A stretch of DNA of 64,000 nt, from contig JAKQSI010000093.1 in assembly GCA_029570205.1 (NCBI GenBank), positions 72,850-136,849 of the forward strand, in the 5' to 3' direction. Origin of the DNA: Candidatus Omnitrophota bacterium. Its GTDB lineage: Bacteria; Hinthialibacterota; Hinthialibacteria; Hinthialibacterales; JAKPRU01. Position numbers and translations under genes: made by a program. The notes beneath the pieces are model-generated. The model searched no databases, was not told the DNA's origin, and was given only the letters and a program-made list of their open reading frames with translations. The number at the start of each line of letters is the position of its first letter. Position 1 is the first letter of the stretch. Positions 1-64,000 of the stretch are shown here, piece after piece.

Positions 1-79
1 CAGAGCGCAGTCATCGGCGATTCAGAAGGCTTTAACAGGGGGAGAGTGAGGAACCCAGGGAGGGAAGGGAGGCGGGTGG

Positions 80-98
80 CACAGGCTTCCAGCCTGTG
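80..98. repeat. Short perfect inverted repeat upstream of the secretion operon
   Basis: CACAGGCT and AGCCTGTG are separated by TCC, giving an 8-bp hairpin with a 3-nt loop. A related hairpin (GACAGGC, 6-nt loop, GCCTGTC) lies at 22688-22707, so this may be a dispersed intergenic element. The first 145 bases hold nothing else recognisable apart from purine-rich sequence. Confidence 0.5.
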
Positions 99-145
99 GG
101 AAAGAGGAAAAACATTTTAGTGGCGACATAACAGGACGCGATAGA

Positions 146-1900
146 ATGGCAAGATCTGCAACAGGGACAAGAAGGCCGACGGGACCGAGAACCACGACCG
201 CTCGCCGCCCGGCAGGAGCGAAAGCGGCTCCTCGAAGGGGTACTCGGCGTGCCGCGCCCCAGAAGAAAAAACTCGGTCGGAGAAAACGATTCGCCACGGC
301 AATCGATATCGGCCATTACTCTGTGAAAATCGCCACGGTGGCCATGGATGAAGCCGGGACAGCCGTGGTGCAGCGGGCAACCGTCCAGCCCCTTGACCTT
401 GCCGCGGCAGCCGGTGAGAAAGAGGCCCTGTACCAGGCGCAGGTCAAGGCGCTGAAAGCCGCCATTCATAGTCACGGACGTCTTATAGGGCGTATTGTCT
501 TGGCCTTGCCGAGGGATTCCACCACCATCCGGTACATCACTCTGCCTTCCAGTCATCGCGACGAGCTCAAGGAAATGCTCTTTCTGGACGCGGAGCGCCA
601 TATCCCCTTTCCTGTGGACAATGTCGAAATCGACTTTGAGGTCCTGGAAAAACTTGGCGAACATGAAAGCCAAATCATGATGATAAGCGCTCCCCGCTCG
701 GAGATTGAGCCGCTCCTGGATATTTGCCACGAAGCCGGGGTGAATCCCGAAGCAGTCGATGTGGATATCCTGGGAGCCTGTTACGCCTATATGACAAATG
801 GGAAAACGGACGAAACAAAGGCCATTATTGACTTCGGGCGAGAAAGCACCCGCCTGGGCATTGTTTCAAACAATCGCGTTCTCTTTTCCCGCAGCCTGTC
901 TGTCTCCGAATCCAGACTTCTGGAAGGATTTCCGGGAGCGAAAACCTGGAGCGATCTTCGAACGCGGCTCACGGCCATTGGAACGCTTCCGCCCAAGGAC
1001 CGCGCAAAAGTGGAGCAATGGATCGGGGACCTCTATGTGGATCTCATGCGGTCGGTCAGCGCGTTTGTGTGCGAACATCCCGGTAATCGTGTGGACCGGA
1101 TCATCCTGTGCGGCGGGGGACCCTACCTCCCCTCCGGCCCCTCCGATAGTCTGGCGCTGCGTCTTCAAACGAAAGCGGTTGCGGAAGTGCCGCTGGATGG
1201 GGAGATACCCTCCGATTCATCCTACCAGGGACCGGAATTGGCGGTCGCGATCGGGTTGGCTCTTCGCGCTCTTCGAAAGAACGGGGAGGCGGTCAATCTT
1301 CTCCCTCGCGACATCATCGCCGAGCAGGAGCGCAAGGAGCAGCGGGCGTTCTTCCGAAGCGCATTGCTTCTGGGATTATTGGCCGTTCTTTTCTGTGGTG
1401 TTGGTCTATATCTGAAATGGGAAGAGAAATACGCCCAACTGAAGGAACTTCGAGAACAGGTCAAGGCCATCGAGCCGGAGACAAAGGATCTGCGCTTCAT
1501 GCAAGCGAAAGTGGATATTGTTGACAGCTATCTGGACCGGGATCATTCTTGCCTGAAGGTGCTTACAACAGTCTTGCAGGCGCTCCCGGACGAGCCGCCA
1601 CACAACGTTTCTCTCAATCGAATCATCTTTAAGAAGCGAGATACGCTGGCCCTGGAGGGGCTGGTCCGTACGTCGGATGACGTAACTCGCGTGGGAGATA
1701 TCCTGCTCCAATTGGCCGCCGAACCCAACAAGATATTCCGGAGTGTTTCTCCGGGGAAACACTCCGAGCGGGATACGGGGATCGATGGCTTGAAAGCGAG
1801 GGATTTTACGTTTGAGTGCGAGCTCGAATACAAAGAATACGAGACGGAGCGTGAAAAGGCTCGTCCTGCGATATCGGCACGCTCTCAGTCGGGACGATAG
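146..1900 (+). CDS. PilM/GspL-type platform protein (PilM ATPase-like domain fused to PilN-like domain)
   Basis: This 584-residue protein joins the two halves that are separate PilM and PilN in type IV pili and form GspL in type II secretion. Residues about 50-390 are the actin-like PilM domain, with a phosphate-loop-like D-I-G-H-Y-S-V-K near residue 53 and a later I-I-L-C-G-G-G-P. One membrane helix lies near 404-424, followed by a coiled-coil stretch and a periplasmic PilN-like ferredoxin fold. The first roughly 48 residues are an extra Arg/Pro/Ala-rich, strongly basic tail. AGGAC sits 9 bases before the ATG. It opens a four-gene operon, with the next gene 11 bases away. The role as a cytoplasm-to-periplasm scaffold is known for the family; which machine it serves is inferred. 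Confidence 0.85.
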   Translation: MARSATGTRRPTGPRTTTARRPAGAKAAPRRGTRRAAPQKKKLGRRKRFATAIDIGHYSVKIATVAMDEAGTAVVQRATVQPLDLAAAAGEKEALYQAQVKALKAAIHSHGRLIGRIVLALPRDSTTIRYITLPSSHRDELKEMLFLDAERHIPFPVDNVEIDFEVLEKLGEHESQIMMISAPRSEIEPLLDICHEAGVNPEAVDVDILGACYAYMTNGKTDETKAIIDFGRESTRLGIVSNNRVLFSRSLSVSESRLLEGFPGAKTWSDLRTRLTAIGTLPPKDRAKVEQWIGDLYVDLMRSVSAFVCEHPGNRVDRIILCGGGPYLPSGPSDSLALRLQTKAVAEVPLDGEIPSDSSYQGPELAVAIGLALRALRKNGEAVNLLPRDIIAEQERKEQRAFFRSALLLGLLAVLFCGVGLYLKWEEKYAQLKELREQVKAIEPETKDLRFMQAKVDIVDSYLDRDHSCLKVLTTVLQALPDEPPHNVSLNRIIFKKRDTLALEGLVRTSDDVTRVGDILLQLAAEPNKIFRSVSPGKHSERDTGIDGLKARDFTFECELEYKEYETEREKARPAISARSQSGR

Positions 1901-1911
1901 GAGACCGGCCC

Positions 1912-2520
1912 ATGGTTCGCAGCCCAAGAGAACGATTACTGCTCACGACAGTGTGGATTTGCATCCTCGGCGCAGGTGGGTGGTTTGTCGGACAGCAGTT
2001 GTACCAACTCTGGGTCGGCATCGATGAAGAAATCCAACAACAGCGCACAAAACTGACCCGTTTACAGAAAGACCGGCTGAAAAAAGCGAGCATCGAGGGG
2101 GATTACAAAAAGACGCAGTCGCAGTTGACCATCGATAAAAGCGAAGCGGGACAAGTGGCGGATTTCCGAACCGAACTCCAGAACCTCCTGCAAGGCGCAG
2201 GGCTGAGCGTTCGGGAATTCGGTCAGCAGGAAAGACCTCGCCTTGAGGACGATTTCAAGGTACTGCTCGTCGAGGTAAATGACGTGCAGGGAACACCGGA
2301 GCAGCTTGGAACGTTCTTATACAACCTCGAAAACGAATCGAATGTAATGGACGTGGAACAGCTGACGATCAATGCCGATACGGGAGGCCGGGGACGGTTC
2401 GGACGCGGGGGAGGTCTGCTCTCCATGAATATACGTGTCGCCCGGCTTGTGGAGTATTCCACGTCGGAACTGCAAGATCTCCAGGCAATCAAATCGCGAA
2501 GCAGGAGGTCCAAAGAATAA
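1912..2520 (+). CDS. PilO/GspM-like inner-membrane platform protein
   Basis: This 202-residue protein has a short cytoplasmic start, one membrane helix (about residues 10-30), a coiled coil rich in Gln/Lys/Arg (about 35-75) and a C-terminal ferredoxin-like fold. That is the layout of PilO and GspM, which dimerise with PilN/GspL in the periplasm. AGGAG lies 8 bases before the ATG. A small Gly/Arg-rich insertion sits near residue 160. Its stop codon overlaps the next start (TAATG), implying translational coupling. Assignment rests on topology and operon position more than on sequence motifs. Confidence 0.75.
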   Translation: MVRSPRERLLLTTVWICILGAGGWFVGQQLYQLWVGIDEEIQQQRTKLTRLQKDRLKKASIEGDYKKTQSQLTIDKSEAGQVADFRTELQNLLQGAGLSVREFGQQERPRLEDDFKVLLVEVNDVQGTPEQLGTFLYNLENESNVMDVEQLTINADTGGRGRFGRGGGLLSMNIRVARLVEYSTSELQDLQAIKSRSRRSKE

Positions 2521-3104
2521 TGCCCAGCAAGAAAGGAATGACCCTCTGGTATTTGATCCTGGCGCCTGTCGTGATCCTGTCCGCACTGTATATGGGGCTG
2601 GAAATCCGCGAACGGATTCGCCCCGATACCGCTCGTCCCTCTCGTCTTCTTACCGAGTCGGTTGAGCCGAGTCCCGCCGTTTCAGAATCAACTGTCGATG
2701 TTCCGGGAGTGGACAAAGAGAAAGACCGCCTTGCGGTTATCTCTGTTTTCCGCGATACGAAGGTGTTCGATCCGATCTCCACGCCGGTTCCGACCCCGAC
2801 TCGACCGCCCGAACCGACCCCCGTGCCTTCTCCTCTGCCCTTGGCAGAAAACTACAAAATCATGAATATCCTGGGAACCTCGGCGATTTTGATGAGTTAC
2901 ACCCTGGAACAGAAGATTGTCCGTGTGGGCATGGTAGTGGAAGATCCTCTCGGAGCCTTCCAGGTCATGGAAATCGATCCGGTGCAGAAACGGGTCCGAG
3001 TGAAACTGATTTCGGATGGCCATGAGAAATGGCTTACGGAATTCGCACAGCCTGCCTCAAGCAACCCGCCGGCCGGCGCTCCGCCCGGGCCGAGGAGGAG
3101 ATAG
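2520..3104 (+). CDS. GspC/PilP-like secretin-linking protein
   Basis: The 194-residue protein has an N-terminal membrane anchor (about residues 8-27), a Pro/Thr-rich linker (about 82-105) and a C-terminal beta-rich homology-region domain starting near N-Y-K-I-M-N-I-L-G. This matches GspC and PilP, which link the inner-membrane platform to the periplasmic N0 domain of the secretin. It is encoded directly before the secretin and its start shares bases with the preceding stop. Proline linkers like this usually span the periplasm. GspC versus PilP cannot be separated here. Confidence 0.75.
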   Translation: MPSKKGMTLWYLILAPVVILSALYMGLEIRERIRPDTARPSRLLTESVEPSPAVSESTVDVPGVDKEKDRLAVISVFRDTKVFDPISTPVPTPTRPPEPTPVPSPLPLAENYKIMNILGTSAILMSYTLEQKIVRVGMVVEDPLGAFQVMEIDPVQKRVRVKLISDGHEKWLTEFAQPASSNPPAGAPPGPRRR

Positions 3105-3112
3105 CCAACGGT

Positions 3113-5257
3113 ATGTCAATCCTGAATCGAGAAATGATGCAAAGCGAGGACGGTACAAGGAAAATGGTACATCTCCGACTGATGAGGGAATCCATGGCGG
3201 GCCGGATCATCTATAGTTTCTGGATCATGGCATTTTTGTTTCTGCCGATTATGCTTTCGGACGGGCAGGCGCCTCCGGGATCCCCTCCAAGCGAAGGCGC
3301 TGCTGCCGGCGGCGCAGACGCAGGCGCTGCGGGCGGGGATACCGGTGGCGGCAAAACCGGCGGTGGCGGTTTAGATACAAGGCTTTCCGGCCCCATCGTC
3401 GCATCCCAAACCGATTTGAGTCAGATGCTGACACTGATCGGTGCAGAGGCCGGAATTCACTTTACGATTGACCAGGGAATCAATCCGAAAGTGACTTTCT
3501 CCCTCGAAAACCCATCCGTCCGGGAAATCCTGGACACCGTCCTGCCCGGCCAGGGATTGGACTATCTCGTTACAGAAGGGGGGAACATTCGCATTGGAAA
3601 TGAGCCGGTCATTAAAGCTCTCAAGCAGGGGGAAGTGCAGCTGGTTACGCAAACCTTCCGACCCAACTATGTCAATATCGATGCTCTCAAAGAGACATTG
3701 AGCGGCATCCGAACGGAGGCAGGCCAGCTGATTTTCGAAACCGACTCCAATCGCATCATTGTCAAAGATACTCCTGAAGCTGTCGCGGAAATGGAAAAAA
3801 TTATCGCCGAGCTGGACATTCAGACCGAAACGCGCGTGTTCGAGATCGAACACGCCGATGTCCAGGCCGTTGCCGACCAACTTCAGGGCGTTATCAACAC
3901 CCAGGAAGGAGAACTGATTGTTGATGAACGCAACAGCCTCCTGATTATTACCGATACCGTTGATCGTCTCGACCAGGCGGAGGCCATTATCGAGCAGCTG
4001 GATAAGGACCTGGAAATCCGCGTATTCCCGTTGAAGTTTACCGACGAGTACAATATCGACTTCATCATCGGTCTTTTGGAACCCATGCTCTCGGCTTCGG
4101 GATTTATAGAATACGATCTGCGAACCATGCGGTTGATTATCCAGGACACCCCCAGCCGACTGGATAAGATAGCCAAGCTGCTGGAAGAGTTAGACATTGC
4201 AACCCTGCAAGTGTATCTGGAAGTGGATATCGTCCAGGTAAACAAGGTCGATGAGCTGAATCTCGGTACGGAAATGGCGATCGGGAAGGAGTCGGCCGGT
4301 GTGGAAATCGGTACGACCACGGCGCAATTCTCGCTGGACCCCTTTGCGAGTATCGGTTCTTCCGGGATCACATTTACCGATATCAGCGACGGGCGCTACA
4401 AGCTGGCCATTGAGGCGATGGTTCGGGAAGACAAGGCGCAGGTGATTGCCAGCCCCCGTCTTCTGGCAGCGGACGATGCGCCCGCCTATTTCAACCTCGG
4501 ATCGGAAGAACCGTACTCGGTGCGCCAACGGGGGTATTCCGGCGGGTACGGGTACGGCGGGTATGGGGGCGGGTATGGCGGCGATTACTACACCCAACGC
4601 TCACGGCCCGTCGGAACAATCCTCGATATTATCCCCCATGTCAGCGAGGCGGGATACATCGATATGGAAATCAGCGTCGAGGACAGCAGCGCGGATCGGG
4701 TGGACATGGGAAACGATCAACAGGGACTGCGTGTGCATCAGACATTGATCGAAACCCGTGTCACCGTAAAAGACCGCCGAACTGTAGTCCTCGGTGGTGT
4801 GATCAACCGCAAAACCAACGATGGGAAAAGCGGTGTTCCCTTCCTGCGAAAAATCCCGGTTATAGGAGCCGCGTTCGGGAATACGAGCAGCTCGGACCAG
4901 AAGACGAAGCTGCTGATCTTTATTACCCCCACGATCGTCAATATTGACGATCCTTATGATTTCGCTTTCGTTGAGAATACCGAGCGGATTCGCCAGCTGC
5001 GGGAGGGTGGCGCCATGGACTTCATGGAAGCCAACGTGGATAAATCTCTGTTGGATTGGAGCGATGAAATCCCCCATGAAAAAGAGGATGTTATCTTCGA
5101 CAAGCGCCCCACTCCCAAGAAAATCTCTCTGGAGAAGGGCGAAACTGAGGCGGACTGGGAGAACGACGAGGCCGAGTCTGTCCTTCCATCAGAGCTGAAG
5201 GATCGAGAGTACAAAGTGATCGAGGACAACGAGGCCCCCGCAGCGGGAGAACGATAA
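3113..5257 (+). CDS. Secretin (PilQ/GspD family) outer-membrane channel
   Basis: The chosen ATG follows a GAGGAGGAG ribosome site by about 12 bases and lies 8 bases after the previous stop, giving 714 residues. A hydrophobic export signal occupies about residues 28-52, then a Gly/Ala-rich low-complexity stretch, an STN/N0-like domain, three N1-type repeats and the C-terminal secretin barrel. The conserved end of the barrel, V-P-F-L-R-K-I-P-V-I-G, is followed by L-L-I-F-I-T-P-T-I-V. Inside the barrel a Gly/Tyr-rich segment (about residues 470-495, encoded near 4530-4590) is unusual. The tail after the barrel is about 110 residues, acidic and Lys-rich, and may serve pilotin contact. An upstream in-frame start at 3029 would overlap the previous gene and is less likely. 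Confidence 0.9.
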   Translation: MSILNREMMQSEDGTRKMVHLRLMRESMAGRIIYSFWIMAFLFLPIMLSDGQAPPGSPPSEGAAAGGADAGAAGGDTGGGKTGGGGLDTRLSGPIVASQTDLSQMLTLIGAEAGIHFTIDQGINPKVTFSLENPSVREILDTVLPGQGLDYLVTEGGNIRIGNEPVIKALKQGEVQLVTQTFRPNYVNIDALKETLSGIRTEAGQLIFETDSNRIIVKDTPEAVAEMEKIIAELDIQTETRVFEIEHADVQAVADQLQGVINTQEGELIVDERNSLLIITDTVDRLDQAEAIIEQLDKDLEIRVFPLKFTDEYNIDFIIGLLEPMLSASGFIEYDLRTMRLIIQDTPSRLDKIAKLLEELDIATLQVYLEVDIVQVNKVDELNLGTEMAIGKESAGVEIGTTTAQFSLDPFASIGSSGITFTDISDGRYKLAIEAMVREDKAQVIASPRLLAADDAPAYFNLGSEEPYSVRQRGYSGGYGYGGYGGGYGGDYYTQRSRPVGTILDIIPHVSEAGYIDMEISVEDSSADRVDMGNDQQGLRVHQTLIETRVTVKDRRTVVLGGVINRKTNDGKSGVPFLRKIPVIGAAFGNTSSSDQKTKLLIFITPTIVNIDDPYDFAFVENTERIRQLREGGAMDFMEANVDKSLLDWSDEIPHEKEDVIFDKRPTPKKISLEKGETEADWENDEAESVLPSELKDREYKVIEDNEAPAAGER

Positions 5258-5260
5258 ATC

Positions 5261-5276
5261 GCGGATTGCAATCCGC
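5261..5276. repeat. Perfect 16-base palindrome between convergent genes
   Basis: GCGGATTGCAATCCGC lies in the 27-base gap between the secretin stop and the convergent HD-GYP stop. It could act as a bidirectional terminator stem, but no clear T-run follows on either strand. Confidence 0.4.
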
Positions 5277-5284
5277 CATCCACT

Positions 5285-6253
5285 TTAACTACCGGGTCCG
5301 AAAAGGCCGACGAAACTGTTGAAAAAGTTCCGGTCGAAATTGCCCAGCATCTCATTTTGCATAATCTGGAGAGCCTCAAAAGAGGAGTTCGGTCTGCGGT
5401 AGGAACGTTTTGTTGTGAGCGCATCGAACGTATCGGCGATGCAGCAGATTTTCGCGTAGATGTGGATTTCCTCGCCTTTCAGCCGCTTGGGATACCCTGA
5501 ACCGTCATATCGCTCATGATGCTGGTAGGCAATGATGGCGGCTTCCTCGGTGAGATTGCCGGTCTTGTCAAGGATTTGATGACCCAGGTAGGGATGGCGG
5601 CGCATGATTTTCCATTCTTCCTGCGAGAGCGGCCCGTCCTTGTTGATGATTTCCGCCGGGATTTCGCGTTTACCGATATCGTGCAGAAGAAATCCGCTGC
5701 CGAGCCGTTCGAGTTTTTTTCTCCCTTCTCCCTGAAATATCTTCTCTGCAAGAGCAACACTGAAAATACAGACATTTACGGAATGGGTGTATGTGTAATA
5801 GTCATGGGAGGTCAGGGCGATCAGGTTGCGCGTGGCCGCCTCTCCCTGAAGGATCAGAGAAACGGTCGGAGCGATCACCGCGTGCGAACGCCGAATAGCC
5901 TCCGAGGCACGGGGTTCATTGAACACGGATTCCATAATGCGTGACGAGGTGTTGTAGACAATCAGGCTCCTGCGTTCTACCGGCAGAGACTCATTTTGGG
6001 CGATGGCCGCCAGGTGCTGTTCCAGGTAGAGTTCGTATTTCTCCATCTGGTCATTGGGCACGTAAAGAACACGGTGGTGATTTCGGCGAAGGGTTGCCGC
6101 GACATCGGGGGTAAACTGCAAATCCCTGGAGCGATACAGCACCAATTTTTCGGTTTTCTCATGTCGGATATAAAGATCGAAACCGGGTGCGGTATCTTCC
6201 AGAATGTCTTTCAAATCCAGCGGGAAAAATCCTTCCGGCATTGAACTTCTCAT
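5285..6253 (-). CDS. HD-GYP domain protein (probable cyclic-di-GMP phosphodiesterase)
   Basis: From the ATG at 6253 the protein has 322 residues; a GTG at 6322 and an ATG at 6241 are alternatives. The N-terminal half is a PilZ-unlike, unassigned region with a phrase (Y-R-S-R-D-L-Q-F-T-P-D) resembling the DUF3391-type N-terminus of some HD-GYP proteins. The C-terminal half has the HD-GYP signatures: H-S-V-N, the metal-binding H-D-I-G-K, and H-H-E-R-Y-D-G-S-G-Y-P. All canonical residues seem intact, so c-di-GMP hydrolysis is expected. It lies convergent with the secretin operon, so a link to pilus or secretion control is only positional. Confidence 0.85.
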   Translation of the reverse strand: MRSSMPEGFFPLDLKDILEDTAPGFDLYIRHEKTEKLVLYRSRDLQFTPDVAATLRRNHHRVLYVPNDQMEKYELYLEQHLAAIAQNESLPVERRSLIVYNTSSRIMESVFNEPRASEAIRRSHAVIAPTVSLILQGEAATRNLIALTSHDYYTYTHSVNVCIFSVALAEKIFQGEGRKKLERLGSGFLLHDIGKREIPAEIINKDGPLSQEEWKIMRRHPYLGHQILDKTGNLTEEAAIIAYQHHERYDGSGYPKRLKGEEIHIYAKICCIADTFDALTTKRSYRRPNSSFEALQIMQNEMLGNFDRNFFNSFVGLFGPGS

Positions 6254-6681
6254 ATCCTTTGTCACCGACCAGGAATCAAAGATACGGGGAGACCTCGCCT
6301 TATGATAATGCGAAAGAACCACCTTCCATATCCTGACATGGCAGGTGCAATTCGTCGGACAAGCTGAAACATAGCGACTTACCGCCCCTCTCCCGGGCCG
6401 GTCAGGTTCTCAACCAAAAGGCAGAAAACGGGCTGGACTATTCCGGTAAGACCGTCTTAAGGCACACCATGTGCGCAAAAAAACTCTTCCCTGGGATCGC
6501 AAGAGTTACAGAGGCAATCGCGTTAAATTGAGCGTTCTATTGAGAGGCCGGTTCATAATCTTATCGAAAGGCCGGTCCGGCGACAATCGCAGGAACCGAC
6601 CTTTCGACAAACGATCTTTTTCGACCTTCGTATCTTCACCGTTTATGAATCAAACAGGAAGGGCCGAAATTGACGAACCGA
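6254..6681. other. Intergenic region with one hairpin
   Basis: About 430 bases separate the HD-GYP start and the end of the sugar operon. I see no convincing gene. A 74-codon reading frame at 6471-6695 has no ribosome site and an Arg/Lys-rich composition, and is discounted. The notable content is the hairpin at 6564-6607. Confidence 0.5.
6564..6607. terminator. Imperfect hairpin, possible terminator of the sugar operon region
   Basis: TCGAAAGGCCGGTCC near 6564 pairs with GGAACCGACCTTTCGA ending at 6607, with only two C/T differences that would form G-U pairs in RNA. The loop is about 12 bases. On the plus strand CTTTTTCG follows after a short gap. It lies downstream of the minus-strand sugar operon, but the minus-strand side lacks a T-run. 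Confidence 0.35.
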
Positions 6682-7524
6682 TCAGCCCTCCGTGAGTTGC
6701 TTCAAAAACGTCAGTGTATCGCTTGCGAGGTCTTCCGGACTCGGCGACAGTTCCCGCCAGATTGCAGACGCTGCCGCGATCTCCTTGATCGCGGGCAGGA
6801 ATGATTCCAGCACCAGCCAACGGTCGTACCCGATTTCCCGCAGTGCCGTGATCATCCCCTGCCAGTCGATATGACCATACCCGACCGGGCCTCGGTCATT
6901 TTCACTGCAATGAAAATGATAGAGACGATCCCCGCAGGCTTTCAGGGCTTCGATGGGCTTACGCTCCTCGATATTGGCATGAAACGTGTCGTAATGAACG
7001 CCGAGCGCCGGTGAACCCACATCCGCAACCAGACGGCACGCATCGGACATGGTATTCAGGAAATACGTTTCAAACCGGTTGAGCGCTTCGACCCCCAAGA
7101 GAACTCCGGCGGATTCCGCGTGGGACGCGACCTCGGAGAGGCAGTCCACGCACCATCGCCATTCCTCCTGGGTCCGACCCCGACCCACCAGGTGTCCCAC
7201 CGGCGAATGCAACGGACCGGAGATAATCTCCGCTCCTATTTCGTATGCCAGGTCGATATCGGCCTTGAGAAAATCTATGCCGCGTTGACGGGCTTTCGGA
7301 TCGGGATCCACCAGGCCGGCTCCGGGAGCAATCACGGAACAGATCGTGCATCCCAGGCCGGTATCTGCCAGCGCCTTTCGCACCAATGCCGCCGTAATTC
7401 CCTGCGTAGAAAAGATCGGTAACTCGACACCATTATACCCCAGGGATCGAACCTTCTCGAACAAGCGAATGTCTTGATCGCTGAATCCGCCTGTCCAGAG
7501 TAAAAGATTGACTCCGAATTTCAT
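6682..7524 (-). CDS. Sugar phosphate isomerase/epimerase, tagatose/psicose 3-epimerase-like
   Basis: This 280-residue TIM barrel begins M-K-F-G-V-N-L-L-L-W-T, as in D-tagatose and D-psicose (allulose) 3-epimerases. Candidate metal ligands and catalytic acids are the Glu in G-V-E-A-L-N-R-F-E, the Asp in H-Y-D-T-F-H, the His in F-H-C-S-E-N-D-R-G and the Glu in V-L-E-S-F. It is the last gene of the minus-strand operon, 21 bases after the dehydrogenase. The family epimerises ketoses at C3 using a divalent metal. Substrate is unknown. Confidence 0.8.
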   Translation of the reverse strand: MKFGVNLLLWTGGFSDQDIRLFEKVRSLGYNGVELPIFSTQGITAALVRKALADTGLGCTICSVIAPGAGLVDPDPKARQRGIDFLKADIDLAYEIGAEIISGPLHSPVGHLVGRGRTQEEWRWCVDCLSEVASHAESAGVLLGVEALNRFETYFLNTMSDACRLVADVGSPALGVHYDTFHANIEERKPIEALKACGDRLYHFHCSENDRGPVGYGHIDWQGMITALREIGYDRWLVLESFLPAIKEIAAASAIWRELSPSPEDLASDTLTFLKQLTEG

Positions 7525-7545
7525 GATTCTCCTCTGTATGTCGCA

Positions 7546-8628
7546 TTAGGGTGTAATGACGATTTTCATCGCTTTGTCGCTGCGATCTCGTACCATGGTG
7601 ATAGCCTTAACCAGGTCCGGCAGGCCCATGACATGAGAAGCCAGAGGCTTGGTATCGATCAACCCTGTGCCCAGCGCCTGGATCGCAGTCGGCCAGACCA
7701 ACGGGGCCAGCCAGGAGAATCGAATCGTCTTGTCCCAAAGAATCGAAGCCAACGCCGGTACACGGATCAGGGCCTGATCCGACGGCAGCCCGAAATAGAC
7801 AACGCGGGCACGTCTGCCGGTGATCTGCAGGGCCATTTCCATGGCCTCCACCGCGCCGGTCGGCGTAATGACCGCATCGGCGAACATGCCGCCGGACATT
7901 TCGGCGATCTTGGCTTTCAGGTCGGCGACATAATATGGAGAAGCGGGATCGTTCACATTGAATACAGCATCCGCCCCCAGTTTCCTGGCCACATCGAGCC
8001 GATAATCATCGCCTTTCGAGCCGGTGACAACTACGGTCCCGGCGCCCCGACGCCGCACCAGCTGAAGCATCATCAGGCCGATCACGCCCGGTCCCATCAC
8101 TACACAGAAATCACCGGTATTGACCTCCATTTTCTGTGTACCATAGGTGGCGCAGGCCAGTGGCTCGGTCAACGCAGCCTGCTCGTAAGTGACACCATCG
8201 GGAATCTTATGGACTCCGGTGTAATTGGAAACACAATACTCTGCAAATGCCCCGTTGGCGGACACCCCCAAAACGGTCTTCTTCTCGCACAAATTGACTT
8301 GTCCGCGTTTGCAGACAATGCAGGCATTGCAGTATTGAACCGGATCAAGTACCACACGGTCCCCCGGCGCAAACAGACCCAACCGCTTGGGGATGTCTCC
8401 CACCTCGACTACCTCGCCTGAAAACTCATGGCCGAGAATCAACGGCCCTTTCCCAGTCGGGGTTTCCAGGGAGCTTTGGCCGAAATAGTAGGCCACATCG
8501 GAACCGCAAATCCCGCAGGCTTTCACACGCACCAGGATTTCATTCACCTGAACTTTCGGAATGGGGACTTCCTCCAGGGTCATCTTGTTGGGTTCGTAGA
8601 AGACTTGCGCTTTCATTTTTTCAGTCAT
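7546..8628 (-). CDS. Zinc-dependent medium-chain dehydrogenase (sorbitol/threonine dehydrogenase-like)
   Basis: The 360-residue protein has the zinc MDR signature G-H-E-F-S-G-E-V-V-E-V-G, the catalytic zinc Cys in C-G-I-C-G-S-D, and the structural-zinc cysteine cluster (C-N-A-C-I-V-C-K-R-G-Q-V-N-L-C). A Rossmann glycine motif occurs in V-M-G-P-G-V-I-G-L. Members oxidise polyol or sugar alcohols with NAD(P). Between two sugar isomerases it probably interconverts a polyol or keto sugar. A GGAGGAA-type ribosome site precedes the ATG. Confidence 0.85.
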   Translation of the reverse strand: MTEKMKAQVFYEPNKMTLEEVPIPKVQVNEILVRVKACGICGSDVAYYFGQSSLETPTGKGPLILGHEFSGEVVEVGDIPKRLGLFAPGDRVVLDPVQYCNACIVCKRGQVNLCEKKTVLGVSANGAFAEYCVSNYTGVHKIPDGVTYEQAALTEPLACATYGTQKMEVNTGDFCVVMGPGVIGLMMLQLVRRRGAGTVVVTGSKGDDYRLDVARKLGADAVFNVNDPASPYYVADLKAKIAEMSGGMFADAVITPTGAVEAMEMALQITGRRARVVYFGLPSDQALIRVPALASILWDKTIRFSWLAPLVWPTAIQALGTGLIDTKPLASHVMGLPDLVKAITMVRDRSDKAMKIVITP

Positions 8629-8646
8629 GGTTGTTCCTCCTGATTC

Positions 8647-9555
8647 TTAATATCGCGCCAGATACGGCGCCAGGAATTTCTGGGCCGCCTCGGTGACATC
8701 CCACGCCTCCGGCCAGAAGCAGAGGTCGATGGTCCACCACTTGCCCGTGTATCGGGCATCCTCCATAATTGCCGGGATCACCTTGTCGAAATCGATTTTT
8801 CCCTCGCCGAACGGTCTGTGCGTACTGGTTTCGTTCCCGTGCAACGTCCCGTCCGAATCGATCAGGTGAACATGCCCGATCTTGCCTTTCAGCATCCGGG
8901 CAAATTCGACCACGCCGCCGGGGAGAGTCTCCTTGTCGCCGAACTGCCGAGCACCCACCACCGAGCACATATAGGCATGGCAAGTGTCGAACATGACCTT
9001 GAAATTGGGATGGTTCACCTCCTCGACCATTCGGACCACTTCGCTGGGCTTATTGAATAGGAAACCGGGTTCGAATTCCCAAACCATCTTGACACCGTGT
9101 GATTCCGCAATTCCGGCGCATTGCCGCCAGAGATCCGCGATCCGTTTCAAGGCCACATTTCGATCGACTCCGGGGATTCCATCCGGGCCGCTCACCGTGT
9201 CGACTCGGATGGCGGGCGCTCCCAGATCAAGGCACAGTTGGAGGTTTTTCTTGAAGAGGTTGAGGTAAGCGTTGTTCTGCAGAGCCGCATCCGTTCCGGG
9301 ACCGGGCGTGCCCCAGAAATCCGCCGCGAGGCCGGATACTTCCAGCCCGTTGACCTTCACCAGATTTTTCACCTTCTCTCGATCACATTTCATCGGATAG
9401 TCGTCCGGGTGGATATGCGGACGAAATCCGCCGATTTCAACACCGTCGAATTCCAGTTCACCGAGTCGTCGGACAACCTGTTCGAATGGGATAGGGTTCT
9501 TTTCATACGGGCCGAATGTGTAGGCCCACGTTCCGATGGAGAGTTTTCTGGTCAT
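8647..9555 (-). CDS. Sugar phosphate isomerase/epimerase (xylose-isomerase-like TIM barrel)
   Basis: The start at 9555 is preceded by AGAGGGG at good spacing and gives 302 residues; an upstream ATG at 9624 would run into the previous gene. The sequence opens L-S-I-G-T-W-A-Y-T-F-G-P. The barrel has metal-ligand-like positions: Glu in V-W-E-F-E-P-G, Asp/His in M-F-D-T-C-H-A, and H-V-H-L-I-D-S-D. A second TIM-barrel isomerase in the same operon suggests a multi-step pathway rather than a duplicate, as the two are clearly diverged. Confidence 0.8.
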   Translation of the reverse strand: MTRKLSIGTWAYTFGPYEKNPIPFEQVVRRLGELEFDGVEIGGFRPHIHPDDYPMKCDREKVKNLVKVNGLEVSGLAADFWGTPGPGTDAALQNNAYLNLFKKNLQLCLDLGAPAIRVDTVSGPDGIPGVDRNVALKRIADLWRQCAGIAESHGVKMVWEFEPGFLFNKPSEVVRMVEEVNHPNFKVMFDTCHAYMCSVVGARQFGDKETLPGGVVEFARMLKGKIGHVHLIDSDGTLHGNETSTHRPFGEGKIDFDKVIPAIMEDARYTGKWWTIDLCFWPEAWDVTEAAQKFLAPYLARY

Positions 9556-9596
9556 GAGCGATACCCCTCTGTTTTCGGCTGTGCAAGCCGTATTTT

Positions 9597-10706
9597 TTAT
9601 TCGATCACGGGTGGATAGCAGCACACCACCTCGAGTGTTTCCCGCCCTGTGTTGACCACGTCGAATCCGGGCAATGAAGTTGGAATAAAGAACGATTTGC
9701 CTTTCGCGATGGGCACTTCGCCGAACGGCCCGCGCAGTACGCCTTTGCCCTCGGTGGTCACCATGCAGTAAAAGCCCTGATTGCCGGGCATACTGATTTT
9801 GTCCTTGACGAGGAGGCGAGTGACCCAGAAATACTGACGCGCTTCCGGCGGAACCAGGTGTTCCTCAATACTGCCGTTCTCCCGGCGGGCAATCTGCGGC
9901 GTTCGCATGACATAATTGTTCAAATAATCCAGCGGCATGGCATCGAACCGGGCCGCATCCAGAGCGATATCCCAATCCAGGCCCAGCGAAGCCTCTTCCC
10001 GGGAGTACGGATATCCCTTCCATTCCGCGAGGATATTCCAGTCGGTCGGCTCCTGGGGTTCCAGGATGCAGACGCCCGAGCCGATCGAGTGTACAAAGCT
10101 GTCGCGCAAGAAAATAACATCCCGTTTTTGGGGTTGAATCTCGTGCATGTGAGCGCGAATGGTTTCGACATCCTGGGCTTCCATCCATTCCCGGAATTGT
10201 TCTTTGGTGATGTCGTTTTTCCAGCCGATCCAGGCTTTTGCGCCGGGGCGGGTTCCAACCACAATCCACGCCTCGTTCTTGCCGTTCGGCGAATTGAGAT
10301 ACTTCTGGGCGAATTCCGGTGACGGATGCCAGTGGACAGGGATATGAGCATCGTCGCCCACATCGAATATCTTCAACAGAACGCCGAGACTGGCGCCAAA
10401 CTTGGCATAGTGTTTTGCACCCAGGGTCTCGTTGGGAAGGGCTTCCAGAATCTCCTTGAGAAGAATAATGGAGCCATCGGGAAGCTGGACACGACTGAAC
10501 CCCTTATCGGGCGGATTTTCGCGTCCCGGCGTGATGGCGCGGTTAGTGGAAAAAATCCATTCCTCGGCGCGGAAGTCGTCTTTCGGGTCCGGTTCGCCAA
10601 GGAACTCGGCCCGCAGTTTCCCTCCATTGTAGAAATGCAGGTACGTGTTTGGAGCCAGGGCGACAGGAGCGCTGATCAGTTTACGCAAGACATCGGTTGA
10701 AGCCAT
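9597..10706 (-). CDS. Class I mannose-6-phosphate isomerase-like cupin protein
   Basis: The ATG at 10706 follows AGAGAGGTG and gives 369 residues. The cupin metal site is visible as H-I-P-V-H-W-H-P, with later E-A-W-I-V and D-S-F-V-H-S-I-G motifs seen in ManA-type phosphosugar isomerases. A second C-terminal cupin-like segment ends V-V-C-C-Y-P-P-V-I-E. It is the first gene of the four-gene sugar operon. ManA proteins interconvert mannose-6-P and fructose-6-P; this branch is divergent and the substrate is uncertain. Confidence 0.75.
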   Translation of the reverse strand: MASTDVLRKLISAPVALAPNTYLHFYNGGKLRAEFLGEPDPKDDFRAEEWIFSTNRAITPGRENPPDKGFSRVQLPDGSIILLKEILEALPNETLGAKHYAKFGASLGVLLKIFDVGDDAHIPVHWHPSPEFAQKYLNSPNGKNEAWIVVGTRPGAKAWIGWKNDITKEQFREWMEAQDVETIRAHMHEIQPQKRDVIFLRDSFVHSIGSGVCILEPQEPTDWNILAEWKGYPYSREEASLGLDWDIALDAARFDAMPLDYLNNYVMRTPQIARRENGSIEEHLVPPEARQYFWVTRLLVKDKISMPGNQGFYCMVTTEGKGVLRGPFGEVPIAKGKSFFIPTSLPGFDVVNTGRETLEVVCCYPPVIE

Positions 10707-11181
10707 AATGACACCTCTCTTAACGTAGGCCACCGGGAATCCCGGAGTCTCGTCGAAACACCGGAACGGCAGCCCGGAGTTCAAGGTCGAATCTCGACCG
10801 CTGCAATGTCAGAAGGGTAACATGCCGAAGCCGCTCTGAATAGCGCAATGCCCGCCTGTGCGGGAGAATACCCGACCCAATCTGCGGGAAACGGTTATTC
10901 CAGGGTGGGCAAGGCAATACGGCGGATCCCTATCCTCCGGGCGGGCAAGGACCGGTATACTCGGATTTTCCGGACAGGGAAGAACGGGAACAAACCGAAT
11001 TCCAGGTCTCGGATGAAAAATGCGTTACCCAGGATCCCGAACACCTGTTACCCATATTCCCGGTTCAAATATTCCGAGGGTGAAAAAAACAATGGTTCGG
11101 GTTTCCATCTGGTGACGTGGAAATATGGTGGATTGGATTTTCTATTGAGATAGTTCGGCCATAGATTGCCAGGTTCTCCCA
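10707..11181. other. Divergent intergenic region between sugar operon and murJ
   Basis: About 475 bases hold the promoters of both divergent units. I see no convincing gene. A small hairpin CCCGC-CTGT-GCGGG lies at 10851-10864, resembling the dispersed CCCGC/GCGGG intergenic repeats of many bacteria. No well-spaced -35/-10 pair could be assigned for murJ. Confidence 0.4.
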
Positions 11182-12759
11182 ATGAGATCGTCCCGCTCTC
11201 TTTTGCGTTCTGTCGGCGATTTTACCTTCGCGACCCTGATCAGCCGCGTGCTGGGGCTGGTCCGCGATGCCTGTTTTGGTGCGTTTCTCGAAAAACATGT
11301 TGCGGATGCGTTTATGGTGGGGATCACCATTCCGAGCACGTTTCGGATTTTGTTTGCGGAAGGGGCGCTTTCGGTGGCTTTTATCCCGATCCTGTCCCGC
11401 GTGCGGATGGCGGGAGGTGAGGAAGAGGCGCGGAAGTTCGCCCGCTCCGTGTGGAATCTGATGGTTGTGGTGGTCGGTTGTGTGGTGCTATTGGCCATTC
11501 TAACCGCGCCTCTTTATGTCCCGTTGTTGTTGAACAAGTGGCAGAATCGCGATGTCGGGATTGAACTGGCCACGGAAATGGTCCGGATCATGTTCCCGTT
11601 TCTTTTCTTCATTTCGCTGTCGGCGTGGGCCATGGGGATTCTGAATGTTTACGGATCCTTTTTTCTCCCGGCGGTGAGTCCGGCGATTTATAACGTGGTT
11701 GTGGTCTGCGGAGCGGTCTGGGCCGGGTTATGGATGTCGGGTGTGGATGCGGCCAGGGCCATGGCCGCCGCGGTAGTGATCGGAGGGTTTTTGCAGTTCT
11801 GCATCCAGGTCCCCGCTTTATGTCGATTGGGCTATTTCCCGTGGTTCACTCGGGATTCTCTTCACCCGCAGGTACGGGATTTCCTTATCGCATTGACTCC
11901 CACGCTGTTTGGTCTTGCGGTGTACCAGATCAATATCATCATCAACCGAATCTATTTTGCGTCGTACCTGGAAGTCGGCTCGATTGCGGCGCTGACTTAC
12001 GCATTTCGGCTGCTGCAATTCCCGCAGGGGGGACTGGGAGTCGCCGTGTCGGCGGCGGCCCTGCCGCGACTGGCCGAGGAAGCCCAGCAGTCCTCCGGTA
12101 CGGCATTCTGCTCGACTATGGTTCGCTCGCTTCGAGCATTGATCCTTATCCTGATTCCATCCTCGGTCGGACTGGCCGTCATCAGTCGCGACCTCGTCGG
12201 GGTGATCTACAATCGGGGGAAGTTCCTATCCGGTAATCTTCTGGAACCCACAACCTCCGCTCTGATTGCCTATACGGCCGGATTATTCTTCTTCTCTGCG
12301 GCAAAATTGCTGACACAGGGTTTCTATACGTATCGCGACGTCAAAACGCCGGTCAAGATCGGCTTTGTTTCTGTGGTCGTCAACATCTTGTTTTGTTATT
12401 TATTTGTCTTTGAAGTTCGAATGGGTGTGGCAGGATTGGCGCTTGCCAGTACCCTTGCTTCCGTGGTTCAAACGGGACTTCTCTATCATCTGTTGAGACC
12501 CAGGCTGCCCGGTTTTCCCGTGGGGTCTGTATTGGGGTTGATCGTACGGGTGTTGCTTTGTTCGGGCGTTATGGGCTGGCTATGCTATTTGGCTATCCAC
12601 CGTTTTGCGTATTTAGGGGCCGGATTTTCCGGCTATGGAATGCGGGTTCTGATCGGGGTTTCGTTGGGTGTGTTCGTATATAGTGTGCTGGCGTTGCTGT
12701 TTCTTTGGGAAGATGTCAAGGTGGTGCTGAAGCTGCGTCGTCATAAAGGACAGCCGTAA
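11182..12759 (+). CDS. murJ: MurJ lipid II flippase
   Basis: The 525-residue protein is highly hydrophobic with about 14 membrane helices, the MurJ/MVF layout. The N-terminus (F-A-T-L-I-S-R-V-L-G-L-V-R-D) carries the conserved Arg residues of the central cavity. The next conserved block is A-F-M-V-G-I-T-I-P-S-T-F-R. MurJ moves lipid-linked peptidoglycan precursor across the inner membrane. It appears monocistronic, with a hairpin terminator just downstream. A weak AGG lies 10 bases before the start. Confidence 0.92.
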   Translation: MRSSRSLLRSVGDFTFATLISRVLGLVRDACFGAFLEKHVADAFMVGITIPSTFRILFAEGALSVAFIPILSRVRMAGGEEEARKFARSVWNLMVVVVGCVVLLAILTAPLYVPLLLNKWQNRDVGIELATEMVRIMFPFLFFISLSAWAMGILNVYGSFFLPAVSPAIYNVVVVCGAVWAGLWMSGVDAARAMAAAVVIGGFLQFCIQVPALCRLGYFPWFTRDSLHPQVRDFLIALTPTLFGLAVYQINIIINRIYFASYLEVGSIAALTYAFRLLQFPQGGLGVAVSAAALPRLAEEAQQSSGTAFCSTMVRSLRALILILIPSSVGLAVISRDLVGVIYNRGKFLSGNLLEPTTSALIAYTAGLFFFSAAKLLTQGFYTYRDVKTPVKIGFVSVVVNILFCYLFVFEVRMGVAGLALASTLASVVQTGLLYHLLRPRLPGFPVGSVLGLIVRVLLCSGVMGWLCYLAIHRFAYLGAGFSGYGMRVLIGVSLGVFVYSVLALLFLWEDVKVVLKLRRHKGQP

Positions 12760-12773
12760 GGCGTTCTTGGAGT

Positions 12774-12793
12774 GCGGGCGCGTTAGCTCCCGC
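12774..12793 (+). terminator. Hairpin terminator after murJ
   Basis: GCGGGCGC-GTTA-GCTCCCGC forms an 8-bp stem with one mismatch, followed by the pyrimidine tract CTTTCCCTTTTCTTCTC. It lies 14 bases after the murJ stop and just before the end of the convergent gene. Confidence 0.6.
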
Positions 12794-12808
12794 CTTTCCC
12801 TTTTCTTC

Positions 12809-14377
12809 TCATTCCGGATACACAAAATTGTCCGGCAGGCGGATGAAGTCGATATGCGGGAGCGGGCCGGTCGCGTGCAACAATTCCACAGTTTTGGGGC
12901 CTGCCTCGGTATTCCGCAGAATCACATAGGAAAACCCACCGCTCGGAATCTGGTCGAAGTGCATCGGTCCGAAATAGGTCTCCCCAACGAGGTTCAATTC
13001 CACAATCTTGGGAACACCCCACCACCGGGGCGAACCCGCATCCAGGGAGGCAAACATCTGATAGTTGAATCGACGATGGTCGGTAATTCCCAGATCCGAC
13101 AGAAACACGGCCCGCGACCAATCTTTAATCAATTCCATATAAGATATTCCCGTCGCTGCCTCCACATTTTCTATCCCTTTCTTTCCGGTTCGAACCAATT
13201 TCGCGACAATGCCGTCACCGTATCGGTCGGCGAGGTATCGACAAAACAGATAGGCCCCCCCGCGTTGGGTATCATTGGGAACCAGATTTGTCACGATGTT
13301 GATTGCGCCCGTGTTGCGGAGAAATTTCTCCGTGTATTTCGGGTTCTTGACCCGCGCGGAACCGACATAATCCTCCGCCAGCATGGAAAGACCCACATTG
13401 AGCCAATTCTCCTCCACGTTGGGAAAAAGATACCCGTTTCCGAATAAGACGGCATGGTAACGGAAGTTCACCAATTGCTGGAAAGCGTTCGCGATATTCC
13501 CCGTGATATCCTCCGGGGCGATTGTCCTTTCCGGAGTATTGGGGGGGCACACATACAGGAGTTCCATGGCGTTTGATACACCATTCCAACCGGCGGTTTC
13601 AAACAGGTCGCCTTCATAGAAGGAACTGTCTCCCGCTCCCGCTGCTGCCGTCGTGAACAAAATCGCAACCTGCCCGTCGCCGTTCAAATCTCCCGGATTG
13701 CCGAATACGTTTGAAAGAACCGGATATGTAATTGTGTCGAAAATCTGTCCCTGGCCGTTGACGGTTGCCTGGCCGACCGGAGATTCACTCTGCAACCAGA
13801 TCGCGTCATCCACATAAATCGCCGCATGTTTCCCCGAATACCGAAGGGTGGCGGTGACCGGCGCGCCTCCATGAATCGCAAAGGTTCTCTGTTCGCCTGC
13901 TGCCGGCGGCCCCGAAGTCTGCTTCCCGACTAGCGCGGGTTTCTTCCCCAGTTCGACACCGAGGAGAGAGAAGAATATCGATGGAGGAAACTTTTCCGCC
14001 GAAACGGATTCCTCCTCTGCCTTCTTCTTAAATGAGAACAGTTCCCGATAAATCCCTACTTCGGATTTCTGCGAACCGAAGGTTTCATTCCGAATAATTA
14101 GAAGATACGCCTCCGTTCCTGTTGGGAAATTGAGATTCAAGGTTGTGACCGGATCGGAGACCGCAAGTGTGGAAATGGGGGGAATCGGATATTGCCCAAA
14201 CTGCCCGGCCAGAGAATAGACATCCAGATGGTCGACCGCATTGTCCCCGTTCAAATCACATCGGGCATGGAGCCAATGGCGGAGTTCAAGCGTCGGGTGG
14301 TACGGCTCCGCGATGGCAGAAGAAACGAGAGATACAAACAGCAGGAACGTGGGGAGTACAATCAAGGGAATCCGCAT
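12809..14377 (-). CDS. Secreted M30 peptidase-like protein lacking the catalytic motif, with dockerin-like Ca loop
   Basis: The 522-residue protein starts with a signal peptide (about residues 1-23). A dockerin-type calcium loop D-L-N-G-D-N-A-V-D-H-L-D follows at residues 41-52, and a second D-L-N-G-D-G-Q-V near the middle. The central region follows M30 (hyicolysin-like) metallopeptidases: D-L-N-G-D-G-Q-V-A-I-L-F, a Y-E-G-D-L-F phrase, and W-L-N-x-G-L-S-M-L-A-E-D. However, where an H-E-x-x-H zinc motif is expected (about residues 296-304) the sequence reads N-A-F-Q-Q-L-V-N-F, and W-L-N-E-G has become W-L-N-V-G. It is probably not a working protease; binding or structural use is inferred. It follows the pseudopilin gene by 75 bases. 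Confidence 0.6.
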   Translation of the reverse strand: MRIPLIVLPTFLLFVSLVSSAIAEPYHPTLELRHWLHARCDLNGDNAVDHLDVYSLAGQFGQYPIPPISTLAVSDPVTTLNLNFPTGTEAYLLIIRNETFGSQKSEVGIYRELFSFKKKAEEESVSAEKFPPSIFFSLLGVELGKKPALVGKQTSGPPAAGEQRTFAIHGGAPVTATLRYSGKHAAIYVDDAIWLQSESPVGQATVNGQGQIFDTITYPVLSNVFGNPGDLNGDGQVAILFTTAAAGAGDSSFYEGDLFETAGWNGVSNAMELLYVCPPNTPERTIAPEDITGNIANAFQQLVNFRYHAVLFGNGYLFPNVEENWLNVGLSMLAEDYVGSARVKNPKYTEKFLRNTGAINIVTNLVPNDTQRGGAYLFCRYLADRYGDGIVAKLVRTGKKGIENVEAATGISYMELIKDWSRAVFLSDLGITDHRRFNYQMFASLDAGSPRWWGVPKIVELNLVGETYFGPMHFDQIPSGGFSYVILRNTEAGPKTVELLHATGPLPHIDFIRLPDNFVYPE

Positions 14378-14452
14378 GGCTTCCGTCGCATTTCAGAGTG
14401 ATCTTCACGTCCGATTCAAGTCACATATTGAAAAACCGCGTTGCGGGTGTGA

Positions 14453-15028
14453 TTAACCCGGATTGTTGTCCCAGTTGTCGCGATAGGTTTTCTGGGGGAT
14501 ATTCCCCGGCCCGACCCGTTCGATGCTTCCCCGGCTGTTCAGCCCATTGGACACGTCATACCGGGGATAGGAATCCGATGTAGTGCTTCCGTCAAACCAG
14601 CCCCGGTCCGGTCCCAGGGCAGTAATGACCCATTTGATGTTGTATCGAATCATGGCCGGGTGAGAGTCGAAAGTGGGCGGGCCGTGGAAAATATAATACT
14701 TTTTGAGCGGTTTTCCGTAAGCGCTCAGCACGGTCTGCGCGCCGTAGTCGGATTCCAGAATCGGCCCAAAAGGGTCTTCGGGAATGGAAGGCATATATGC
14801 CATTGGCGTGGTGAGATCGCACAACCGGAAGTTTCCGATATAAAAGTTATTGTCCAGTTTGTAGCTCTCAATGGCGGTTTCCAGGGATTTCATATCCGCC
14901 TCGCATCGGGCGAGTTTGGCGCGGATTTGGGCGTTCATGAAATTCGGCACGGCAATGGCTGCCAGGATGCCGATGATTGCCACAACGATCAGGAGTTCAA
15001 TCAGGGTGAATGCCGCTTTTCGGTGCAT
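14453..15028 (-). CDS. Type II secretion/type IV pseudopilin, GspG-like
   Basis: The ATG at 15028 follows GGAGGACC at ideal spacing and gives 191 residues. A class III signal M-H-R-K-A-A with F-T-L-I-E-L-L follows, with Glu at the fifth mature position and a hydrophobic helix to about residue 28. The residue before the cleavage site is Ala rather than the usual Gly. The globular part ends with Y-D-V-S-N-G-L and an Asn/Asp-rich tail typical of GspG-like proteins from uncultured phyla. It could feed the machine encoded at the left end of the window. Confidence 0.85.
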   Translation of the reverse strand: MHRKAAFTLIELLIVVAIIGILAAIAVPNFMNAQIRAKLARCEADMKSLETAIESYKLDNNFYIGNFRLCDLTTPMAYMPSIPEDPFGPILESDYGAQTVLSAYGKPLKKYYIFHGPPTFDSHPAMIRYNIKWVITALGPDRGWFDGSTTSDSYPRYDVSNGLNSRGSIERVGPGNIPQKTYRDNWDNNPG

Positions 15029-15132
15029 GATGGGGTCCTCCGAGCGCGACAAATCTGGGGGAATTCACGAATTGTCCCTAATACAGAATACCTCACCTGA
15101 TCCAGACATGACAAGTCATTTTCCGGAGATTC

Positions 15133-16386
15133 TCAGGCAATAGACCAGTCTGCATACAGAGGGAAGGCATCGCACAGATCCCGGACTTTCTCGCGTGTAG
15201 AGCGGATGACTTCCTCGTGCAGTTTAGATTCGATCACATCGGCGATCCAATCCCCGATCTGCTCCATTTCCGTGATGCCCATGCCCCGCGTGGAAAGCGC
15301 CGGGGTCCCGATGCGGATTCCGCTGGTGACCATGGGATTTTGGGGATCGTTCAGGACGGTGTTTTTGTTGGTGGTGATGCCGGCGCGCTCCAGGGCCAGC
15401 TCGGTGTCCTTGCCGGTCAGCCCGTTCGGGACCAGGTTGACCAGCATGAGGTGGGTATCCGTGCCGCCTGTGACAAGACGAATCCCCCGGTCGGTCAGGC
15501 GTTTCGCAAGAGCGTGTGCGTTGTCGATCACACGCTGTTGATAGGTTTTGAACTGCGGTTGAAGGGCTTCTCCGAAGGCGACGGCTTTCGCCGCGATGAC
15601 GTGCATCAAAGGTCCTCCCTGGGTGAAGGGGAAAACCCTCTTATTCACTTCTTTTTTGTATTCCTCGCCGCAGAGAATCAATCCCCCGCGAGGTCCCCGC
15701 AAGGTTTTGTGAGTGGTGCTGGTTACGATGTCGCATGATCCGATAGGGGTCGGGTGCAGGTCGGTTGCGACCAGCCCGGCTGTGTGCGCAATATCGGCGA
15801 CCACTTTCGCCCCGGCCTCATGCGCTATCTCCGCAAACCGCGCAAAGTCGATTGCGCGGGGGTACGCGCTCGTTCCAAGGATCACGAGATCGGGATGATT
15901 CTTTTTGACGGATGCAATGAAATCGTCCGGTTCCAGGCGTTCCGTTTCCGGATTGAGTTCATACGAGACTGCCTGGAACAACTGCCCGGAGAAATTGACA
16001 GGGGCGCCATGTGTCAAATGACCGCCATGAGGCAGTTTCATTCCCATGATCTTTGTGCCGGGTTCCACCAGGGCCAGATAGGCCGCCAGGTTGGCTTGGG
16101 AGCCGGAATGAGGCTGGACATTGGCATGATCCGCGCCGAACAGTTTTTTCGCCCGTTCGATGGCCAGGTTCTCCGCGATATCCACCGATTCGCAACCGCC
16201 ATAATAACGCCGTCCCGGATACCCCTCAGCGTACTTATTGTTCAGCGGCGTACCGAGAGCCGCCAAGACCGCCGGAGAGCAAAAATTCTCCGATGCAATC
16301 ATTTCCAGGGTGAACCGTTGACGGTCAACCTCGCCCTTCACGGCCTGGTAGACCTCAGGGTCGGCGGAAGCGAGACAGGAACACAC
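15133..16386 (-). CDS. glyA: Serine hydroxymethyltransferase
   Basis: The enzyme interconverts serine and glycine with tetrahydrofolate. I chose the GTG at 16386 because AAGGAGAA sits 5 bases upstream and the resulting 417 residues match the family length; longer in-frame starts (16473, 16593) would add a non-homologous leader, and the longest would run into the tRNA. Visible motifs are M-I-A-S-E-N-F, the [13 protein letters not shown] block, H-S-G-S-Q-A-N, and the PLP-lysine site [13 protein letters not shown]. Upstream on the same strand is tRNA-Phe with its own terminator. Confidence 0.95.
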
Positions 16387-16527
16387 GGCAGTTCTCCTTA
16401 TGAAACGCGGCGCTGAAGAATGCAGATCGCGCAATTTCCCGGTTGCCTCTCCTGAAGAAGGAGGGATTCTCATCGTACTGATCGTCCTGCCTTTCGCCAA
16501 GGGAAGACAACCGGTCCGAAAATGAAA

Positions 16528-16551
16528 ACGGCTCCCGTTGACGGGGGCCGT
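16528..16551 (-). terminator. Terminator of tRNA-Phe
   Basis: ACGGCTCCCG-TTGA-CGGGGGCCGT pairs along 10 positions with one G-U, and on the minus strand is followed by TTTTCATTTT. It lies 12 bases beyond the 3' end of the tRNA. Confidence 0.75.
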
Positions 16552-16563
16552 ATGAAAATCGAG

Positions 16564-16636
<73 letters not shown>

Positions 16637-16713
16637 TTTGAGGTGTCGCTTCTTTTACCCGTTCTACCGATTCCTGTCAAGAAACCATGTCCGAATTGAG
16701 GGATAAAAGGCTC

Positions 16714-17169
16714 TCAATCCCAGCCCAGAAGATAGCTCATTTGAAGCCGGGTGTCTTTCAAACGCCTTGCAACAAGCGTGGAGATCATCTCCATCAGGGA
16801 AGCTTTCAGCAATACATCCTCCTCCAGGAGTTTCAGCAACGGCTCGCGGGGAATTCGGAGAAGCGTGGACTGTTCCATGCACAGGCAGGATGCGGTCAGG
16901 AGATGAGGGGGAACCAGAGCGGACCAGCCGAAAAACTCGCCTCTTTCCGCGAAATCCACAACGACTTTTCGATGCCTCGGCAACTCCATTTCAACGGCAA
17001 CTCGCCCGGAAAGAACAAGATACAATGCATCAGCCACGTCATTTGTTCGATAAACGTAAGTCTCGGAAGGACAATCCATTAGATCGGAAATTTGTGCCAA
17101 TTTCCGGACCTGTTCGGGGCTGTAACTTTTCAGACACTCGAGACCTTGAAGAAGTTCCGGTGGGACCAT
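16714..17169 (-). CDS. Cyclic nucleotide-binding domain protein
   Basis: The ATG at 17169 follows AAGG at about 7 bases and gives 151 residues; a TTG 15 bases upstream is an alternative. The fold is a single cNMP-binding beta-roll: Y-L-V-L-S-G-R-V-A-V-E, then F-A-E-R-G-E-F-F-G-W-S-A-L, where the phosphate-binding cassette normally carries G-E-x-x-G/A and an Arg. No helix-turn-helix DNA-binding domain follows, so it is not a standard CRP regulator. The cassette Arg is not obvious, so nucleotide binding is uncertain. It is divergent from the rRNA operon. Confidence 0.75.
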   Translation of the reverse strand: MVPPELLQGLECLKSYSPEQVRKLAQISDLMDCPSETYVYRTNDVADALYLVLSGRVAVEMELPRHRKVVVDFAERGEFFGWSALVPPHLLTASCLCMEQSTLLRIPREPLLKLLEEDVLLKASLMEMISTLVARRLKDTRLQMSYLLGWD

Positions 17170-17551
17170 TTTGATACCTTGCAATTGAGAATCGGATTGG
17201 ACTGCCCGTCTTTCCGGACCGGATTATGTCCGTTTTGAAACGTGGCAAGCCTATCACCCGCCTGTTCGAAGATCAATCCCATTGGAAAAGCAATCTTTCT
17301 CGTCCGGGTCGAGATCGCCCGGAAGGGAGCGGATTCGGAGTGGATACATCGGAACGGTTGCAGAGGAAACCGATATTTTTGCGGGAGTTTTTTTGCTTTG
17401 CATTCTTTTCCATAATAGGCTGATAACACAGAACTTAAGGGAAATATAAGGGTCCGGAGCGCAGAAAATATGCCGGGGGGACTTGCAAATTTGTGAGTGG
17501 GACACTACAATTCTGATTCTGCGAGTGAGCGAATTCTTCTGAATTTGGCTC

Positions 17552-17579
17552 TTGCATTGTGAGATACACCTGATATCAT
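17552..17579 (+). promoter_or_regulatory. Candidate promoter of the 23S-5S operon
   Basis: TTGCAT (17552-17557) and TATCAT (17574-17579) are separated by 16 bases, and TGA before the -10 makes it an extended -10. Start of transcription would be near 17586, upstream of the boxB/boxA-like leader. Confidence 0.5.
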
Positions 17580-17597
17580 AATAGGTGGTTCAAAAAT

Positions 17598-17653
17598 CCA
17601 CTCGGAGAGAGTGGGGCCGCTTCTGTGTCGATGGAGCGGGCGTTCTTTGACAA
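17598..17653 (+). promoter_or_regulatory. rRNA antitermination leader: boxB-like hairpin and boxA-like site
   Basis: A hairpin CCACTC-GGAGA-GAGTGG lies at 17598-17614. Downstream, CGTTCTTTGACA (17642-17653) closely resembles the NusB/S10 boxA consensus of rRNA leaders. The order boxB then boxA is the usual one. The TTGACA within boxA could also be read as a -35, but no good -10 follows at normal spacing. Confidence 0.6.
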
Positions 17654-17675
17654 GAGAATAGCAAAGTGTTGTATA

Positions 17676-17695
17676 GGTAGTGGGACAATACTGCG
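17676..17695 (+). other. 5' half of the 23S processing stem
   Basis: GGTAGTGGGACAATACTGCG pairs with the segment 20733-20752 beyond the 23S 3' end; 18 of 20 positions are complementary and the other two could be wobble. Such stems are the RNase III substrate for 23S release. Confidence 0.75.
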
Positions 17696-17711
17696 TGTGT
17701 AAACGGGTATT

Positions 17712-20718
<3,007 letters not shown>

Positions 20719-20732
20719 TCCCCCGTAAGCCG

Positions 20733-20752
20733 CGTAGTATTGTCCCACCACC
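20733..20752 (+). other. 3' half of the 23S processing stem
   Basis: CGTAGTATTGTCCCACCACC is complementary to 17676-17695 and closes a long helix around the 23S rRNA. Confidence 0.75.
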
Positions 20753-20824
20753 TGGACAACAACTTTGTTTTCGTCAGTCACCCGACCGGCTGACTGTTCA
20801 GGGTGATTCATAGAAATCAGATTT

Positions 20825-20938
20825 TGGGTGGCCATAGCGGCGGGGATCCACCTGTTCCCATCTCGAACACAGAAGTTAAGCCCGCTCGCGCCGATGGTAC
20901 TGCCGGGGACACCCGGTGGGAGAGTAGGTCGTCGCCCA
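20825..20938 (+). rRNA. rrf: 5S ribosomal RNA
   Basis: The 114-nt gene is bounded by the closing helix TGGGTG/CGCCCA. It carries the conserved 5S internal sequence ATCCACCTGTTCCCATCTCG, then GAACACAGAAGTTAAG and GGGAGAGTAGGTCG. It follows 23S by about 105 bases. Confidence 0.97.
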
Positions 20939-20947
20939 AATCCTTCA

Positions 20948-20973
20948 ATAAACCCCGCTTCGGCGGGGTTTAT
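20948..20973 (+). terminator. Strong terminator of the rRNA operon
   Basis: ATAAACCCCGC-TTCG-GCGGGGTTTAT is an 11-bp perfect stem with a UUCG tetraloop ending in T-rich sequence, 10 bases after the 5S gene. Confidence 0.9.
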
Positions 20974-21122
20974 TATCGGTTGATGGAGTGAACATCTGTT
21001 CAGTTCACTTTCCGACATTCGTTTGCTCTACATCCCCTTTTTTGCGCCTCCCGACAGCATTTCCTTGCCGATGCCACCAGGGTCATACCCGGAGACTCTT
21101 TCACCTGGTGCCCGACTTGCAC

Positions 21123-21518
21123 TTGTGCGCTCCACCGTTTGAAATACTCCTGGCGGAGGATGATCCGGTCGCCCAGCCACTGATTCCGCGCAAAATATAC
21201 AGATATCTGGTGGGAGATCAGGTTTTGGAAGAGGCGGACGGGCGTATCGGCAGGTTGTTTCGTGCCTATGAGGTATTTGGCGCATAGGGTGGGGAAAAGT
21301 TTGTGATTCCCATGCCCGGAGGGAGCCGGTCAGCGGCAGCTAGCGTTGCGGAACGGATTCGCGGCACGTTGGCCACCGGACCGATTTTGACGAAGCCGGA
21401 CACCGTTGTTCTAACCGCGAGCTTCGGGGTTTGCGAGGTGACCGTGGATCGGGAATTCGAAACGGTCTTCGAGGAAATCCCTGCTTCTAACTGTCTGACC
21501 TGTATAGATTTACAATGA
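21123..21518 (+). pseudogene. Decayed receiver-GGDEF diguanylate cyclase
   Basis: One frame reads E-I-L-L-A-E-D-D-P-V-A (receiver start, Asp pair) and runs into V-L-E-E-A-D-G-R. It then jumps to the end of a GGDEF domain: F-R-A-Y-E-V-F-G-A, a TAG stop at 21285-21287, then G-G-E-K-F-V-I, then A-E-R-I-R-G-T-L-A and V-L-T-A-S-F-G-V. The usual sequence is R-Y-G-G-E/D-E-F, so the TAG most simply arose from a Tyr codon. The phosphoacceptor part of the receiver and most of the GGDEF domain are deleted, the signature is G-G-E-K-F, and an internal stop is present: three independent lesions. The intact ancestor would have been about three times longer. Confidence 0.8.
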
Positions 21519-21568
21519 AAGCATTTTATCAGGTCCGAACGGAACAAATGAATTGTTTTATAGATATC

Positions 21569-21595
21569 TAAAGATTGTCGTTTTTATGCCGATAA
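21569..21595 (+). promoter_or_regulatory. Sigma-28 (FliA/SigD) promoter
   Basis: TAAAGATT (21569-21576), an 11-base spacer and GCCGATAA (21588-21595) match the flagellar sigma-28 consensus TAAAGTTT-N11-GCCGATAA at 15 of 16 positions with exact spacing. Transcription would begin near 21602, about 33 bases before the small gene at 21635. Confidence 0.85.
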
Positions 21596-21634
21596 TTAGG
21601 ACGAAAAACTAAAGGTGTATCTACAGGTGCCGAA

Positions 21635-21814
21635 ATGGGAATTGCGGCTGTTGAAGGTGCCATAGGCTTGCCCAACCTGATGGGCGCGCTGCTCCAGGCG
21701 ACGATGCAAAAGTCCCTGGAATTGGCCGCACAGCAGGCAGCAGTAAACCTTCCCCTCGAGTCTCAGGCCGTCTCGATTGAGGGGCTTGGCGAGGTTATCG
21801 ACGTCTACGCATAA
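21635..21814 (+). CDS. 59-aa putative motility protein (YjfB-like)
   Basis: The ATG follows AGGTG by 7 bases and lies just downstream of the sigma-28 promoter. The peptide is small, hydrophobic-amphipathic and helical, with L-M-G-A-L-L-Q-A-T-M-Q-K and S-L-E-L-A-A-Q-Q-A-A. That resembles the short YjfB-type motility proteins (A-L-S-Q-A-x-L-x-x-x-V, then A-L-D-x-x-E-Q-Q). Function of that family is not defined. The promoter is the strongest evidence that the gene is real and expressed with late flagellar genes. Confidence 0.7.
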   Translation: MGIAAVEGAIGLPNLMGALLQATMQKSLELAAQQAAVNLPLESQAVSIEGLGEVIDVYA

Positions 21815-22221
21815 ATTCCGCGCAGGACCCTTCCCCCACCATCCTTTCAATCCGGATTTTCCTGAATCCCCCTCTCTTTGTTCTCCTTGCAGTCGATTTT
21901 TGATTCCGTTTGATTTCATCCGGTTCGAATGAAGAGCGGTAGATTCTGTTTGGGGATCTGATGTTATGTCCGGCAGATTTGTCGGATCGCAATTCTTTTC
22001 CTCCGACTTCAGTTTGATGTGCGGGAAACCGATAACTTGAGTCAGTTGGTTGTCTGTGGCGGCCGGTAAGGAGGAGCCTGGTCCGGTCGGCTGTTTTATT
22101 CTGCTACTCGGGTTGTTTACGCCTGCCTGATTTTTCCGTTTCGCGAACGGTGAATCCCTTCGAGGGCTTTGAGAGGAACATTATGCACGGTTGGATCGTC
22201 GATCCGGCCGGGGGAGGTATC
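21815..22221. other. Intergenic region
   Basis: About 400 bases between the sigma-28 microgene and the YvyF-like gene. I see no gene. It holds a small stem CCGTT-TCGCG-AACGG at 22136-22150 and a GGTAAGGAGGAG sequence near 22062 without a matching reading frame of any length. Confidence 0.4.
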
Positions 22222-22650
22222 ATGTTTGGAAATTGCGATGTATGTCAGAAATACGGTCCGGTGGATAAGTACGGTTGCTGCAAGTCCTGCGCGAAGACCG
22301 AGGAAGACCTCATTGCGGTTGCGCGTGAGTTCATCCGCCGCCACAGCAAGGTGCAAATCACCGATCTGGCGGAGGCGCTGGGGATCGATCCGGCTCGGGT
22401 CTTCAAGTGGTTGCAGCAGGGGCGCCTCCGTACTACCGCAGCAAGGCAGATTTGTCCCGATTGCGGTCAGCCTGTTCTGAACGGTCTTTTCTGCGGATGT
22501 ACTCGGTACGTGGAAACCATCACCCCCAATGGAGCCGATGCGAAATCCCATGGAACTCCCCGGCGTGTTCAAGCCAAGTGGGAAGAATACTGGTTTACCA
22601 AGTCCAGGATTCATCGCCACCGCCATCGTCGAATCTGGCTGAGTACTTAG
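22222..22650 (+). CDS. Zinc-ribbon/HTH protein, YvyF-like flagellar-region protein
   Basis: The ATG at 22222 has GGGGAGG 5 bases upstream, giving 142 residues; an earlier in-frame ATG at 22150 lacks such a site. Layout is an N-terminal Cys cluster (C-D-V-C then C-C-K-S-C), a helix-turn-helix-like middle (I-T-D-L-A-E-A-L-G-I-D-P-A-R-V-F-K-W), and a second cluster C-P-D-C with C-G-C. The order of zinc motif, helical middle ending Q-Q-G-R-L, is that of the YvyF/TIGR03826 flagellar-operon proteins. The tail after the second cluster is Arg/His-rich. Role in flagellar regulation is inferred. Confidence 0.65.
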   Translation: MFGNCDVCQKYGPVDKYGCCKSCAKTEEDLIAVAREFIRRHSKVQITDLAEALGIDPARVFKWLQQGRLRTTAARQICPDCGQPVLNGLFCGCTRYVETITPNGADAKSHGTPRRVQAKWEEYWFTKSRIHRHRHRRIWLST

Positions 22651-22687
22651 GGTAGCTGCCAGGCAGAGACGCATGGCCCACTGGTGG

Positions 22688-22707
22688 GACAGGCCTCCGT
22701 GCCTGTC
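22688..22707. repeat. Hairpin repeat related to that at 80-98
   Basis: GACAGGC and GCCTGTC are separated by CTCCGT. The 205-base gap 22651-22855 otherwise contains non-coding sequence. Confidence 0.4.
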
Positions 22708-22855
22708 GATGGGCGAGCTTTCTCAGGAGCGAAGCGTGTACATCTCGCCGTTCGAACGCGCAAGCCTGAGATCGCCATGTCGCCGCCCTTCGCAGACTCC
22801 GGGCAGCTCCTCGCGATGACGTGATGCTCTGTAAAGGCAATTCGGTTACACAACA

Positions 22856-23968
22856 CTAGGGATTTGAGGGGATTGTCTGGGTGTTCCCGCGCAAGATATT
22901 CAAGATTTGCTCTCCGGAGCGTGCCAACAGGCTGAGCAACGCATCGGTGACTTCCGTGTCGTAGGCGGTTCCCCGGTTGTCCTTGAAGTAGGTGATGATC
23001 TGCGGTGCGGGCCAGGCCGGTTTATAGCAACGCTCCGTCGCCAGCGCATCACACACCTCCGCCACAATCAGCATCCGGCTGGGCAACGCGATTTCATCCC
23101 CTTTCAGGCCTTGTGGATATCCTTTCCCGTCCACTCGCTCATGATGTTCATGCACGAACACGGAGACTTCCGCGAGGGACCCGATGGGAGCCAGGATCTT
23201 GTAGCCGGTCTCCGAATGAGTCTTCATAATCTCATATTCTTCCGGGGTGAGTTTATCGGGTTTGAGCAGAATGCTGTCCGGAATCCCGATCTTTCCGATA
23301 TCGTGAAGCAGCCCTGCGATCCTCAGAGATTCGTTATATTCCTTGGGCAGGGAGAGCTCGCGGGCAAGAGTCAAGACGAAGTTGGAAACCCGTGCACCAT
23401 GCCCCTTCGTATATAGATCTCTGGCCTCCAAAGCCAGAGAAAGCGATTCAATGGAATGAATCAGGAATCCCTTGATTTCCCTGGTTTGTTCCTCCACCTT
23501 CTGTTCCAGATAGTTGCGATACTCAATGTTTTCCAGAACCAGTCGTCGTCGTTCCAGGGCACGGGAGGCGATCAGTTCCACAAGGTCGAGGTTGAAGGGT
23601 TTGGTGAGAAAATCATAAGCCCCGAGGCGTACGGCCGAGACCGCATCCTCCAGAGTCGGCTGGCCGGTCATGAGAATAACCGGAATGTTCTGGTCCAAGA
23701 CGATGACTTCTCTGAGGATATCGATGCCGGTCAGGCCGGGCATATAGATGTCCGTGTATACAAGATCGAAGTCGAACTGCCTGCTCTGAATGCGTTCGAG
23801 CGCTCGACGCCCGTCGGTGAATGGCTCCGTTTCGTATCCCAGCATTCGGAGGAATTCGCCCAGCATTGCGCAGATGTCGACCTCGTCGTCGATTATGGCG
23901 ATGCGCGGCTTGAGATCGGGTCTGTTCGGTCGGTATAAAGTGGTTTGGATTCCTGGCGGCATACGCAT
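22856..23968 (-). CDS. Response regulator with HD-GYP output domain (RpfG type)
   Basis: From the ATG at 23968 the protein has 370 residues (ATG at 23962 and a TTG at 23980 are alternatives). Residues about 22-140 are a receiver with I-I-D-D-E and the phosphoacceptor in V-Y-T-D-I-Y-M-P-G, plus the conserved Lys in L-T-K-P-F. A helical linker leads to an HD-GYP domain: H-G-A-R-V-S, H-D-I-G-K-I-G-I-P-D, H-H-E-R-V-D-G-K-G-Y-P. All catalytic motifs look intact, so phosphorylation-controlled c-di-GMP hydrolysis is likely. It is divergent from the receiver-HEPN gene; no kinase is adjacent except cheA. Confidence 0.92.
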   Translation of the reverse strand: MRMPPGIQTTLYRPNRPDLKPRIAIIDDEVDICAMLGEFLRMLGYETEPFTDGRRALERIQSRQFDFDLVYTDIYMPGLTGIDILREVIVLDQNIPVILMTGQPTLEDAVSAVRLGAYDFLTKPFNLDLVELIASRALERRRLVLENIEYRNYLEQKVEEQTREIKGFLIHSIESLSLALEARDLYTKGHGARVSNFVLTLARELSLPKEYNESLRIAGLLHDIGKIGIPDSILLKPDKLTPEEYEIMKTHSETGYKILAPIGSLAEVSVFVHEHHERVDGKGYPQGLKGDEIALPSRMLIVAEVCDALATERCYKPAWPAPQIITYFKDNRGTAYDTEVTDALLSLLARSGEQILNILRGNTQTIPSNP

Positions 23969-24094
23969 ATATCTGAACAAAGAACTTAGCGTAGGTATTT
24001 TACTCTATGAGGTCGGTTGAATCGAGGGTGTGCCTGTCCTCGAGTGATTTGGGTGATAGACTGATAGAAATGCGACAGGCGGACTGAGTGGAAA

Positions 24095-25339
24095 ATGGAA
24101 CAGGACCGATTGATTCTCCTTGTTGACGATAATTCACAGTACCGATCTGCGGTGGCTCGAAATCTCACAGTGGAGGGGTACCGTGTTTTGGAGGCGGAGG
24201 ACAGCACGCAAGCTCTGGAGCAGCTTCAGCGTGAATCTCCCGTTGCGATTATTACTGACTTGGATATGCGTACCCATGATGAAGGACTGCAATTGATCCG
24301 GCAGGTCAAGCGAAATTACCCGCATCTTCCGGTCGTGATGGTGTCGGCTGTTGGGGGATTTGATGAAGGCGCGCTGGCTCGTCAGTATGGGGCCATGTAC
24401 GTTGTCAGCAAATCCAGGATCGACGCGGAAATCGAGAGGTTATACGAGCGGTTGGATCGGATTTGCCGGTATCGTGATGAGATCGATGCACTTCGGGATC
24501 TCGTGGAAACCGCGGACAGTGGAACGGGTATGGATCGTCGGCAGCTATACGAACGGCTGGATCGTCTGTTGCAAGAGCAGGACCTGGATGCCGGGATGAA
24601 AGGGGTGGTGTTCGAGTTACGGGACCGGTTGGAGGTTTCCGAGCGCAGGGAGAGTCGTTCGGGGCGCCCGACGGTGGATCTGCAGGGCGCGCTGAACGAA
24701 TTGCGCACGTTCCTGCCGGAATTGGATTCCCTCCACCCGGAAACTCAGACGATGCTGGCCATCGGGTATCATTTGGAGCAATCGGAACCGAGCGCCGGCT
24801 TGTCTGTCTCAAGGAATGCCTGTTTCTCCTATTCCTTTGCGGTTGAGAATGAGGTGAAGAACCGTGTCGGCAGGCGCATCACTCGATTCTTGACGGGTGG
24901 GGAGGCCGAGAAGATTCTTCGGGAACTGTATGATCCCAAAATCGATAACCTGGACATCTTTTTCAACCAATACATTGTGCGAACGATTCAGGCAAACGAC
25001 CTGGATGTGAATTCGGACATCACGCGCCAAGTTCTTGAACGGATGCTTCGTCACCGGCAGAAGTACAAGCCGGATGGCTTGAAGGCGCTGGGGGTCATGT
25101 TTTTCTGCTTTGGTCGAACATTCAGTTTTCAGGGAGCCTGCGGAACCGTGACCGTGAAGAATCCCATGGGACTGAAAGGACTGGAGGACGATCAGACGAT
25201 GAGGCTTTCAGGATTCCTGATTCGCCTGCAACATTTGAGAAATCCGTTTGTTCATCCGGAGTTCAGTGATCGGGAGAAAACGGTTTGCATCCGGGATACA
25301 GCTATCGAGTGTCTGCGGTTGGCATCCTATCTGGTATGA
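24095..25339 (+). CDS. Response regulator fused to an uncharacterised C-terminal region with a HEPN-like motif
   Basis: The 414-residue protein has a complete receiver at residues 5-125: D11/D12, phosphoacceptor D55 in I-I-T-D-L-D-M, the Ser/Thr position in V-M-V-S-A, and the Lys in V-V-S-K-S. A helical linker (about 125-190) is followed by an all-helical C-terminal region that I cannot place in a common output family. Near its end R-N-P-F-V-H (residues 382-387) fits the R-N-x-x-x-H motif of HEPN RNases and related helical domains. An earlier helix contains S-F-A-V-E-N-E-V-K-N. No DNA-binding, GGDEF, EAL or HD domain is visible. A hairpin follows the gene. RNase activity is a hypothesis only. 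Confidence 0.7.
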   Translation: MEQDRLILLVDDNSQYRSAVARNLTVEGYRVLEAEDSTQALEQLQRESPVAIITDLDMRTHDEGLQLIRQVKRNYPHLPVVMVSAVGGFDEGALARQYGAMYVVSKSRIDAEIERLYERLDRICRYRDEIDALRDLVETADSGTGMDRRQLYERLDRLLQEQDLDAGMKGVVFELRDRLEVSERRESRSGRPTVDLQGALNELRTFLPELDSLHPETQTMLAIGYHLEQSEPSAGLSVSRNACFSYSFAVENEVKNRVGRRITRFLTGGEAEKILRELYDPKIDNLDIFFNQYIVRTIQANDLDVNSDITRQVLERMLRHRQKYKPDGLKALGVMFFCFGRTFSFQGACGTVTVKNPMGLKGLEDDQTMRLSGFLIRLQHLRNPFVHPEFSDREKTVCIRDTAIECLRLASYLV

Positions 25340-25398
25340 GCGGAACGGGCATGAAACTCGTCGTTGATCTTGTGACTTGCTTTTGCGGTTGTGAATAT

Positions 25399-25414
25399 GC
25401 TAACGTGCGTTAGC
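25399..25414. repeat. Perfect inverted repeat, possible terminator stem
   Basis: GCTAACG-TG-CGTTAGC lies 60 bases after the receiver-HEPN gene in the gap before the next gene. The loop is only two bases and there is no T-run, so it may instead be an operator. Confidence 0.35.
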
Positions 25415-25510
25415 TGGTGTCCGGTTGCATTGAAAATCCCATGAAACGTCAATGTCAGGGGCAATTCCCGGTGGAGGAGACAGAAACGGGATAGGCGCGG
25501 AATTGCACAG

Positions 25511-26269
25511 TTGGAACTTCGACGATATCCCGGCATCTCACTCGACGCTCTTATGAAGAGTTTGGCATTTAACCTTGCTTTTAAAGTCCACCGCAATGAA
25601 ATCCCATTCGCCGAGGGGATCCTGAAAGCGAATGCGGAGGGGGCGGCGGAGGATTTTCTGGACGCGCTGAATTCGCTTGCCGGCGAAGTACGCTATGATC
25701 CGGCGCAGCTTCCCGACCTTTTGGCACAGGCACAGGGTGCGGCCGGCGGATCAGCCGGGCAGCCGCTGCAAGAGCTGAAGCCGAGTGTGGATCTCTCTGC
25801 TCTATTCGAAGAACTGAACAATCTCCACAGGAAGAAACGGGATTTGGAAGAGGGAATCGCGACTCTCAAGACGATGGCGGCCCAGCGCTATCCCATGATT
25901 GTTCCGGGGGTCAATTCCGTTTTGCTTCTCATCACCTTTGGGGTATTTGTCATGATTCTTTTTGCCATGCAGCAGACAATCCTGGGACTGATTTTTATTC
26001 TGGTCGGGTTGGTCGGAGCCGGACTGTTCTATATAAAGGATATGAAAGTGTTGCAGAAACAACGTGCGGAAGCCGAGAGACGTCGGGCGAAACACGAGGC
26101 GGAAATTGCAAGATTGCAGGCCCTGCTGGAGGAAAATGAGAAACTGACGGCAACCAAAGAGGCCGAACTGAAGGCTGCCCAGCAAGCCATCGTTACCGCG
26201 CGCCAGGATGTATTCCGGTCGGTAGGCGGATCCCCCGAAGCGCCACGATTGGATATCAGAAATGAATGA
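25511..26269 (+). CDS. Membrane protein with C-terminal coiled coil, unknown function
   Basis: The frame opens at a TTG (25511) with an ATG at 25553 as an alternative; neither has a clear ribosome site. The N-terminal third is soluble (K-V-H-R-N-E-I-P-F-A-E-G), then a short coiled coil with L-N-N-L-H-R-K-K-R-D-L-E-E. Two close membrane helices span about residues 132-172, with an E-R-R-R-A-K-H-E-A-E-I coiled coil of about 55 residues after them. I do not recognise the family. The layout (hairpin membrane anchor with long cytoplasmic coiled coil) suits a scaffold or receptor-like partner. The next gene overlaps its end by 8 bases, so the two are probably coupled. Confidence 0.65.
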   Translation: MELRRYPGISLDALMKSLAFNLAFKVHRNEIPFAEGILKANAEGAAEDFLDALNSLAGEVRYDPAQLPDLLAQAQGAAGGSAGQPLQELKPSVDLSALFEELNNLHRKKRDLEEGIATLKTMAAQRYPMIVPGVNSVLLLITFGVFVMILFAMQQTILGLIFILVGLVGAGLFYIKDMKVLQKQRAEAERRRAKHEAEIARLQALLEENEKLTATKEAELKAAQQAIVTARQDVFRSVGGSPEAPRLDIRNE

Positions 26270-26477
26270 GGAAATCCCACAGGACTCTTCAGGACGAACC
26301 GCCGTTACTCTTCAGGATATCTGCCTGAGTAACAGCTGGGCGCTGCAGGCAATTCTTGAATTTCTGGAAGAAGAGAAACCCGGTTCAAAAGACCGGATTT
26401 GGAACAAGTACCTGGAGATGAAAAGAATCTCAGAAGAGGCAGAACGCCAAATGGATGCGGATGCGGACCGGACATAA
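26262..26477 (+). CDS. Small acidic helical protein (71 aa), unknown function
   Basis: The ATG overlaps the end of the preceding gene by 8 bases. The peptide is acidic and helical (Q-A-I-L-E-F-L-E-E-E, then R-I-S-E-E-A-E-R-Q). I do not recognise it. Overlap with the membrane coiled-coil gene and the STAS gene 91 bases downstream suggest a short operon. Confidence 0.5.
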   Translation: MNEEIPQDSSGRTAVTLQDICLSNSWALQAILEFLEEEKPGSKDRIWNKYLEMKRISEEAERQMDADADRT

Positions 26478-26568
26478 GGAGAAATGCCGCGGACGATCTT
26501 TGTGGCTTTGATGACCGAGAACTTTCCAGCGATTTGTGTCGGACATGGTGTAAGGAGCAAAGGACTAT

Positions 26569-26910
26569 ATGATCAAGATCAATCACCGAAAACAAAATGA
26601 TGTCGTGATTCTGGATCTTTCCGGCACGATTGATTTGGAGGGAATTGAGACCGTGAAAGAAGCGGTCAGCCGGGAACGTCAAGCCGGCTGCAAGAAGATG
26701 ATTTTGGGCATGAAAGGTGTGGACAGCATTATTTCCAGTGTGATTCAGAGATTTCAGGCCACGGTGACGGCATTTTGGGTGCCCGGCGGTCGGATTGTTC
26801 TGGTGAATCTTTCGGTTGGGAACAGGCGGATTCTCGAGAAGCAGGCATTCTTCAAAATGCTTAACACGGCAGACACCGAGGAAGAGGCATTGGAGTTGTT
26901 GGCGAAATAG
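26569..26910 (+). CDS. STAS-domain protein (anti-sigma factor antagonist type)
   Basis: The 113-residue protein is one STAS domain: V-V-I-L-D-L-S-G-T-I-D-L-E-G, K-K-M-I-L-G-M-K-G-V-D-S, then I-I-S-S-V-I-Q-R-F where the phosphorylatable Ser of SpoIIAA-type proteins lies. AAAGGA precedes the ATG. STAS proteins bind anti-sigma kinases or form switches in partner complexes; no HATPase kinase is adjacent. It ends 22 bases before the convergent cheB gene. Whether the Ser is a phosphorylation site is uncertain because the usual D-S-S-G context is changed. Confidence 0.8.
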   Translation: MIKINHRKQNDVVILDLSGTIDLEGIETVKEAVSRERQAGCKKMILGMKGVDSIISSVIQRFQATVTAFWVPGGRIVLVNLSVGNRRILEKQAFFKMLNTADTEEEALELLAK

Positions 26911-26932
26911 GTTCGGAATAGGGCGCCCGCCA

Positions 26933-28030
26933 TCAATCGGATCCGACAAAGCCGTTTCGTACCAGGTTCACAATGGCTTTCGGGATGTCTTGCAAGGGAA
27001 GTACCTGTTCGGCTCCTCCCATTTCAATGGCCTCTTTGGGCATTCCAAACACGACACAGGTTTGTTCGTTCTGGGCGATGGTGTGTGATCCGGTTTCGCG
27101 CATCTGGGTCAAGCCACGCGCGCCATCCGCTCCCATGCCGGTCATAATCACCCCAAGCGCATTCGGTCCGATTTCCCGAGCCAGGGAGTGAAACAGGACG
27201 TCTACCGAAGGGCGATGACGCATGACCGGTTCGGATTGACTTAACACGGCGATATACCCCGTCGCGGTGGACTGTATGAGCATGTGCGAATGCCCGGGGG
27301 CAATCAGCACCTTTCCCGGTTCCAGCGGTTCGTGATCCTCCGCCTCCTTGACGGTCAGTTCGCAGAGTCCGTTGAGTCGGTTGGCGAATGCACGGGTGAA
27401 TCCCTCCGGCATGTGTTGCACGACCATGATGGGCGGCAACTCCTTTGGAAGGGCTGCCAGGACATCTTTGAGCGCCTCGGTTCCCCCGGTTGATGCGCCC
27501 ATGCCGATGACCAGACCTCCCGAGCGAGTTCTTGGGATCGATCCTTTGGGCAGGGGAGGAATGGTGATCCTCGGAGGGGGTGTGAACGAGGCGGGTCTGG
27601 TCAGGAGACGTCGACGGATTTTGGCTCCCGCTACGGCCTTGATTTTCTCGATCAGGGTAGCAGCAATCGTGGGCATTCCCTCTGTGACCGAAGCGCTGGG
27701 TTTTGTCACGAAATCGACAGCCCCCAATTCCAGGGCTTTGATTGTTGCCACGGCGCCGCGTTCGGTTACCCCGCTGACCATGATTACCGGCACGGGATAT
27801 ACCGAAATCAATTCCGGCAGCAATTCCAACCCGCCTTTCTGCGGCATTTCGACGTCCAGGGTCACCACATCCGGTTTGAGTAATTTCACTTTCCGAAGCG
27901 CAAAGGTTCCGTCGGAAGCGGTCCCGACCACCTCAATCATCGGATCCTGTTGCAACAGATCGGAGAGAATCTTCCGGACCAATGCAGAATCATCCACTAC
28001 CAACACCCGGATTTTGTCTTTTGTTTCCAT
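26933..28030 (-). CDS. cheB: CheB, chemotaxis protein-glutamate methylesterase
   Basis: The 365-residue protein has an N-terminal receiver (V-V-D-D-S, phosphoacceptor in V-T-L-D-V-E-M-P) and a C-terminal methylesterase domain. The catalytic triad candidates are Ser in G-A-S-T-G-G, His in Q-H-M-P-E-G-F, and Asp in M-G-A-D-G-A. It removes methyl groups from receptor glutamates. It is last in the minus-strand che operon, 54 bases after cheY, and ends 22 bases from the convergent STAS gene. Confidence 0.95.
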   Translation of the reverse strand: METKDKIRVLVVDDSALVRKILSDLLQQDPMIEVVGTASDGTFALRKVKLLKPDVVTLDVEMPQKGGLELLPELISVYPVPVIMVSGVTERGAVATIKALELGAVDFVTKPSASVTEGMPTIAATLIEKIKAVAGAKIRRRLLTRPASFTPPPRITIPPLPKGSIPRTRSGGLVIGMGASTGGTEALKDVLAALPKELPPIMVVQHMPEGFTRAFANRLNGLCELTVKEAEDHEPLEPGKVLIAPGHSHMLIQSTATGYIAVLSQSEPVMRHRPSVDVLFHSLAREIGPNALGVIMTGMGADGARGLTQMRETGSHTIAQNEQTCVVFGMPKEAIEMGGAEQVLPLQDIPKAIVNLVRNGFVGSD

Positions 28031-28084
28031 TCTTCCCGTTTCAGTCCATTCTTTCCTGTTTTCGTATTCGTTGAGAGATATCTC

Positions 28085-28441
28085 TTATTTCAGCGCGCGG
28101 TTCACCGCTTCCAGAACCGTTTCCGTTGTGAAGGGTTTGACAACGAATTCGGAGACTCCCAGGGTGATCGCTTTTTTCAAGATACTTTCCTGGCCGAGCG
28201 CCGTAACCATGATGATCTTTGCAGATGGATCCTCTTCCAGGATTTCCCGGGCGGCCTCGATTCCGTCCTTGACAGGCATCGTGATATCCAGGGTCACCAA
28301 TTCCGGACGATTCCGGCGATATAAACTCACTGCCTTTTCACCGTTCTCCGCCTCTAAAACTTCGTGCTTCTCTTTTTTCAACATGTTGCGCAAGACCATT
28401 CGCATGAAATACGAGTCGTCTACTACGAGTATTCTGGCCAT
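28085..28441 (-). CDS. cheY: CheY-like single-domain response regulator
   Basis: The 118-residue protein is a receiver only: V-V-D-D-S (D8/D9), phosphoacceptor D52 in V-T-L-D-I-T-M-P, T in M-V-T-A-L, and K in V-V-K-P-F. In chemotaxis it carries the CheA phosphoryl group to the flagellar motor. Position between cheB and cheD supports this. Confidence 0.9.
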   Translation of the reverse strand: MARILVVDDSYFMRMVLRNMLKKEKHEVLEAENGEKAVSLYRRNRPELVTLDITMPVKDGIEAAREILEEDPSAKIIMVTALGQESILKKAITLGVSEFVVKPFTTETVLEAVNRALK

Positions 28442-28523
28442 ATCAATCCCGATTCTTCCCTGTTGCCTTTTATCCGGATGTCCGACACCCGATCCGACCG
28501 TCCATCGTGAGAGACCGTGAACC

Positions 28524-29012
28524 TCATAGAAATTCGCGCTTGTTCACCTCCCGAACCAGGACTTTGCCGCTGTCGGTTTGGAAGATTACTTTCCGCCCAC
28601 GGTCGCCTCCGACATCCTCTGCGACAATCCGGATGCCGTTCGCGTGCAGGAACTCTCTGGCCACAGCGACATTCCGTTCGTTGATCATTGCGAAAGAAAT
28701 CTGTGAGAGCATGTGTGCGCCGCCGAAAATCTTGGCCGATGTTGTCCGAGTTTCCATGCCGAGTTGTTTCATCCGAACGAGCAATTCCGGCAGCGCTGTC
28801 TTTCCGTATTTCCCGCTGTGCTTCGAGTCCACTTGCGCGGACGGAGGAGGAGCGGGAAGCACATGATGGTTCATACCGGATATTTTGTTCTTGGAGTCAT
28901 ACAAACACACGCTAACGCAGGAACCGAGCACCGTCGATACCTGTTCTGCTTTTGTGGTGACATAAATCTCTCCAATGCTGAGATTTTTTTGCGGAAGATT
29001 GTTTGTTGTCAT
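28524..29012 (-). CDS. cheD: CheD, chemoreceptor glutamine deamidase
   Basis: The 162-residue protein has the family signature L-G-S-C-V-S-V-C-L-Y-D followed by G-M-N-H-H-V-L-P; the Cys of G-S-C and the His of M-N-H-H are the known catalytic residues. CheD deamidates receptor glutamines and partners with CheC. It lies directly downstream of cheC (14-base gap). Confidence 0.93.
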   Translation of the reverse strand: MTTNNLPQKNLSIGEIYVTTKAEQVSTVLGSCVSVCLYDSKNKISGMNHHVLPAPPPSAQVDSKHSGKYGKTALPELLVRMKQLGMETRTTSAKIFGGAHMLSQISFAMINERNVAVAREFLHANGIRIVAEDVGGDRGRKVIFQTDSGKVLVREVNKREFL

Positions 29013-29026
29013 CAGGTCTCTCGATA

Positions 29027-29617
29027 TTACCTCAACCGTGCCGCAAGGTTCTCCACAAGATCGGGAGAGGGCAGAAAGAGAAAATGCATTCCGATTCCCC
29101 GTTCCTTTTCCGCCATATTCGTGTCCACCAGAATGGCCTTGTCGGCGATCAGGCTCTGTTCGGCGATCAGTCCTTCCAGAACCGCCGCGAGCATGTCATA
29201 CACAAAGAACGGTTCTGTGGGACGCAGTTCCAGACCGACACGGTCTGCAAGGACGTTAAGAAAACAGCTGCCCACAACATTTGCCAGTTCGCCAAGAGCC
29301 GAGGGATCGGATAAGTTGATCACACCATCCTCGAACGGAACGCTTCCCCAGAGTATCTCATTCAGTTTTCTCGCATTCTCTTCATACATGAGGAAAACCA
29401 TATAGCCGCTGTTGTCCCCGGTGATCCTGAGAAGGATCATCGCCATGGGAGTATCCGGCGGATAGAGAGATTCACACAGATTCTCGAAGGGGATTTGCTC
29501 GATGCGATTGACCCGGATACTCAGCGGACGACCGACCATCATTTCCATGGACCGTCCCGCGAGCTCCGCGCTTTCCGAAAAAACCGACTTGATCCGTTCG
29601 AGTACTGTTTCGTCCAT
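29027..29617 (-). CDS. cheC: CheC-type CheY-P phosphatase, one intact active site
   Basis: The 196-residue protein has the phosphatase motif S-x3-E-x2-N intact at S106/E110/N113. At the N-terminal equivalent (S-E-S-A-E-L-A-G) the Asn is missing, so only one site looks competent. Two Cys and the C-terminal helix pattern fit CheC rather than CheX. CheC dephosphorylates CheY-P and binds CheD. Its ATG overlaps the cheA stop as TAATG, implying coupling. Confidence 0.82.
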   Translation of the reverse strand: MDETVLERIKSVFSESAELAGRSMEMMVGRPLSIRVNRIEQIPFENLCESLYPPDTPMAMILLRITGDNSGYMVFLMYEENARKLNEILWGSVPFEDGVINLSDPSALGELANVVGSCFLNVLADRVGLELRPTEPFFVYDMLAAVLEGLIAEQSLIADKAILVDTNMAEKERGIGMHFLFLPSPDLVENLAARLR

Positions 29618-31710
29618 TATATTCCCAACGTCTCCTGAATCAGAGCGGCTACATCGAGGATCAGGATCACACTTCCGTCCCCCAGGATCGATGCGCCCGC
29701 AATGTAGCCGGAATGCTGTTCGTGTGCGCCCAGGGACTTGATGACGATTTCCTGTTCGTTGACCATCCGGTCCACAACCAGACCGACATGTTGATTCCCG
29801 TGTTGCACGACGGCGATATAGATTCTACTATTTGTCTCTCGACGAACGGGAGTTTCGAGCACACGATCCAATCGCAGGATGGGAACCACCCCTTCCCGCA
29901 GGCGGATCACTTCGCCCCTGCCTTCAACCGTAAAGATCTCGTTGCTTGTGATCCGAAGCGTCTCCGTGACGTTCGCGATGGGCAAGGCAAACATTTCGGA
30001 ACCGGCTTCCACCAGCAGAGCCTGGATGATTGCCAGGGTCAGGGGCAGGCGGATCGTGAAGGCGGTTCCTTTCCCCGGTTCCGTCTCAATATCGATGCTT
30101 CCCCCCAGCTCGTCGATGGTCCGTCTGACCACATCCATTCCGACTCCCCGGCCTGAAATGTCGGAGACCACCTGAGCCGTCGAGAAGCCGGGCTGAAAGA
30201 TGATCTGAAGTACCTCTCGATCCGGCAGTTGGTTGATGGCTTCCTCTGTGTACAGGCCCCGTTCGACCGCTTTCTGTTTGATACGTTTCAGATCCAATCC
30301 CTTACCGTCGTCTCGGACGGTGATGGTGATGTTGTTTCCCTCATGGGATGCAGCCAGAGTCAGTTTGCCCTGGACAGGTTTTCCGGAGGCGATCCGCTCG
30401 GCCGGGGACTCAATCCCGTGATCGACCGAATTCCGGATCATGTGCGTCAGGGGATCCCCGATGACATCGATGATCTTCTTGTCAATTTCCGTTTCTTCAC
30501 CTTCCAGAACCAGGTCCACCTCCTTTTCGCGTCCGTGAGAGAGATCTCGAACAACCCGGTGGAAACGCTGGAAGACCTGGCCGACTGGAACCATCCGGGA
30601 TTCCATGATGGCTTCCTGCAGCTGGGTGATGATCATTCCCTGCTGGACCAGGCTGTCGAGCAGGAAGCCTTCCTCCCCGGTGTTGCCCCGGCGGGCGGCC
30701 AGCTGTTGACCCAGTTCCATCGCCCTTCCCCGGTTAATAACCAGTTCTCCGGCGAGATCCAACAGACGGTCCAGTTTTGCGATATCCACACGTACGGTTT
30801 GAGTTCGGACCCTGTCTTCCCGTCGCTCAAAGGATGTCGAAGGCGATTTTTCGGCCTCGGCAGTGGGCGGCTTTACCTGAACCGGGGACACCGATTCTGG
30901 CGCTTGTTCCGTGGATTTCTTTTCGGATTCATCCGGCCATTCGAATTGTTCCGCCTGAGTGATATCCCGCGTAATAACGTTCTGGACCTGTCCCACGGAG
31001 CACCCGTTACGAACATCCGACTCGGAGGAATCCGTTGCAAGAATAAAGGAAAATCCCTTTTCCACCACGGCGTTTTCGTCCTGTTCCACATCCGGTTCAC
31101 AGACCAGGATGTCTCCCAGGGATCGCATGTTATTGCAGATCAGGAAGGCGCGGGTTGCGGCCATGGGGATATTGTCTTCGAAAAGCACATCCACTTCGTA
31201 GATTCTGTGTCCCGCAAGGCGGTATTCCTCGATTCGGTTTCGTCTCGTCTCATCCAACCGGATCCGTGGGACCTTCGCCGTCGGAGTTTCTGCAATCTCC
31301 GGCGGTCGGATCGCGGCCACACTGTGCAGGCGTGTGATGAGTTCCGTGCTCTGCTGTTTAACCCGATTCTTGTGCGCTTCGGATTCCTGATCGCCCAAGT
31401 TGGAAAGCATTTCCTTGAGCAAATCGAATGAGTCAAACAGGGTCGTGATGACATCGCCGGTGATGGGGGCCTTTTCGTCCCGCATTTTCGCCAGGACATC
31501 CTCCATGGTGTGGGTGAATTCGCTGATGTGCATGAATCCCACCATCGCGGAGGAGGATTTCATGGTATGCGCCGCCCGAAAAATGGCCTGTAACGGTTCC
31601 GAGTTCCCCGGATTCTGCTCGAGGGCCAAAAGCGCCTCGTTCATCTGTTCCAGGTGTTCCTCAGAGTCCTGGTAGAACAGTTCGATGTACTGATTGGGAT
31701 CGAATTCCAT
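29617..31710 (-). CDS. cheA: CheA, chemotaxis histidine kinase
   Basis: AGAGGTG 6 bases before the ATG at 31710 sets the start, giving 697 residues; an upstream in-frame start (31782) would overlap cheR. The P1 phosphotransfer His is in H-T-M-K-S-S-S. A P2-like middle region precedes the P3 dimerisation helices. The HATPase domain shows N-S-V-D-H-G-I-E, D-D-G-K-G-L-D and G-R-G-V-G-M-D, and a C-terminal CheW-like domain follows. It phosphorylates CheY and CheB under receptor control. Confidence 0.95.
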   Translation of the reverse strand: MEFDPNQYIELFYQDSEEHLEQMNEALLALEQNPGNSEPLQAIFRAAHTMKSSSAMVGFMHISEFTHTMEDVLAKMRDEKAPITGDVITTLFDSFDLLKEMLSNLGDQESEAHKNRVKQQSTELITRLHSVAAIRPPEIAETPTAKVPRIRLDETRRNRIEEYRLAGHRIYEVDVLFEDNIPMAATRAFLICNNMRSLGDILVCEPDVEQDENAVVEKGFSFILATDSSESDVRNGCSVGQVQNVITRDITQAEQFEWPDESEKKSTEQAPESVSPVQVKPPTAEAEKSPSTSFERREDRVRTQTVRVDIAKLDRLLDLAGELVINRGRAMELGQQLAARRGNTGEEGFLLDSLVQQGMIITQLQEAIMESRMVPVGQVFQRFHRVVRDLSHGREKEVDLVLEGEETEIDKKIIDVIGDPLTHMIRNSVDHGIESPAERIASGKPVQGKLTLAASHEGNNITITVRDDGKGLDLKRIKQKAVERGLYTEEAINQLPDREVLQIIFQPGFSTAQVVSDISGRGVGMDVVRRTIDELGGSIDIETEPGKGTAFTIRLPLTLAIIQALLVEAGSEMFALPIANVTETLRITSNEIFTVEGRGEVIRLREGVVPILRLDRVLETPVRRETNSRIYIAVVQHGNQHVGLVVDRMVNEQEIVIKSLGAHEQHSGYIAGASILGDGSVILILDVAALIQETLGI

Positions 31711-31735
31711 TGCGCACCTCTGATTCTCGCGAACA

Positions 31736-32578
31736 TCATTTTCCGATCGGTTTCCGGTATACCGATGCCATGATGAACTCAAAACGCGTAGCCATCCCGT
31801 GAAGCGTCTCCGAATGACCTAAAAAGAGATACCCGCCCGGGCGGAGAACCTCGTAATACTTCAACATCAGTTCTTCCTGCGTTCCCCGGTCGAAATAAAT
31901 AATCACGTTTCGGCAGAAAACAATATCGAACCCTCTTAATTGCCGTTGAAAGGGATCATTGAGATTGATCTTGGCGAATTCGATCAGGCAGTGCAATTCA
32001 GGCTTGACTTTCACTCTTCCGGTTCCCTTCAGGAAATACTTACGCAGCAGGTCCATGGGGATACCGTTTACTTTGTCTTCGGTGTAAATGCCCTCGCGTG
32101 CCGTTCGCAGGGCGCTGTCGCTGATATCGGAGGCCAGAATGGAGACCGGTCGTCCCGGCGAACGTTGTTGTGCCTCCAGGGCCGAGATGGCGATGGAGTA
32201 CGGTTCCTCCCCGGTAGAACAGGCGCTGCTCCAGATTTTCACGGGTGTGGAACCGGATTTCGGATCCAGAAGATGCGGCCACACCTGCGTGTCGAGGAAT
32301 TCAAATTGTTTTCCTTCACGAAAGAACTGGGTGGTGTTTGTGGTGATTGCATCAACCATCTTCTGCAATTCTTCCCGTCTTCCCTCCTCCGAAGTAACGT
32401 ATTTGTAGTAATCACTATAGGAATCCATGTTCAGTTCGCGAAGACGCTTGGCCAGGCGGTTCATAACCAGCATCTTTTTATGAGGGCGAAGGGCGATGCG
32501 GCTTTCTTTGTAAATCAAGTCTCGAAATCGCTCGAAATCGAGCTGGGACATCTGTTTTTGACTCAGTGTCAGCGCCAA
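31736..32578 (-). CDS. cheR: CheR, chemoreceptor methyltransferase
   Basis: The 280-residue protein has the N-terminal helical domain and the SAM-binding domain with W-S-S-A-C-S-T-G-E-E-P-Y-S, plus F-C-R-N-V-I-I-Y-F. The TTG at 32578 is preceded by AGAGAGG at 8 bases; an ATG at 32551 has no ribosome site and gives a 271-residue protein. CheR methylates receptor glutamates using SAM. The gene is between cheW and cheA. Confidence 0.92.
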   Translation of the reverse strand: MALTLSQKQMSQLDFERFRDLIYKESRIALRPHKKMLVMNRLAKRLRELNMDSYSDYYKYVTSEEGRREELQKMVDAITTNTTQFFREGKQFEFLDTQVWPHLLDPKSGSTPVKIWSSACSTGEEPYSIAISALEAQQRSPGRPVSILASDISDSALRTAREGIYTEDKVNGIPMDLLRKYFLKGTGRVKVKPELHCLIEFAKINLNDPFQRQLRGFDIVFCRNVIIYFDRGTQEELMLKYYEVLRPGGYLFLGHSETLHGMATRFEFIMASVYRKPIGK

Positions 32579-32675
32579 CTCTTGGGCCTCTCTTTGTTGG
32601 AAAGCGATCTGCCGAGCAGTCGGCGGTTCCTCCCATCCGGTTCCTCTTCACGAGTCATGGACAGGGCCGGGTCGT

Positions 32676-33143
32676 TTATAGAGCGGCCAATTCTTCCGAG
32701 GACAATATCCTCTCAACATCGAGCAGGATCATCAGTCTGTCTTCGATTCTTGCCATGCCACGAATGTATTCTGCGGAAATTGAGGCCCCCATTGGAGGCA
32801 GCGGGGAGACCTGATCGGAGTCAATCTGGATGACCTCCGAGACTTCATCGACGATCAGTCCCATTTCTTTTCCATTGACGTTGACGACAATGATCCGTGT
32901 TTTTCGGTCTCGTTCCCCCTTCGGAAGACCGAATCGTGTTCGTAAATCCATTACCGGGACCACTTTCCCGCGCAAGTTCAAAACCCCTTCGATAAACGGC
33001 GGAGACTTTGGAATTCGGGTCAATGATTCGAATCGGATAATCTCCTGCACTTTGAGGATATCGATCCCATACTCTTCTTTGTCGAGAATGAAACTGACAT
33101 ACTGCTGGGTGAGGTTTTCGGTGGCGACAGTTTTCGCGGCCAT
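32676..33143 (-). CDS. cheW: CheW adaptor protein
   Basis: From the ATG at 33143 the protein has 155 residues and consists of one CheW domain: Y-V-S-F-I-L-D-K-E-E-Y-G-I-D-I, V-L-N-L-R-G-K-V-V-P-V-M-D-L-R, and G-L-I-V-D-E-V-S-E-V. It links receptors to CheA. It is the first gene of the che operon; 235 bases upstream to the GalE-like gene contain no further gene that I can support. Confidence 0.92.
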   Translation of the reverse strand: MAAKTVATENLTQQYVSFILDKEEYGIDILKVQEIIRFESLTRIPKSPPFIEGVLNLRGKVVPVMDLRTRFGLPKGERDRKTRIIVVNVNGKEMGLIVDEVSEVIQIDSDQVSPLPPMGASISAEYIRGMARIEDRLMILLDVERILSSEELAAL

Positions 33144-33378
33144 AGTGCATTGCCCTTTCCCAACCGCGTAACGAGGCAATGAATTTCATGCTGCCGTTCC
33201 TTTGCGGACGGGCGTGTCACGGATGTCTTTCTCTCCAAATCACGTCCTGCGGTTGTCAAGAATGTCCCGATATTCCTTGCGTTTCAACAGGAAAAGTATA
33301 CGCCGACGGACGGCGATTCCATAGGACTCGTCCACTGAAAAGTCAAGAGTTTACCGGCCCACAGGCTTCGACATGGAA

Positions 33379-34314
33379 TTACCCCGCGGACCTGAAAAAT
33401 GCGACCGTTTCTTTCAGCCCTTCCTCAATGGGAACCTGCGGTGTCCAGTTCAGATATTCTCGGGCAAGATTGTTCGCCATGTAAGAATGATTCACATCGC
33501 CCGGACGGGGCGGTTCGTGGATTTCTTCTTGCTTACTGCCTGTGAATTCGCGGACCATTCGGAATATCTCGTTTGTGGTGGTCCGGCGACCGGTTCCGAT
33601 GTTGAACACCGACCGGACACCTTCAGGAATAGCGGCGTTCTTGGCCAGCCGGTTCGCCCGGGCGATATCCCGGACAAACACATAATCCCTGGTCTGAAAT
33701 CCGTCGCCGTAAATGACCGCCGGTTCGCCGTGCAGGAGTCTCCGGCTGAATATGGCCACCACGCCGGCCTCTCCGTGTGGGTCCTGACGGGGGCCGTAGA
33801 CGTTCCCATATCGCAGAGCGACATACTCCAGCCCGTGGGCGTGGCGCATGTAGTTCAGGTAATACTCGACCGCGTACTTGCTGATCCCATAGGGTGACAA
33901 GGGAAAGACAAATTGGTCCTCTTGCAGGGGAAGAGCGGGCGGTTCCCCATATACGGCTGCGGATGAGGCATACACCACACGCCGTACACCTGTTCGGACA
34001 CATTGCTGCAAGACTCGGATGCTTCCTTCAACATTTGTGCGGGCATCGACCTCCGGTTTGCGAGTGGAGACAGAAACACTTACCTGCGCTGCCAGGTGAA
34101 ACACCACTTCAGGCCGTTCCCGGTCGAAGATTTCCTCCAGGGAATCGAGAATATCCGCCTGGTAGAACCGTGCGTCGGGGTGAACTTGCTCCCGATGTCC
34201 CGATGAAAGGTTATCGATCACCGCGACCGAGCAACCGTCCGCGATCAGACTCTCCACAACATGGGAGCCGATGAATCCTGCTCCACCGGTCACCAAACAG
34301 GTTACACCACTCAT
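33379..34314 (-). CDS. NAD-dependent epimerase/dehydratase, UDP-glucose 4-epimerase-like
   Basis: The ATG at 34314 follows GGAGGATACC and gives 311 residues; the ATG 12 bases upstream lacks a site. The Rossmann motif T-G-G-A-G-F-I-G-S-H and the catalytic Y-G-I-S-K are intact, with the Ser/Thr region Y-A-S-S-A-A-V-Y-G. Family members epimerise or dehydrate UDP-sugars to supply glycan precursors. Its neighbours are a methyltransferase, a glycosyltransferase and polymerase-like genes. Confidence 0.85.
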   Translation of the reverse strand: MSGVTCLVTGGAGFIGSHVVESLIADGCSVAVIDNLSSGHREQVHPDARFYQADILDSLEEIFDRERPEVVFHLAAQVSVSVSTRKPEVDARTNVEGSIRVLQQCVRTGVRRVVYASSAAVYGEPPALPLQEDQFVFPLSPYGISKYAVEYYLNYMRHAHGLEYVALRYGNVYGPRQDPHGEAGVVAIFSRRLLHGEPAVIYGDGFQTRDYVFVRDIARANRLAKNAAIPEGVRSVFNIGTGRRTTTNEIFRMVREFTGSKQEEIHEPPRPGDVNHSYMANNLAREYLNWTPQVPIEEGLKETVAFFRSAG

Positions 34315-34365
34315 GGTATCCTCCATTGAGGTTGCGTTCCACTCAGGAATTTCCGGTCAATCGAA

Positions 34366-35451
34366 TCACAGAACGATGCATTCCGTTGAAGAACCGTTCA
34401 AGACTTCAGCTCCATCGGAGCGCACAACGACCATATTCTCAATACGGATTCCGCCCCAGTCCGGTACATACACACCGGGTTCCACCGTAATCACCATGCC
34501 TTCCAGCAGGGTTCTTTCCTCAGTGGGGGAGAGCCGGGGTATTTCGTGAATTTCCAGGCCGACACCATGCCCCAGGCTGTGCATGAATTGATCTGCCCGC
34601 CTGTGTTTTTGCAGAACCATTCTGGCTGTCACGTCGGGGTCGCGGCAGGGCACATTCGAACGAATCACCTGTACAGCCGCATTTTGGGATTCCCACACGG
34701 CACGATAGGCCGCCCGGAACTCATCGCCCGGATCCCCCAGGAATACCGTGCGGGTTATATCGGAACAATACCCTTCCCAGGCACAGCCGAAGTCCATCAG
34801 AATGGGATTGCCTTTGACCAGCACGGTTTTTCCCGGTTTGCCGTGGGGAAGGGAAGTGCGTGCCCCAAACAGAGCCAGTGTTTCAAAGGATTCCTTTTCC
34901 GCGCCTTCCCGCCACATACGATCTTCCAATATGTGGGCCAGCTCGCGCTCCTCCATTCCCTCGCGAATGTCTCCCAGGACTTGCTCGAATGCCCGCTCGG
35001 CAATTTCCAATGCTCGGCGAATCGAGTCGATTTCTCCTTCCTCTTTTGTGAGACGCAGTTCCTCGATCCACTCTGTCAGAGGCACAAAATCGCGATCCGT
35101 GCAGGCCTCCACCAGTGTTGTGTGCAGCGCCACGGAGAGATGACGGCTTTCGAAACCCACTTTTCCTGACGGATAATCTTTGAGCGTCTCCGCCGTTGCG
35201 ACCGAGTCCCTGCGCTGCCCCTGGAGGACAAAATCGGCTCCAACAACTTCCCTGGAAATTTGCTCCTGATATCGCCCATCCGAGATGATCGTGCAGCGTT
35301 CCCTGCCCAGAATGAGCAGGGCGTGGCTGCCGGTAAATCCGCAGAGGTATCGGATATTCGGAAGATGAGTGACAAGAAACGCGGAGAGATTCTCCCGTTC
35401 CATTCTTTGACGCAACTGGTTTTGTCGGTTGAGATAAGGCGAATTCATCAT
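34366..35451 (-). CDS. M24 family Xaa-Pro aminopeptidase
   Basis: The 361-residue protein has the N-terminal creatinase domain and C-terminal pita-bread fold. Metal ligands are visible: Asp in M-D-F-G-C-A and S-D-I-T-R-T, His in S-L-G-H-G-V-G-L, Glu in T-V-E-P-G-V-Y, and Glu in I-R-I-E-N. It removes N-terminal residues before proline using two metals. It is 51 bases upstream of the GalE-like gene on the same strand and may share a transcript. Confidence 0.9.
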   Translation of the reverse strand: MMNSPYLNRQNQLRQRMERENLSAFLVTHLPNIRYLCGFTGSHALLILGRERCTIISDGRYQEQISREVVGADFVLQGQRRDSVATAETLKDYPSGKVGFESRHLSVALHTTLVEACTDRDFVPLTEWIEELRLTKEEGEIDSIRRALEIAERAFEQVLGDIREGMEERELAHILEDRMWREGAEKESFETLALFGARTSLPHGKPGKTVLVKGNPILMDFGCAWEGYCSDITRTVFLGDPGDEFRAAYRAVWESQNAAVQVIRSNVPCRDPDVTARMVLQKHRRADQFMHSLGHGVGLEIHEIPRLSPTEERTLLEGMVITVEPGVYVPDWGGIRIENMVVVRSDGAEVLNGSSTECIVL

Positions 35452-35516
35452 CAGTTATTTCGGACGGTAAAGACGAGTCGAGATTCTGTCAAGTTGACAT
35501 GTGGAGAACTCCGTAT

Positions 35517-36509
35517 TCAGATTTCCCTGCCCAGCCATCGCATGGCCTTTTCATAGAGTCGAAAAGACCGTCGCTGTTCCAGTTCCGCTATGCGCCGATG
35601 TCCCTTTTCGGCGAGGGCCAGCGCCTCCCCGTAAGCGACCTCCCAGCTCGCAATGGCCTGTTCCAGGCGTTCCACGTAACGCGCGGTGATTTCCTGAGAA
35701 CTTTGGTATTCATCGGACTGGGGCCGGATACAGGAGGTCCAAAGCGTACTCAGTTCATTGAGCAGACGGCATGTCCCTTTCGCCCTCCTGGCGGGATCGA
35801 CAACGGGCTGCGGCAGGAGCGGTTCCAATGGCGGCTTTGTAGCCACGATCAGGGTGCGATACGCGGGGTCACAGGAATCCGCCGGGTAGATTTCCTCGCG
35901 ATAAATGCGGTCCAGTTTTTCGGCGGTAACCAGGCGGTCTGCTTGTGATTCGAGAACCGGATCGGTCAACATGAGTAAGGTCCAGATCGGCAGGAATCCC
36001 ACAGGCATTTTTGAGACAGACCAGCCGTTGGCCTGGAATGTTGCGCAGGTTGCAGCCAAATCCGGCAGAGGATTTTTGAGATGCTCTGAGAGCCAGGGAT
36101 GCGGCTTTCCATGGAGTTTCATGTACAGGTCATTGACTGTTTTTTCTGCTTCGCGAACCGACTCCTGGTGGAACGGCGCAGTCAGTACGATTGCCTCGCG
36201 GGCGATACGGCATAACTCTGTAATGGATCGGCTCCGAAAGTTCTCAGGGAGGTGTTCCAGAGTATCCAGGCACACAGCAATATCGACAGATTTGTGAAAA
36301 AAAGGCAGATTGTCCGCCGAACCACAGACAAAATCCTCACAGGCCGCCGTTCGAATATCCACGCTGACCACGGACCATTTTTCCGGCAGGATCAGGCTCT
36401 CTCCGGTTCCGCCGCCCACATCCAGCACGCTTCGTGGTCCGGGGGGAAACAGGCCATGAAGCACATCGGAAACCGCCTTGCCGCGCTGCCATGCGTCAAA
36501 CCGCAACAT
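35517..36509 (-). CDS. Class I SAM-dependent methyltransferase
   Basis: The 330-residue protein has the SAM motif S-V-L-D-V-G-G-G-T-G-E-S near residue 29, then V-S-V-D-I-R, and C-L-D-T-L-E-H-L-P typical of methyltransferase type 11. The C-terminal third is helical with a long coiled coil (A-L-A-E-K-G-H-R-R-I-A-E-L-E). Together with adjacent glycosyltransferase genes it probably modifies a glycan or lipid; no substrate can be given. It is divergent from the next gene, with only 54 bases between starts. Confidence 0.78.
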   Translation of the reverse strand: MLRFDAWQRGKAVSDVLHGLFPPGPRSVLDVGGGTGESLILPEKWSVVSVDIRTAACEDFVCGSADNLPFFHKSVDIAVCLDTLEHLPENFRSRSITELCRIAREAIVLTAPFHQESVREAEKTVNDLYMKLHGKPHPWLSEHLKNPLPDLAATCATFQANGWSVSKMPVGFLPIWTLLMLTDPVLESQADRLVTAEKLDRIYREEIYPADSCDPAYRTLIVATKPPLEPLLPQPVVDPARRAKGTCRLLNELSTLWTSCIRPQSDEYQSSQEITARYVERLEQAIASWEVAYGEALALAEKGHRRIAELEQRRSFRLYEKAMRWLGREI

Positions 36510-36563
36510 TTTGGACTACCCCTTGTTCGGATTTCTGTGTGATTATCCCCGCGATTCTGCCGG

Positions 36564-38165
36564 ATGTCAGGGGAATTGGCATTCTTGACCGATGCCGGTC
36601 GTTTGGGGCATTCTCCCCTCATGGAACAAATGGAGCGTCAAGGTGCAACTGTCTCAGTAGAGGAAGAACGCCCCACAGGGATTCCTCATGTCCTGTCTGC
36701 GTTGGTTCTTGCCGGGCTGCTGCTCAAGTTATCACTGATCGGCTGGAACCGTGGCGAATATACCGATGGGATTATCCAGCTGCAACTGTGGGATTCGCCG
36801 ATAGTTTTCTTCCCGCCCCTGTACACGTTGGTTGTTCAGTTCGTAAACCTGTTTGTAGGGGATCTTTTGACATCGGGAAGACTGGTCTCCATTGTCGGTT
36901 CTGCGCTGGTTCCGATTCCGCTGTTTTTTGCGGCAAGGCGTCTTGGAAGCGACTCCATTGGGATTCTTGCTTCGCTCCTGTGGTTTTTATCTCCAATGCA
37001 GAATCGGTGGGGGCTGAGGGTGATGACGGATTCTCTGTTTGTTTTGTTGTTTACTGTGGCGCTGCTCTATTACATTCATGCAATTCTGGATCGTGGAGGG
37101 GCGGGGAACCGCGCCTTGCGAGCGACTTTTTTCTGGGCCGGACTGGCGACACTTACCCGCTATCATGGCTTGATTTTCCTACTCTTATGGTTTCCGCTGG
37201 TTCGGTGGCGGATTCAGTTTCGGCCCCGAAGACGCGAAGGAGAGCTGGAGCCGGGGACTGTTCGTTTTTCCTGGCCTCTCCCGTTGGTCTTACTTCCATG
37301 GGTGGGATTGATTCTCTGGCTGGCGGTCCGGGGATTCGGTCATTTCGGGCAGTTTACGGAGCGAGCGAGTCATGGGTTGTTCGTCACTCTGTTGACTTAT
37401 TTCAATTTCTTCGAGGGTTTTGTGCTTTACCTGCCATGGGCGGTGGGGTATCCGCTTGCGATCTGGATCATTTATGCGGTGGGAAGACTGTGGAATCGGC
37501 GGGGACCCTGGGGGCTGATTCGTGCTGTGACTGTTTTCACGATTGTGATCTGGCTTCCGGTACAGACGGTGTTTCTGTCTTTTCAATTCCGATATTTCCT
37601 GCCCCTGCTTCCGATCTGGTGCCTGATGGCGGGATATGCAATTGAGGAGTGCAGAGAGGACAGGTTAATCCCGGCGCGAATTCGCCGGTTTGGATTGGCG
37701 GTGACATTGATCTGGCTGGGTGGCATGTCGGCGCTGGTGGTCGGGTTGCAGCGGGATGCGTTTGGGGATATCACCGACGCGGCGCTTTTTGTTTCTCAGT
37801 GTCCTCAAGAGGAACGGATTTTCTCTAATGAGACCTACCGTCCCGGAGTGGATGCCGTGAAAATGGTGTTCTGGTCGGGACGGCCGGTTTTAGGGTATGA
37901 TCCGGATCGTGTTCAGCCGGGCGACCTGGTTGCGATTCACAATGTATATGGGGATCTCCGGAGCGACCTGGACAGGCGTTTTACCTTCGAGGTGGTTTAC
38001 CGTTCACGCCGATATCTCTATCCGTTGCTTCCGGACATCATGGTGTGGCCGCCGGGAACGACCAGCCATCCGATTTCGATGGCTTTTCGATTCACGCCGC
38101 AGATGTACCAGACCGAAGTGGTTCGAATCATCGGGAGACGCGACTCGACAGCTCTGTCACCTTGA
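36564..38165 (+). CDS. GT39-type membrane glycosyltransferase (ArnT/PMT-like)
   Basis: The 533-residue protein has about ten membrane helices. Near the start N-R-G-E-Y-T-D-G carries the acidic loop motif of GT39-type glycosyltransferases, and R-F-F-L-P-L-like F-R-Y-F-L-P-L-L-P lies in the later helices. Such enzymes use polyprenyl-linked sugars at the outer face of the membrane. No convincing ribosome site fixes the start; ATGs at 36621 and 36630 are possible. Its last 38 bases overlap the end of the convergent gene at 38128. Confidence 0.75.
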   Translation: MSGELAFLTDAGRLGHSPLMEQMERQGATVSVEEERPTGIPHVLSALVLAGLLLKLSLIGWNRGEYTDGIIQLQLWDSPIVFFPPLYTLVVQFVNLFVGDLLTSGRLVSIVGSALVPIPLFFAARRLGSDSIGILASLLWFLSPMQNRWGLRVMTDSLFVLLFTVALLYYIHAILDRGGAGNRALRATFFWAGLATLTRYHGLIFLLLWFPLVRWRIQFRPRRREGELEPGTVRFSWPLPLVLLPWVGLILWLAVRGFGHFGQFTERASHGLFVTLLTYFNFFEGFVLYLPWAVGYPLAIWIIYAVGRLWNRRGPWGLIRAVTVFTIVIWLPVQTVFLSFQFRYFLPLLPIWCLMAGYAIEECREDRLIPARIRRFGLAVTLIWLGGMSALVVGLQRDAFGDITDAALFVSQCPQEERIFSNETYRPGVDAVKMVFWSGRPVLGYDPDRVQPGDLVAIHNVYGDLRSDLDRRFTFEVVYRSRRYLYPLLPDIMVWPPGTTSHPISMAFRFTPQMYQTEVVRIIGRRDSTALSP

Positions 38166-39870
38166 TTCGCGCCACCTCGGAAAGCGGGTCGAGTTTCAGG
38201 GCTTTTTCATATTCCGGTAAAGCGAGTTCTTCTTTGTGCAACAGTTCCCAAATTGAACCGATGGCGATGCGCAGGGATGGATCGAATGGAGCCAGACTTG
38301 CGCAGGCTTCGTATTGTTCCCGCGCTTTCTCCAGTTCCCCGGAGGTTTTCAGGGTATCGGCATACCGGCGGCGGATATCGGGATTGTGTGGAGATGCCTG
38401 TACGGCTGCCGCCAGGGATGCCAGGGTCGGTCTTTCATCCGGGATTTGGAGCGAGGCTTCTGCGCGATAGGCAGCCCCTGTTTCTCCGGATCGATCAAGC
38501 CAGCCTGTCAAATGTTCGACAGTGACGGAATTTCTCTGCTCCGCCGGCCGTTTCAGTTGTTCTTCCAAGGCCCTTTTGACAATATCGGCCCGCCAGGGCG
38601 CCCATTGCGCGGCATGGACAAGGTTTGCCTGCGTTGCCAGGATTCTTTCGGCACGCCATTCACGCGCCGACTGAATAATCGGGACCACCATCAACGCGGC
38701 CATCAAAGCCGGGACGAGGGAGGTGGTTGTGAAATAGGCGGCGGAATCCGGAATACATGCTCTTTTGTCCTCCTTGGTTCCCTCTTTCAGGCCGAGAAGT
38801 CCACCCATCAGCAGCCAACCCAGAGGTGAAACCAACCAGAAAGATGTCGGGAATCCAATAACCAGCCACCCGATCAAAATCAGGATTCGCCAGATTCGGG
38901 GATGAGAACGATCCTGGGGGCATTGGGTCGGCATGGAAACCAGGAAAACGACGAACAGCACGGCCACGACGAGCAACCCAATCAGCCAGCCATGGTCGGC
39001 GATCCGCTGGTCGGCATATTCCCTCCACCACGGCTCCATTTCGGTCAGGGCTGTCTGGGGGATTCTGCGGGGAATCGACCAGAGCCACTCCCATGTTTCG
39101 GGACCAACGATCCTCTCTGCAATGGATTGAAACTTGAGAAGTGTCGCCACACTGGTGGTTCGGAGAACCGACGGAATACCGGCGTGGACAAGAATACCCG
39201 GAAGGAGAGCCATAGCGGAAATCCCCAGCCAGATTGTCAGCGCGAGCCCCGATGGTATAAACGGACCGTCAGAAGAAATCTGTCTTGCAACCAGAGCGGC
39301 AACGAGAATGACTGCAAGGGCCAGCAATCCGATCCAATCGGCAAGAACAAACAATAGAAGGGAGTACAGAAGTCCGACGATCCAGAGCAAAACGACGACC
39401 CAATTCCGCCTCCCGGTCATCAGTTCCCATGCCAGCGCCCCTGGAAGACAGGCCGTGACGAGAAGCCAGGCAGGTCCGACGTATCGCCGTGCCCACGTCC
39501 ATCCGAGAGAATCCGCCACAAGAATTACAAGAGCCATGAAAAGGCAGGGACCCTCAAAAAACCAGGGATTCCGAAACCGGTCGTGCCGATAACCCCAGAA
39601 CAGAAAAGCGCCGGAGAAAACCAGCAACAGGGCGTTTTTTCGCATGGGTTCCGGCCATGTTTTCAAAAGAGCAATTACGCCGCCGCCGAGAAGCAGAAGC
39701 CCCAGGATCCTGGCGGGAGTGGATAAGGTTTCATCTGTCTCCTGCACGGATTTTCGGAGGATATCAGCGATCAGGCCGATTGCGGAGAAAATGAGGAGAA
39801 TCGCGACCGTCCCGGGTGACGGTCCCCCCAGCAAAATGGGTAAGCTCAGTCCGGCCGCTATGAGGAACAT
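38128..39870 (-). CDS. Membrane protein with O-antigen-ligase-like helices and C-terminal TPRs
   Basis: The 580-residue protein has roughly ten membrane helices over residues 1-400 and a soluble tail with at least two TPR units ([13 protein letters not shown], then [13 protein letters not shown]). The TM layout resembles WaaL/Wzy-type polymerases or ligases fused to TPRs, but the H-N-D-x-L-Q motif is not seen, so the assignment is weak. It overlaps the aroQ end by 13 bases upstream and the GT39-like gene end by 38 bases. Confidence 0.55.
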
Positions 39871-40298
39871 AAACTCACAAGAGCGCGAAGGCCCAGAAGG
39901 TAACTTTGAATACCGAATCCCGAAATCTGTCCTGCCGCCACACCCGCGATAAACGAATGATGCCGGAACTCCTCGCGTCGATGGATATTGCTGAGATGCA
40001 CTTCCACCGTCGGAATGCCCACCGCCGCGATGGCATCTCGAATCGCGACCGAGGTATGGGTATAGGCAGCAGGATTGATAAGAATCCCGTCGAACCGGTC
40101 CAGGGCCTCGCCGATGGTGCGGACAATCGCTCCTTCCGACGCGTGTTGAACGATATCCAGTTCCACGTCGAGCTCTGTTGCCAGGGTTTCCAGCGACCGG
40201 TTGATCTCCGCCAGGGTTGTTGTGCCGTAGGTCTCCGGCTCGCGCCGTCCGAGCAGGTCCAGGTTGGGACCGTGAACCACCAGAATTCGTTTGGGCAT
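39858..40298 (-). CDS. aroQ: Type II 3-dehydroquinate dehydratase
   Basis: The 146-residue protein starts [21 protein letters not shown], the type II signature. Other conserved blocks are the active-site G-x-E-x-x-Y (R-E-P-E-T-Y-G), [10 protein letters not shown] and [15 protein letters not shown]. It catalyses the third shikimate-pathway step. Length is normal (about 145-150). The ATG at 40298 is used, with GGGAG upstream; an in-frame upstream start at 40373 is unlikely. Confidence 0.95.
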
Positions 40299-40421
40299 GG
40301 TTACCAGTTCTCCCGAAGTTCGTTCCTTTTTGAAGTGAGCGGCTCTAGGAGGAAAAAGAGCCTCGCGATACAATAATAATCTTTACAGATTGCGTTCAAT
40401 CGAGCCTAGCATATCGGAATA

Positions 40422-43364
40422 GTGCCCGTGTACGAAACCTTACGTCCCTTCTACGAATTTAAGTTCTGGATACTGATCTTTCCTCTGATCGGTCTGGGTA
40501 TTTATTTGGTTCTGTTTTCCCGTTCCCATGACGAGCTCTTTGAACGCCTGGCCTTGTTGTTTGGACGTCTGGTGCTTTATTTCGGCAGTTTTTACGCAAC
40601 TCTGATCTTTTACACGGGGACTTGGCAACACTATACCACAACCAAGGCGATTTCGTTCGAATTTGTGATCCTGTTGATGCTTGCCTCCTGGTGGGCGTTA
40701 AAAGGCCGCTGGGACCGTCCACGCACGCCGATGTTTATTCCCGCAGCCTGCCTGTTTCTGGTTATATTGGTCACAACCTTTTTCGCAGTGAATATGGCGG
40801 AATCATGGGAGGCGCTGACTCTTTATGGAGCCGCCCTCGCACAGGTGGTTTTACTTACCGTCTTTCTGCGTCGAGTTTCCGATCTGAGGCTCTTTTGTAT
40901 CATTTTGAATATCACGACCGTACTGGTGGTTTTATATGCTCTTGGGCAGTGGTTTGACTGGCAGCCGATCTGGAGCGCTGTTGAGGGACCGAATGCCGAA
41001 CGATTCACAGCCAAACCCGTTTCGTTTATGGGCAATGAGAACTATGTGGCGGAGTTTCTCAACCTGGCTTTTCCGCTGGCCATTTCGCTTCTGATCTACT
41101 CGTGGGGACACCCGTTCTGGATGGTGATGTATTCCACCATTGTTTGTCTGGTATTGATCGCGTTTTTGTATATCGATTGCAATGCGAGCTACATGGGATT
41201 CGCGGTCGGATTTCCGGTAATGGCATTGATTTTGATCTCGTATCGCGGATTGCCGATTCTTCAACGTCTTAATTTTACCAACCCGAAATCGGGGAATCCG
41301 ATCACTTTGGCGGAGCTGCGTTTCTGGTTCCGGCGGGGGGTGTTTGGCCTGGTGTTGGGGTTTTCCGTTCTCGCCGCCGTTCTGGCTTCCATGGAGAATC
41401 CGATTCGCACGCGCGTGGCAAATCTGATCACTTGGGCCGATGTAGACGGCGATTACCAGCCGGATGGGGTTCCCCCCATGATTTTCCGCCTGGAATGTAT
41501 GCGAGCCAGCATTTTCAAAACTTATGACAATATATTTACCGGTATCGGTCCGGGCAATTTCAAAATCATCCATCCGGGATATGAGAGCCAGCTGGAACGG
41601 AAACTTCTCGGTAAAGAGACACTGGCACGCAAGGCGCACAATGATTTTCTTCAGCATTCTGCGGAGTTCGGTATTTTCGGGCTTTTTGCTTATTTCTGGT
41701 TGTGGTTGACGGCGTTGTGGTGCGGATTTCGGTCGCTGCCAATTCTGGATTGGGAGCAGGCGGTTCCGGTTTCGGTCGGTCCGAAGAATCGGCCGTTCTC
41801 ATTCGATGACCGACGGTTTCTCTTTTATTTCCAGGTCGGAGCGATCACCGGGATGGTTATTGCGCTGGTCAGTTGCAATTTCGGCCACACATTTGTTTTG
41901 CCCGCCGGGGTGATACTGTTCTATTTCGTTGCGGGGTCCTCGGGGCTGGTGTATTCCTGGATTTGTGGTGAGCAGTTGACCCGCCGGAAAGAGATCAACG
42001 TATCCGGTTTTCATTATGCCGCCATTCCGACATACATCCGCTGGCCGGTTCTTCTGGTCGGTGTTCTGCTGTTCACCCCGACGCTGGTTCGGCAGTTCAC
42101 GGGGGAGAGTCGCCTTCGTACCGGGATGAACTACCAGGGCCATGGCCGCTACGGGGAGATGTTCGATCATTTCGATAAAGCCATGAAAGTCTGGCCCTAC
42201 CAGATGGAAACCTTTTACATCCTGGGCCGGTTTTGCATTGACGCTTTTCAACAGATCGAACTGACACGAAAAGCCTATGAGGATGAGGCGTTAAAGTATG
42301 CGACTGAGCATACATTGACACCGGAACAGCAAGCCCAGCTGAATGCGCTGGTGGATCAGAGAACGGAGGAAGCGCTGTCAACAAATTATGGCTTACATGA
42401 GAAAGACAAATCTGCGATTGTCGATATGGGAGTCAAGTGCCTTCAGATCGATGTGTTTCTCAATCCGATTTACAAGTGGGCGCATAACAACCTGGGGGTG
42501 CTGTATGACAAGAAGGGAGCCTTTGAGTTCGCCAAACGCGCTTACAACCGTGTTCTGGAGATCGACTACGAACAGGTTTATGCGCATTACAACAACGGAT
42601 TAGGGTACCTGCGAGAGGCCCAATACGATCGGGCAAAAAAATCTTTTGAAGCAGCCTATGTGTCCAATCCGGAGAACCCGGAAGTACTTCAGTATCTCGG
42701 TTGCTGCTATTTTCAGCTGGGAGACTATGAGAGCGCGAAAAGCGCTCTGGACCATTTCACTTACAAGAGATGGGATGAGAAAGGGGAGCCTTGGACACCG
42801 GACCCGGATTTGAGACACAGCCTGGCGGCCTGGTATGCCGAAATCGGATCGTATCTGGAAAGTGCGAAAAAGTACGATCAAGCTGCCGATGCGCTGGTCC
42901 GGGCGGCAAGCGCCGGCCTGAATGATTTTACACCGGAACAATGGCGGACTGTTTTGGAACATCTGGCTTTGAACTATTACCAACTGCGGAAATATGATGA
43001 TGCGCTGCGGGTGTTCAGGCAGATGCTGGCCAGGGACGATAAAGACAATACCGCCCGCCGATACATCGCTCAGATTTTGAGTATCCAGGGTAAATACGAG
43101 GAGGCTCTCGCCGAGATGCAGCGGGTTACTCAGGATGAGCCGAACGATGGGTTGGCCTGGTTCAACTGTGCCAGTCTCAAAGTTCCGTTGGAAAAATATG
43201 ATAATGCCTCCATCATTGCGGATTTAAAGGCGGCCTATGAGAGGAATCCTGAAGTGACTCGAGAACAGCTGAAAATGAATCAGCCGCTCATCAATCGTCT
43301 ACAGGGAGATCCCGCTCTCAAGGAGTCCGGTCTGGAGGACCTTTTTGCTCAAATCAGTAAATAA
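40422..43364 (+). CDS. O-antigen ligase/polymerase family protein with TPR domain
   Basis: The 980-residue protein starts at a GTG (40422, with another GTG at 40428). Residues about 1-560 contain twelve or so membrane helices and the O-antigen-ligase landmarks I-F-T-G-I-G-P-G-N-F and H-N-D-F-L-Q-H-S-A-E-F-G-I-F-G. Residues about 580-980 are TPR repeats (for example A-H-N-N-L-G-V-L-Y-D-K-K-G and A-L-R-V-F-R-Q-M-L-A-R-D). Such proteins polymerise or ligate polyprenyl-linked glycans in the periplasm. It is divergent from aroQ. Confidence 0.85.
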   Translation: MPVYETLRPFYEFKFWILIFPLIGLGIYLVLFSRSHDELFERLALLFGRLVLYFGSFYATLIFYTGTWQHYTTTKAISFEFVILLMLASWWALKGRWDRPRTPMFIPAACLFLVILVTTFFAVNMAESWEALTLYGAALAQVVLLTVFLRRVSDLRLFCIILNITTVLVVLYALGQWFDWQPIWSAVEGPNAERFTAKPVSFMGNENYVAEFLNLAFPLAISLLIYSWGHPFWMVMYSTIVCLVLIAFLYIDCNASYMGFAVGFPVMALILISYRGLPILQRLNFTNPKSGNPITLAELRFWFRRGVFGLVLGFSVLAAVLASMENPIRTRVANLITWADVDGDYQPDGVPPMIFRLECMRASIFKTYDNIFTGIGPGNFKIIHPGYESQLERKLLGKETLARKAHNDFLQHSAEFGIFGLFAYFWLWLTALWCGFRSLPILDWEQAVPVSVGPKNRPFSFDDRRFLFYFQVGAITGMVIALVSCNFGHTFVLPAGVILFYFVAGSSGLVYSWICGEQLTRRKEINVSGFHYAAIPTYIRWPVLLVGVLLFTPTLVRQFTGESRLRTGMNYQGHGRYGEMFDHFDKAMKVWPYQMETFYILGRFCIDAFQQIELTRKAYEDEALKYATEHTLTPEQQAQLNALVDQRTEEALSTNYGLHEKDKSAIVDMGVKCLQIDVFLNPIYKWAHNNLGVLYDKKGAFEFAKRAYNRVLEIDYEQVYAHYNNGLGYLREAQYDRAKKSFEAAYVSNPENPEVLQYLGCCYFQLGDYESAKSALDHFTYKRWDEKGEPWTPDPDLRHSLAAWYAEIGSYLESAKKYDQAADALVRAASAGLNDFTPEQWRTVLEHLALNYYQLRKYDDALRVFRQMLARDDKDNTARRYIAQILSIQGKYEEALAEMQRVTQDEPNDGLAWFNCASLKVPLEKYDNASIIADLKAAYERNPEVTREQLKMNQPLINRLQGDPALKESGLEDLFAQISK

Positions 43365-43580
43365 GAATCTATCCGGGTTCGATTCTGGTCCCCGACCTCC
43401 CGACATCATTTGAGATGAATTGCGATGGCGAATGCTTTCGATCCTTGTCGAAAAGAGTCATTCTGCTGTAAAGTCCACTTAAAATTTTCCGATTATCTAT
43501 AACGATTTCTGCGCAGAGCAACCGGCGGACGGACAAAATGTCTGCCCGGGAATAAGCAACCAACAGAAAGGAGATTGCTT

Positions 43581-44216
43581 ATGAGCGCTTCGTCCAATTG
43601 TGAAGAGGTCCTTACCATGATTGGACAGAAAACCCTGATTCGTCCTTTGGAGCATGCAGACTGCGACCGGATTGCCTCCTGGAAACCGATTGTCGATCCG
43701 TTGATGGCATTGTATGTGATTCCGAAGCGTGATCGGGCCGGCTGGGACCGATGGTTCCAGGAATGCACGCAAGAAACGGAAAATCGGGCCTTTGCAATCG
43801 ACTCCAGCGATCGGGAGTTTATCGGGTTTATCCTGCTGACAAAGATCAATGCCACAGCGGGCAGCGCGGATATTCACGTCCAGATCGATCCGGACCGGTT
43901 CGGCCAGGGGCTGGCGACGGATGGCCTGCGAACGTTTCTGGAGATTTATTTCGGCAAATGGAATCGCGAGACATTGACTGTGCCGCTGCCGTGCTACCAT
44001 ACAGCGGGACGTCGTTTTGTTCAGGCCAACTCGTTTGTTCTGAAGGAGCGTGTTTGGCGGCCCGAGCCGAGAGGAATGGACGTGTTTTCGATGCCCGCTC
44101 TGGCTCCTTATCGCCGGTTCTTTCGCGTTGTTTCCAATAAGACCGAGGCGCAATGGTCGGTTATGGAACTCAGCCGCCTGTGCTGGCTCAGTAAGCGGGA
44201 AACCTGGAAATCCTAA
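43581..44216 (+). CDS. GNAT family N-acetyltransferase-like protein
   Basis: AAAGGAGATT precedes the ATG at 43581 by 7 bases, giving 211 residues. The start L-I-R-P-L-E-H-A-D and the block F-I-G-F-I-L-L-T-K-I, then I-D-P-D-R-F-G-Q-G-L-A-T-D-G-L, are those of RimJ/RimL-type acetyltransferases; the acetyl-CoA loop G-Q-G-L-A is conserved. The tail after residue 150 is atypical and suggests an added region. Substrate is unknown. Confidence 0.75.
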   Translation: MSASSNCEEVLTMIGQKTLIRPLEHADCDRIASWKPIVDPLMALYVIPKRDRAGWDRWFQECTQETENRAFAIDSSDREFIGFILLTKINATAGSADIHVQIDPDRFGQGLATDGLRTFLEIYFGKWNRETLTVPLPCYHTAGRRFVQANSFVLKERVWRPEPRGMDVFSMPALAPYRRFFRVVSNKTEAQWSVMELSRLCWLSKRETWKS

Positions 44217-44251
44217 TCGTCTGAAACTTCGCCCTCCGTAACCGGGTAGCG

Positions 44252-45079
44252 TTACCGTTGGGCGGAATCGCCTGCCGGTCGGGCGTAACAGTACCGACAC
44301 GCATGAGGGCACTCCATCCAATAGCTGCCGATATCGACCGAACGGGTACAGCCGCAACTCCCGCGCTGCCCGGTATCTTTTCTTTCATCACAGGGTTCTC
44401 CCGCCAGTTGAGACAGCAGGACGCCATCGATGCAATGCGCCTGTTGAATACCTTCGATCCCGATGATTTCGGGATTACAGCAATTCGCCGGAGTGATGCC
44501 GAACTTCTGCAGAGTGCGGGATAGATTCGAGGCTACCTCGATCTTCCTCTCCAACGGCGGGTCGTGAAACTCAATCCCCAGCCGCTGTCCTCGCGAGCGG
44601 GTTTTGCTGTAGTGAGTCATGAAGGAAAAGGTACATCGGTTGATTCCGCAGGAGGCGGCTGTTTCTGCGATACGTTCAAGCCCCGACAGGTTGTTTCGTT
44701 GTCCGTTATCCCAGAAGACAATCGGATCGAATCGCCACGAAATCCGTTCCGGTCCCCACCGACCGGCCAATGCTTTCAATTGTTCAAGGCGTTGTGTGAG
44801 CGGAGGCACGTTCGGTTCCAGTATGGGACAATCGTTGAGAGTGAACTGAAAGAAGAGACGGTATCGGTCCCATCGATTCGCATCTCGCAACAGGCGGCTG
44901 AAATCTTTGGACCAGAAAACGATTGTGTGGACCTCATCGGGGGCCAGATTCACCTCATAAGTGCCCCGGTTATATGGCCGGGAGACAATAGCTTTGCCGG
45001 AGCGAAATGATTCCACAAGCCAGTCATAGAAATGGGCGGGGAGATCGGTTCTGCGGGAAGCGGAGATTAGGGTTTTCAT
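44252..45079 (-). CDS. DUF1848 family protein
   Basis: The 275-residue protein opens I-S-A-S-R-R-T-D-L-P-A-H-F, the DUF1848 start, and keeps F-W-S-K-D, F-Q-F-T-L-N-D and W-R-F-D-P-I. C-G-C-T-R-S-V-D-I-G-S-Y and a C-terminal C-P-H-A-C-R-Y-C-Y-A form a Cys cluster like a [4Fe-4S] site. Its biochemical function is not known. It is monocistronic in this window. Confidence 0.85.
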   Translation of the reverse strand: MKTLISASRRTDLPAHFYDWLVESFRSGKAIVSRPYNRGTYEVNLAPDEVHTIVFWSKDFSRLLRDANRWDRYRLFFQFTLNDCPILEPNVPPLTQRLEQLKALAGRWGPERISWRFDPIVFWDNGQRNNLSGLERIAETAASCGINRCTFSFMTHYSKTRSRGQRLGIEFHDPPLERKIEVASNLSRTLQKFGITPANCCNPEIIGIEGIQQAHCIDGVLLSQLAGEPCDERKDTGQRGSCGCTRSVDIGSYWMECPHACRYCYARPAGDSAQR

Positions 45080-45210
45080 GGAGAAGGTCTCAGCGGAAAA
45101 AGGTCAAGTGTTGTTTGAAGAACCATCCGTCCGATGCGCACGCGGCCCGGAATTTCCCTCACCTCTACCCTTTCCCGATGGGAGAGGAAGAAGAGAGCAT
45201 CTGCAGTGGG

Positions 45211-45240
45211 CGCAGGGGCAATTCATGAATTGCCCCTGCG
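45211..45240. repeat. Perfect 30-base palindrome
   Basis: CGCAGGGGCAATTC is followed by ATGAATTGCCCCTGCG reading back exactly, with no loop. It lies in the 228-base gap between the DUF1848 start and the end of the FAD oxidase gene. It could be a cruciform, an attachment or methylase-related element, or a terminator without T-run. I see no gene in this gap. Confidence 0.65.
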
Positions 45241-45307
45241 AGGAGCAAGAGGGAGAAGATGAGCCTCGCCCTCCCCAATTGAATCAAATTATTTTCCGAA
45301 GACCAAG

Positions 45308-46690
45308 TTAAAAGACTTTGCCGGGATTCAGGAGTCCTTTCGGATCAAAAACTTTTTTGATCCGGCGCATTATCTCCATTCCGCCTTCGCCGATCATGGC
45401 GGGCAGAAACCGCTTTTTCGCAATCCCGACGCCGTGCTCGCCGGTGATGGTTCCGCCGAGTTCAATGGCTTTTTGAAAGATCTCTTCGGCGGCCTTGTGG
45501 ACTTGCAGCATCTCTTCCCGATTTCGCTCATCGGTAAGGAATGTCGGATGCAGGTTGCCGTCGCCCACATGCCCGAATACGCCCACTCGGAGTTTGTATT
45601 TCTGCGCGACGGACTGGATGAAAGCGATCATGTCGGCCAGTTCGCTGCGCGGAACAGTAGCATCTTCCAGGATGGTGGTGGGGCTGACCCGCGCCAGGGA
45701 AGAGAGCGCAGCCCGTCGCGCCTCGACCAGTTGATCGGCCTCGGCATCGGAGGTCGCCACGGAAATCTGAGATGCGCCATGGGCCATGCACGATCCCCGC
45801 GCGGCCTCGATTTCATCGCGAATCTGCTGCGGATGACCATCCACCTGGATCAGAAGCAGGGCGGCCTTGTCTCTCAAGAGTCCCAGTTTCGCGTTGTCCT
45901 CGACGCAGTTGATTACGGTATTGTCCAGAAACTCCAGCGTGCAGGGGATGATTCCGTTTGCCACAATCCGAGTAACAGCCCCCCCCGCATCGACCAGGGA
46001 GTCGAAGAAAACCAGCATGGTCGCGGTTGCAGCGGGTTTCGGGCGCAGAGAGACCAGAATCCTGGTGACAATCCCCAGCGTTCCCTCGGAACCGGCGAAC
46101 AGGCGGGTCAGGTCGTAACCGGCCACGTCTTTTTTGGCTTTGCCGCCGGTTTTCAGAATGGAACCGTCGGGCAAAACGACCTCCAGTCCCATCAGGTAGT
46201 CTCGCGTTACTCCATATTTGAAACAACGCAGGCCACCCGCATTCTCGGCTACATTTCCACCCAGTGTGGAGATTTTCATAGAGCCGGGGTCCGGCGGATA
46301 AAACAAACCCAGTTTCTCAACCGCTGCCGCCAGGTTTGCCGTAATGACTCCCGGTTCGGCCAGCGCGGTCAGATTAACCGTGTCGATTTCGAGGATCTTG
46401 TCCATTCTCACCGTCTGGAGAACCAGGCCGTTCTCCACGGGAACACAACCGCCCGACAGACCGGTCCCCGATCCTCGAGGGATGATGGGAACATCGTTTG
46501 AGTAAGCGTACCGAATGACTTGCGCCACCTCTTCGGTAGTAACCGGTTGAACGATGGCGAGAGGAGGGATATTGAATCCCGGAGTACCGTCATACGCATA
46601 GGTGGTCAAATCTTCGGGGGAATGATGGACATGATCGGAGCCAACGATGGATTTCAGATGATCGATAAACTGCTGACGGGTGACTTCCAT
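45308..46690 (-). CDS. FAD-linked oxidase, glycolate/D-lactate dehydrogenase GlcD-like
   Basis: From the ATG at 46690 the protein has 460 residues. The FAD-binding type 4 domain shows I-P-R-G-S-G-T-G-L-S-G-G and G-S-M-K-I-S-T-L-G-G-N-V-A-E-N-A-G-G. The C-terminal FAD-oxidase domain has F-G-H-V-G-D-G-N-L-H-P-T-F and G-G-T-I-T-G-E-H-G-V-G. Relatives oxidise glycolate, D-lactate or 2-hydroxyglutarate. No GlcE or GlcF partner is adjacent, so a single-subunit D-2-hydroxy-acid dehydrogenase is possible. Confidence 0.88.
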   Translation of the reverse strand: MEVTRQQFIDHLKSIVGSDHVHHSPEDLTTYAYDGTPGFNIPPLAIVQPVTTEEVAQVIRYAYSNDVPIIPRGSGTGLSGGCVPVENGLVLQTVRMDKILEIDTVNLTALAEPGVITANLAAAVEKLGLFYPPDPGSMKISTLGGNVAENAGGLRCFKYGVTRDYLMGLEVVLPDGSILKTGGKAKKDVAGYDLTRLFAGSEGTLGIVTRILVSLRPKPAATATMLVFFDSLVDAGGAVTRIVANGIIPCTLEFLDNTVINCVEDNAKLGLLRDKAALLLIQVDGHPQQIRDEIEAARGSCMAHGASQISVATSDAEADQLVEARRAALSSLARVSPTTILEDATVPRSELADMIAFIQSVAQKYKLRVGVFGHVGDGNLHPTFLTDERNREEMLQVHKAAEEIFQKAIELGGTITGEHGVGIAKKRFLPAMIGEGGMEIMRRIKKVFDPKGLLNPGKVF

Positions 46691-46775
46691 GGCAGCCTCA
46701 TAAGATTCAAATGAGATACGACACATCTTATCGCATTTCTCACGAATGATTCATGGGAGAGGTCGGAGGAACAGT

Positions 46776-49238
46776 TCAGCGGGAGAAGGTTACTCGATGA
46801 TTGCTCTTGTGAGGAACCAGCCATGTCTCTCCCTGCCGGGCGGAGAATAGATCGGAAGCGTAGTAAGACCCTTTGATGGAACAGTCTTCCGCGAAAACCA
46901 TCATTCTGCCCAGATAACTGACTGTGACAGGACTCTCGGCTCCATAAACCAGCTCGAGCAAAGAGCCTTTCCGCAACGAGGGAGTGGCGTAGAGGTACGT
47001 CCCCTCAAGGAGAAAATATGCCACACGATTATGGTCGGTATCCCAGGAAACCACGGCCAGTTTGCCGTCCGTTTCGATTGTCGGTCCGCGGACCCCCTCC
47101 CCCGAATCGGCGACAATGACATCATGCCCCTTGATCCCCCAGGGGATGCGGATTCCATGTCCTTTTTCGAGTTTCATCTGCTCGAATGAAAACCACGCGT
47201 TATCCAGGGTGTCGGTCATGACCAGGTGAAACGCGGAGTTGCCGAGCATCGGCTGCATACACTCCAGCATCCGGTCCTGACCATCGCGAATCACATCGGC
47301 TTGAACTCTGTCGCCGGAGGAAAACACAATACGCAGATGGGCTGTCTGGGAAATGGCCGACATGTGAGTCGGTTGACCTTTCTTGCCCGTATCGATCCGA
47401 ATCGGATGCGTAATGGCGATCACCCGTGGGACCTCCGTTACCCCCTTGATTTCTTCCTCCGATTCGATGGGAACCAGGATCGAGTGGCTTGCCGTGGCTT
47501 CGGACACGCCGCGAACCAGCGACACAAAATAGGGCAGCCCCAGGGACTTGTCCGTTCGATAGAACGATATCCACTCCAAGTCATTCTGTTTTTGGGCGCA
47601 TACGAGTTGCCCGTCCGCTACGAACGATTTTGAAGAAAACACTTCCCCAGAACCTTTCGCGGACATATCGACTCCCTGGAATATCCTTCGCTGAATATTC
47701 TTGAACGAGAGATAATCCCCCACCGCTACTCCGTCCGCTGTCAGTTCCCGGGCAAGGAAGAAATCTTCGGATTCATCGGATTGGAGGATAATAAGCGGCT
47801 GTTTGTTGCTGGCGAGGATTTTGGCGGAGCCTTTTGATCGTGTAAGTTTTTTTGGCGATTCCTCTCGCCACCATGCAAGCGAGGCCGGATGGCTTGCGGT
47901 TTCCATACCGCCGTTTTCCCAGATTTCCATGGAATAAGGATCGCCGGTATTCGCTAGAGAAAGCAGGACCGGCCCAATGGCCGAGGGTCTTCCGCTCCTG
48001 CCGGGCGGGAACCAGCCCCCGGAGGGAGTAGGAGTGGGAGTCGCTTCCGGTTTGGGATGGTATAACCGCCAGAGCCACCTGGCGTATTCTCCTCTCTGCA
48101 ACGCGGATTTCGGGGTTGTTCTCGGCTGCGGTGCGAGGAGAGAGGTTGGAGTGGGCGTCGGGGTGGAAGGGCCGGGTTCTTTGGCGTCACCTTCTTCCCA
48201 GAAGATGTTTCTTGTTCCCGGAGGCCAGGTCCGGGGGTCGTCCGGCGCCGGGTTCCCCTGTTCCGTTAGCCGTATGATAAGCGGCTGATCGGGAATCTTC
48301 TGTCTCCGAATGGTTTCCGTGATGCGGTCGCGGGGAATATAGTTCGGCAGATTGGGGCCACCGACCCGGCGGACCGCATCCGCGAAAACAAGACTGTAGA
48401 ACATGGGATACTCCAGATCCTCCAGGGAAGTATCGGATGAATCCGATGTGTTCCAGGATTGAAGAAGCCATTCCACGGCTTGAATCATGTCGGCGGTGAA
48501 TTCGCGGTAGTCTTTCTTCTCGTAGAGGCTCTTGTCTTGATCTGCCGCCGCTGCCGAACAGAACAGGGTAATCAGTCCGAAACAGGCCGATGTCTGCATC
48601 CGTTGGTCCACGGTCAGGTTCATCGGATTGGTTTGTCGAAACTGCTCGGAAAGGACGGCGTGTTCCCGGCCGAATTGCTCGAGAAGGGGGCCACGCTCTT
48701 TTTTCTCCAGGGATCCCACCAACAGATCGCAGGACAGCAGAACGGTTGCCAGCAATTCGCTTGATTTCGGCAGGAGGTCAGGAATGAGCGGGGTTGTCTG
48801 AAGATCGTTGAGTGCGCGTCGTATCAGGAAAAGCCCATTATTACAAGTGTGCTGTTTATGCTCGATATAACCGGAGAAAGCCGTATCGAGCATAACGCCA
48901 CAGAAATAATGAATGATCTGTGGATCCGATTCGAGCAAAGAAAGGGGCGTATTGGTTTCCCAGAGGACCGCCCCCAGGTAAGACGGATTCTTCGGGTCGG
49001 CATAGGATTCCACGCGCTCGGACAAAGCGGCGCGCAGCGAATCAAGATCGTCGGCTTTCACCAGTTTGCGCACAGTTTCCCTGTCTGTGAAGAGAAACGG
49101 TGAATCCACTCGATCCTGCCATCGCAGCAAACGTCGGATGTGATTCTGGATATCCGAGGAAACAAACTGCGCCCCTGCTCCGGTGACGGTCACGAGGCAG
49201 AGAATCAAGCATAGAATGGATGCTGCGGCGGATTTCAT
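46776..49238 (-). CDS. Large secreted protein with Pro/Thr linker, unknown function
   Basis: The 820-residue protein has an N-terminal signal peptide (cleavage likely near residue 23). Residues about 30-340 are helix-rich, a Thr/Pro linker (T-P-T-P-T-P-T and again T-P-T-P-T-P) spans about 360-410, and the rest looks beta-rich. A helical toroid followed by a beta-sandwich is the layout of several polysaccharide lyases and GH families, but I see no diagnostic motif. It follows the Tat isomerase-like gene on the same strand after 130 bases and may be processed with it. Function should be left open. Confidence 0.6.
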   Translation of the reverse strand: MKSAAASILCLILCLVTVTGAGAQFVSSDIQNHIRRLLRWQDRVDSPFLFTDRETVRKLVKADDLDSLRAALSERVESYADPKNPSYLGAVLWETNTPLSLLESDPQIIHYFCGVMLDTAFSGYIEHKQHTCNNGLFLIRRALNDLQTTPLIPDLLPKSSELLATVLLSCDLLVGSLEKKERGPLLEQFGREHAVLSEQFRQTNPMNLTVDQRMQTSACFGLITLFCSAAAADQDKSLYEKKDYREFTADMIQAVEWLLQSWNTSDSSDTSLEDLEYPMFYSLVFADAVRRVGGPNLPNYIPRDRITETIRRQKIPDQPLIIRLTEQGNPAPDDPRTWPPGTRNIFWEEGDAKEPGPSTPTPTPTSLLAPQPRTTPKSALQRGEYARWLWRLYHPKPEATPTPTPSGGWFPPGRSGRPSAIGPVLLSLANTGDPYSMEIWENGGMETASHPASLAWWREESPKKLTRSKGSAKILASNKQPLIILQSDESEDFFLARELTADGVAVGDYLSFKNIQRRIFQGVDMSAKGSGEVFSSKSFVADGQLVCAQKQNDLEWISFYRTDKSLGLPYFVSLVRGVSEATASHSILVPIESEEEIKGVTEVPRVIAITHPIRIDTGKKGQPTHMSAISQTAHLRIVFSSGDRVQADVIRDGQDRMLECMQPMLGNSAFHLVMTDTLDNAWFSFEQMKLEKGHGIRIPWGIKGHDVIVADSGEGVRGPTIETDGKLAVVSWDTDHNRVAYFLLEGTYLYATPSLRKGSLLELVYGAESPVTVSYLGRMMVFAEDCSIKGSYYASDLFSARQGETWLVPHKSNHRVTFSR

Positions 49239-49368
49239 TTTTCAGACTTAGACAATGGGATACAGATATTCTGCGGGTGGGGATTGGACGGGAAAAGGGA
49301 GACCGCAAACAACTACGCCCTGTGTGAACCGGGCACAGTTGCGGATGTCTGCACAGCCCCTTCAAAAA

Positions 49369-50811
49369 TCAAGCCTCTTCGATCAGTTCAAATCCCATCA
49401 GGTCGTTCAACGTTCTGACGGATTGTTTGTGATCGCCATAGAAGGTTACGCGGTGCCAGCCCCAGCGATCCCATTCCGAAAGCAGTTTGTTGATATCCCC
49501 TTTGACTTCTGCGGCCAGCTTGTTCCGACAGGCCTTGTCTTCATCGATGTTTTCGACCGTGACACCCTGGTGAAAAATAATCTGCTTCCGCGAAGAGCTG
49601 ATCTCCAGAGTGGTCACCGTCTCGCCGAGAGGCATGAGTGAGCGGACACACGCGCCCTTTCGGTCTTCCGAGTGGGAACGAATGTGATAGGGGTTGCTCT
49701 TGCCATTCGGCCCGAACACCTTGGTGGGGGCCACGCAGTGCGCGTAGATGATCCGGTTCTTGGAAGTGTCGATGACCGGATCGGAGATGTATCCCGGAAC
49801 CCCCGCCAGATAGGTCATCATCAGCATGGTGAGCGTCGAGGGCAAATCGCCCTCGCAGGCCCCCACATACCCGTCATTGTTCAGTTGCGTAAATCCCATG
49901 CAGGGATAAGCGGACAGTTTTCCACCGTAGAACAGGCCCAGGCAGTCTACGGCGATCGCCTGCGCGCCGTATTGCTGCATGACATCCCACATCGCAAGGT
50001 AGAAGGCAGCGGATTTTTCAATATCCTCCGGGGTCGGCTCGACTACTTTTTTGGCCTTTCGAGTCCAGAACCTGGCCCATTTCGCGGCCTCTTTCCGGTC
50101 CGCCTTCTCATAAGCCGCATTCATTTCCGGCGACTTGACCTGAAGAATCTTGACCCCGAACACATCGCGGATGGCATCGACATCCCCCCGCAGTTTTTCC
50201 CGGTCGGTGACATCCACAATGGTGGAGGCTTGCAGCTTCTTGATGCACTCGAAGCATTTCACACCCCGGACAACATCCTCGAAACGGGAGGAGGAGACAT
50301 ACGCCACCCTTTGCTTGTTTCTTTTTGCAGCCGAATACGCCGTGAGAAATTCGCCGGACCCGCCGTAAAGATCATCGACAAACAGAGTGGGTTTGCCGGA
50401 TGCCCCGATTACCTGGGGAGCGCCGGTCCAGATACCGAGCATGTACACGATGTATCCGTCAATATTTTCCCCGCTCTTGACCAGGTTTTCGGCTTCTGTG
50501 CCGTTCTGTACGGTCACCGGGAGAAACTCGACTGCCGGGCAGGCTTCCTGGAGTTTTGCGGTCAATTCCGCCTTGCGGCCTTCATAATCGTAACCGATAT
50601 TCGGCCAGGTGGGTGTATCGGGAGAAATGTGGGTGAAGACCAGGCGAAGCCGGGGCCTGGCGCCACAGATCTCGGCCCGGCATTCCCCGGCGAGTGACGG
50701 GCTTCCTCCCAGAGCGAACATGGATGCACACGCCGCACATCCCGCCATGAATTCACGTCGGTCCACACAATACGGTTGACTTGTACGAACGAGATCTTTC
50801 TGAGAATTCAT
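49369..50811 (-). CDS. Tat-exported L-fucose/L-arabinose isomerase-like protein
   Basis: The 480-residue protein has GGAGGAACAAAG before the ATG. The N-terminus carries a twin-arginine signal (D-R-R-E-F-M-A-G) with an Ala/Gly-rich hydrophobic stretch. The mature part resembles the C-terminal region of fucose/arabinose isomerase-fold proteins (C-L-G-L-F-Y-G-G-K-L-S-A-Y-P-C-M-G, then C-E-G-D-L-P-S-T). Metal-site Glu/Asp positions are plausible there. A periplasmic sugar isomerase-like role would be unusual. It sits 57 bases after sdhB on the same strand. Confidence 0.65.
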   Translation of the reverse strand: MNSQKDLVRTSQPYCVDRREFMAGCAACASMFALGGSPSLAGECRAEICGARPRLRLVFTHISPDTPTWPNIGYDYEGRKAELTAKLQEACPAVEFLPVTVQNGTEAENLVKSGENIDGYIVYMLGIWTGAPQVIGASGKPTLFVDDLYGGSGEFLTAYSAAKRNKQRVAYVSSSRFEDVVRGVKCFECIKKLQASTIVDVTDREKLRGDVDAIRDVFGVKILQVKSPEMNAAYEKADRKEAAKWARFWTRKAKKVVEPTPEDIEKSAAFYLAMWDVMQQYGAQAIAVDCLGLFYGGKLSAYPCMGFTQLNNDGYVGACEGDLPSTLTMLMMTYLAGVPGYISDPVIDTSKNRIIYAHCVAPTKVFGPNGKSNPYHIRSHSEDRKGACVRSLMPLGETVTTLEISSSRKQIIFHQGVTVENIDEDKACRNKLAAEVKGDINKLLSEWDRWGWHRVTFYGDHKQSVRTLNDLMGFELIEEA

Positions 50812-50868
50812 TCTTTGTTCCTCCGATTCGGATGCCGGATGACGTATTCGAATGCACAGTATGCCTTA

Positions 50869-51624
50869 CTATTTTCCGTATAGGAAGTCCTTGATGGACT
50901 GGACCACCACGTCGCCGTTCAGCCTGGCGATTACTGTCGTTAAAGGGATCTTTTTCGGGCAGACCCGGACACAGTTCTGTGCATTGCCGCACTCATGAAT
51001 CCCACCGGGCTGCATAATGGCACGCAGTCGCTCGGCTTTTTCATACCTGCCGGTAGGATGAATGTTGAACAGGCGGACCTGGGCGAGAATTGCCGCGCCA
51101 TAGAAGGAATTCCTGTCGTTGACTTGAGGACAGGCATCCAGGCAACAGCCGCAGGTCATGCACCGTGCGTATTCGTAAGCCTCCATCTGTTCCTCCGGTG
51201 ATCGTTTCGGGCCGGGACCAAGATTGTGGGTTCCATCGATCTCCACCCAGGCGTGGACCTTCTTGAGCGTTTCGAACATTCGGGAGCGGTCTACCACGAG
51301 ATCCCGGACAACCGGAAACTTCCGCATCGGTTGCAGGATAACCGGTGTTTCAATTTGATCGATCAATGCGGTGCAGGCTTGGCGGACCCGGCCGTTGATG
51401 ACCATGGTGCAGGCTCCGCAGACCTCCTCCAGACAGCTGCACTCCCAGGCTACAGGAGCAACCTGCCTCCCGGAGACATTTACCGGGTTGCGCCGGATTT
51501 CCTGCAAAAGAGCAATGACGTTCATATTGGGCCTGGATTCGACCTCGAACTCCTCCCAATACGGTTCGGCTCCGGGGTTGTCCTGTCGCCTGACTTTGAC
51601 CCGAATCTTGTCCGCCGCGCTCAT
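50869..51624 (-). CDS. sdhB: Succinate dehydrogenase/fumarate reductase iron-sulfur subunit
   Basis: The 251-residue protein has the [2Fe-2S] ferredoxin domain (C-S-C-L-E-E-V-C-G-A-C) and the C-terminal [4Fe-4S]/[3Fe-4S] Cys motifs C-M-T-C-G-C-C-L-D-A-C-P and C-V-R-V-C-P. AAAGGAT precedes the ATG. Together with SdhA and SdhC it forms the membrane succinate:quinone oxidoreductase. It is the last sdh gene, 45 bases after sdhA. Confidence 0.95.
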   Translation of the reverse strand: MSAADKIRVKVRRQDNPGAEPYWEEFEVESRPNMNVIALLQEIRRNPVNVSGRQVAPVAWECSCLEEVCGACTMVINGRVRQACTALIDQIETPVILQPMRKFPVVRDLVVDRSRMFETLKKVHAWVEIDGTHNLGPGPKRSPEEQMEAYEYARCMTCGCCLDACPQVNDRNSFYGAAILAQVRLFNIHPTGRYEKAERLRAIMQPGGIHECGNAQNCVRVCPKKIPLTTVIARLNGDVVVQSIKDFLYGK

Positions 51625-51669
51625 GGTATCCTTTCAAGAGTTAAAGAATCTCCATTCATCCGTGCCTCA

Positions 51670-53529
51670 TCAATCGTACCGACGCGGATGCGGTTCGATC
51701 AGACTGTGATCGACTTTCTCATATGTAATTTCCGGCCCGGTGGGTGTATACGTGGCAATGGTGGTTTTGCACCACCGGTCGTGGTTTGCTTTCCAGAGTT
51801 TGAGATACTCCCGGTATTCGGGGGAATCCACATTATCCGGCTGTTTGATCTCAAATTGCTTTTTGAAGTGCGAGCCACGGCATTCATTCCGCTGCAATGC
51901 GCCTTTCACGATGATTTTTGCCAACTCCAGCATATTCCACAGTTGATGCAGGAACAGCGCCGGCTGGTTGTTCCAGGTGGAATTATCGAGGGCCGAGCAG
52001 TCTTTCCATCGTTCCTGCAAAGCGTCCAGTTTAATTTGGGTTTCCTGAAGCTGAGGATTTTCACGCACGATGGTGACATTTTTCTCCATCCACTCTCCGA
52101 GTTCGCCATGGAGGCGATAGGGATTTTCCTTGCCGTTCATTTTGCGTATCCGTTCGAGGCGATCGGCTATGCGTTTTCTTTCATTTTCGGCGGCTGCGCT
52201 GAAATCGCCCTGGACGCTCTTGTGGAATTGGATGACCGCCGGCGCAACAACCAGCCCCGCGAAAATACAGGAGAGCAGGGAATTGGCTCCCAGGCGATTC
52301 GCGCCGTGATATTGACAATCCACCTCGCCGATTGCATACAGGCCGGGGATGTTGGTCATGTGGTTTTTAGGGCTGCGGCGATCCAGAAGGCCATCCGGTG
52401 TTTTTTCGTAGCCCACCCACAGGCCACCCATGGAATAATGCACCGCCGGAAAAATGCGCATGGGGGTTTTGCGCGGGTCTTCGCCGACGAATTTTTCGTA
52501 TATCTCCAGAATCCCGCCCAATTTGCGGTCCAACTCCTGCGCAGGTTTGTGGGTCAGGTCCAGATACACCATGGCTTTTCCATCCAGGCCGAGGCCGAGG
52601 TTGATACAGACATCGTAAATCTCACGGGAGGCGACATCGCGAGGAACCAGGTTTCCATATCGCGGGTAACGTTCTTCGAGGAAATACCACCGATCCTCTT
52701 CGGGGATGGTTTCGGGAGGACGGGGGTCGCCTTTCTTTTTCGGGACCCAGATTCGTCCGCCCTCTCCGCGAGCGGATTCCGATATGAGGCGCAACTTGTC
52801 TGTTCCCGGAATGGCCGTGGGATGGATCTGGATAAACTCTCCATTGGCGTACTTTGCGCCCTGCTGGTAGACCATGGATGCCGCCGAGCCGGTATTGATC
52901 ATGGAATTGGTGGTTCGTCCGAATACCAGACCGGGACCGCCGGTGGCCAGGATCACGGCGGCTCCTTCGAACGCACGGACCTCCATGGTTGCCAAATTGA
53001 CCGCCACAATGCCGCAACAGATCCCTTTCGAGTCGATGACCGCCGAGAGGAACTCCCAATTCTCGTATTTTTTGACTTTTCCAGCGGCCTCGTACCGGCG
53101 GACCTGTTCATCAAGCGCGTATAAAAGCTGCTGGCCGGTTGTTGAGCCGGAAAAGGCTGTTCGGTTGTAGAGGGTTCCGCCGAACCGCCGGAAATCGAGA
53201 TGGCCTTCCGGTGTGCGATTGAACGGGACACCCATGCGGTCCATCAGGTAGATGATTCCCGGCGCGGCATAGCACATGTCCTTGCAAAACGGCTGGTCCG
53301 CCAGGAAATCGCCGCCCTTCACCGTATCATAGAAATGAAGATCCGGACTGTCGCCTTCGCCCTTGCTGTTTACTGCGCCATTGATACCGCCCTGGGCACA
53401 GACCGAATGGGATCGTTTTACCGAAACTACCGAAAACAGGTCCACATCCGCTCTCAGCTCCGCCAGGCGCATCGCCGCCGATAGTCCCGCCAGTCCCCCA
53501 CCCACAATCAAATATCTATGTCCTGTCAT
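51670..53529 (-). CDS. sdhA: Succinate dehydrogenase/fumarate reductase flavoprotein subunit
   Basis: The 619-residue protein begins with the FAD site I-V-G-G-G-L-A-G-L-S-A-A. It has the covalent-FAD region S-H-S-V-C-A-Q-G-G-I-N-G-A and the active-site H-P-T-A-I-P-G. E-V-D-C-Q-Y-H-G-A-N-R-L-G-A-N-S-L is the substrate-closing block. Organisation with a single long SdhC matches the B-type (Bacillus/Wolinella/delta-proteobacteria) enzymes. AAGGAAGG precedes the ATG. Confidence 0.95.
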   Translation of the reverse strand: MTGHRYLIVGGGLAGLSAAMRLAELRADVDLFSVVSVKRSHSVCAQGGINGAVNSKGEGDSPDLHFYDTVKGGDFLADQPFCKDMCYAAPGIIYLMDRMGVPFNRTPEGHLDFRRFGGTLYNRTAFSGSTTGQQLLYALDEQVRRYEAAGKVKKYENWEFLSAVIDSKGICCGIVAVNLATMEVRAFEGAAVILATGGPGLVFGRTTNSMINTGSAASMVYQQGAKYANGEFIQIHPTAIPGTDKLRLISESARGEGGRIWVPKKKGDPRPPETIPEEDRWYFLEERYPRYGNLVPRDVASREIYDVCINLGLGLDGKAMVYLDLTHKPAQELDRKLGGILEIYEKFVGEDPRKTPMRIFPAVHYSMGGLWVGYEKTPDGLLDRRSPKNHMTNIPGLYAIGEVDCQYHGANRLGANSLLSCIFAGLVVAPAVIQFHKSVQGDFSAAAENERKRIADRLERIRKMNGKENPYRLHGELGEWMEKNVTIVRENPQLQETQIKLDALQERWKDCSALDNSTWNNQPALFLHQLWNMLELAKIIVKGALQRNECRGSHFKKQFEIKQPDNVDSPEYREYLKLWKANHDRWCKTTIATYTPTGPEITYEKVDHSLIEPHPRRYD

Positions 53530-53541
53530 CTTGTTCCTTCC

Positions 53542-54174
53542 TTACGCTGCCACGAACGCCGCCAGAGAAAACATAAATCCGCAGAATACCGCGATTCCCA
53601 CAATCCCACACAGAGCCAGCAGGTCTCTCTGAGAACGCTCGCTTACCGCAATCCCCCAAGTGATCATGAAATTCCAGAGTCCGTTCACAAAATGGAACGA
53701 GGCACAGGCCACACCGGCGACATAAAACGGAACGAGCAGCGAACGGTTGAACACCTGTGAAACATAAGCGAAATCCACATGTTCCATCCCGGAATGAAAG
53801 GTCCAGCTGATCCGCATTTCCCACACATGAACGAGGATAAAAACCAGCGCCGCAATGCCGGTCCATCGTTGCAGAAAGTGGAGCCAATTCCGCAAATATC
53901 CGTATTCATGCGGATTGCACCGTGAACTCCACCAGACCGTCAGCCCCAGGACGGCATGAAGAAGAATCGGTATGCCGATGAGAAAAATCTCCAAGAAGCG
54001 AATGAACGGCAATTCCTGAAGAAACAGAGCCGCCCTGTCGAATTTCTCCGGTCCCTCAAAGAACGCCAGACTATTGGTCAGAACATGTTCGCAGAAAAAG
54101 GCTCCGATTGGGACAATTCCCAGCAGGCTGTGCAATCGCCGAAAATAAAACGCCCTGCGTGACTCAGCAGTCAT
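53542..54174 (-). CDS. sdhC: Succinate dehydrogenase cytochrome b558 subunit (B-type)
   Basis: The ATG at 54174 follows AAAGGATTGCG and gives 210 residues; longer in-frame starts exist. Five membrane helices and several histidines (H-S-L-L-G, H-V-L-T-N, H-A-V-L-G, H-V-W-E-M-R) suit di-haem cytochrome b558. It anchors SdhAB and transfers electrons to quinone. It is the first gene of the sdhCAB operon. Confidence 0.88.
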   Translation of the reverse strand: MTAESRRAFYFRRLHSLLGIVPIGAFFCEHVLTNSLAFFEGPEKFDRAALFLQELPFIRFLEIFLIGIPILLHAVLGLTVWWSSRCNPHEYGYLRNWLHFLQRWTGIAALVFILVHVWEMRISWTFHSGMEHVDFAYVSQVFNRSLLVPFYVAGVACASFHFVNGLWNFMITWGIAVSERSQRDLLALCGIVGIAVFCGFMFSLAAFVAA

Positions 54175-54515
54175 CGCAATCCTTTCAATCATCGTTGGCG
54201 GTTCCCACACCCAGTATGAACCGAAACGGCGGAATGCCAATCTTATACGATATACCAGAACTCCCGTTACGCAGTCTACCCTTCTTGCGTGATATTCACG
54301 GTCCGCTCAGCGGGTGTGCGAATTTCATCCTGCACCGCCACGGCCGCATGACGGAGATCCTCCGACCGGTGAACGTCGCCGGCAGACCGGTGAAGCCGCG
54401 AGGTTTCATCCGAAATGGTGAAGCGCCGGATCTCACCCGCCAAGATACGCGGTATAATAGAATTGAAAAAATTATACAGGATTTGGTCCAATGCCGAATC
54501 GGAAAGGAAACGCCG
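54175..54515. other. Divergent intergenic region with a -10-like TATAAT
   Basis: About 340 bases lie between sdhC and the cytidylate-kinase-like gene. TATAAT occurs at 54453-54458, about 58 bases before the kinase-like ATG, without an obvious -35 at standard spacing. No gene is supported here. Confidence 0.35.
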
Positions 54516-55259
54516 ATGCCAAACATCCACCAGATCGTGAACCGTCAGGTCAATTTGTGGAACGCGGAGCGAGCGGCTTTCGAGAAACGTCGGCAGGAAG
54601 AAAGCTCGTTTGAGGCGGAACACCTTGCCGATCTGAAACCGGTAGTGACCATCTCACGGGAGCGGGGATCGCGGGGCAAACAACTGGCGAAACTGCTGTC
54701 ACGGGAATTGCAGTATGGGTTGTTTGATCGCCAGATCATCGATTATCTCAGCGAGCAAGCCTCTTTGCGTCGGCATGTGGTAGAGTCTCTGGATGAGCGG
54801 GATCGGTCGGATTTGGAATTATGGGTTGAAGGAATGTTTTCCATGCAGATCACCGACCATGATGATTACATTCGGGGACTGATCGAGGTAGTCAAAACGA
54901 CAGCGCTTCAGGGCGGTGTGGTGATTCTGGGCCGGGGGGCGAACTATATCCTGTCGGAGGCTTCCGCGTATCGGGTGCGCACAGTCGCCCCCATGGATCT
55001 TCGAGTTCGGAATTTGATGGATACGGAAGGAATGTCGGAAAAACAGGCGCGGGATGAAATTAAGAAAGTGGATCAGGATCGCGCCCAATATGTCAGACGC
55101 TATTTCCGGAGAGATATCAGCGATGCGACGGGCTACGATCTGGTAATCAATCTCGGCACGCACACCCTGGATGCCGCCGTGAAAATTATCCGGTCCGGCC
55201 TCCGCGCTCGCGGATGGGCTGTGGAACTGATCGGAGGAGACAAACGCGGGAAAAGATAG
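54516..55259 (+). CDS. Cytidylate kinase-like family protein
   Basis: The ATG at 54516 follows AAAGGAAA and gives 247 residues; longer in-frame starts lack support. The block V-V-T-I-S-R-E-R-G-S-R-G-K-Q-L-A is where the P-loop lies in this family. Then F-D-R-Q-I-I-D-Y-L-S-E and I-L-G-R-G-A-N-Y-I-L fit the cytidylate kinase-like (PF13189-type) proteins. True CMP kinase activity is not shown for most members. It is monocistronic. Confidence 0.75.
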   Translation: MPNIHQIVNRQVNLWNAERAAFEKRRQEESSFEAEHLADLKPVVTISRERGSRGKQLAKLLSRELQYGLFDRQIIDYLSEQASLRRHVVESLDERDRSDLELWVEGMFSMQITDHDDYIRGLIEVVKTTALQGGVVILGRGANYILSEASAYRVRTVAPMDLRVRNLMDTEGMSEKQARDEIKKVDQDRAQYVRRYFRRDISDATGYDLVINLGTHTLDAAVKIIRSGLRARGWAVELIGGDKRGKR

Positions 55260-55334
55260 TGGGATTATTGAATACAGAGAACCTGGAAAGGCGGGGCTTG
55301 AGATTGTTCATGGAGTGTGGATGTTTGCGCTTTG

Positions 55335-55367
55335 CCGTCTGGATTCCGGCTTTCGCCGGAATGACGG
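55335..55367. repeat. Dispersed-type inverted repeat
   Basis: ATTCCGGC-TTTC-GCCGGAAT (55343-55362) is an 8-bp perfect stem, extended by CCGTC/GACGG outside a short bulge. Similar ATTCCGGC...GCCGGAAT elements are common intergenic repeats in many bacteria. It lies downstream of the kinase-like gene. Confidence 0.55.
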
Positions 55368-55479
55368 ATAGGAGCCATTCAGGAATTGCCCTTATGCCGG
55401 GGGCCGTTGGGAGAAGATTGGGATGAGGGGGTTGAGCAGTCCGACAGAATCAACCCCCTCACACCTCTCCTGAACAGTC

Positions 55480-56541
55480 CTACGAAAGCCCCATTAACGT
55501 TTTTACGATGTACAAATCCAGACTTTCGTAATCGCGTTCTTTGATGAATTCCGCTATAAGATTCCGGTCAACGCGGCGGGACACCTCAAGCAGTTTGAGG
55601 AAGATTTCCCGGCTGTTGGTGAGATGCTTCATGGAAACGGCGCGTTTCTGTGTCCGCATTGCCTTCACATCCAGCCCGACAAATTCGCCGTTTTTCCCAT
55701 AGCCGTTTTGATCGAGAAGATCGACCTGGTTGAATGCGCGTCGGAGATTCACCGATCCGAACGTCTTATCCTCATCGAATTTCAGGCCGTTCTGGTCGTT
55801 CAGATGCACGCTCCAGAGCTTGCCGTGATACAGCGCGTAGGCCATTTCATCCGACGGATCCAATCCGGCGAGAATGCAGTGCGCTGTCTCGATCAGTGCG
55901 CCGACTCGCTCCGGATCGCAGGTTTTGTAGGCGAGTCCGATAAAATGTCCCACCGTGGGGAAATAAGCCTGGTCCATCGGTTCATTCGGCTTCATCTCGC
56001 CCAGGATTAAAACATTCGGATCGTATTCGAGCAGGGTGTTTATGTATTCCACCATGCGGCCCACCGAAGCGATGGGATCCTTCGATTCACGGATATATGT
56101 TCCTTCACGCGCAGGCCAGAGAACGATCTTGTTTGTACCGAGCATATTGGCGATGTCAATGTTTCGCTTGCTGCGTTCCAGGGCATATTTCCGGTCGGCG
56201 GGGTTATTGGAGGTTACTGCGCCGTCGATGGTGCGAGGGTCTTCCCACAACCGAGGAGCGACAAACTCCGCCACCAGGCCCTCGCCATCCAACATGCGTT
56301 TGACTTTCTTGACCCCCTTCTCGGTTTCCGAGGCGGACCAGTCTGCCGGAACCACATCGTCATCATGGAACTGAACACCCTCAAATCCGAACGGACGATA
56401 CATCTTTATTTTTTGGGCGAACGAAAACGGCTGTCGAACCACCGGTCCGAACGGGTCCGCGCCCTCGTGGATATTCCACGGCCCGAACGAGAAACGATAT
56501 TGCCCTTTGGCTGCCGAGGCTTTGCGCTGTTTCTTGACCAT
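55480..56541 (-). CDS. xylA: Xylose isomerase (class I-like)
   Basis: The 353-residue protein follows class I xylose isomerases: F-S-F-G-P-W, the catalytic His in V-Q-F-H-D-D-D, the metal/lysine block E-M-K-P-N-E-P, E-T-A-H (metal ligands Glu and His), and H-L-N-D-Q-N-G-L-K-F-D-E-D. It is slightly shorter than the usual 385-390. The enzyme interconverts xylose and xylulose (and often glucose and fructose) with Mg or Mn. No xylulokinase is adjacent. Confidence 0.85.
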   Translation of the reverse strand: MVKKQRKASAAKGQYRFSFGPWNIHEGADPFGPVVRQPFSFAQKIKMYRPFGFEGVQFHDDDVVPADWSASETEKGVKKVKRMLDGEGLVAEFVAPRLWEDPRTIDGAVTSNNPADRKYALERSKRNIDIANMLGTNKIVLWPAREGTYIRESKDPIASVGRMVEYINTLLEYDPNVLILGEMKPNEPMDQAYFPTVGHFIGLAYKTCDPERVGALIETAHCILAGLDPSDEMAYALYHGKLWSVHLNDQNGLKFDEDKTFGSVNLRRAFNQVDLLDQNGYGKNGEFVGLDVKAMRTQKRAVSMKHLTNSREIFLKLLEVSRRVDRNLIAEFIKERDYESLDLYIVKTLMGLS

Positions 56542-56701
56542 GTTTTTTTATCTCCTTGAGTTAATGACACCAGACCCGAGAAGCCTAGCACCAATGAAAG
56601 CCGGATTGAAGCCATTGATTCATTCCCGAACGGATGAATGTGAGATACAATGCGGTTCATCGACAAGAACAAGCGTAACGCGACATCCTGGACAGGCTTT
56701 C

Positions 56702-57823
56702 ATGGATCGAACCAAACGTGTTTCCCCAAAGAGATCGACGGTCCGTCTTCCGGAAATGACTTCCCGTGAGCGGATCATCGCCGCGATGAATTTTGAGCCG
56801 GTGGACCATGTTCCGGTTTACGATCTTCTTCGCAACGATGCCGTCATCCGTTTCTATGCGGGCGAACGCCCGACAGTGAAAGACGGATTTCGAATCGCCT
56901 GCAAAGCCTCCGCTGCCTGCCTGGACGCAACACGAAATCTGGAAGGACCGAAGGCAAACGGACGTTCCGAAGTGAAAGGCGGAATCTGGAAAGGCCTGGT
57001 GATGCGCCGGGAACGCTGGACCGAGTGGGTGGAGTATCATCCGGTTCGGCAGATGCCGGATGCCGTCGAGTGGGTGAAGCGTTATACCAGTTACTGCGAG
57101 CGCCGGCAGCCGTCGAAAACATACATCCATGAATACCGCGCCCGATATCGCCGCTATGAACGACTTGCGCCGGGATTGGTTGTACTGCATGATCCCAGCA
57201 GTCCGGGATTCGATCCGGCCTATCACAATGTCGGCTGGGAGCATTTTTCCGTCTTGATTCACGAAAAGCCCGATTTGATTTCGACTTGGCTGGAGGCGCT
57301 CTGTGAAAAAGAACTGCGACGCATTCAGGCTATTGCAGACCCGGACCTTTCCCCGGCCGTGCTGACTTTTTCCGATATTGCCTGCAAGTCGGGCCTGATG
57401 TTCAGCCCGGAACTTCTTCGTCGAGAATTCATTCCCCGGCTGGCGCGGATTCAGAGGGCCTGGAAAAGCCATGGTGTCCGATGCCTCTTTCACTCGGACG
57501 GCGATCTGAGCGAGATTCTGGACGACCTGGTCGCTGCGGGAATTGACGGTGTGAATCCGCTTGAGTTGTGTGCGAATTACGATATCTATAAGGTGAAGCA
57601 AAAATACGGCAAACGGATTTTTCTCGCGGGTGGAGTGGATGTCAGCAATCTGCTGGTATTCGGTACCGAGGAGGAGGTCCGGCAAGAGGTGGAGAAGGTC
57701 ATTCGGATTTGCGGGCGGGGTGGCGGGCTATGGATCGGCTCGACTACGGAACTCGGCAACCGTGTGCCCCTGGCGAATTTCCAAGCCCTGGTTGAGACCG
57801 CGAGAAGCATCACGCCATGCTGA
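56702..57823 (+). CDS. Uroporphyrinogen decarboxylase (URO-D) family methyltransferase-like protein
   Basis: The ATG at 56702 (373 residues) has a weak GGACAGG upstream; an in-frame ATG at 56756 starting M-T-S-R-E-R-I-I-A-A-M matches typical family N-termini. Further landmarks are F-S-D-I-A-C-K-S-G-L, R-C-L-F-H-S-D-G-D-L, G-V-N-P-L-E and F-L-A-G-G-V-D. Relatives include MtaA/CmuA-type methylcobamide methyltransferases and uncharacterised UROD-like proteins of uncultured bacteria. It is not a canonical HemE. Divergent from xylA. Confidence 0.75.
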   Translation: MDRTKRVSPKRSTVRLPEMTSRERIIAAMNFEPVDHVPVYDLLRNDAVIRFYAGERPTVKDGFRIACKASAACLDATRNLEGPKANGRSEVKGGIWKGLVMRRERWTEWVEYHPVRQMPDAVEWVKRYTSYCERRQPSKTYIHEYRARYRRYERLAPGLVVLHDPSSPGFDPAYHNVGWEHFSVLIHEKPDLISTWLEALCEKELRRIQAIADPDLSPAVLTFSDIACKSGLMFSPELLRREFIPRLARIQRAWKSHGVRCLFHSDGDLSEILDDLVAAGIDGVNPLELCANYDIYKVKQKYGKRIFLAGGVDVSNLLVFGTEEEVRQEVEKVIRICGRGGGLWIGSTTELGNRVPLANFQALVETARSITPC

Positions 57824-58177
57824 CAGGAAGCAAGAAATACATGCTTTGTAGCAGCCGGAGAATACGGACGTCTTTCCCGGTGGTTTTCATCGGAATCGGT
57901 TAATTCCCTCTTTTGGCGGAGACCCGGATCGATTCTTCGGCGTACCCCGGTCCCTGATTCGGCGCATCGGGATTCAACACGGCCGCGCAGGATGAAAACG
58001 GAAATACGTTTATCATAACGGAAGGCGCAACGGTGAGAGTTATCGATTTGCCCGTGTTTTTCGATGATGTCACAATCGCGACGGGGACAGTTGTGACCGA
58101 TTGGTCATTGCATTGACGGAGGCAGCGGAAGGGTGTTAGGTTCCTTGTTAAAAAGCATGATGCGGGAAGGAAAGGCG
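57824..58177. other. Intergenic region upstream of trpD
   Basis: About 350 bases. A minus-strand reading frame at 57900-58211 (up to 103 codons) contains C-A-A-V-L-N-P-D-A-P-N-Q-G and could be a small lipoprotein remnant, but has no ribosome site and overlaps the trpD start, so no gene is called. Confidence 0.35.
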
Positions 58178-59206
58178 ATGGACGTCCCCTCGATACTGAA
58201 CAAGCTTGCACAAAAAGTGGATTTGTCGGCCGCAGAGACCTCCGAGTTGATGTCGGCCATGATGTCGGGCCAGTTGGACACCATGCAGACCGCGGCGGTG
58301 CTGATGGGGTTGCGCTGCAAGGGGGAAACGGCGGAGGAGATCACCGGCGCGGCACGGGCCATGCGTGAGAAAGCGGTGCAGATCCGCAGCCGTCACGAAA
58401 GCATTGTAGACACCTGCGGCACGGGTGGAGACCACAGCGGAACATTCAACATCTCGACAGTGAGCGCGTTTGTTGTTGCCGCCTGCGGTGTGGTAGTTGC
58501 CAAGCACTGCAATCGGTCCGCCAGCAGCCGCTGCGGCAGCGCCGACCTGCTCGATGGGCTGGGGCTGAACCTGGAAGCCACACCGGAACAGGTGACAGAG
58601 TGCCTTGAGGAAACCGGCTTCACGGTTCTGTTCGCGCGGTCGATGCACCCCGCCATGCGGTATGTCGCTCCGGTCAGGTCGGCGCTCGGTATTCGCACGA
58701 TATTCAATTTCCTCGGCCCCCTGACCAACCCGGCGGGTGCGACACATCAGCTGGTCGGGATCAGCGACAAGAAATATCTGAGTCTTTATGCGCAAGTGTT
58801 TGCCGAGTTGGGCGCCAGGCGGTGCCTGGTTGTGCATGGGCTGGACGGGCTGGATGAACTGACCTTATCGGCAGATTCCCAGGCGGTTCTGTGGGATGGC
58901 TCCGAGCTGAAAGACCTGACCATCAGCCCCGAGGATGGCGGGGTTTCACGCTGTTCCCGAACGGAACTTCTGGGAGGCGACCGCGAGGTGAATGCCGCCA
59001 TCGCGAAATCGATCCTGCAAAATCACGACACCGGACCGAAACGGGATGCGGTATTATTGAACGCCGGGGCCGTTCTCTGGACCGCGGAAGCCGCACCGGA
59101 TCTCCGGAGCGGCGTTCGCCAGGCGGAGGAAAGTCTTCTGTCCGGGAAGGCTTGGGAGAAAGTAGAGGAAGTGCGGGCGATTCTGGGAAAATCCGGTTCA
59201 TCGTGA
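58178..59206 (+). CDS. trpD: Anthranilate phosphoribosyltransferase
   Basis: The ATG at 58178 follows AAGGAAAGG and gives 342 residues, the normal length. Diagnostic blocks are D-T-C-G-T-G-G-D, N-I-S-T-V-S-A-F-V, K-H-C-N-R-S-A-S-S-R-C-G-S-A-D, and N-F-L-G-P-L-T-N-P. The usual K-H-G-N-R-S has Cys for Gly here. It attaches phosphoribose to anthranilate in tryptophan synthesis. No other trp gene is in the window. Confidence 0.95.
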   Translation: MDVPSILNKLAQKVDLSAAETSELMSAMMSGQLDTMQTAAVLMGLRCKGETAEEITGAARAMREKAVQIRSRHESIVDTCGTGGDHSGTFNISTVSAFVVAACGVVVAKHCNRSASSRCGSADLLDGLGLNLEATPEQVTECLEETGFTVLFARSMHPAMRYVAPVRSALGIRTIFNFLGPLTNPAGATHQLVGISDKKYLSLYAQVFAELGARRCLVVHGLDGLDELTLSADSQAVLWDGSELKDLTISPEDGGVSRCSRTELLGGDREVNAAIAKSILQNHDTGPKRDAVLLNAGAVLWTAEAAPDLRSGVRQAEESLLSGKAWEKVEEVRAILGKSGSS

Positions 59207-59210
59207 TTGA

Positions 59211-59840
59211 TTGTTCCCAGTCGCTCTCAAGAGCATCGTGTCGCGAAATGCCCCCACCAATACACGGCCACGGGTTACTTCAGAGACGGGCCTGCTTCTG
59301 GCCGTTGCGATTCTCCTGGTTTGCGCGGGCGTCCCGTGGTGGCTGGAGAAAAGAATCCGGCGTGGGGTGAATGAGACACAGCGCCACTGCACGGTCATTC
59401 TTGACGCCCTCACGGCCTACTATGCGGATCACGGAGCTTTTCCTGTACCTGTTTCCTCATCTGCCGGTATGCATGAGGAAATCGAAAAAATCGGCTTTGC
59501 GGTTCCACTTGGCTTTACTGCTCTGACTTCTCCCGTGGCGTATATCCACGCAGCCCCAAAACCTCCATTCCGACGGTCTGACGATCCATTTGCCGGTTAC
59601 TGGGTTGCGACAGGGGTGATCCGGCAGGCGACGGTGTTGGCCGCGGTACTTTGTGCGGGACCGGCCGGACCGATTTTGCCCGAACTGGACACATCGGAAC
59701 CCACCTTCCGCGCCTTTTTCGCTGATGCCGACGGTAAAATCCGGCCCGTGCGTGAGATCTGGTATGACCTTTCAAATGGCTTGCTGAGTCCGGGGTGGAT
59801 TTATCGCGACAACCACGGGAATGCCTCTCTTTGCCCATGA
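59211..59840 (+). CDS. Degenerate pseudopilin-like membrane protein
   Basis: The frame starts at TTG (59211), 4 bases after the trpD stop; a GTG at 59238 is an alternative. The 209-residue product has one N-terminal membrane helix (L-L-L-A-V-A-I-L-L-V) followed by an amphipathic helix with L-D-A-L-T-A-Y-Y-A-D-H-G-A-F-P, the GspG-like 'helix then YYxDHGxFP' transition. The end Y-D-L-S-N-G-L-L-S-P-G mirrors Y-D-V-S-N-G-L of the pseudopilin at 14453. The canonical F-T-L-I-E cleavage motif is missing, though an E remains before the helix (T-S-E-T-G). It may be a non-processed pseudopilin or membrane relative. Confidence 0.6.
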   Translation: MFPVALKSIVSRNAPTNTRPRVTSETGLLLAVAILLVCAGVPWWLEKRIRRGVNETQRHCTVILDALTAYYADHGAFPVPVSSSAGMHEEIEKIGFAVPLGFTALTSPVAYIHAAPKPPFRRSDDPFAGYWVATGVIRQATVLAAVLCAGPAGPILPELDTSEPTFRAFFADADGKIRPVREIWYDLSNGLLSPGWIYRDNHGNASLCP

Positions 59841-59878
59841 TACTTCGTCAATTGCAGATTGCGGATTGTGGATTTGGG

Positions 59879-59907
59879 TTGATTGGGGAGTGAAGATCAG
59901 GTATAAA
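59879..59907 (+). promoter_or_regulatory. Promoter of tRNA-Ala
   Basis: TTGATT (59879-59884) and TATAAA (59902-59907) are separated by 17 bases, placing the start near 59914, about 12 bases before the mature tRNA. Confidence 0.6.
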
Positions 59908-59925
59908 ATACAATGAACGCATTTC

Positions 59926-59998
<73 letters not shown>

Positions 59999-60167
59999 TG
60001 GATCTAATTCCCACCAATCAAATAATTTATACATTTCCTGTCCGGTTTCTCATTCTGAAAATAATCCCGCTGTCGGCAATTTCCAGCGGAGTACAAGGCC
60101 GGAATTGTGAAGGAAGCGGAACAGAGTGTCGAAGTTGCTTAATTTGCCGATATTTGAGAACAACCAG

Positions 60168-60256
60168 CGGAGGGGGTGGGATTCGAACCCACGGCGCCCT
60201 TTTGGAGCGCACACGATTTCCAGTCGTGCACCTTCGGCCAACTCGGTCACCCCTCC
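60168..60256 (-). tRNA. tRNA-Ser(GGA)
   Basis: 89 nt with acceptor GGAGGGG/CCCCTCC, anticodon stem CACGA/TCGTG around C-T-G-G-A-A-A (GGA), a long variable arm and T-loop GGTTCGAATCC. Discriminator G; CCA not encoded. It is convergent with tRNA-Ala. Confidence 0.96.
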
Positions 60257-60400
60257 GAATCGCACGACTTGTCAAACATATCCTGATACTACCGGCGTAC
60301 CCCGCTTTCTGCCAAGACTGCCTTCCTACCGCCTGCGGCTTTTCCGGTTTATTCTTGGATTCGCTTGTGGCATTCGGCCCAACCCTCGGAGAACCATACG

Positions 60401-61180
60401 GTGAAAGAACTGCTCAGTGAGGCCATGGATATTGCACGGGAAGCCGGCCGGTTGATCCTGGAGTATCAGCAGTCCGGCTTTACCGTTGAGATCAAACCTG
60501 ACCAATCCCCGGTCACCATCGCGGATCGAAAAGCCGAGGAGCTCATTGTCAAACGCCTGAACCGCTCCTTCCCGGAGGATGCCGTTCTCGGAGAGGAACA
60601 CGGGCAACACGAAGGCCGATCGGGAAGAGAATGGGTGATTGACCCGATTGACGGAACCCGTTCCTTTGTGCATAGAGTTCCCCTGTTCGGAACCATGATC
60701 GCCCTGATGGAAGGGGGACACAGCATCCTCGGTGTTGTGTACATTCCGGTATTGGATGAAATGGTCGGCGCGGCAAAAGGAACCGGCTGCTTCTGGAACG
60801 GAAACCCGGCACGGGTGTCCACGGTCAACCGCCTGGACGAGGCCCTTGCCGTCACCTCCCAGATCCGAGGCATTTCACGCCTGGGTCTCCAGAGTCAATT
60901 CAACAAGTTCCTCATGCGGGTCGGCATGTTCCGAACTTGGGGAGACTGTTACGGGTATGTGCTGGTGGCGACCGGGCGCGCCGATATCTGCTTCGATACT
61001 GCTGCGCATGTCTGGGACATGGCTCCCGTTTGTCCCATTATCGAGGAAGCCGGCGGACGGTTCACGGCCCTGTCCGGCGAGGCGACCGTGTATGCCAACA
61101 ACGGCCTGGCCACGAACGGCATCCTGCACGCGGAAACCCTGCGGTATCTCTGCACGGGTGGCCGCCTCGAGACGGAATGA
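60401..61180 (+). CDS. Inositol-monophosphatase family protein, histidinol-phosphatase-like
   Basis: The GTG at 60401 follows GGAGA by 9 bases and gives 259 residues, the family length. Metal motifs are intact: G-E-E-H-G, D-P-I-D-G-T-R-S-F and W-D-M-A-P. R-T-W-G-D-C-Y-G-Y-V-L-V-A-T-G-R-A-D matches the HisN-type histidinol-phosphate phosphatases more than inositol monophosphatase. Substrate remains inferred; no his operon is in the window. Confidence 0.85.
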   Translation: MKELLSEAMDIAREAGRLILEYQQSGFTVEIKPDQSPVTIADRKAEELIVKRLNRSFPEDAVLGEEHGQHEGRSGREWVIDPIDGTRSFVHRVPLFGTMIALMEGGHSILGVVYIPVLDEMVGAAKGTGCFWNGNPARVSTVNRLDEALAVTSQIRGISRLGLQSQFNKFLMRVGMFRTWGDCYGYVLVATGRADICFDTAAHVWDMAPVCPIIEEAGGRFTALSGEATVYANNGLATNGILHAETLRYLCTGGRLETE

Positions 61181-61226
61181 CCGGATGACAGGATAGATCG
61201 CGATCGGTCGGGTCAGGAATCGAAAA

Positions 61227-63203
61227 ATGAGACTGCTCAAACTTCCCGGTCTGGTTTCCCCTCACCAGGACGGCAATTTAAAGGCCTTCGACACCATATC
61301 GCCCGGACTGGCTTCCCGAATCGTTGCAGCGCAACATTATCCCCATATCGGACTGGCCGTTACGGATAACGGCGCTTGCGGCGCATTCTCCATCGTCGAT
61401 AACCTGAATTACTGGGTGAATCGTCCGGGACTCTACCTACAAGAACAACAAACTTTCATCGATGAACTGATGTCTGCCAATCTTCTGTTCACACGGGATT
61501 TGTTCATTCTCGCGGGATTCGGGTTGGGGGCACATTGGACTGCATTGGTCCCGATTCTGAATGGAAACCCCAAGTCCACCGGCATTGTCGTAATCGAACC
61601 GGAATCAGCCTGGCTGTTTGCCGCTGCCTCTGCCCATGATTTGAGCGATTTCATTCTCAACTCGAATACCTACTGGGTGGTCGGCGAGGATTGGCGGGAT
61701 CAACTGGCCTCTTTGTGCGAAAAAGAGTTCCTTCATGGGTGCGAGAGATATCTCGTCATCCCGGGGCATCCCTGTTATGCCCCGTTCCATCAGCAGGATT
61801 GCGAAGAGATTGATCGCGCCGTAAGGGAAATCTTCTTTGTCAAACAAGTCTCCTTCGGTATGGAGGTGCGCGATTTTGTGGTCAAGCGCCGGAACTTCCG
61901 GCCCCAGGGTCCCCGGCGTATCTGGGCGCTCTCGGACCGACGGTCAACTTACCGTGTTCTATACCAGGTTGCCGAGCCGTTTCTCGAAGCCTTCGAGCGT
62001 ATCGGTCTCGAGGTCTGTCGCGGCATCCGTGAGGAAACACGCTACTATCCCCTGCTGCTTTCGCTCCGCCAGTTCATTGACAGCGATGCGGATTCTTTCT
62101 TCTCGATCAACACTCCGTTCGATGAGGTGATGGGCTATCCGTTCTCCTCCTACATCCGGGCAATCAAGATCGTTTGGTATGTGGATCACCCTTACTTTGT
62201 GTCCGACTTTGTGCGGAAACCCTGGGACAACCCGGAGGCCGATCTTGTTGCCGAACGCCTCCGGGATCACCACCTGTTCCTGTATGATGCGGGCGATCGA
62301 TTTTTCTTTCTGAAACAGGGCATCACTCCCGCCGGCTATCTCCCGCACTCCGGTATTTTTTTAGACACCGACATCCCGGAAAATCCCGAATTTTCCTGCG
62401 ATGTCTCGTTTGTCGGATCGCTGCATTGTCTGACGGAATTCCTCGGCGGCATGGGCCAGCCGGAGGCAAACGCCATCATGGAATATGTCTATTCCATGGG
62501 ATACATCGTTTTTAATGAGGGATTGATTCCTCCCGAATTTGATGGTCTGCTGAGTCGAAACCCGCCCCCCGGGGATATTCTGAAACTCGAACAGAACGGC
62601 GCAATTACACGATTCAGGATTCAACAACTGGTCTATCTGGACGCCGATAACCGTTTCCGTCTCGCCTGTGTTAAGGCGCTGGCTCCGTTTGATTTCCGAC
62701 TCATCGGCAACACCTACTGGCTGGAACAGCTGGGCGACCACCCCGCACACGCGGCCTGGCGCACTCGGGTCAGCTTCGAGCAACTGCCCAGTGTTTACAA
62801 ATCCTCGAAAATCAATGTGAATATCAACAGCCACCAGATCAAAACCGCCCACAGCAACCGAACCTTCAACACCATTTCGATGGGACGAATGACACTTTCG
62901 AATTATTTCGAGGGCATGGAACACATCTTTCCGCGAGGTGTCGGGATTGATTATTTCTCAACCCCGGACCAACTGCGGCAAAAAGTGGAGTATTATCTGG
63001 ACCACCCGCAGGAGCGGGAGGAATGCGCGCGACGGGGACGGGAGGCTGTTCTGGCCGAACACAAACCGGAAGATCGCGCCCGAATGCTGGTCGATGTCGT
63101 TACAGAACGCATTCTCCATGGGGAATCCATTTACCGGAGCTTCCATGACTGGAATCCGCCGGAACATAAACGGATCCAACCGCCACCCGAAGGACTGGAG
63201 TAG
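61227..63203 (+). CDS. MAF-like/CgeB-like glycosyltransferase fusion (658 aa)
   Basis: AGGAATCG lies before the ATG. Residues about 50-200 resemble the motility-accessory-factor (MAF/DUF115) N-terminal region: L-F-I-L-A-G-F-G-L-G, I-V-V-I-E-P-E-S-A-W-L-F, D-L-S-D-F-I. The later part (about 220-640) resembles CgeB/spore-maturation-type GT-B glycosyltransferases: I-W-Y-V-D-H-P-Y, D-V-S-F-V-G-S-L, I-N-V-N-I-N-S-H-Q, then F-N-T-I-S-M-G-R and a final D-P-E-x-like D-H-P-Q-E-R-E-E-C-A-R-R-G. MAF proteins glycosylate flagellin, which would fit this motile cell, but the link is inferred. Confidence 0.7.
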   Translation: MRLLKLPGLVSPHQDGNLKAFDTISPGLASRIVAAQHYPHIGLAVTDNGACGAFSIVDNLNYWVNRPGLYLQEQQTFIDELMSANLLFTRDLFILAGFGLGAHWTALVPILNGNPKSTGIVVIEPESAWLFAAASAHDLSDFILNSNTYWVVGEDWRDQLASLCEKEFLHGCERYLVIPGHPCYAPFHQQDCEEIDRAVREIFFVKQVSFGMEVRDFVVKRRNFRPQGPRRIWALSDRRSTYRVLYQVAEPFLEAFERIGLEVCRGIREETRYYPLLLSLRQFIDSDADSFFSINTPFDEVMGYPFSSYIRAIKIVWYVDHPYFVSDFVRKPWDNPEADLVAERLRDHHLFLYDAGDRFFFLKQGITPAGYLPHSGIFLDTDIPENPEFSCDVSFVGSLHCLTEFLGGMGQPEANAIMEYVYSMGYIVFNEGLIPPEFDGLLSRNPPPGDILKLEQNGAITRFRIQQLVYLDADNRFRLACVKALAPFDFRLIGNTYWLEQLGDHPAHAAWRTRVSFEQLPSVYKSSKINVNINSHQIKTAHSNRTFNTISMGRMTLSNYFEGMEHIFPRGVGIDYFSTPDQLRQKVEYYLDHPQEREECARRGREAVLAEHKPEDRARMLVDVVTERILHGESIYRSFHDWNPPEHKRIQPPPEGLE

Positions 63204-63297
63204 CCTGTCTACCGGACACTTCTATTGCTCTCCTGCCTGCGTTACCATCCGTGCAATCTCATTCGAAACCGCAGATCGTGTGTTCAGGAGATGCGCC

Positions 63298-63681
63298 ATG
63301 CAGCGCCCTTTGAAGTATTACCTCTACCGACTTTTTGTGCTGTTTGAACGAGCCATCAAGGCTCCGATTTTTGACTGCCGCATGTGCGGACAGTGCATTG
63401 TCCGCACAACCGCATTCACCTGCCCCATGCGATGTCCCAAGATGCTTCGCAACGGGCCATGTGGCGGGGCTATGAACGGACGGTGCGAAACCGATCCCAA
63501 CATGCCCTGTGTCTGGGTCTTAATCCATCGCCGGGCGAAATGGCTGGGGACTTTGCACAAAATGGAAACCATTCAACCTTCTATTGACTGGTCCCTTTTC
63601 GATACGGCTTCCTGGATCAACCTGGTGACCGGAAAGATCGACATTTACGGCCACCCGATTCGCCAGGAAGAGAAACCATGA
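63298..63681 (+). CDS. Methylenetetrahydrofolate reductase C-terminal domain protein (MetV-like)
   Basis: AGGAG 7 bases before the ATG at 63298 sets the start, giving 127 residues. The core is the MTHFR C-terminal Cys-rich domain: C-R-M-C-G-Q-C, T-C-P-M-R-C-P-K, N-G-P-C-G-G and G-R-C-E-T-D, eight Cys in all. In acetogens the analogous MetV is a Zn or Fe-S partner of MetF. No MetF is visible here. MTHFR links one-carbon metabolism; glyA at 15.1 kb is another folate enzyme in the window. Confidence 0.8.
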   Translation: MQRPLKYYLYRLFVLFERAIKAPIFDCRMCGQCIVRTTAFTCPMRCPKMLRNGPCGGAMNGRCETDPNMPCVWVLIHRRAKWLGTLHKMETIQPSIDWSLFDTASWINLVTGKIDIYGHPIRQEEKP

Positions 63682-63784
63682 AACGGTTCGTTTCCGCAAA
63701 TAAGGGCAGGGACCTCTCCTCCAAAGAAAGCTCGGTGATGACCGTCGAGATCCGGTCAACCCCCACCTGACCTCCCCCGATCTT

Positions 63785-64000
63785 TGTACAGACCGGGGAC
63801 ATGGGTAACACCTGTTCGGAGACATAGGTAACACATTTGTAGAGTATGTCCAGTTCACCAGGAGGTACTGGACATGCCGTGGCAAGAGGTGAATACCATG
63901 TCTCTGAGACGCGAGTTTGTGAGGTTGGCGAGTGTCCCGGGTGGGAACATCCGGGAGTTATGTCGGCGGTTTCGGATCAGTCCGAAGACGGCGTACAAGT
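63785..64000 (+). mobile_element. Left end of an IS481-type insertion sequence (truncated by the window)
   Basis: TGTACAGACCGGGGACATGG at 63785 has the look of an IS481-type terminal repeat. Two related copies of GACATGGGTAACAC / GACATAGGTAACAC follow near 63799 and 63822. A transposase start follows at 63874. The right end is outside the window. The 103 bases between the MetV stop and the element hold no gene. Confidence 0.7.
63874..64000 (+). CDS. Transposase/integrase N-terminus, IS481 family (partial)
   Basis: AGGAGG lies 8 bases before the ATG. The visible 42 codons read M-P-W-Q-E-V, then E-F-V-R-L-A and E-L-C-R-R-F-R-I-S-P-K-T-A-Y-K, the IS481-type helix-turn-helix start. The gene is open at the window edge; the catalytic DDE domain is outside. 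Confidence 0.8.
   Translation, partial: MPWQEVNTMSLRREFVRLASVPGGNIRELCRRFRISPKTAYK

Follow-up and report, generated by a model that had tools for sequence, protein, structure and literature searches.

A response regulator with an unassigned output domain

What does a response regulator control when its C-terminal region resembles no established output domain? This question is raised by an ATG-start open reading frame of 414 amino acids (24095..25339, + strand) in the window, i.e., the whole 64,000-nucleotide stretch of DNA analyzed here, which encodes a receiver and a helical linker followed by a domain that we predict to be HEPN. Based on our analysis, we think it likely that this protein is a response regulator with a catalytically competent HEPN ribonuclease as its output, representing an undescribed family that is phosphorylated by a histidine kinase and gated via its dimer.

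The receiver domain (residues 1-125; 24095..24469, +) matches Pfam family PF00072 over residues 7-110 (E = 9.9e-19) and aligns with ArcA and other receivers at a VIA-align Z of about 21. D11, D12, D55, S84, and K106 are all invariant across 15 aligned homologues, including the predicted phosphorylation site D55 (24257..24259, +), which bears out a preliminary description of this locus that had judged the receiver to be fully conserved. The helical linker (residues 126-194; 24470..24676, +), delimited by AlphaFold secondary structure, is poorly conserved; in the full-length AlphaFold model, the receiver helix at residues 106-142 runs on and is followed by two more helices that lead into the predicted HEPN output domain (residues 195-414; 24677..25336, +).

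This helical C-terminal region of ~220 residues gave no meaningful match in Pfam, NCBIfam, PADLOC, or PDB sequences, in keeping with the earlier remark that it contains no recognized output domain. The best sub-threshold Pfam match, DUF6765 (E of about 0.1), was rejected as noise, and a MarR-like match and others from a profile search of PDB sequences with this region were set aside as chance matches. PADLOC matches of the full-length protein (PD-T4-6, SduA, PDC-M43A) are confined to the receiver part.

Conserved motifs and a predicted fold point to a HEPN domain

According to Anantharaman et al. 2013 (PMC3710099), HEPN families have little sequence in common beyond their motifs, and the features conserved in them are Rx4-6H, in which the R is followed by a polar residue, and frequently also an Ex3[KR] located upstream. 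Both features are present in the window protein, the former as R382-N383-P-F-V-H387 (25238..25255, +), with N383 as the polar residue, and the latter as E251-N-E-V-K255 (24845..24859, +); none of the Pfam or PADLOC HEPN models was matched by the domain. The R-N-P-F-V-H stretch, the predicted catalytic Rx4H motif, had already been singled out in the last part of the protein by the preliminary description, and checking against the DNA places it as given here. Shuffled versions of such sequences contain an RNxxxH by chance in about 2% of cases and the looser Rx4-6H in 74%, so that the RNxxxH motif alone is weak evidence, and the weight is carried by its conservation and by the fold.

Among homologues that carry the receiver, R382, N383, H387, E251, E253, K255, and a DGLKA stretch are invariant, with E251 and K255 unchanged in all 38 sequences. 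We additionally compared these 38 receiver proteins with 20 remote relatives, the two groups averaging 18% identity, and found only seven columns that are invariant across all 58 sequences—D327, G328, A331, Q379, R382, N383, and H387—such that the two residues whose conservation the preliminary description had proposed to check, R382 and H387, are among the few that never vary, together with N383. Each of the 20 remote relatives has an acidic residue (E or D) at position 251, while K or R at position 255 is not found in all of them. The remaining invariant cluster belongs to a family signature, D327-G-L-K-A331 (25073..25087, +; D, G, and A invariant), located in the insert that separates both HEPN hairpins. 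This insert is larger than the range published for other HEPN families, in which it reaches up to 60 residues (PMC3710099).

The AlphaFold2 model of the C-terminal part, built with 12 sequences (pLDDT 88, pTM 0.85), is mostly helical with one beta-hairpin insert. A Foldseek search with this model against PDB and viral structures returned nothing significant (best E = 0.76). VIA-align, a re-ranking of fold matches in which helical bundles call for a Z of at least 13 to be decisive, placed RnlA (6y2r) first among solved structures (Z 10.4, rmsd 3.3, 137 residues aligned), followed by two HEPN-containing regions of Roquin (Z 8.2 and 8.1); the match after these scored 5.8. The fold search suggested by the preliminary description thus led to HEPN structures in each of its three best solved matches, which is hard to explain by chance, though Z values of 8-10 may reflect a common helical arrangement; as such values can arise by chance for helical bundles, the weight rests on the top matches all being HEPN in combination with the motifs. 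The corresponding full-length VIA-align comparison was uninformative for the HEPN part because its list was filled by receivers. On the evidence of motif, conservation, and predicted fold, we assign the C-terminal domain to a new HEPN family.

In some HEPN domains, nucleic acid is bound but not cut. The window domain might have a HEPN fold that is non-catalytic and that binds RNA or a protein partner as a phosphorylation-controlled scaffold, an alternative that we consider unlikely. Such a role would spare the cell the tightly held RNase that a core, single-copy, vertically inherited gene would demand, and it has parallels in other non-catalytic HEPN domains, including that of the RNA-binding protein Roquin (PMC4614863), and perhaps in one remote relative that we examined in a fourth phylum, where HEAT repeats precede the HEPN-like domain. 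However, HEPN domains without catalytic activity tend not to keep Rx4-6H, those that do keep it are predicted RNases (PMC3710099), and R, N, and H are unvarying here in all 58 sequences.

A conserved histidine kinase is the probable partner

Across Sumerlaeota and UBP4, 20 of 23 loci carry a histidine kinase gene immediately upstream of the regulator and on the same strand, and these kinases belong to one family. Regulator and kinase genes are mostly unlinked in the window's phylum, where all 14 genomes contain a clearly best orthologue of the Sumerlaeota/UBP4 kinase (E = 1e-57 to 1e-70); other kinase matches in these genomes are at about 1e-21 or below the cut-off, the exception being a second, partial copy in one of them (G009). 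The likely partner in the window's own genome is found on another contig (G000:C64:42406-43227 (-), locus L150, P0004; open frame of 697 aa).

These same observations speak to whether the regulator is an orphan, with the kinase a mere neighbor and the HEPN domain switched by means other than phosphorylation, e.g., ligand binding by the receiver. Receivers of conflict systems have been proposed to act without kinases (PMC8195603), and for most of the window's phylum no kinase gene is linked to the regulator, but every phosphorylation residue is invariant, and a kinase that both adjoins the regulator in 20 of 23 loci of two other phyla and is co-conserved in 14 of 14 genomes of the window's phylum makes an orphan regulator quite improbable.

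The histidine kinase is the only recurrent neighbor of the regulator apart from LptE-like and LolA-like genes, which lie further upstream in several Sumerlaeota operons. In the window's phylum, glycosyltransferase or glycolipid genes are found near the kinases. Together, these gene associations suggest a possible envelope-related signal. Within the window, the regulator lies between a REC-HD-GYP (c-di-GMP) gene (22856-23980, -) and chemotaxis genes, so that its initially described position is real, but the neighbors differ in the other genera examined, and we reject this context as a functional clue. The gene that comes after the regulator (25511-26269, +) encodes a membrane-anchored coiled-coil-like protein of no clear family.

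The gene appears to be vertically inherited in three phyla

Homologues of the regulator are present in all 14 genomes of the window's phylum at one copy each (with the gene split over two contigs in one genome), in both UBP4 genomes, and in 35 of 40 Sumerlaeota genomes, including 20 of 20 of good quality. In a tree of 35 proteins, a well-supported branch sets each of these three phyla apart, and inheritance thus looks vertical; phage and plasmid collections gave no matches. In the OLB16 genome (L011/L027, L049; G013:C66), a break close to the 3' end of the gene puts the final ~42 residues, with the motif among them, into another frame, which may indicate either a pseudogene or a sequencing error in this MAG.

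Applying our widest profile to a sample of 386 genomes, we found matches beyond the three phyla in just one additional phylum and in two individual genomes. In this fourth phylum (that of G229), large proteins of about 700-1000 aa carry the same domain at their C-terminus in 47 of 58 genomes (L048, L070-L088, L113-L118), with two or three copies in some; the 20 remote relatives compared above were drawn from these proteins. The two weakest matches of the superfamily profile were a Type IIG restriction-enzyme-like protein with a TaqI_C specificity domain (L109:1204-3150, -), whose HEPN-like C-terminal domain contains RNKAAH, and a protein of 405 aa (L108:1186-2400, -) that has a Pua-like domain at its N-terminus and a HEPN-like end containing RNPAAH. 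HEPN RNases are known from restriction-enzyme-type settings.

A restriction-linked protein among the most remote relatives, along with the many HEPN RNases that serve defence (PMC3710099), could be taken to mean that the regulator is itself an anti-phage or toxin-antitoxin effector, either domesticated or still engaged in defence. We regard this as very improbable given that the gene is near-universal within its phyla, single-copy, and vertical, with no matches in the phage and plasmid collections and no PADLOC match to its C-terminal domain. Almost no credence attaches to the domain being an unrelated helical output in which RN..H is merely structural, as might be supposed from the missing Foldseek significance and Pfam HEPN match, against which stand the HEPN-containing regions in the top three VIA-align matches, the presence and conservation of both HEPN motifs, and a relative found in the kind of restriction-enzyme setting in which HEPN domains typically occur.

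A proposed model for phosphorylation-gated RNA cleavage

For the regulator as a HEPN ribonuclease, we propose that the membrane histidine kinase, encoded adjacently in Sumerlaeota and UBP4 and at an unlinked site in the window's phylum, would phosphorylate D55, and that the phosphorylated receiver, together with the long helix that continues from it, would alter the dimer. The two HEPN domains might then jointly form, or else expose, a common active site of R382, N383, and H387, aided by E251, which would cut RNA without a metal. In receivers, phosphorylation commonly changes dimer geometry. HEPN RNases, for their part, are typically dimeric (PMC13092281), and phosphorylation of D55 would for these two reasons be expected to make or unmask the HEPN site. 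That a regulatory domain is able to gate a HEPN domain is an idea supported by the CBS-HEPN system DS-11, a published precedent for signal-gated HEPN. We infer RNase activity, a dimeric active site, phosphorylation gating, and an RNA target by analogy with known HEPN and receiver biology.

On balance, we lean toward a two-component system in which phosphorylation-gated HEPN RNA cleavage is the direct output, a system that is core and vertically inherited in three phyla and may report on the assembly of the outer membrane. To our knowledge, known response-regulator outputs act on DNA, c-di-GMP, or protein partners, or on RNA by binding only, and most known HEPN RNases come from defence and toxin systems. 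In the literature searched, we found no paper that links HEPN to the output domain of a response regulator, and as far as this literature shows, no core two-component system has been described in which the response regulator has a HEPN output. The arrangement suggests that cells may answer a signal by cutting RNA directly instead of switching genes. If true, a HEPN output would place the fate of transcripts under the direct control of a histidine kinase, and would move HEPN RNases into conserved housekeeping signalling. The system is compact, its kinase is defined, and the point mutants to make are clear, so that it can be tested in vitro without culture of the host.

Comparison with known systems

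The closest structural counterpart of the window domain is its best solved fold match, RnlA, the HEPN RNase of the E. coli RnlAB toxin-antitoxin system (RNase LS), which also has its motifs in the same order, E258xxxK262 and then R318x4H323, although the two are closer together than in the window protein. Aligning our family profile with the single RnlA sequence, which was given no alignment of its own, yielded an hhalign probability of about 1%, and no sequence similarity between the two was apparent. RnlA also differs in being controlled by an antitoxin protein, where the window protein is predicted to be controlled by its receiver, and in that its gene resides in the cryptic prophage CP4-57; an RnlB antitoxin gene adjacent to window-type regulators was not found among the recurrent neighbors. 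Roquin, whose ROQ-HEPN provides the matches at Z 8.2 and 8.1, is in contrast a eukaryotic RNA-binding protein without a receiver, in which the HEPN domain is split around the ROQ domain (PMC4614863).

In terms of control logic, the CBS-HEPN proteins, both DS-11 and those described by Anantharaman et al. 2013, likewise join HEPN to a signal-sensing domain and are predicted to be ligand-gated, but they sense through a nucleotide-binding CBS domain where the window protein has a phospho-receiver, and DS-11 is a defence system. PleD, REC-HD-GYP proteins, and CheB share with the window protein a receiver that controls an enzymatic output, with PleD also aligning to the window receiver and linker (Z 20.6); their outputs, however, make or break c-di-GMP or demethylate receptors, whereas the predicted substrate of the window protein is RNA.
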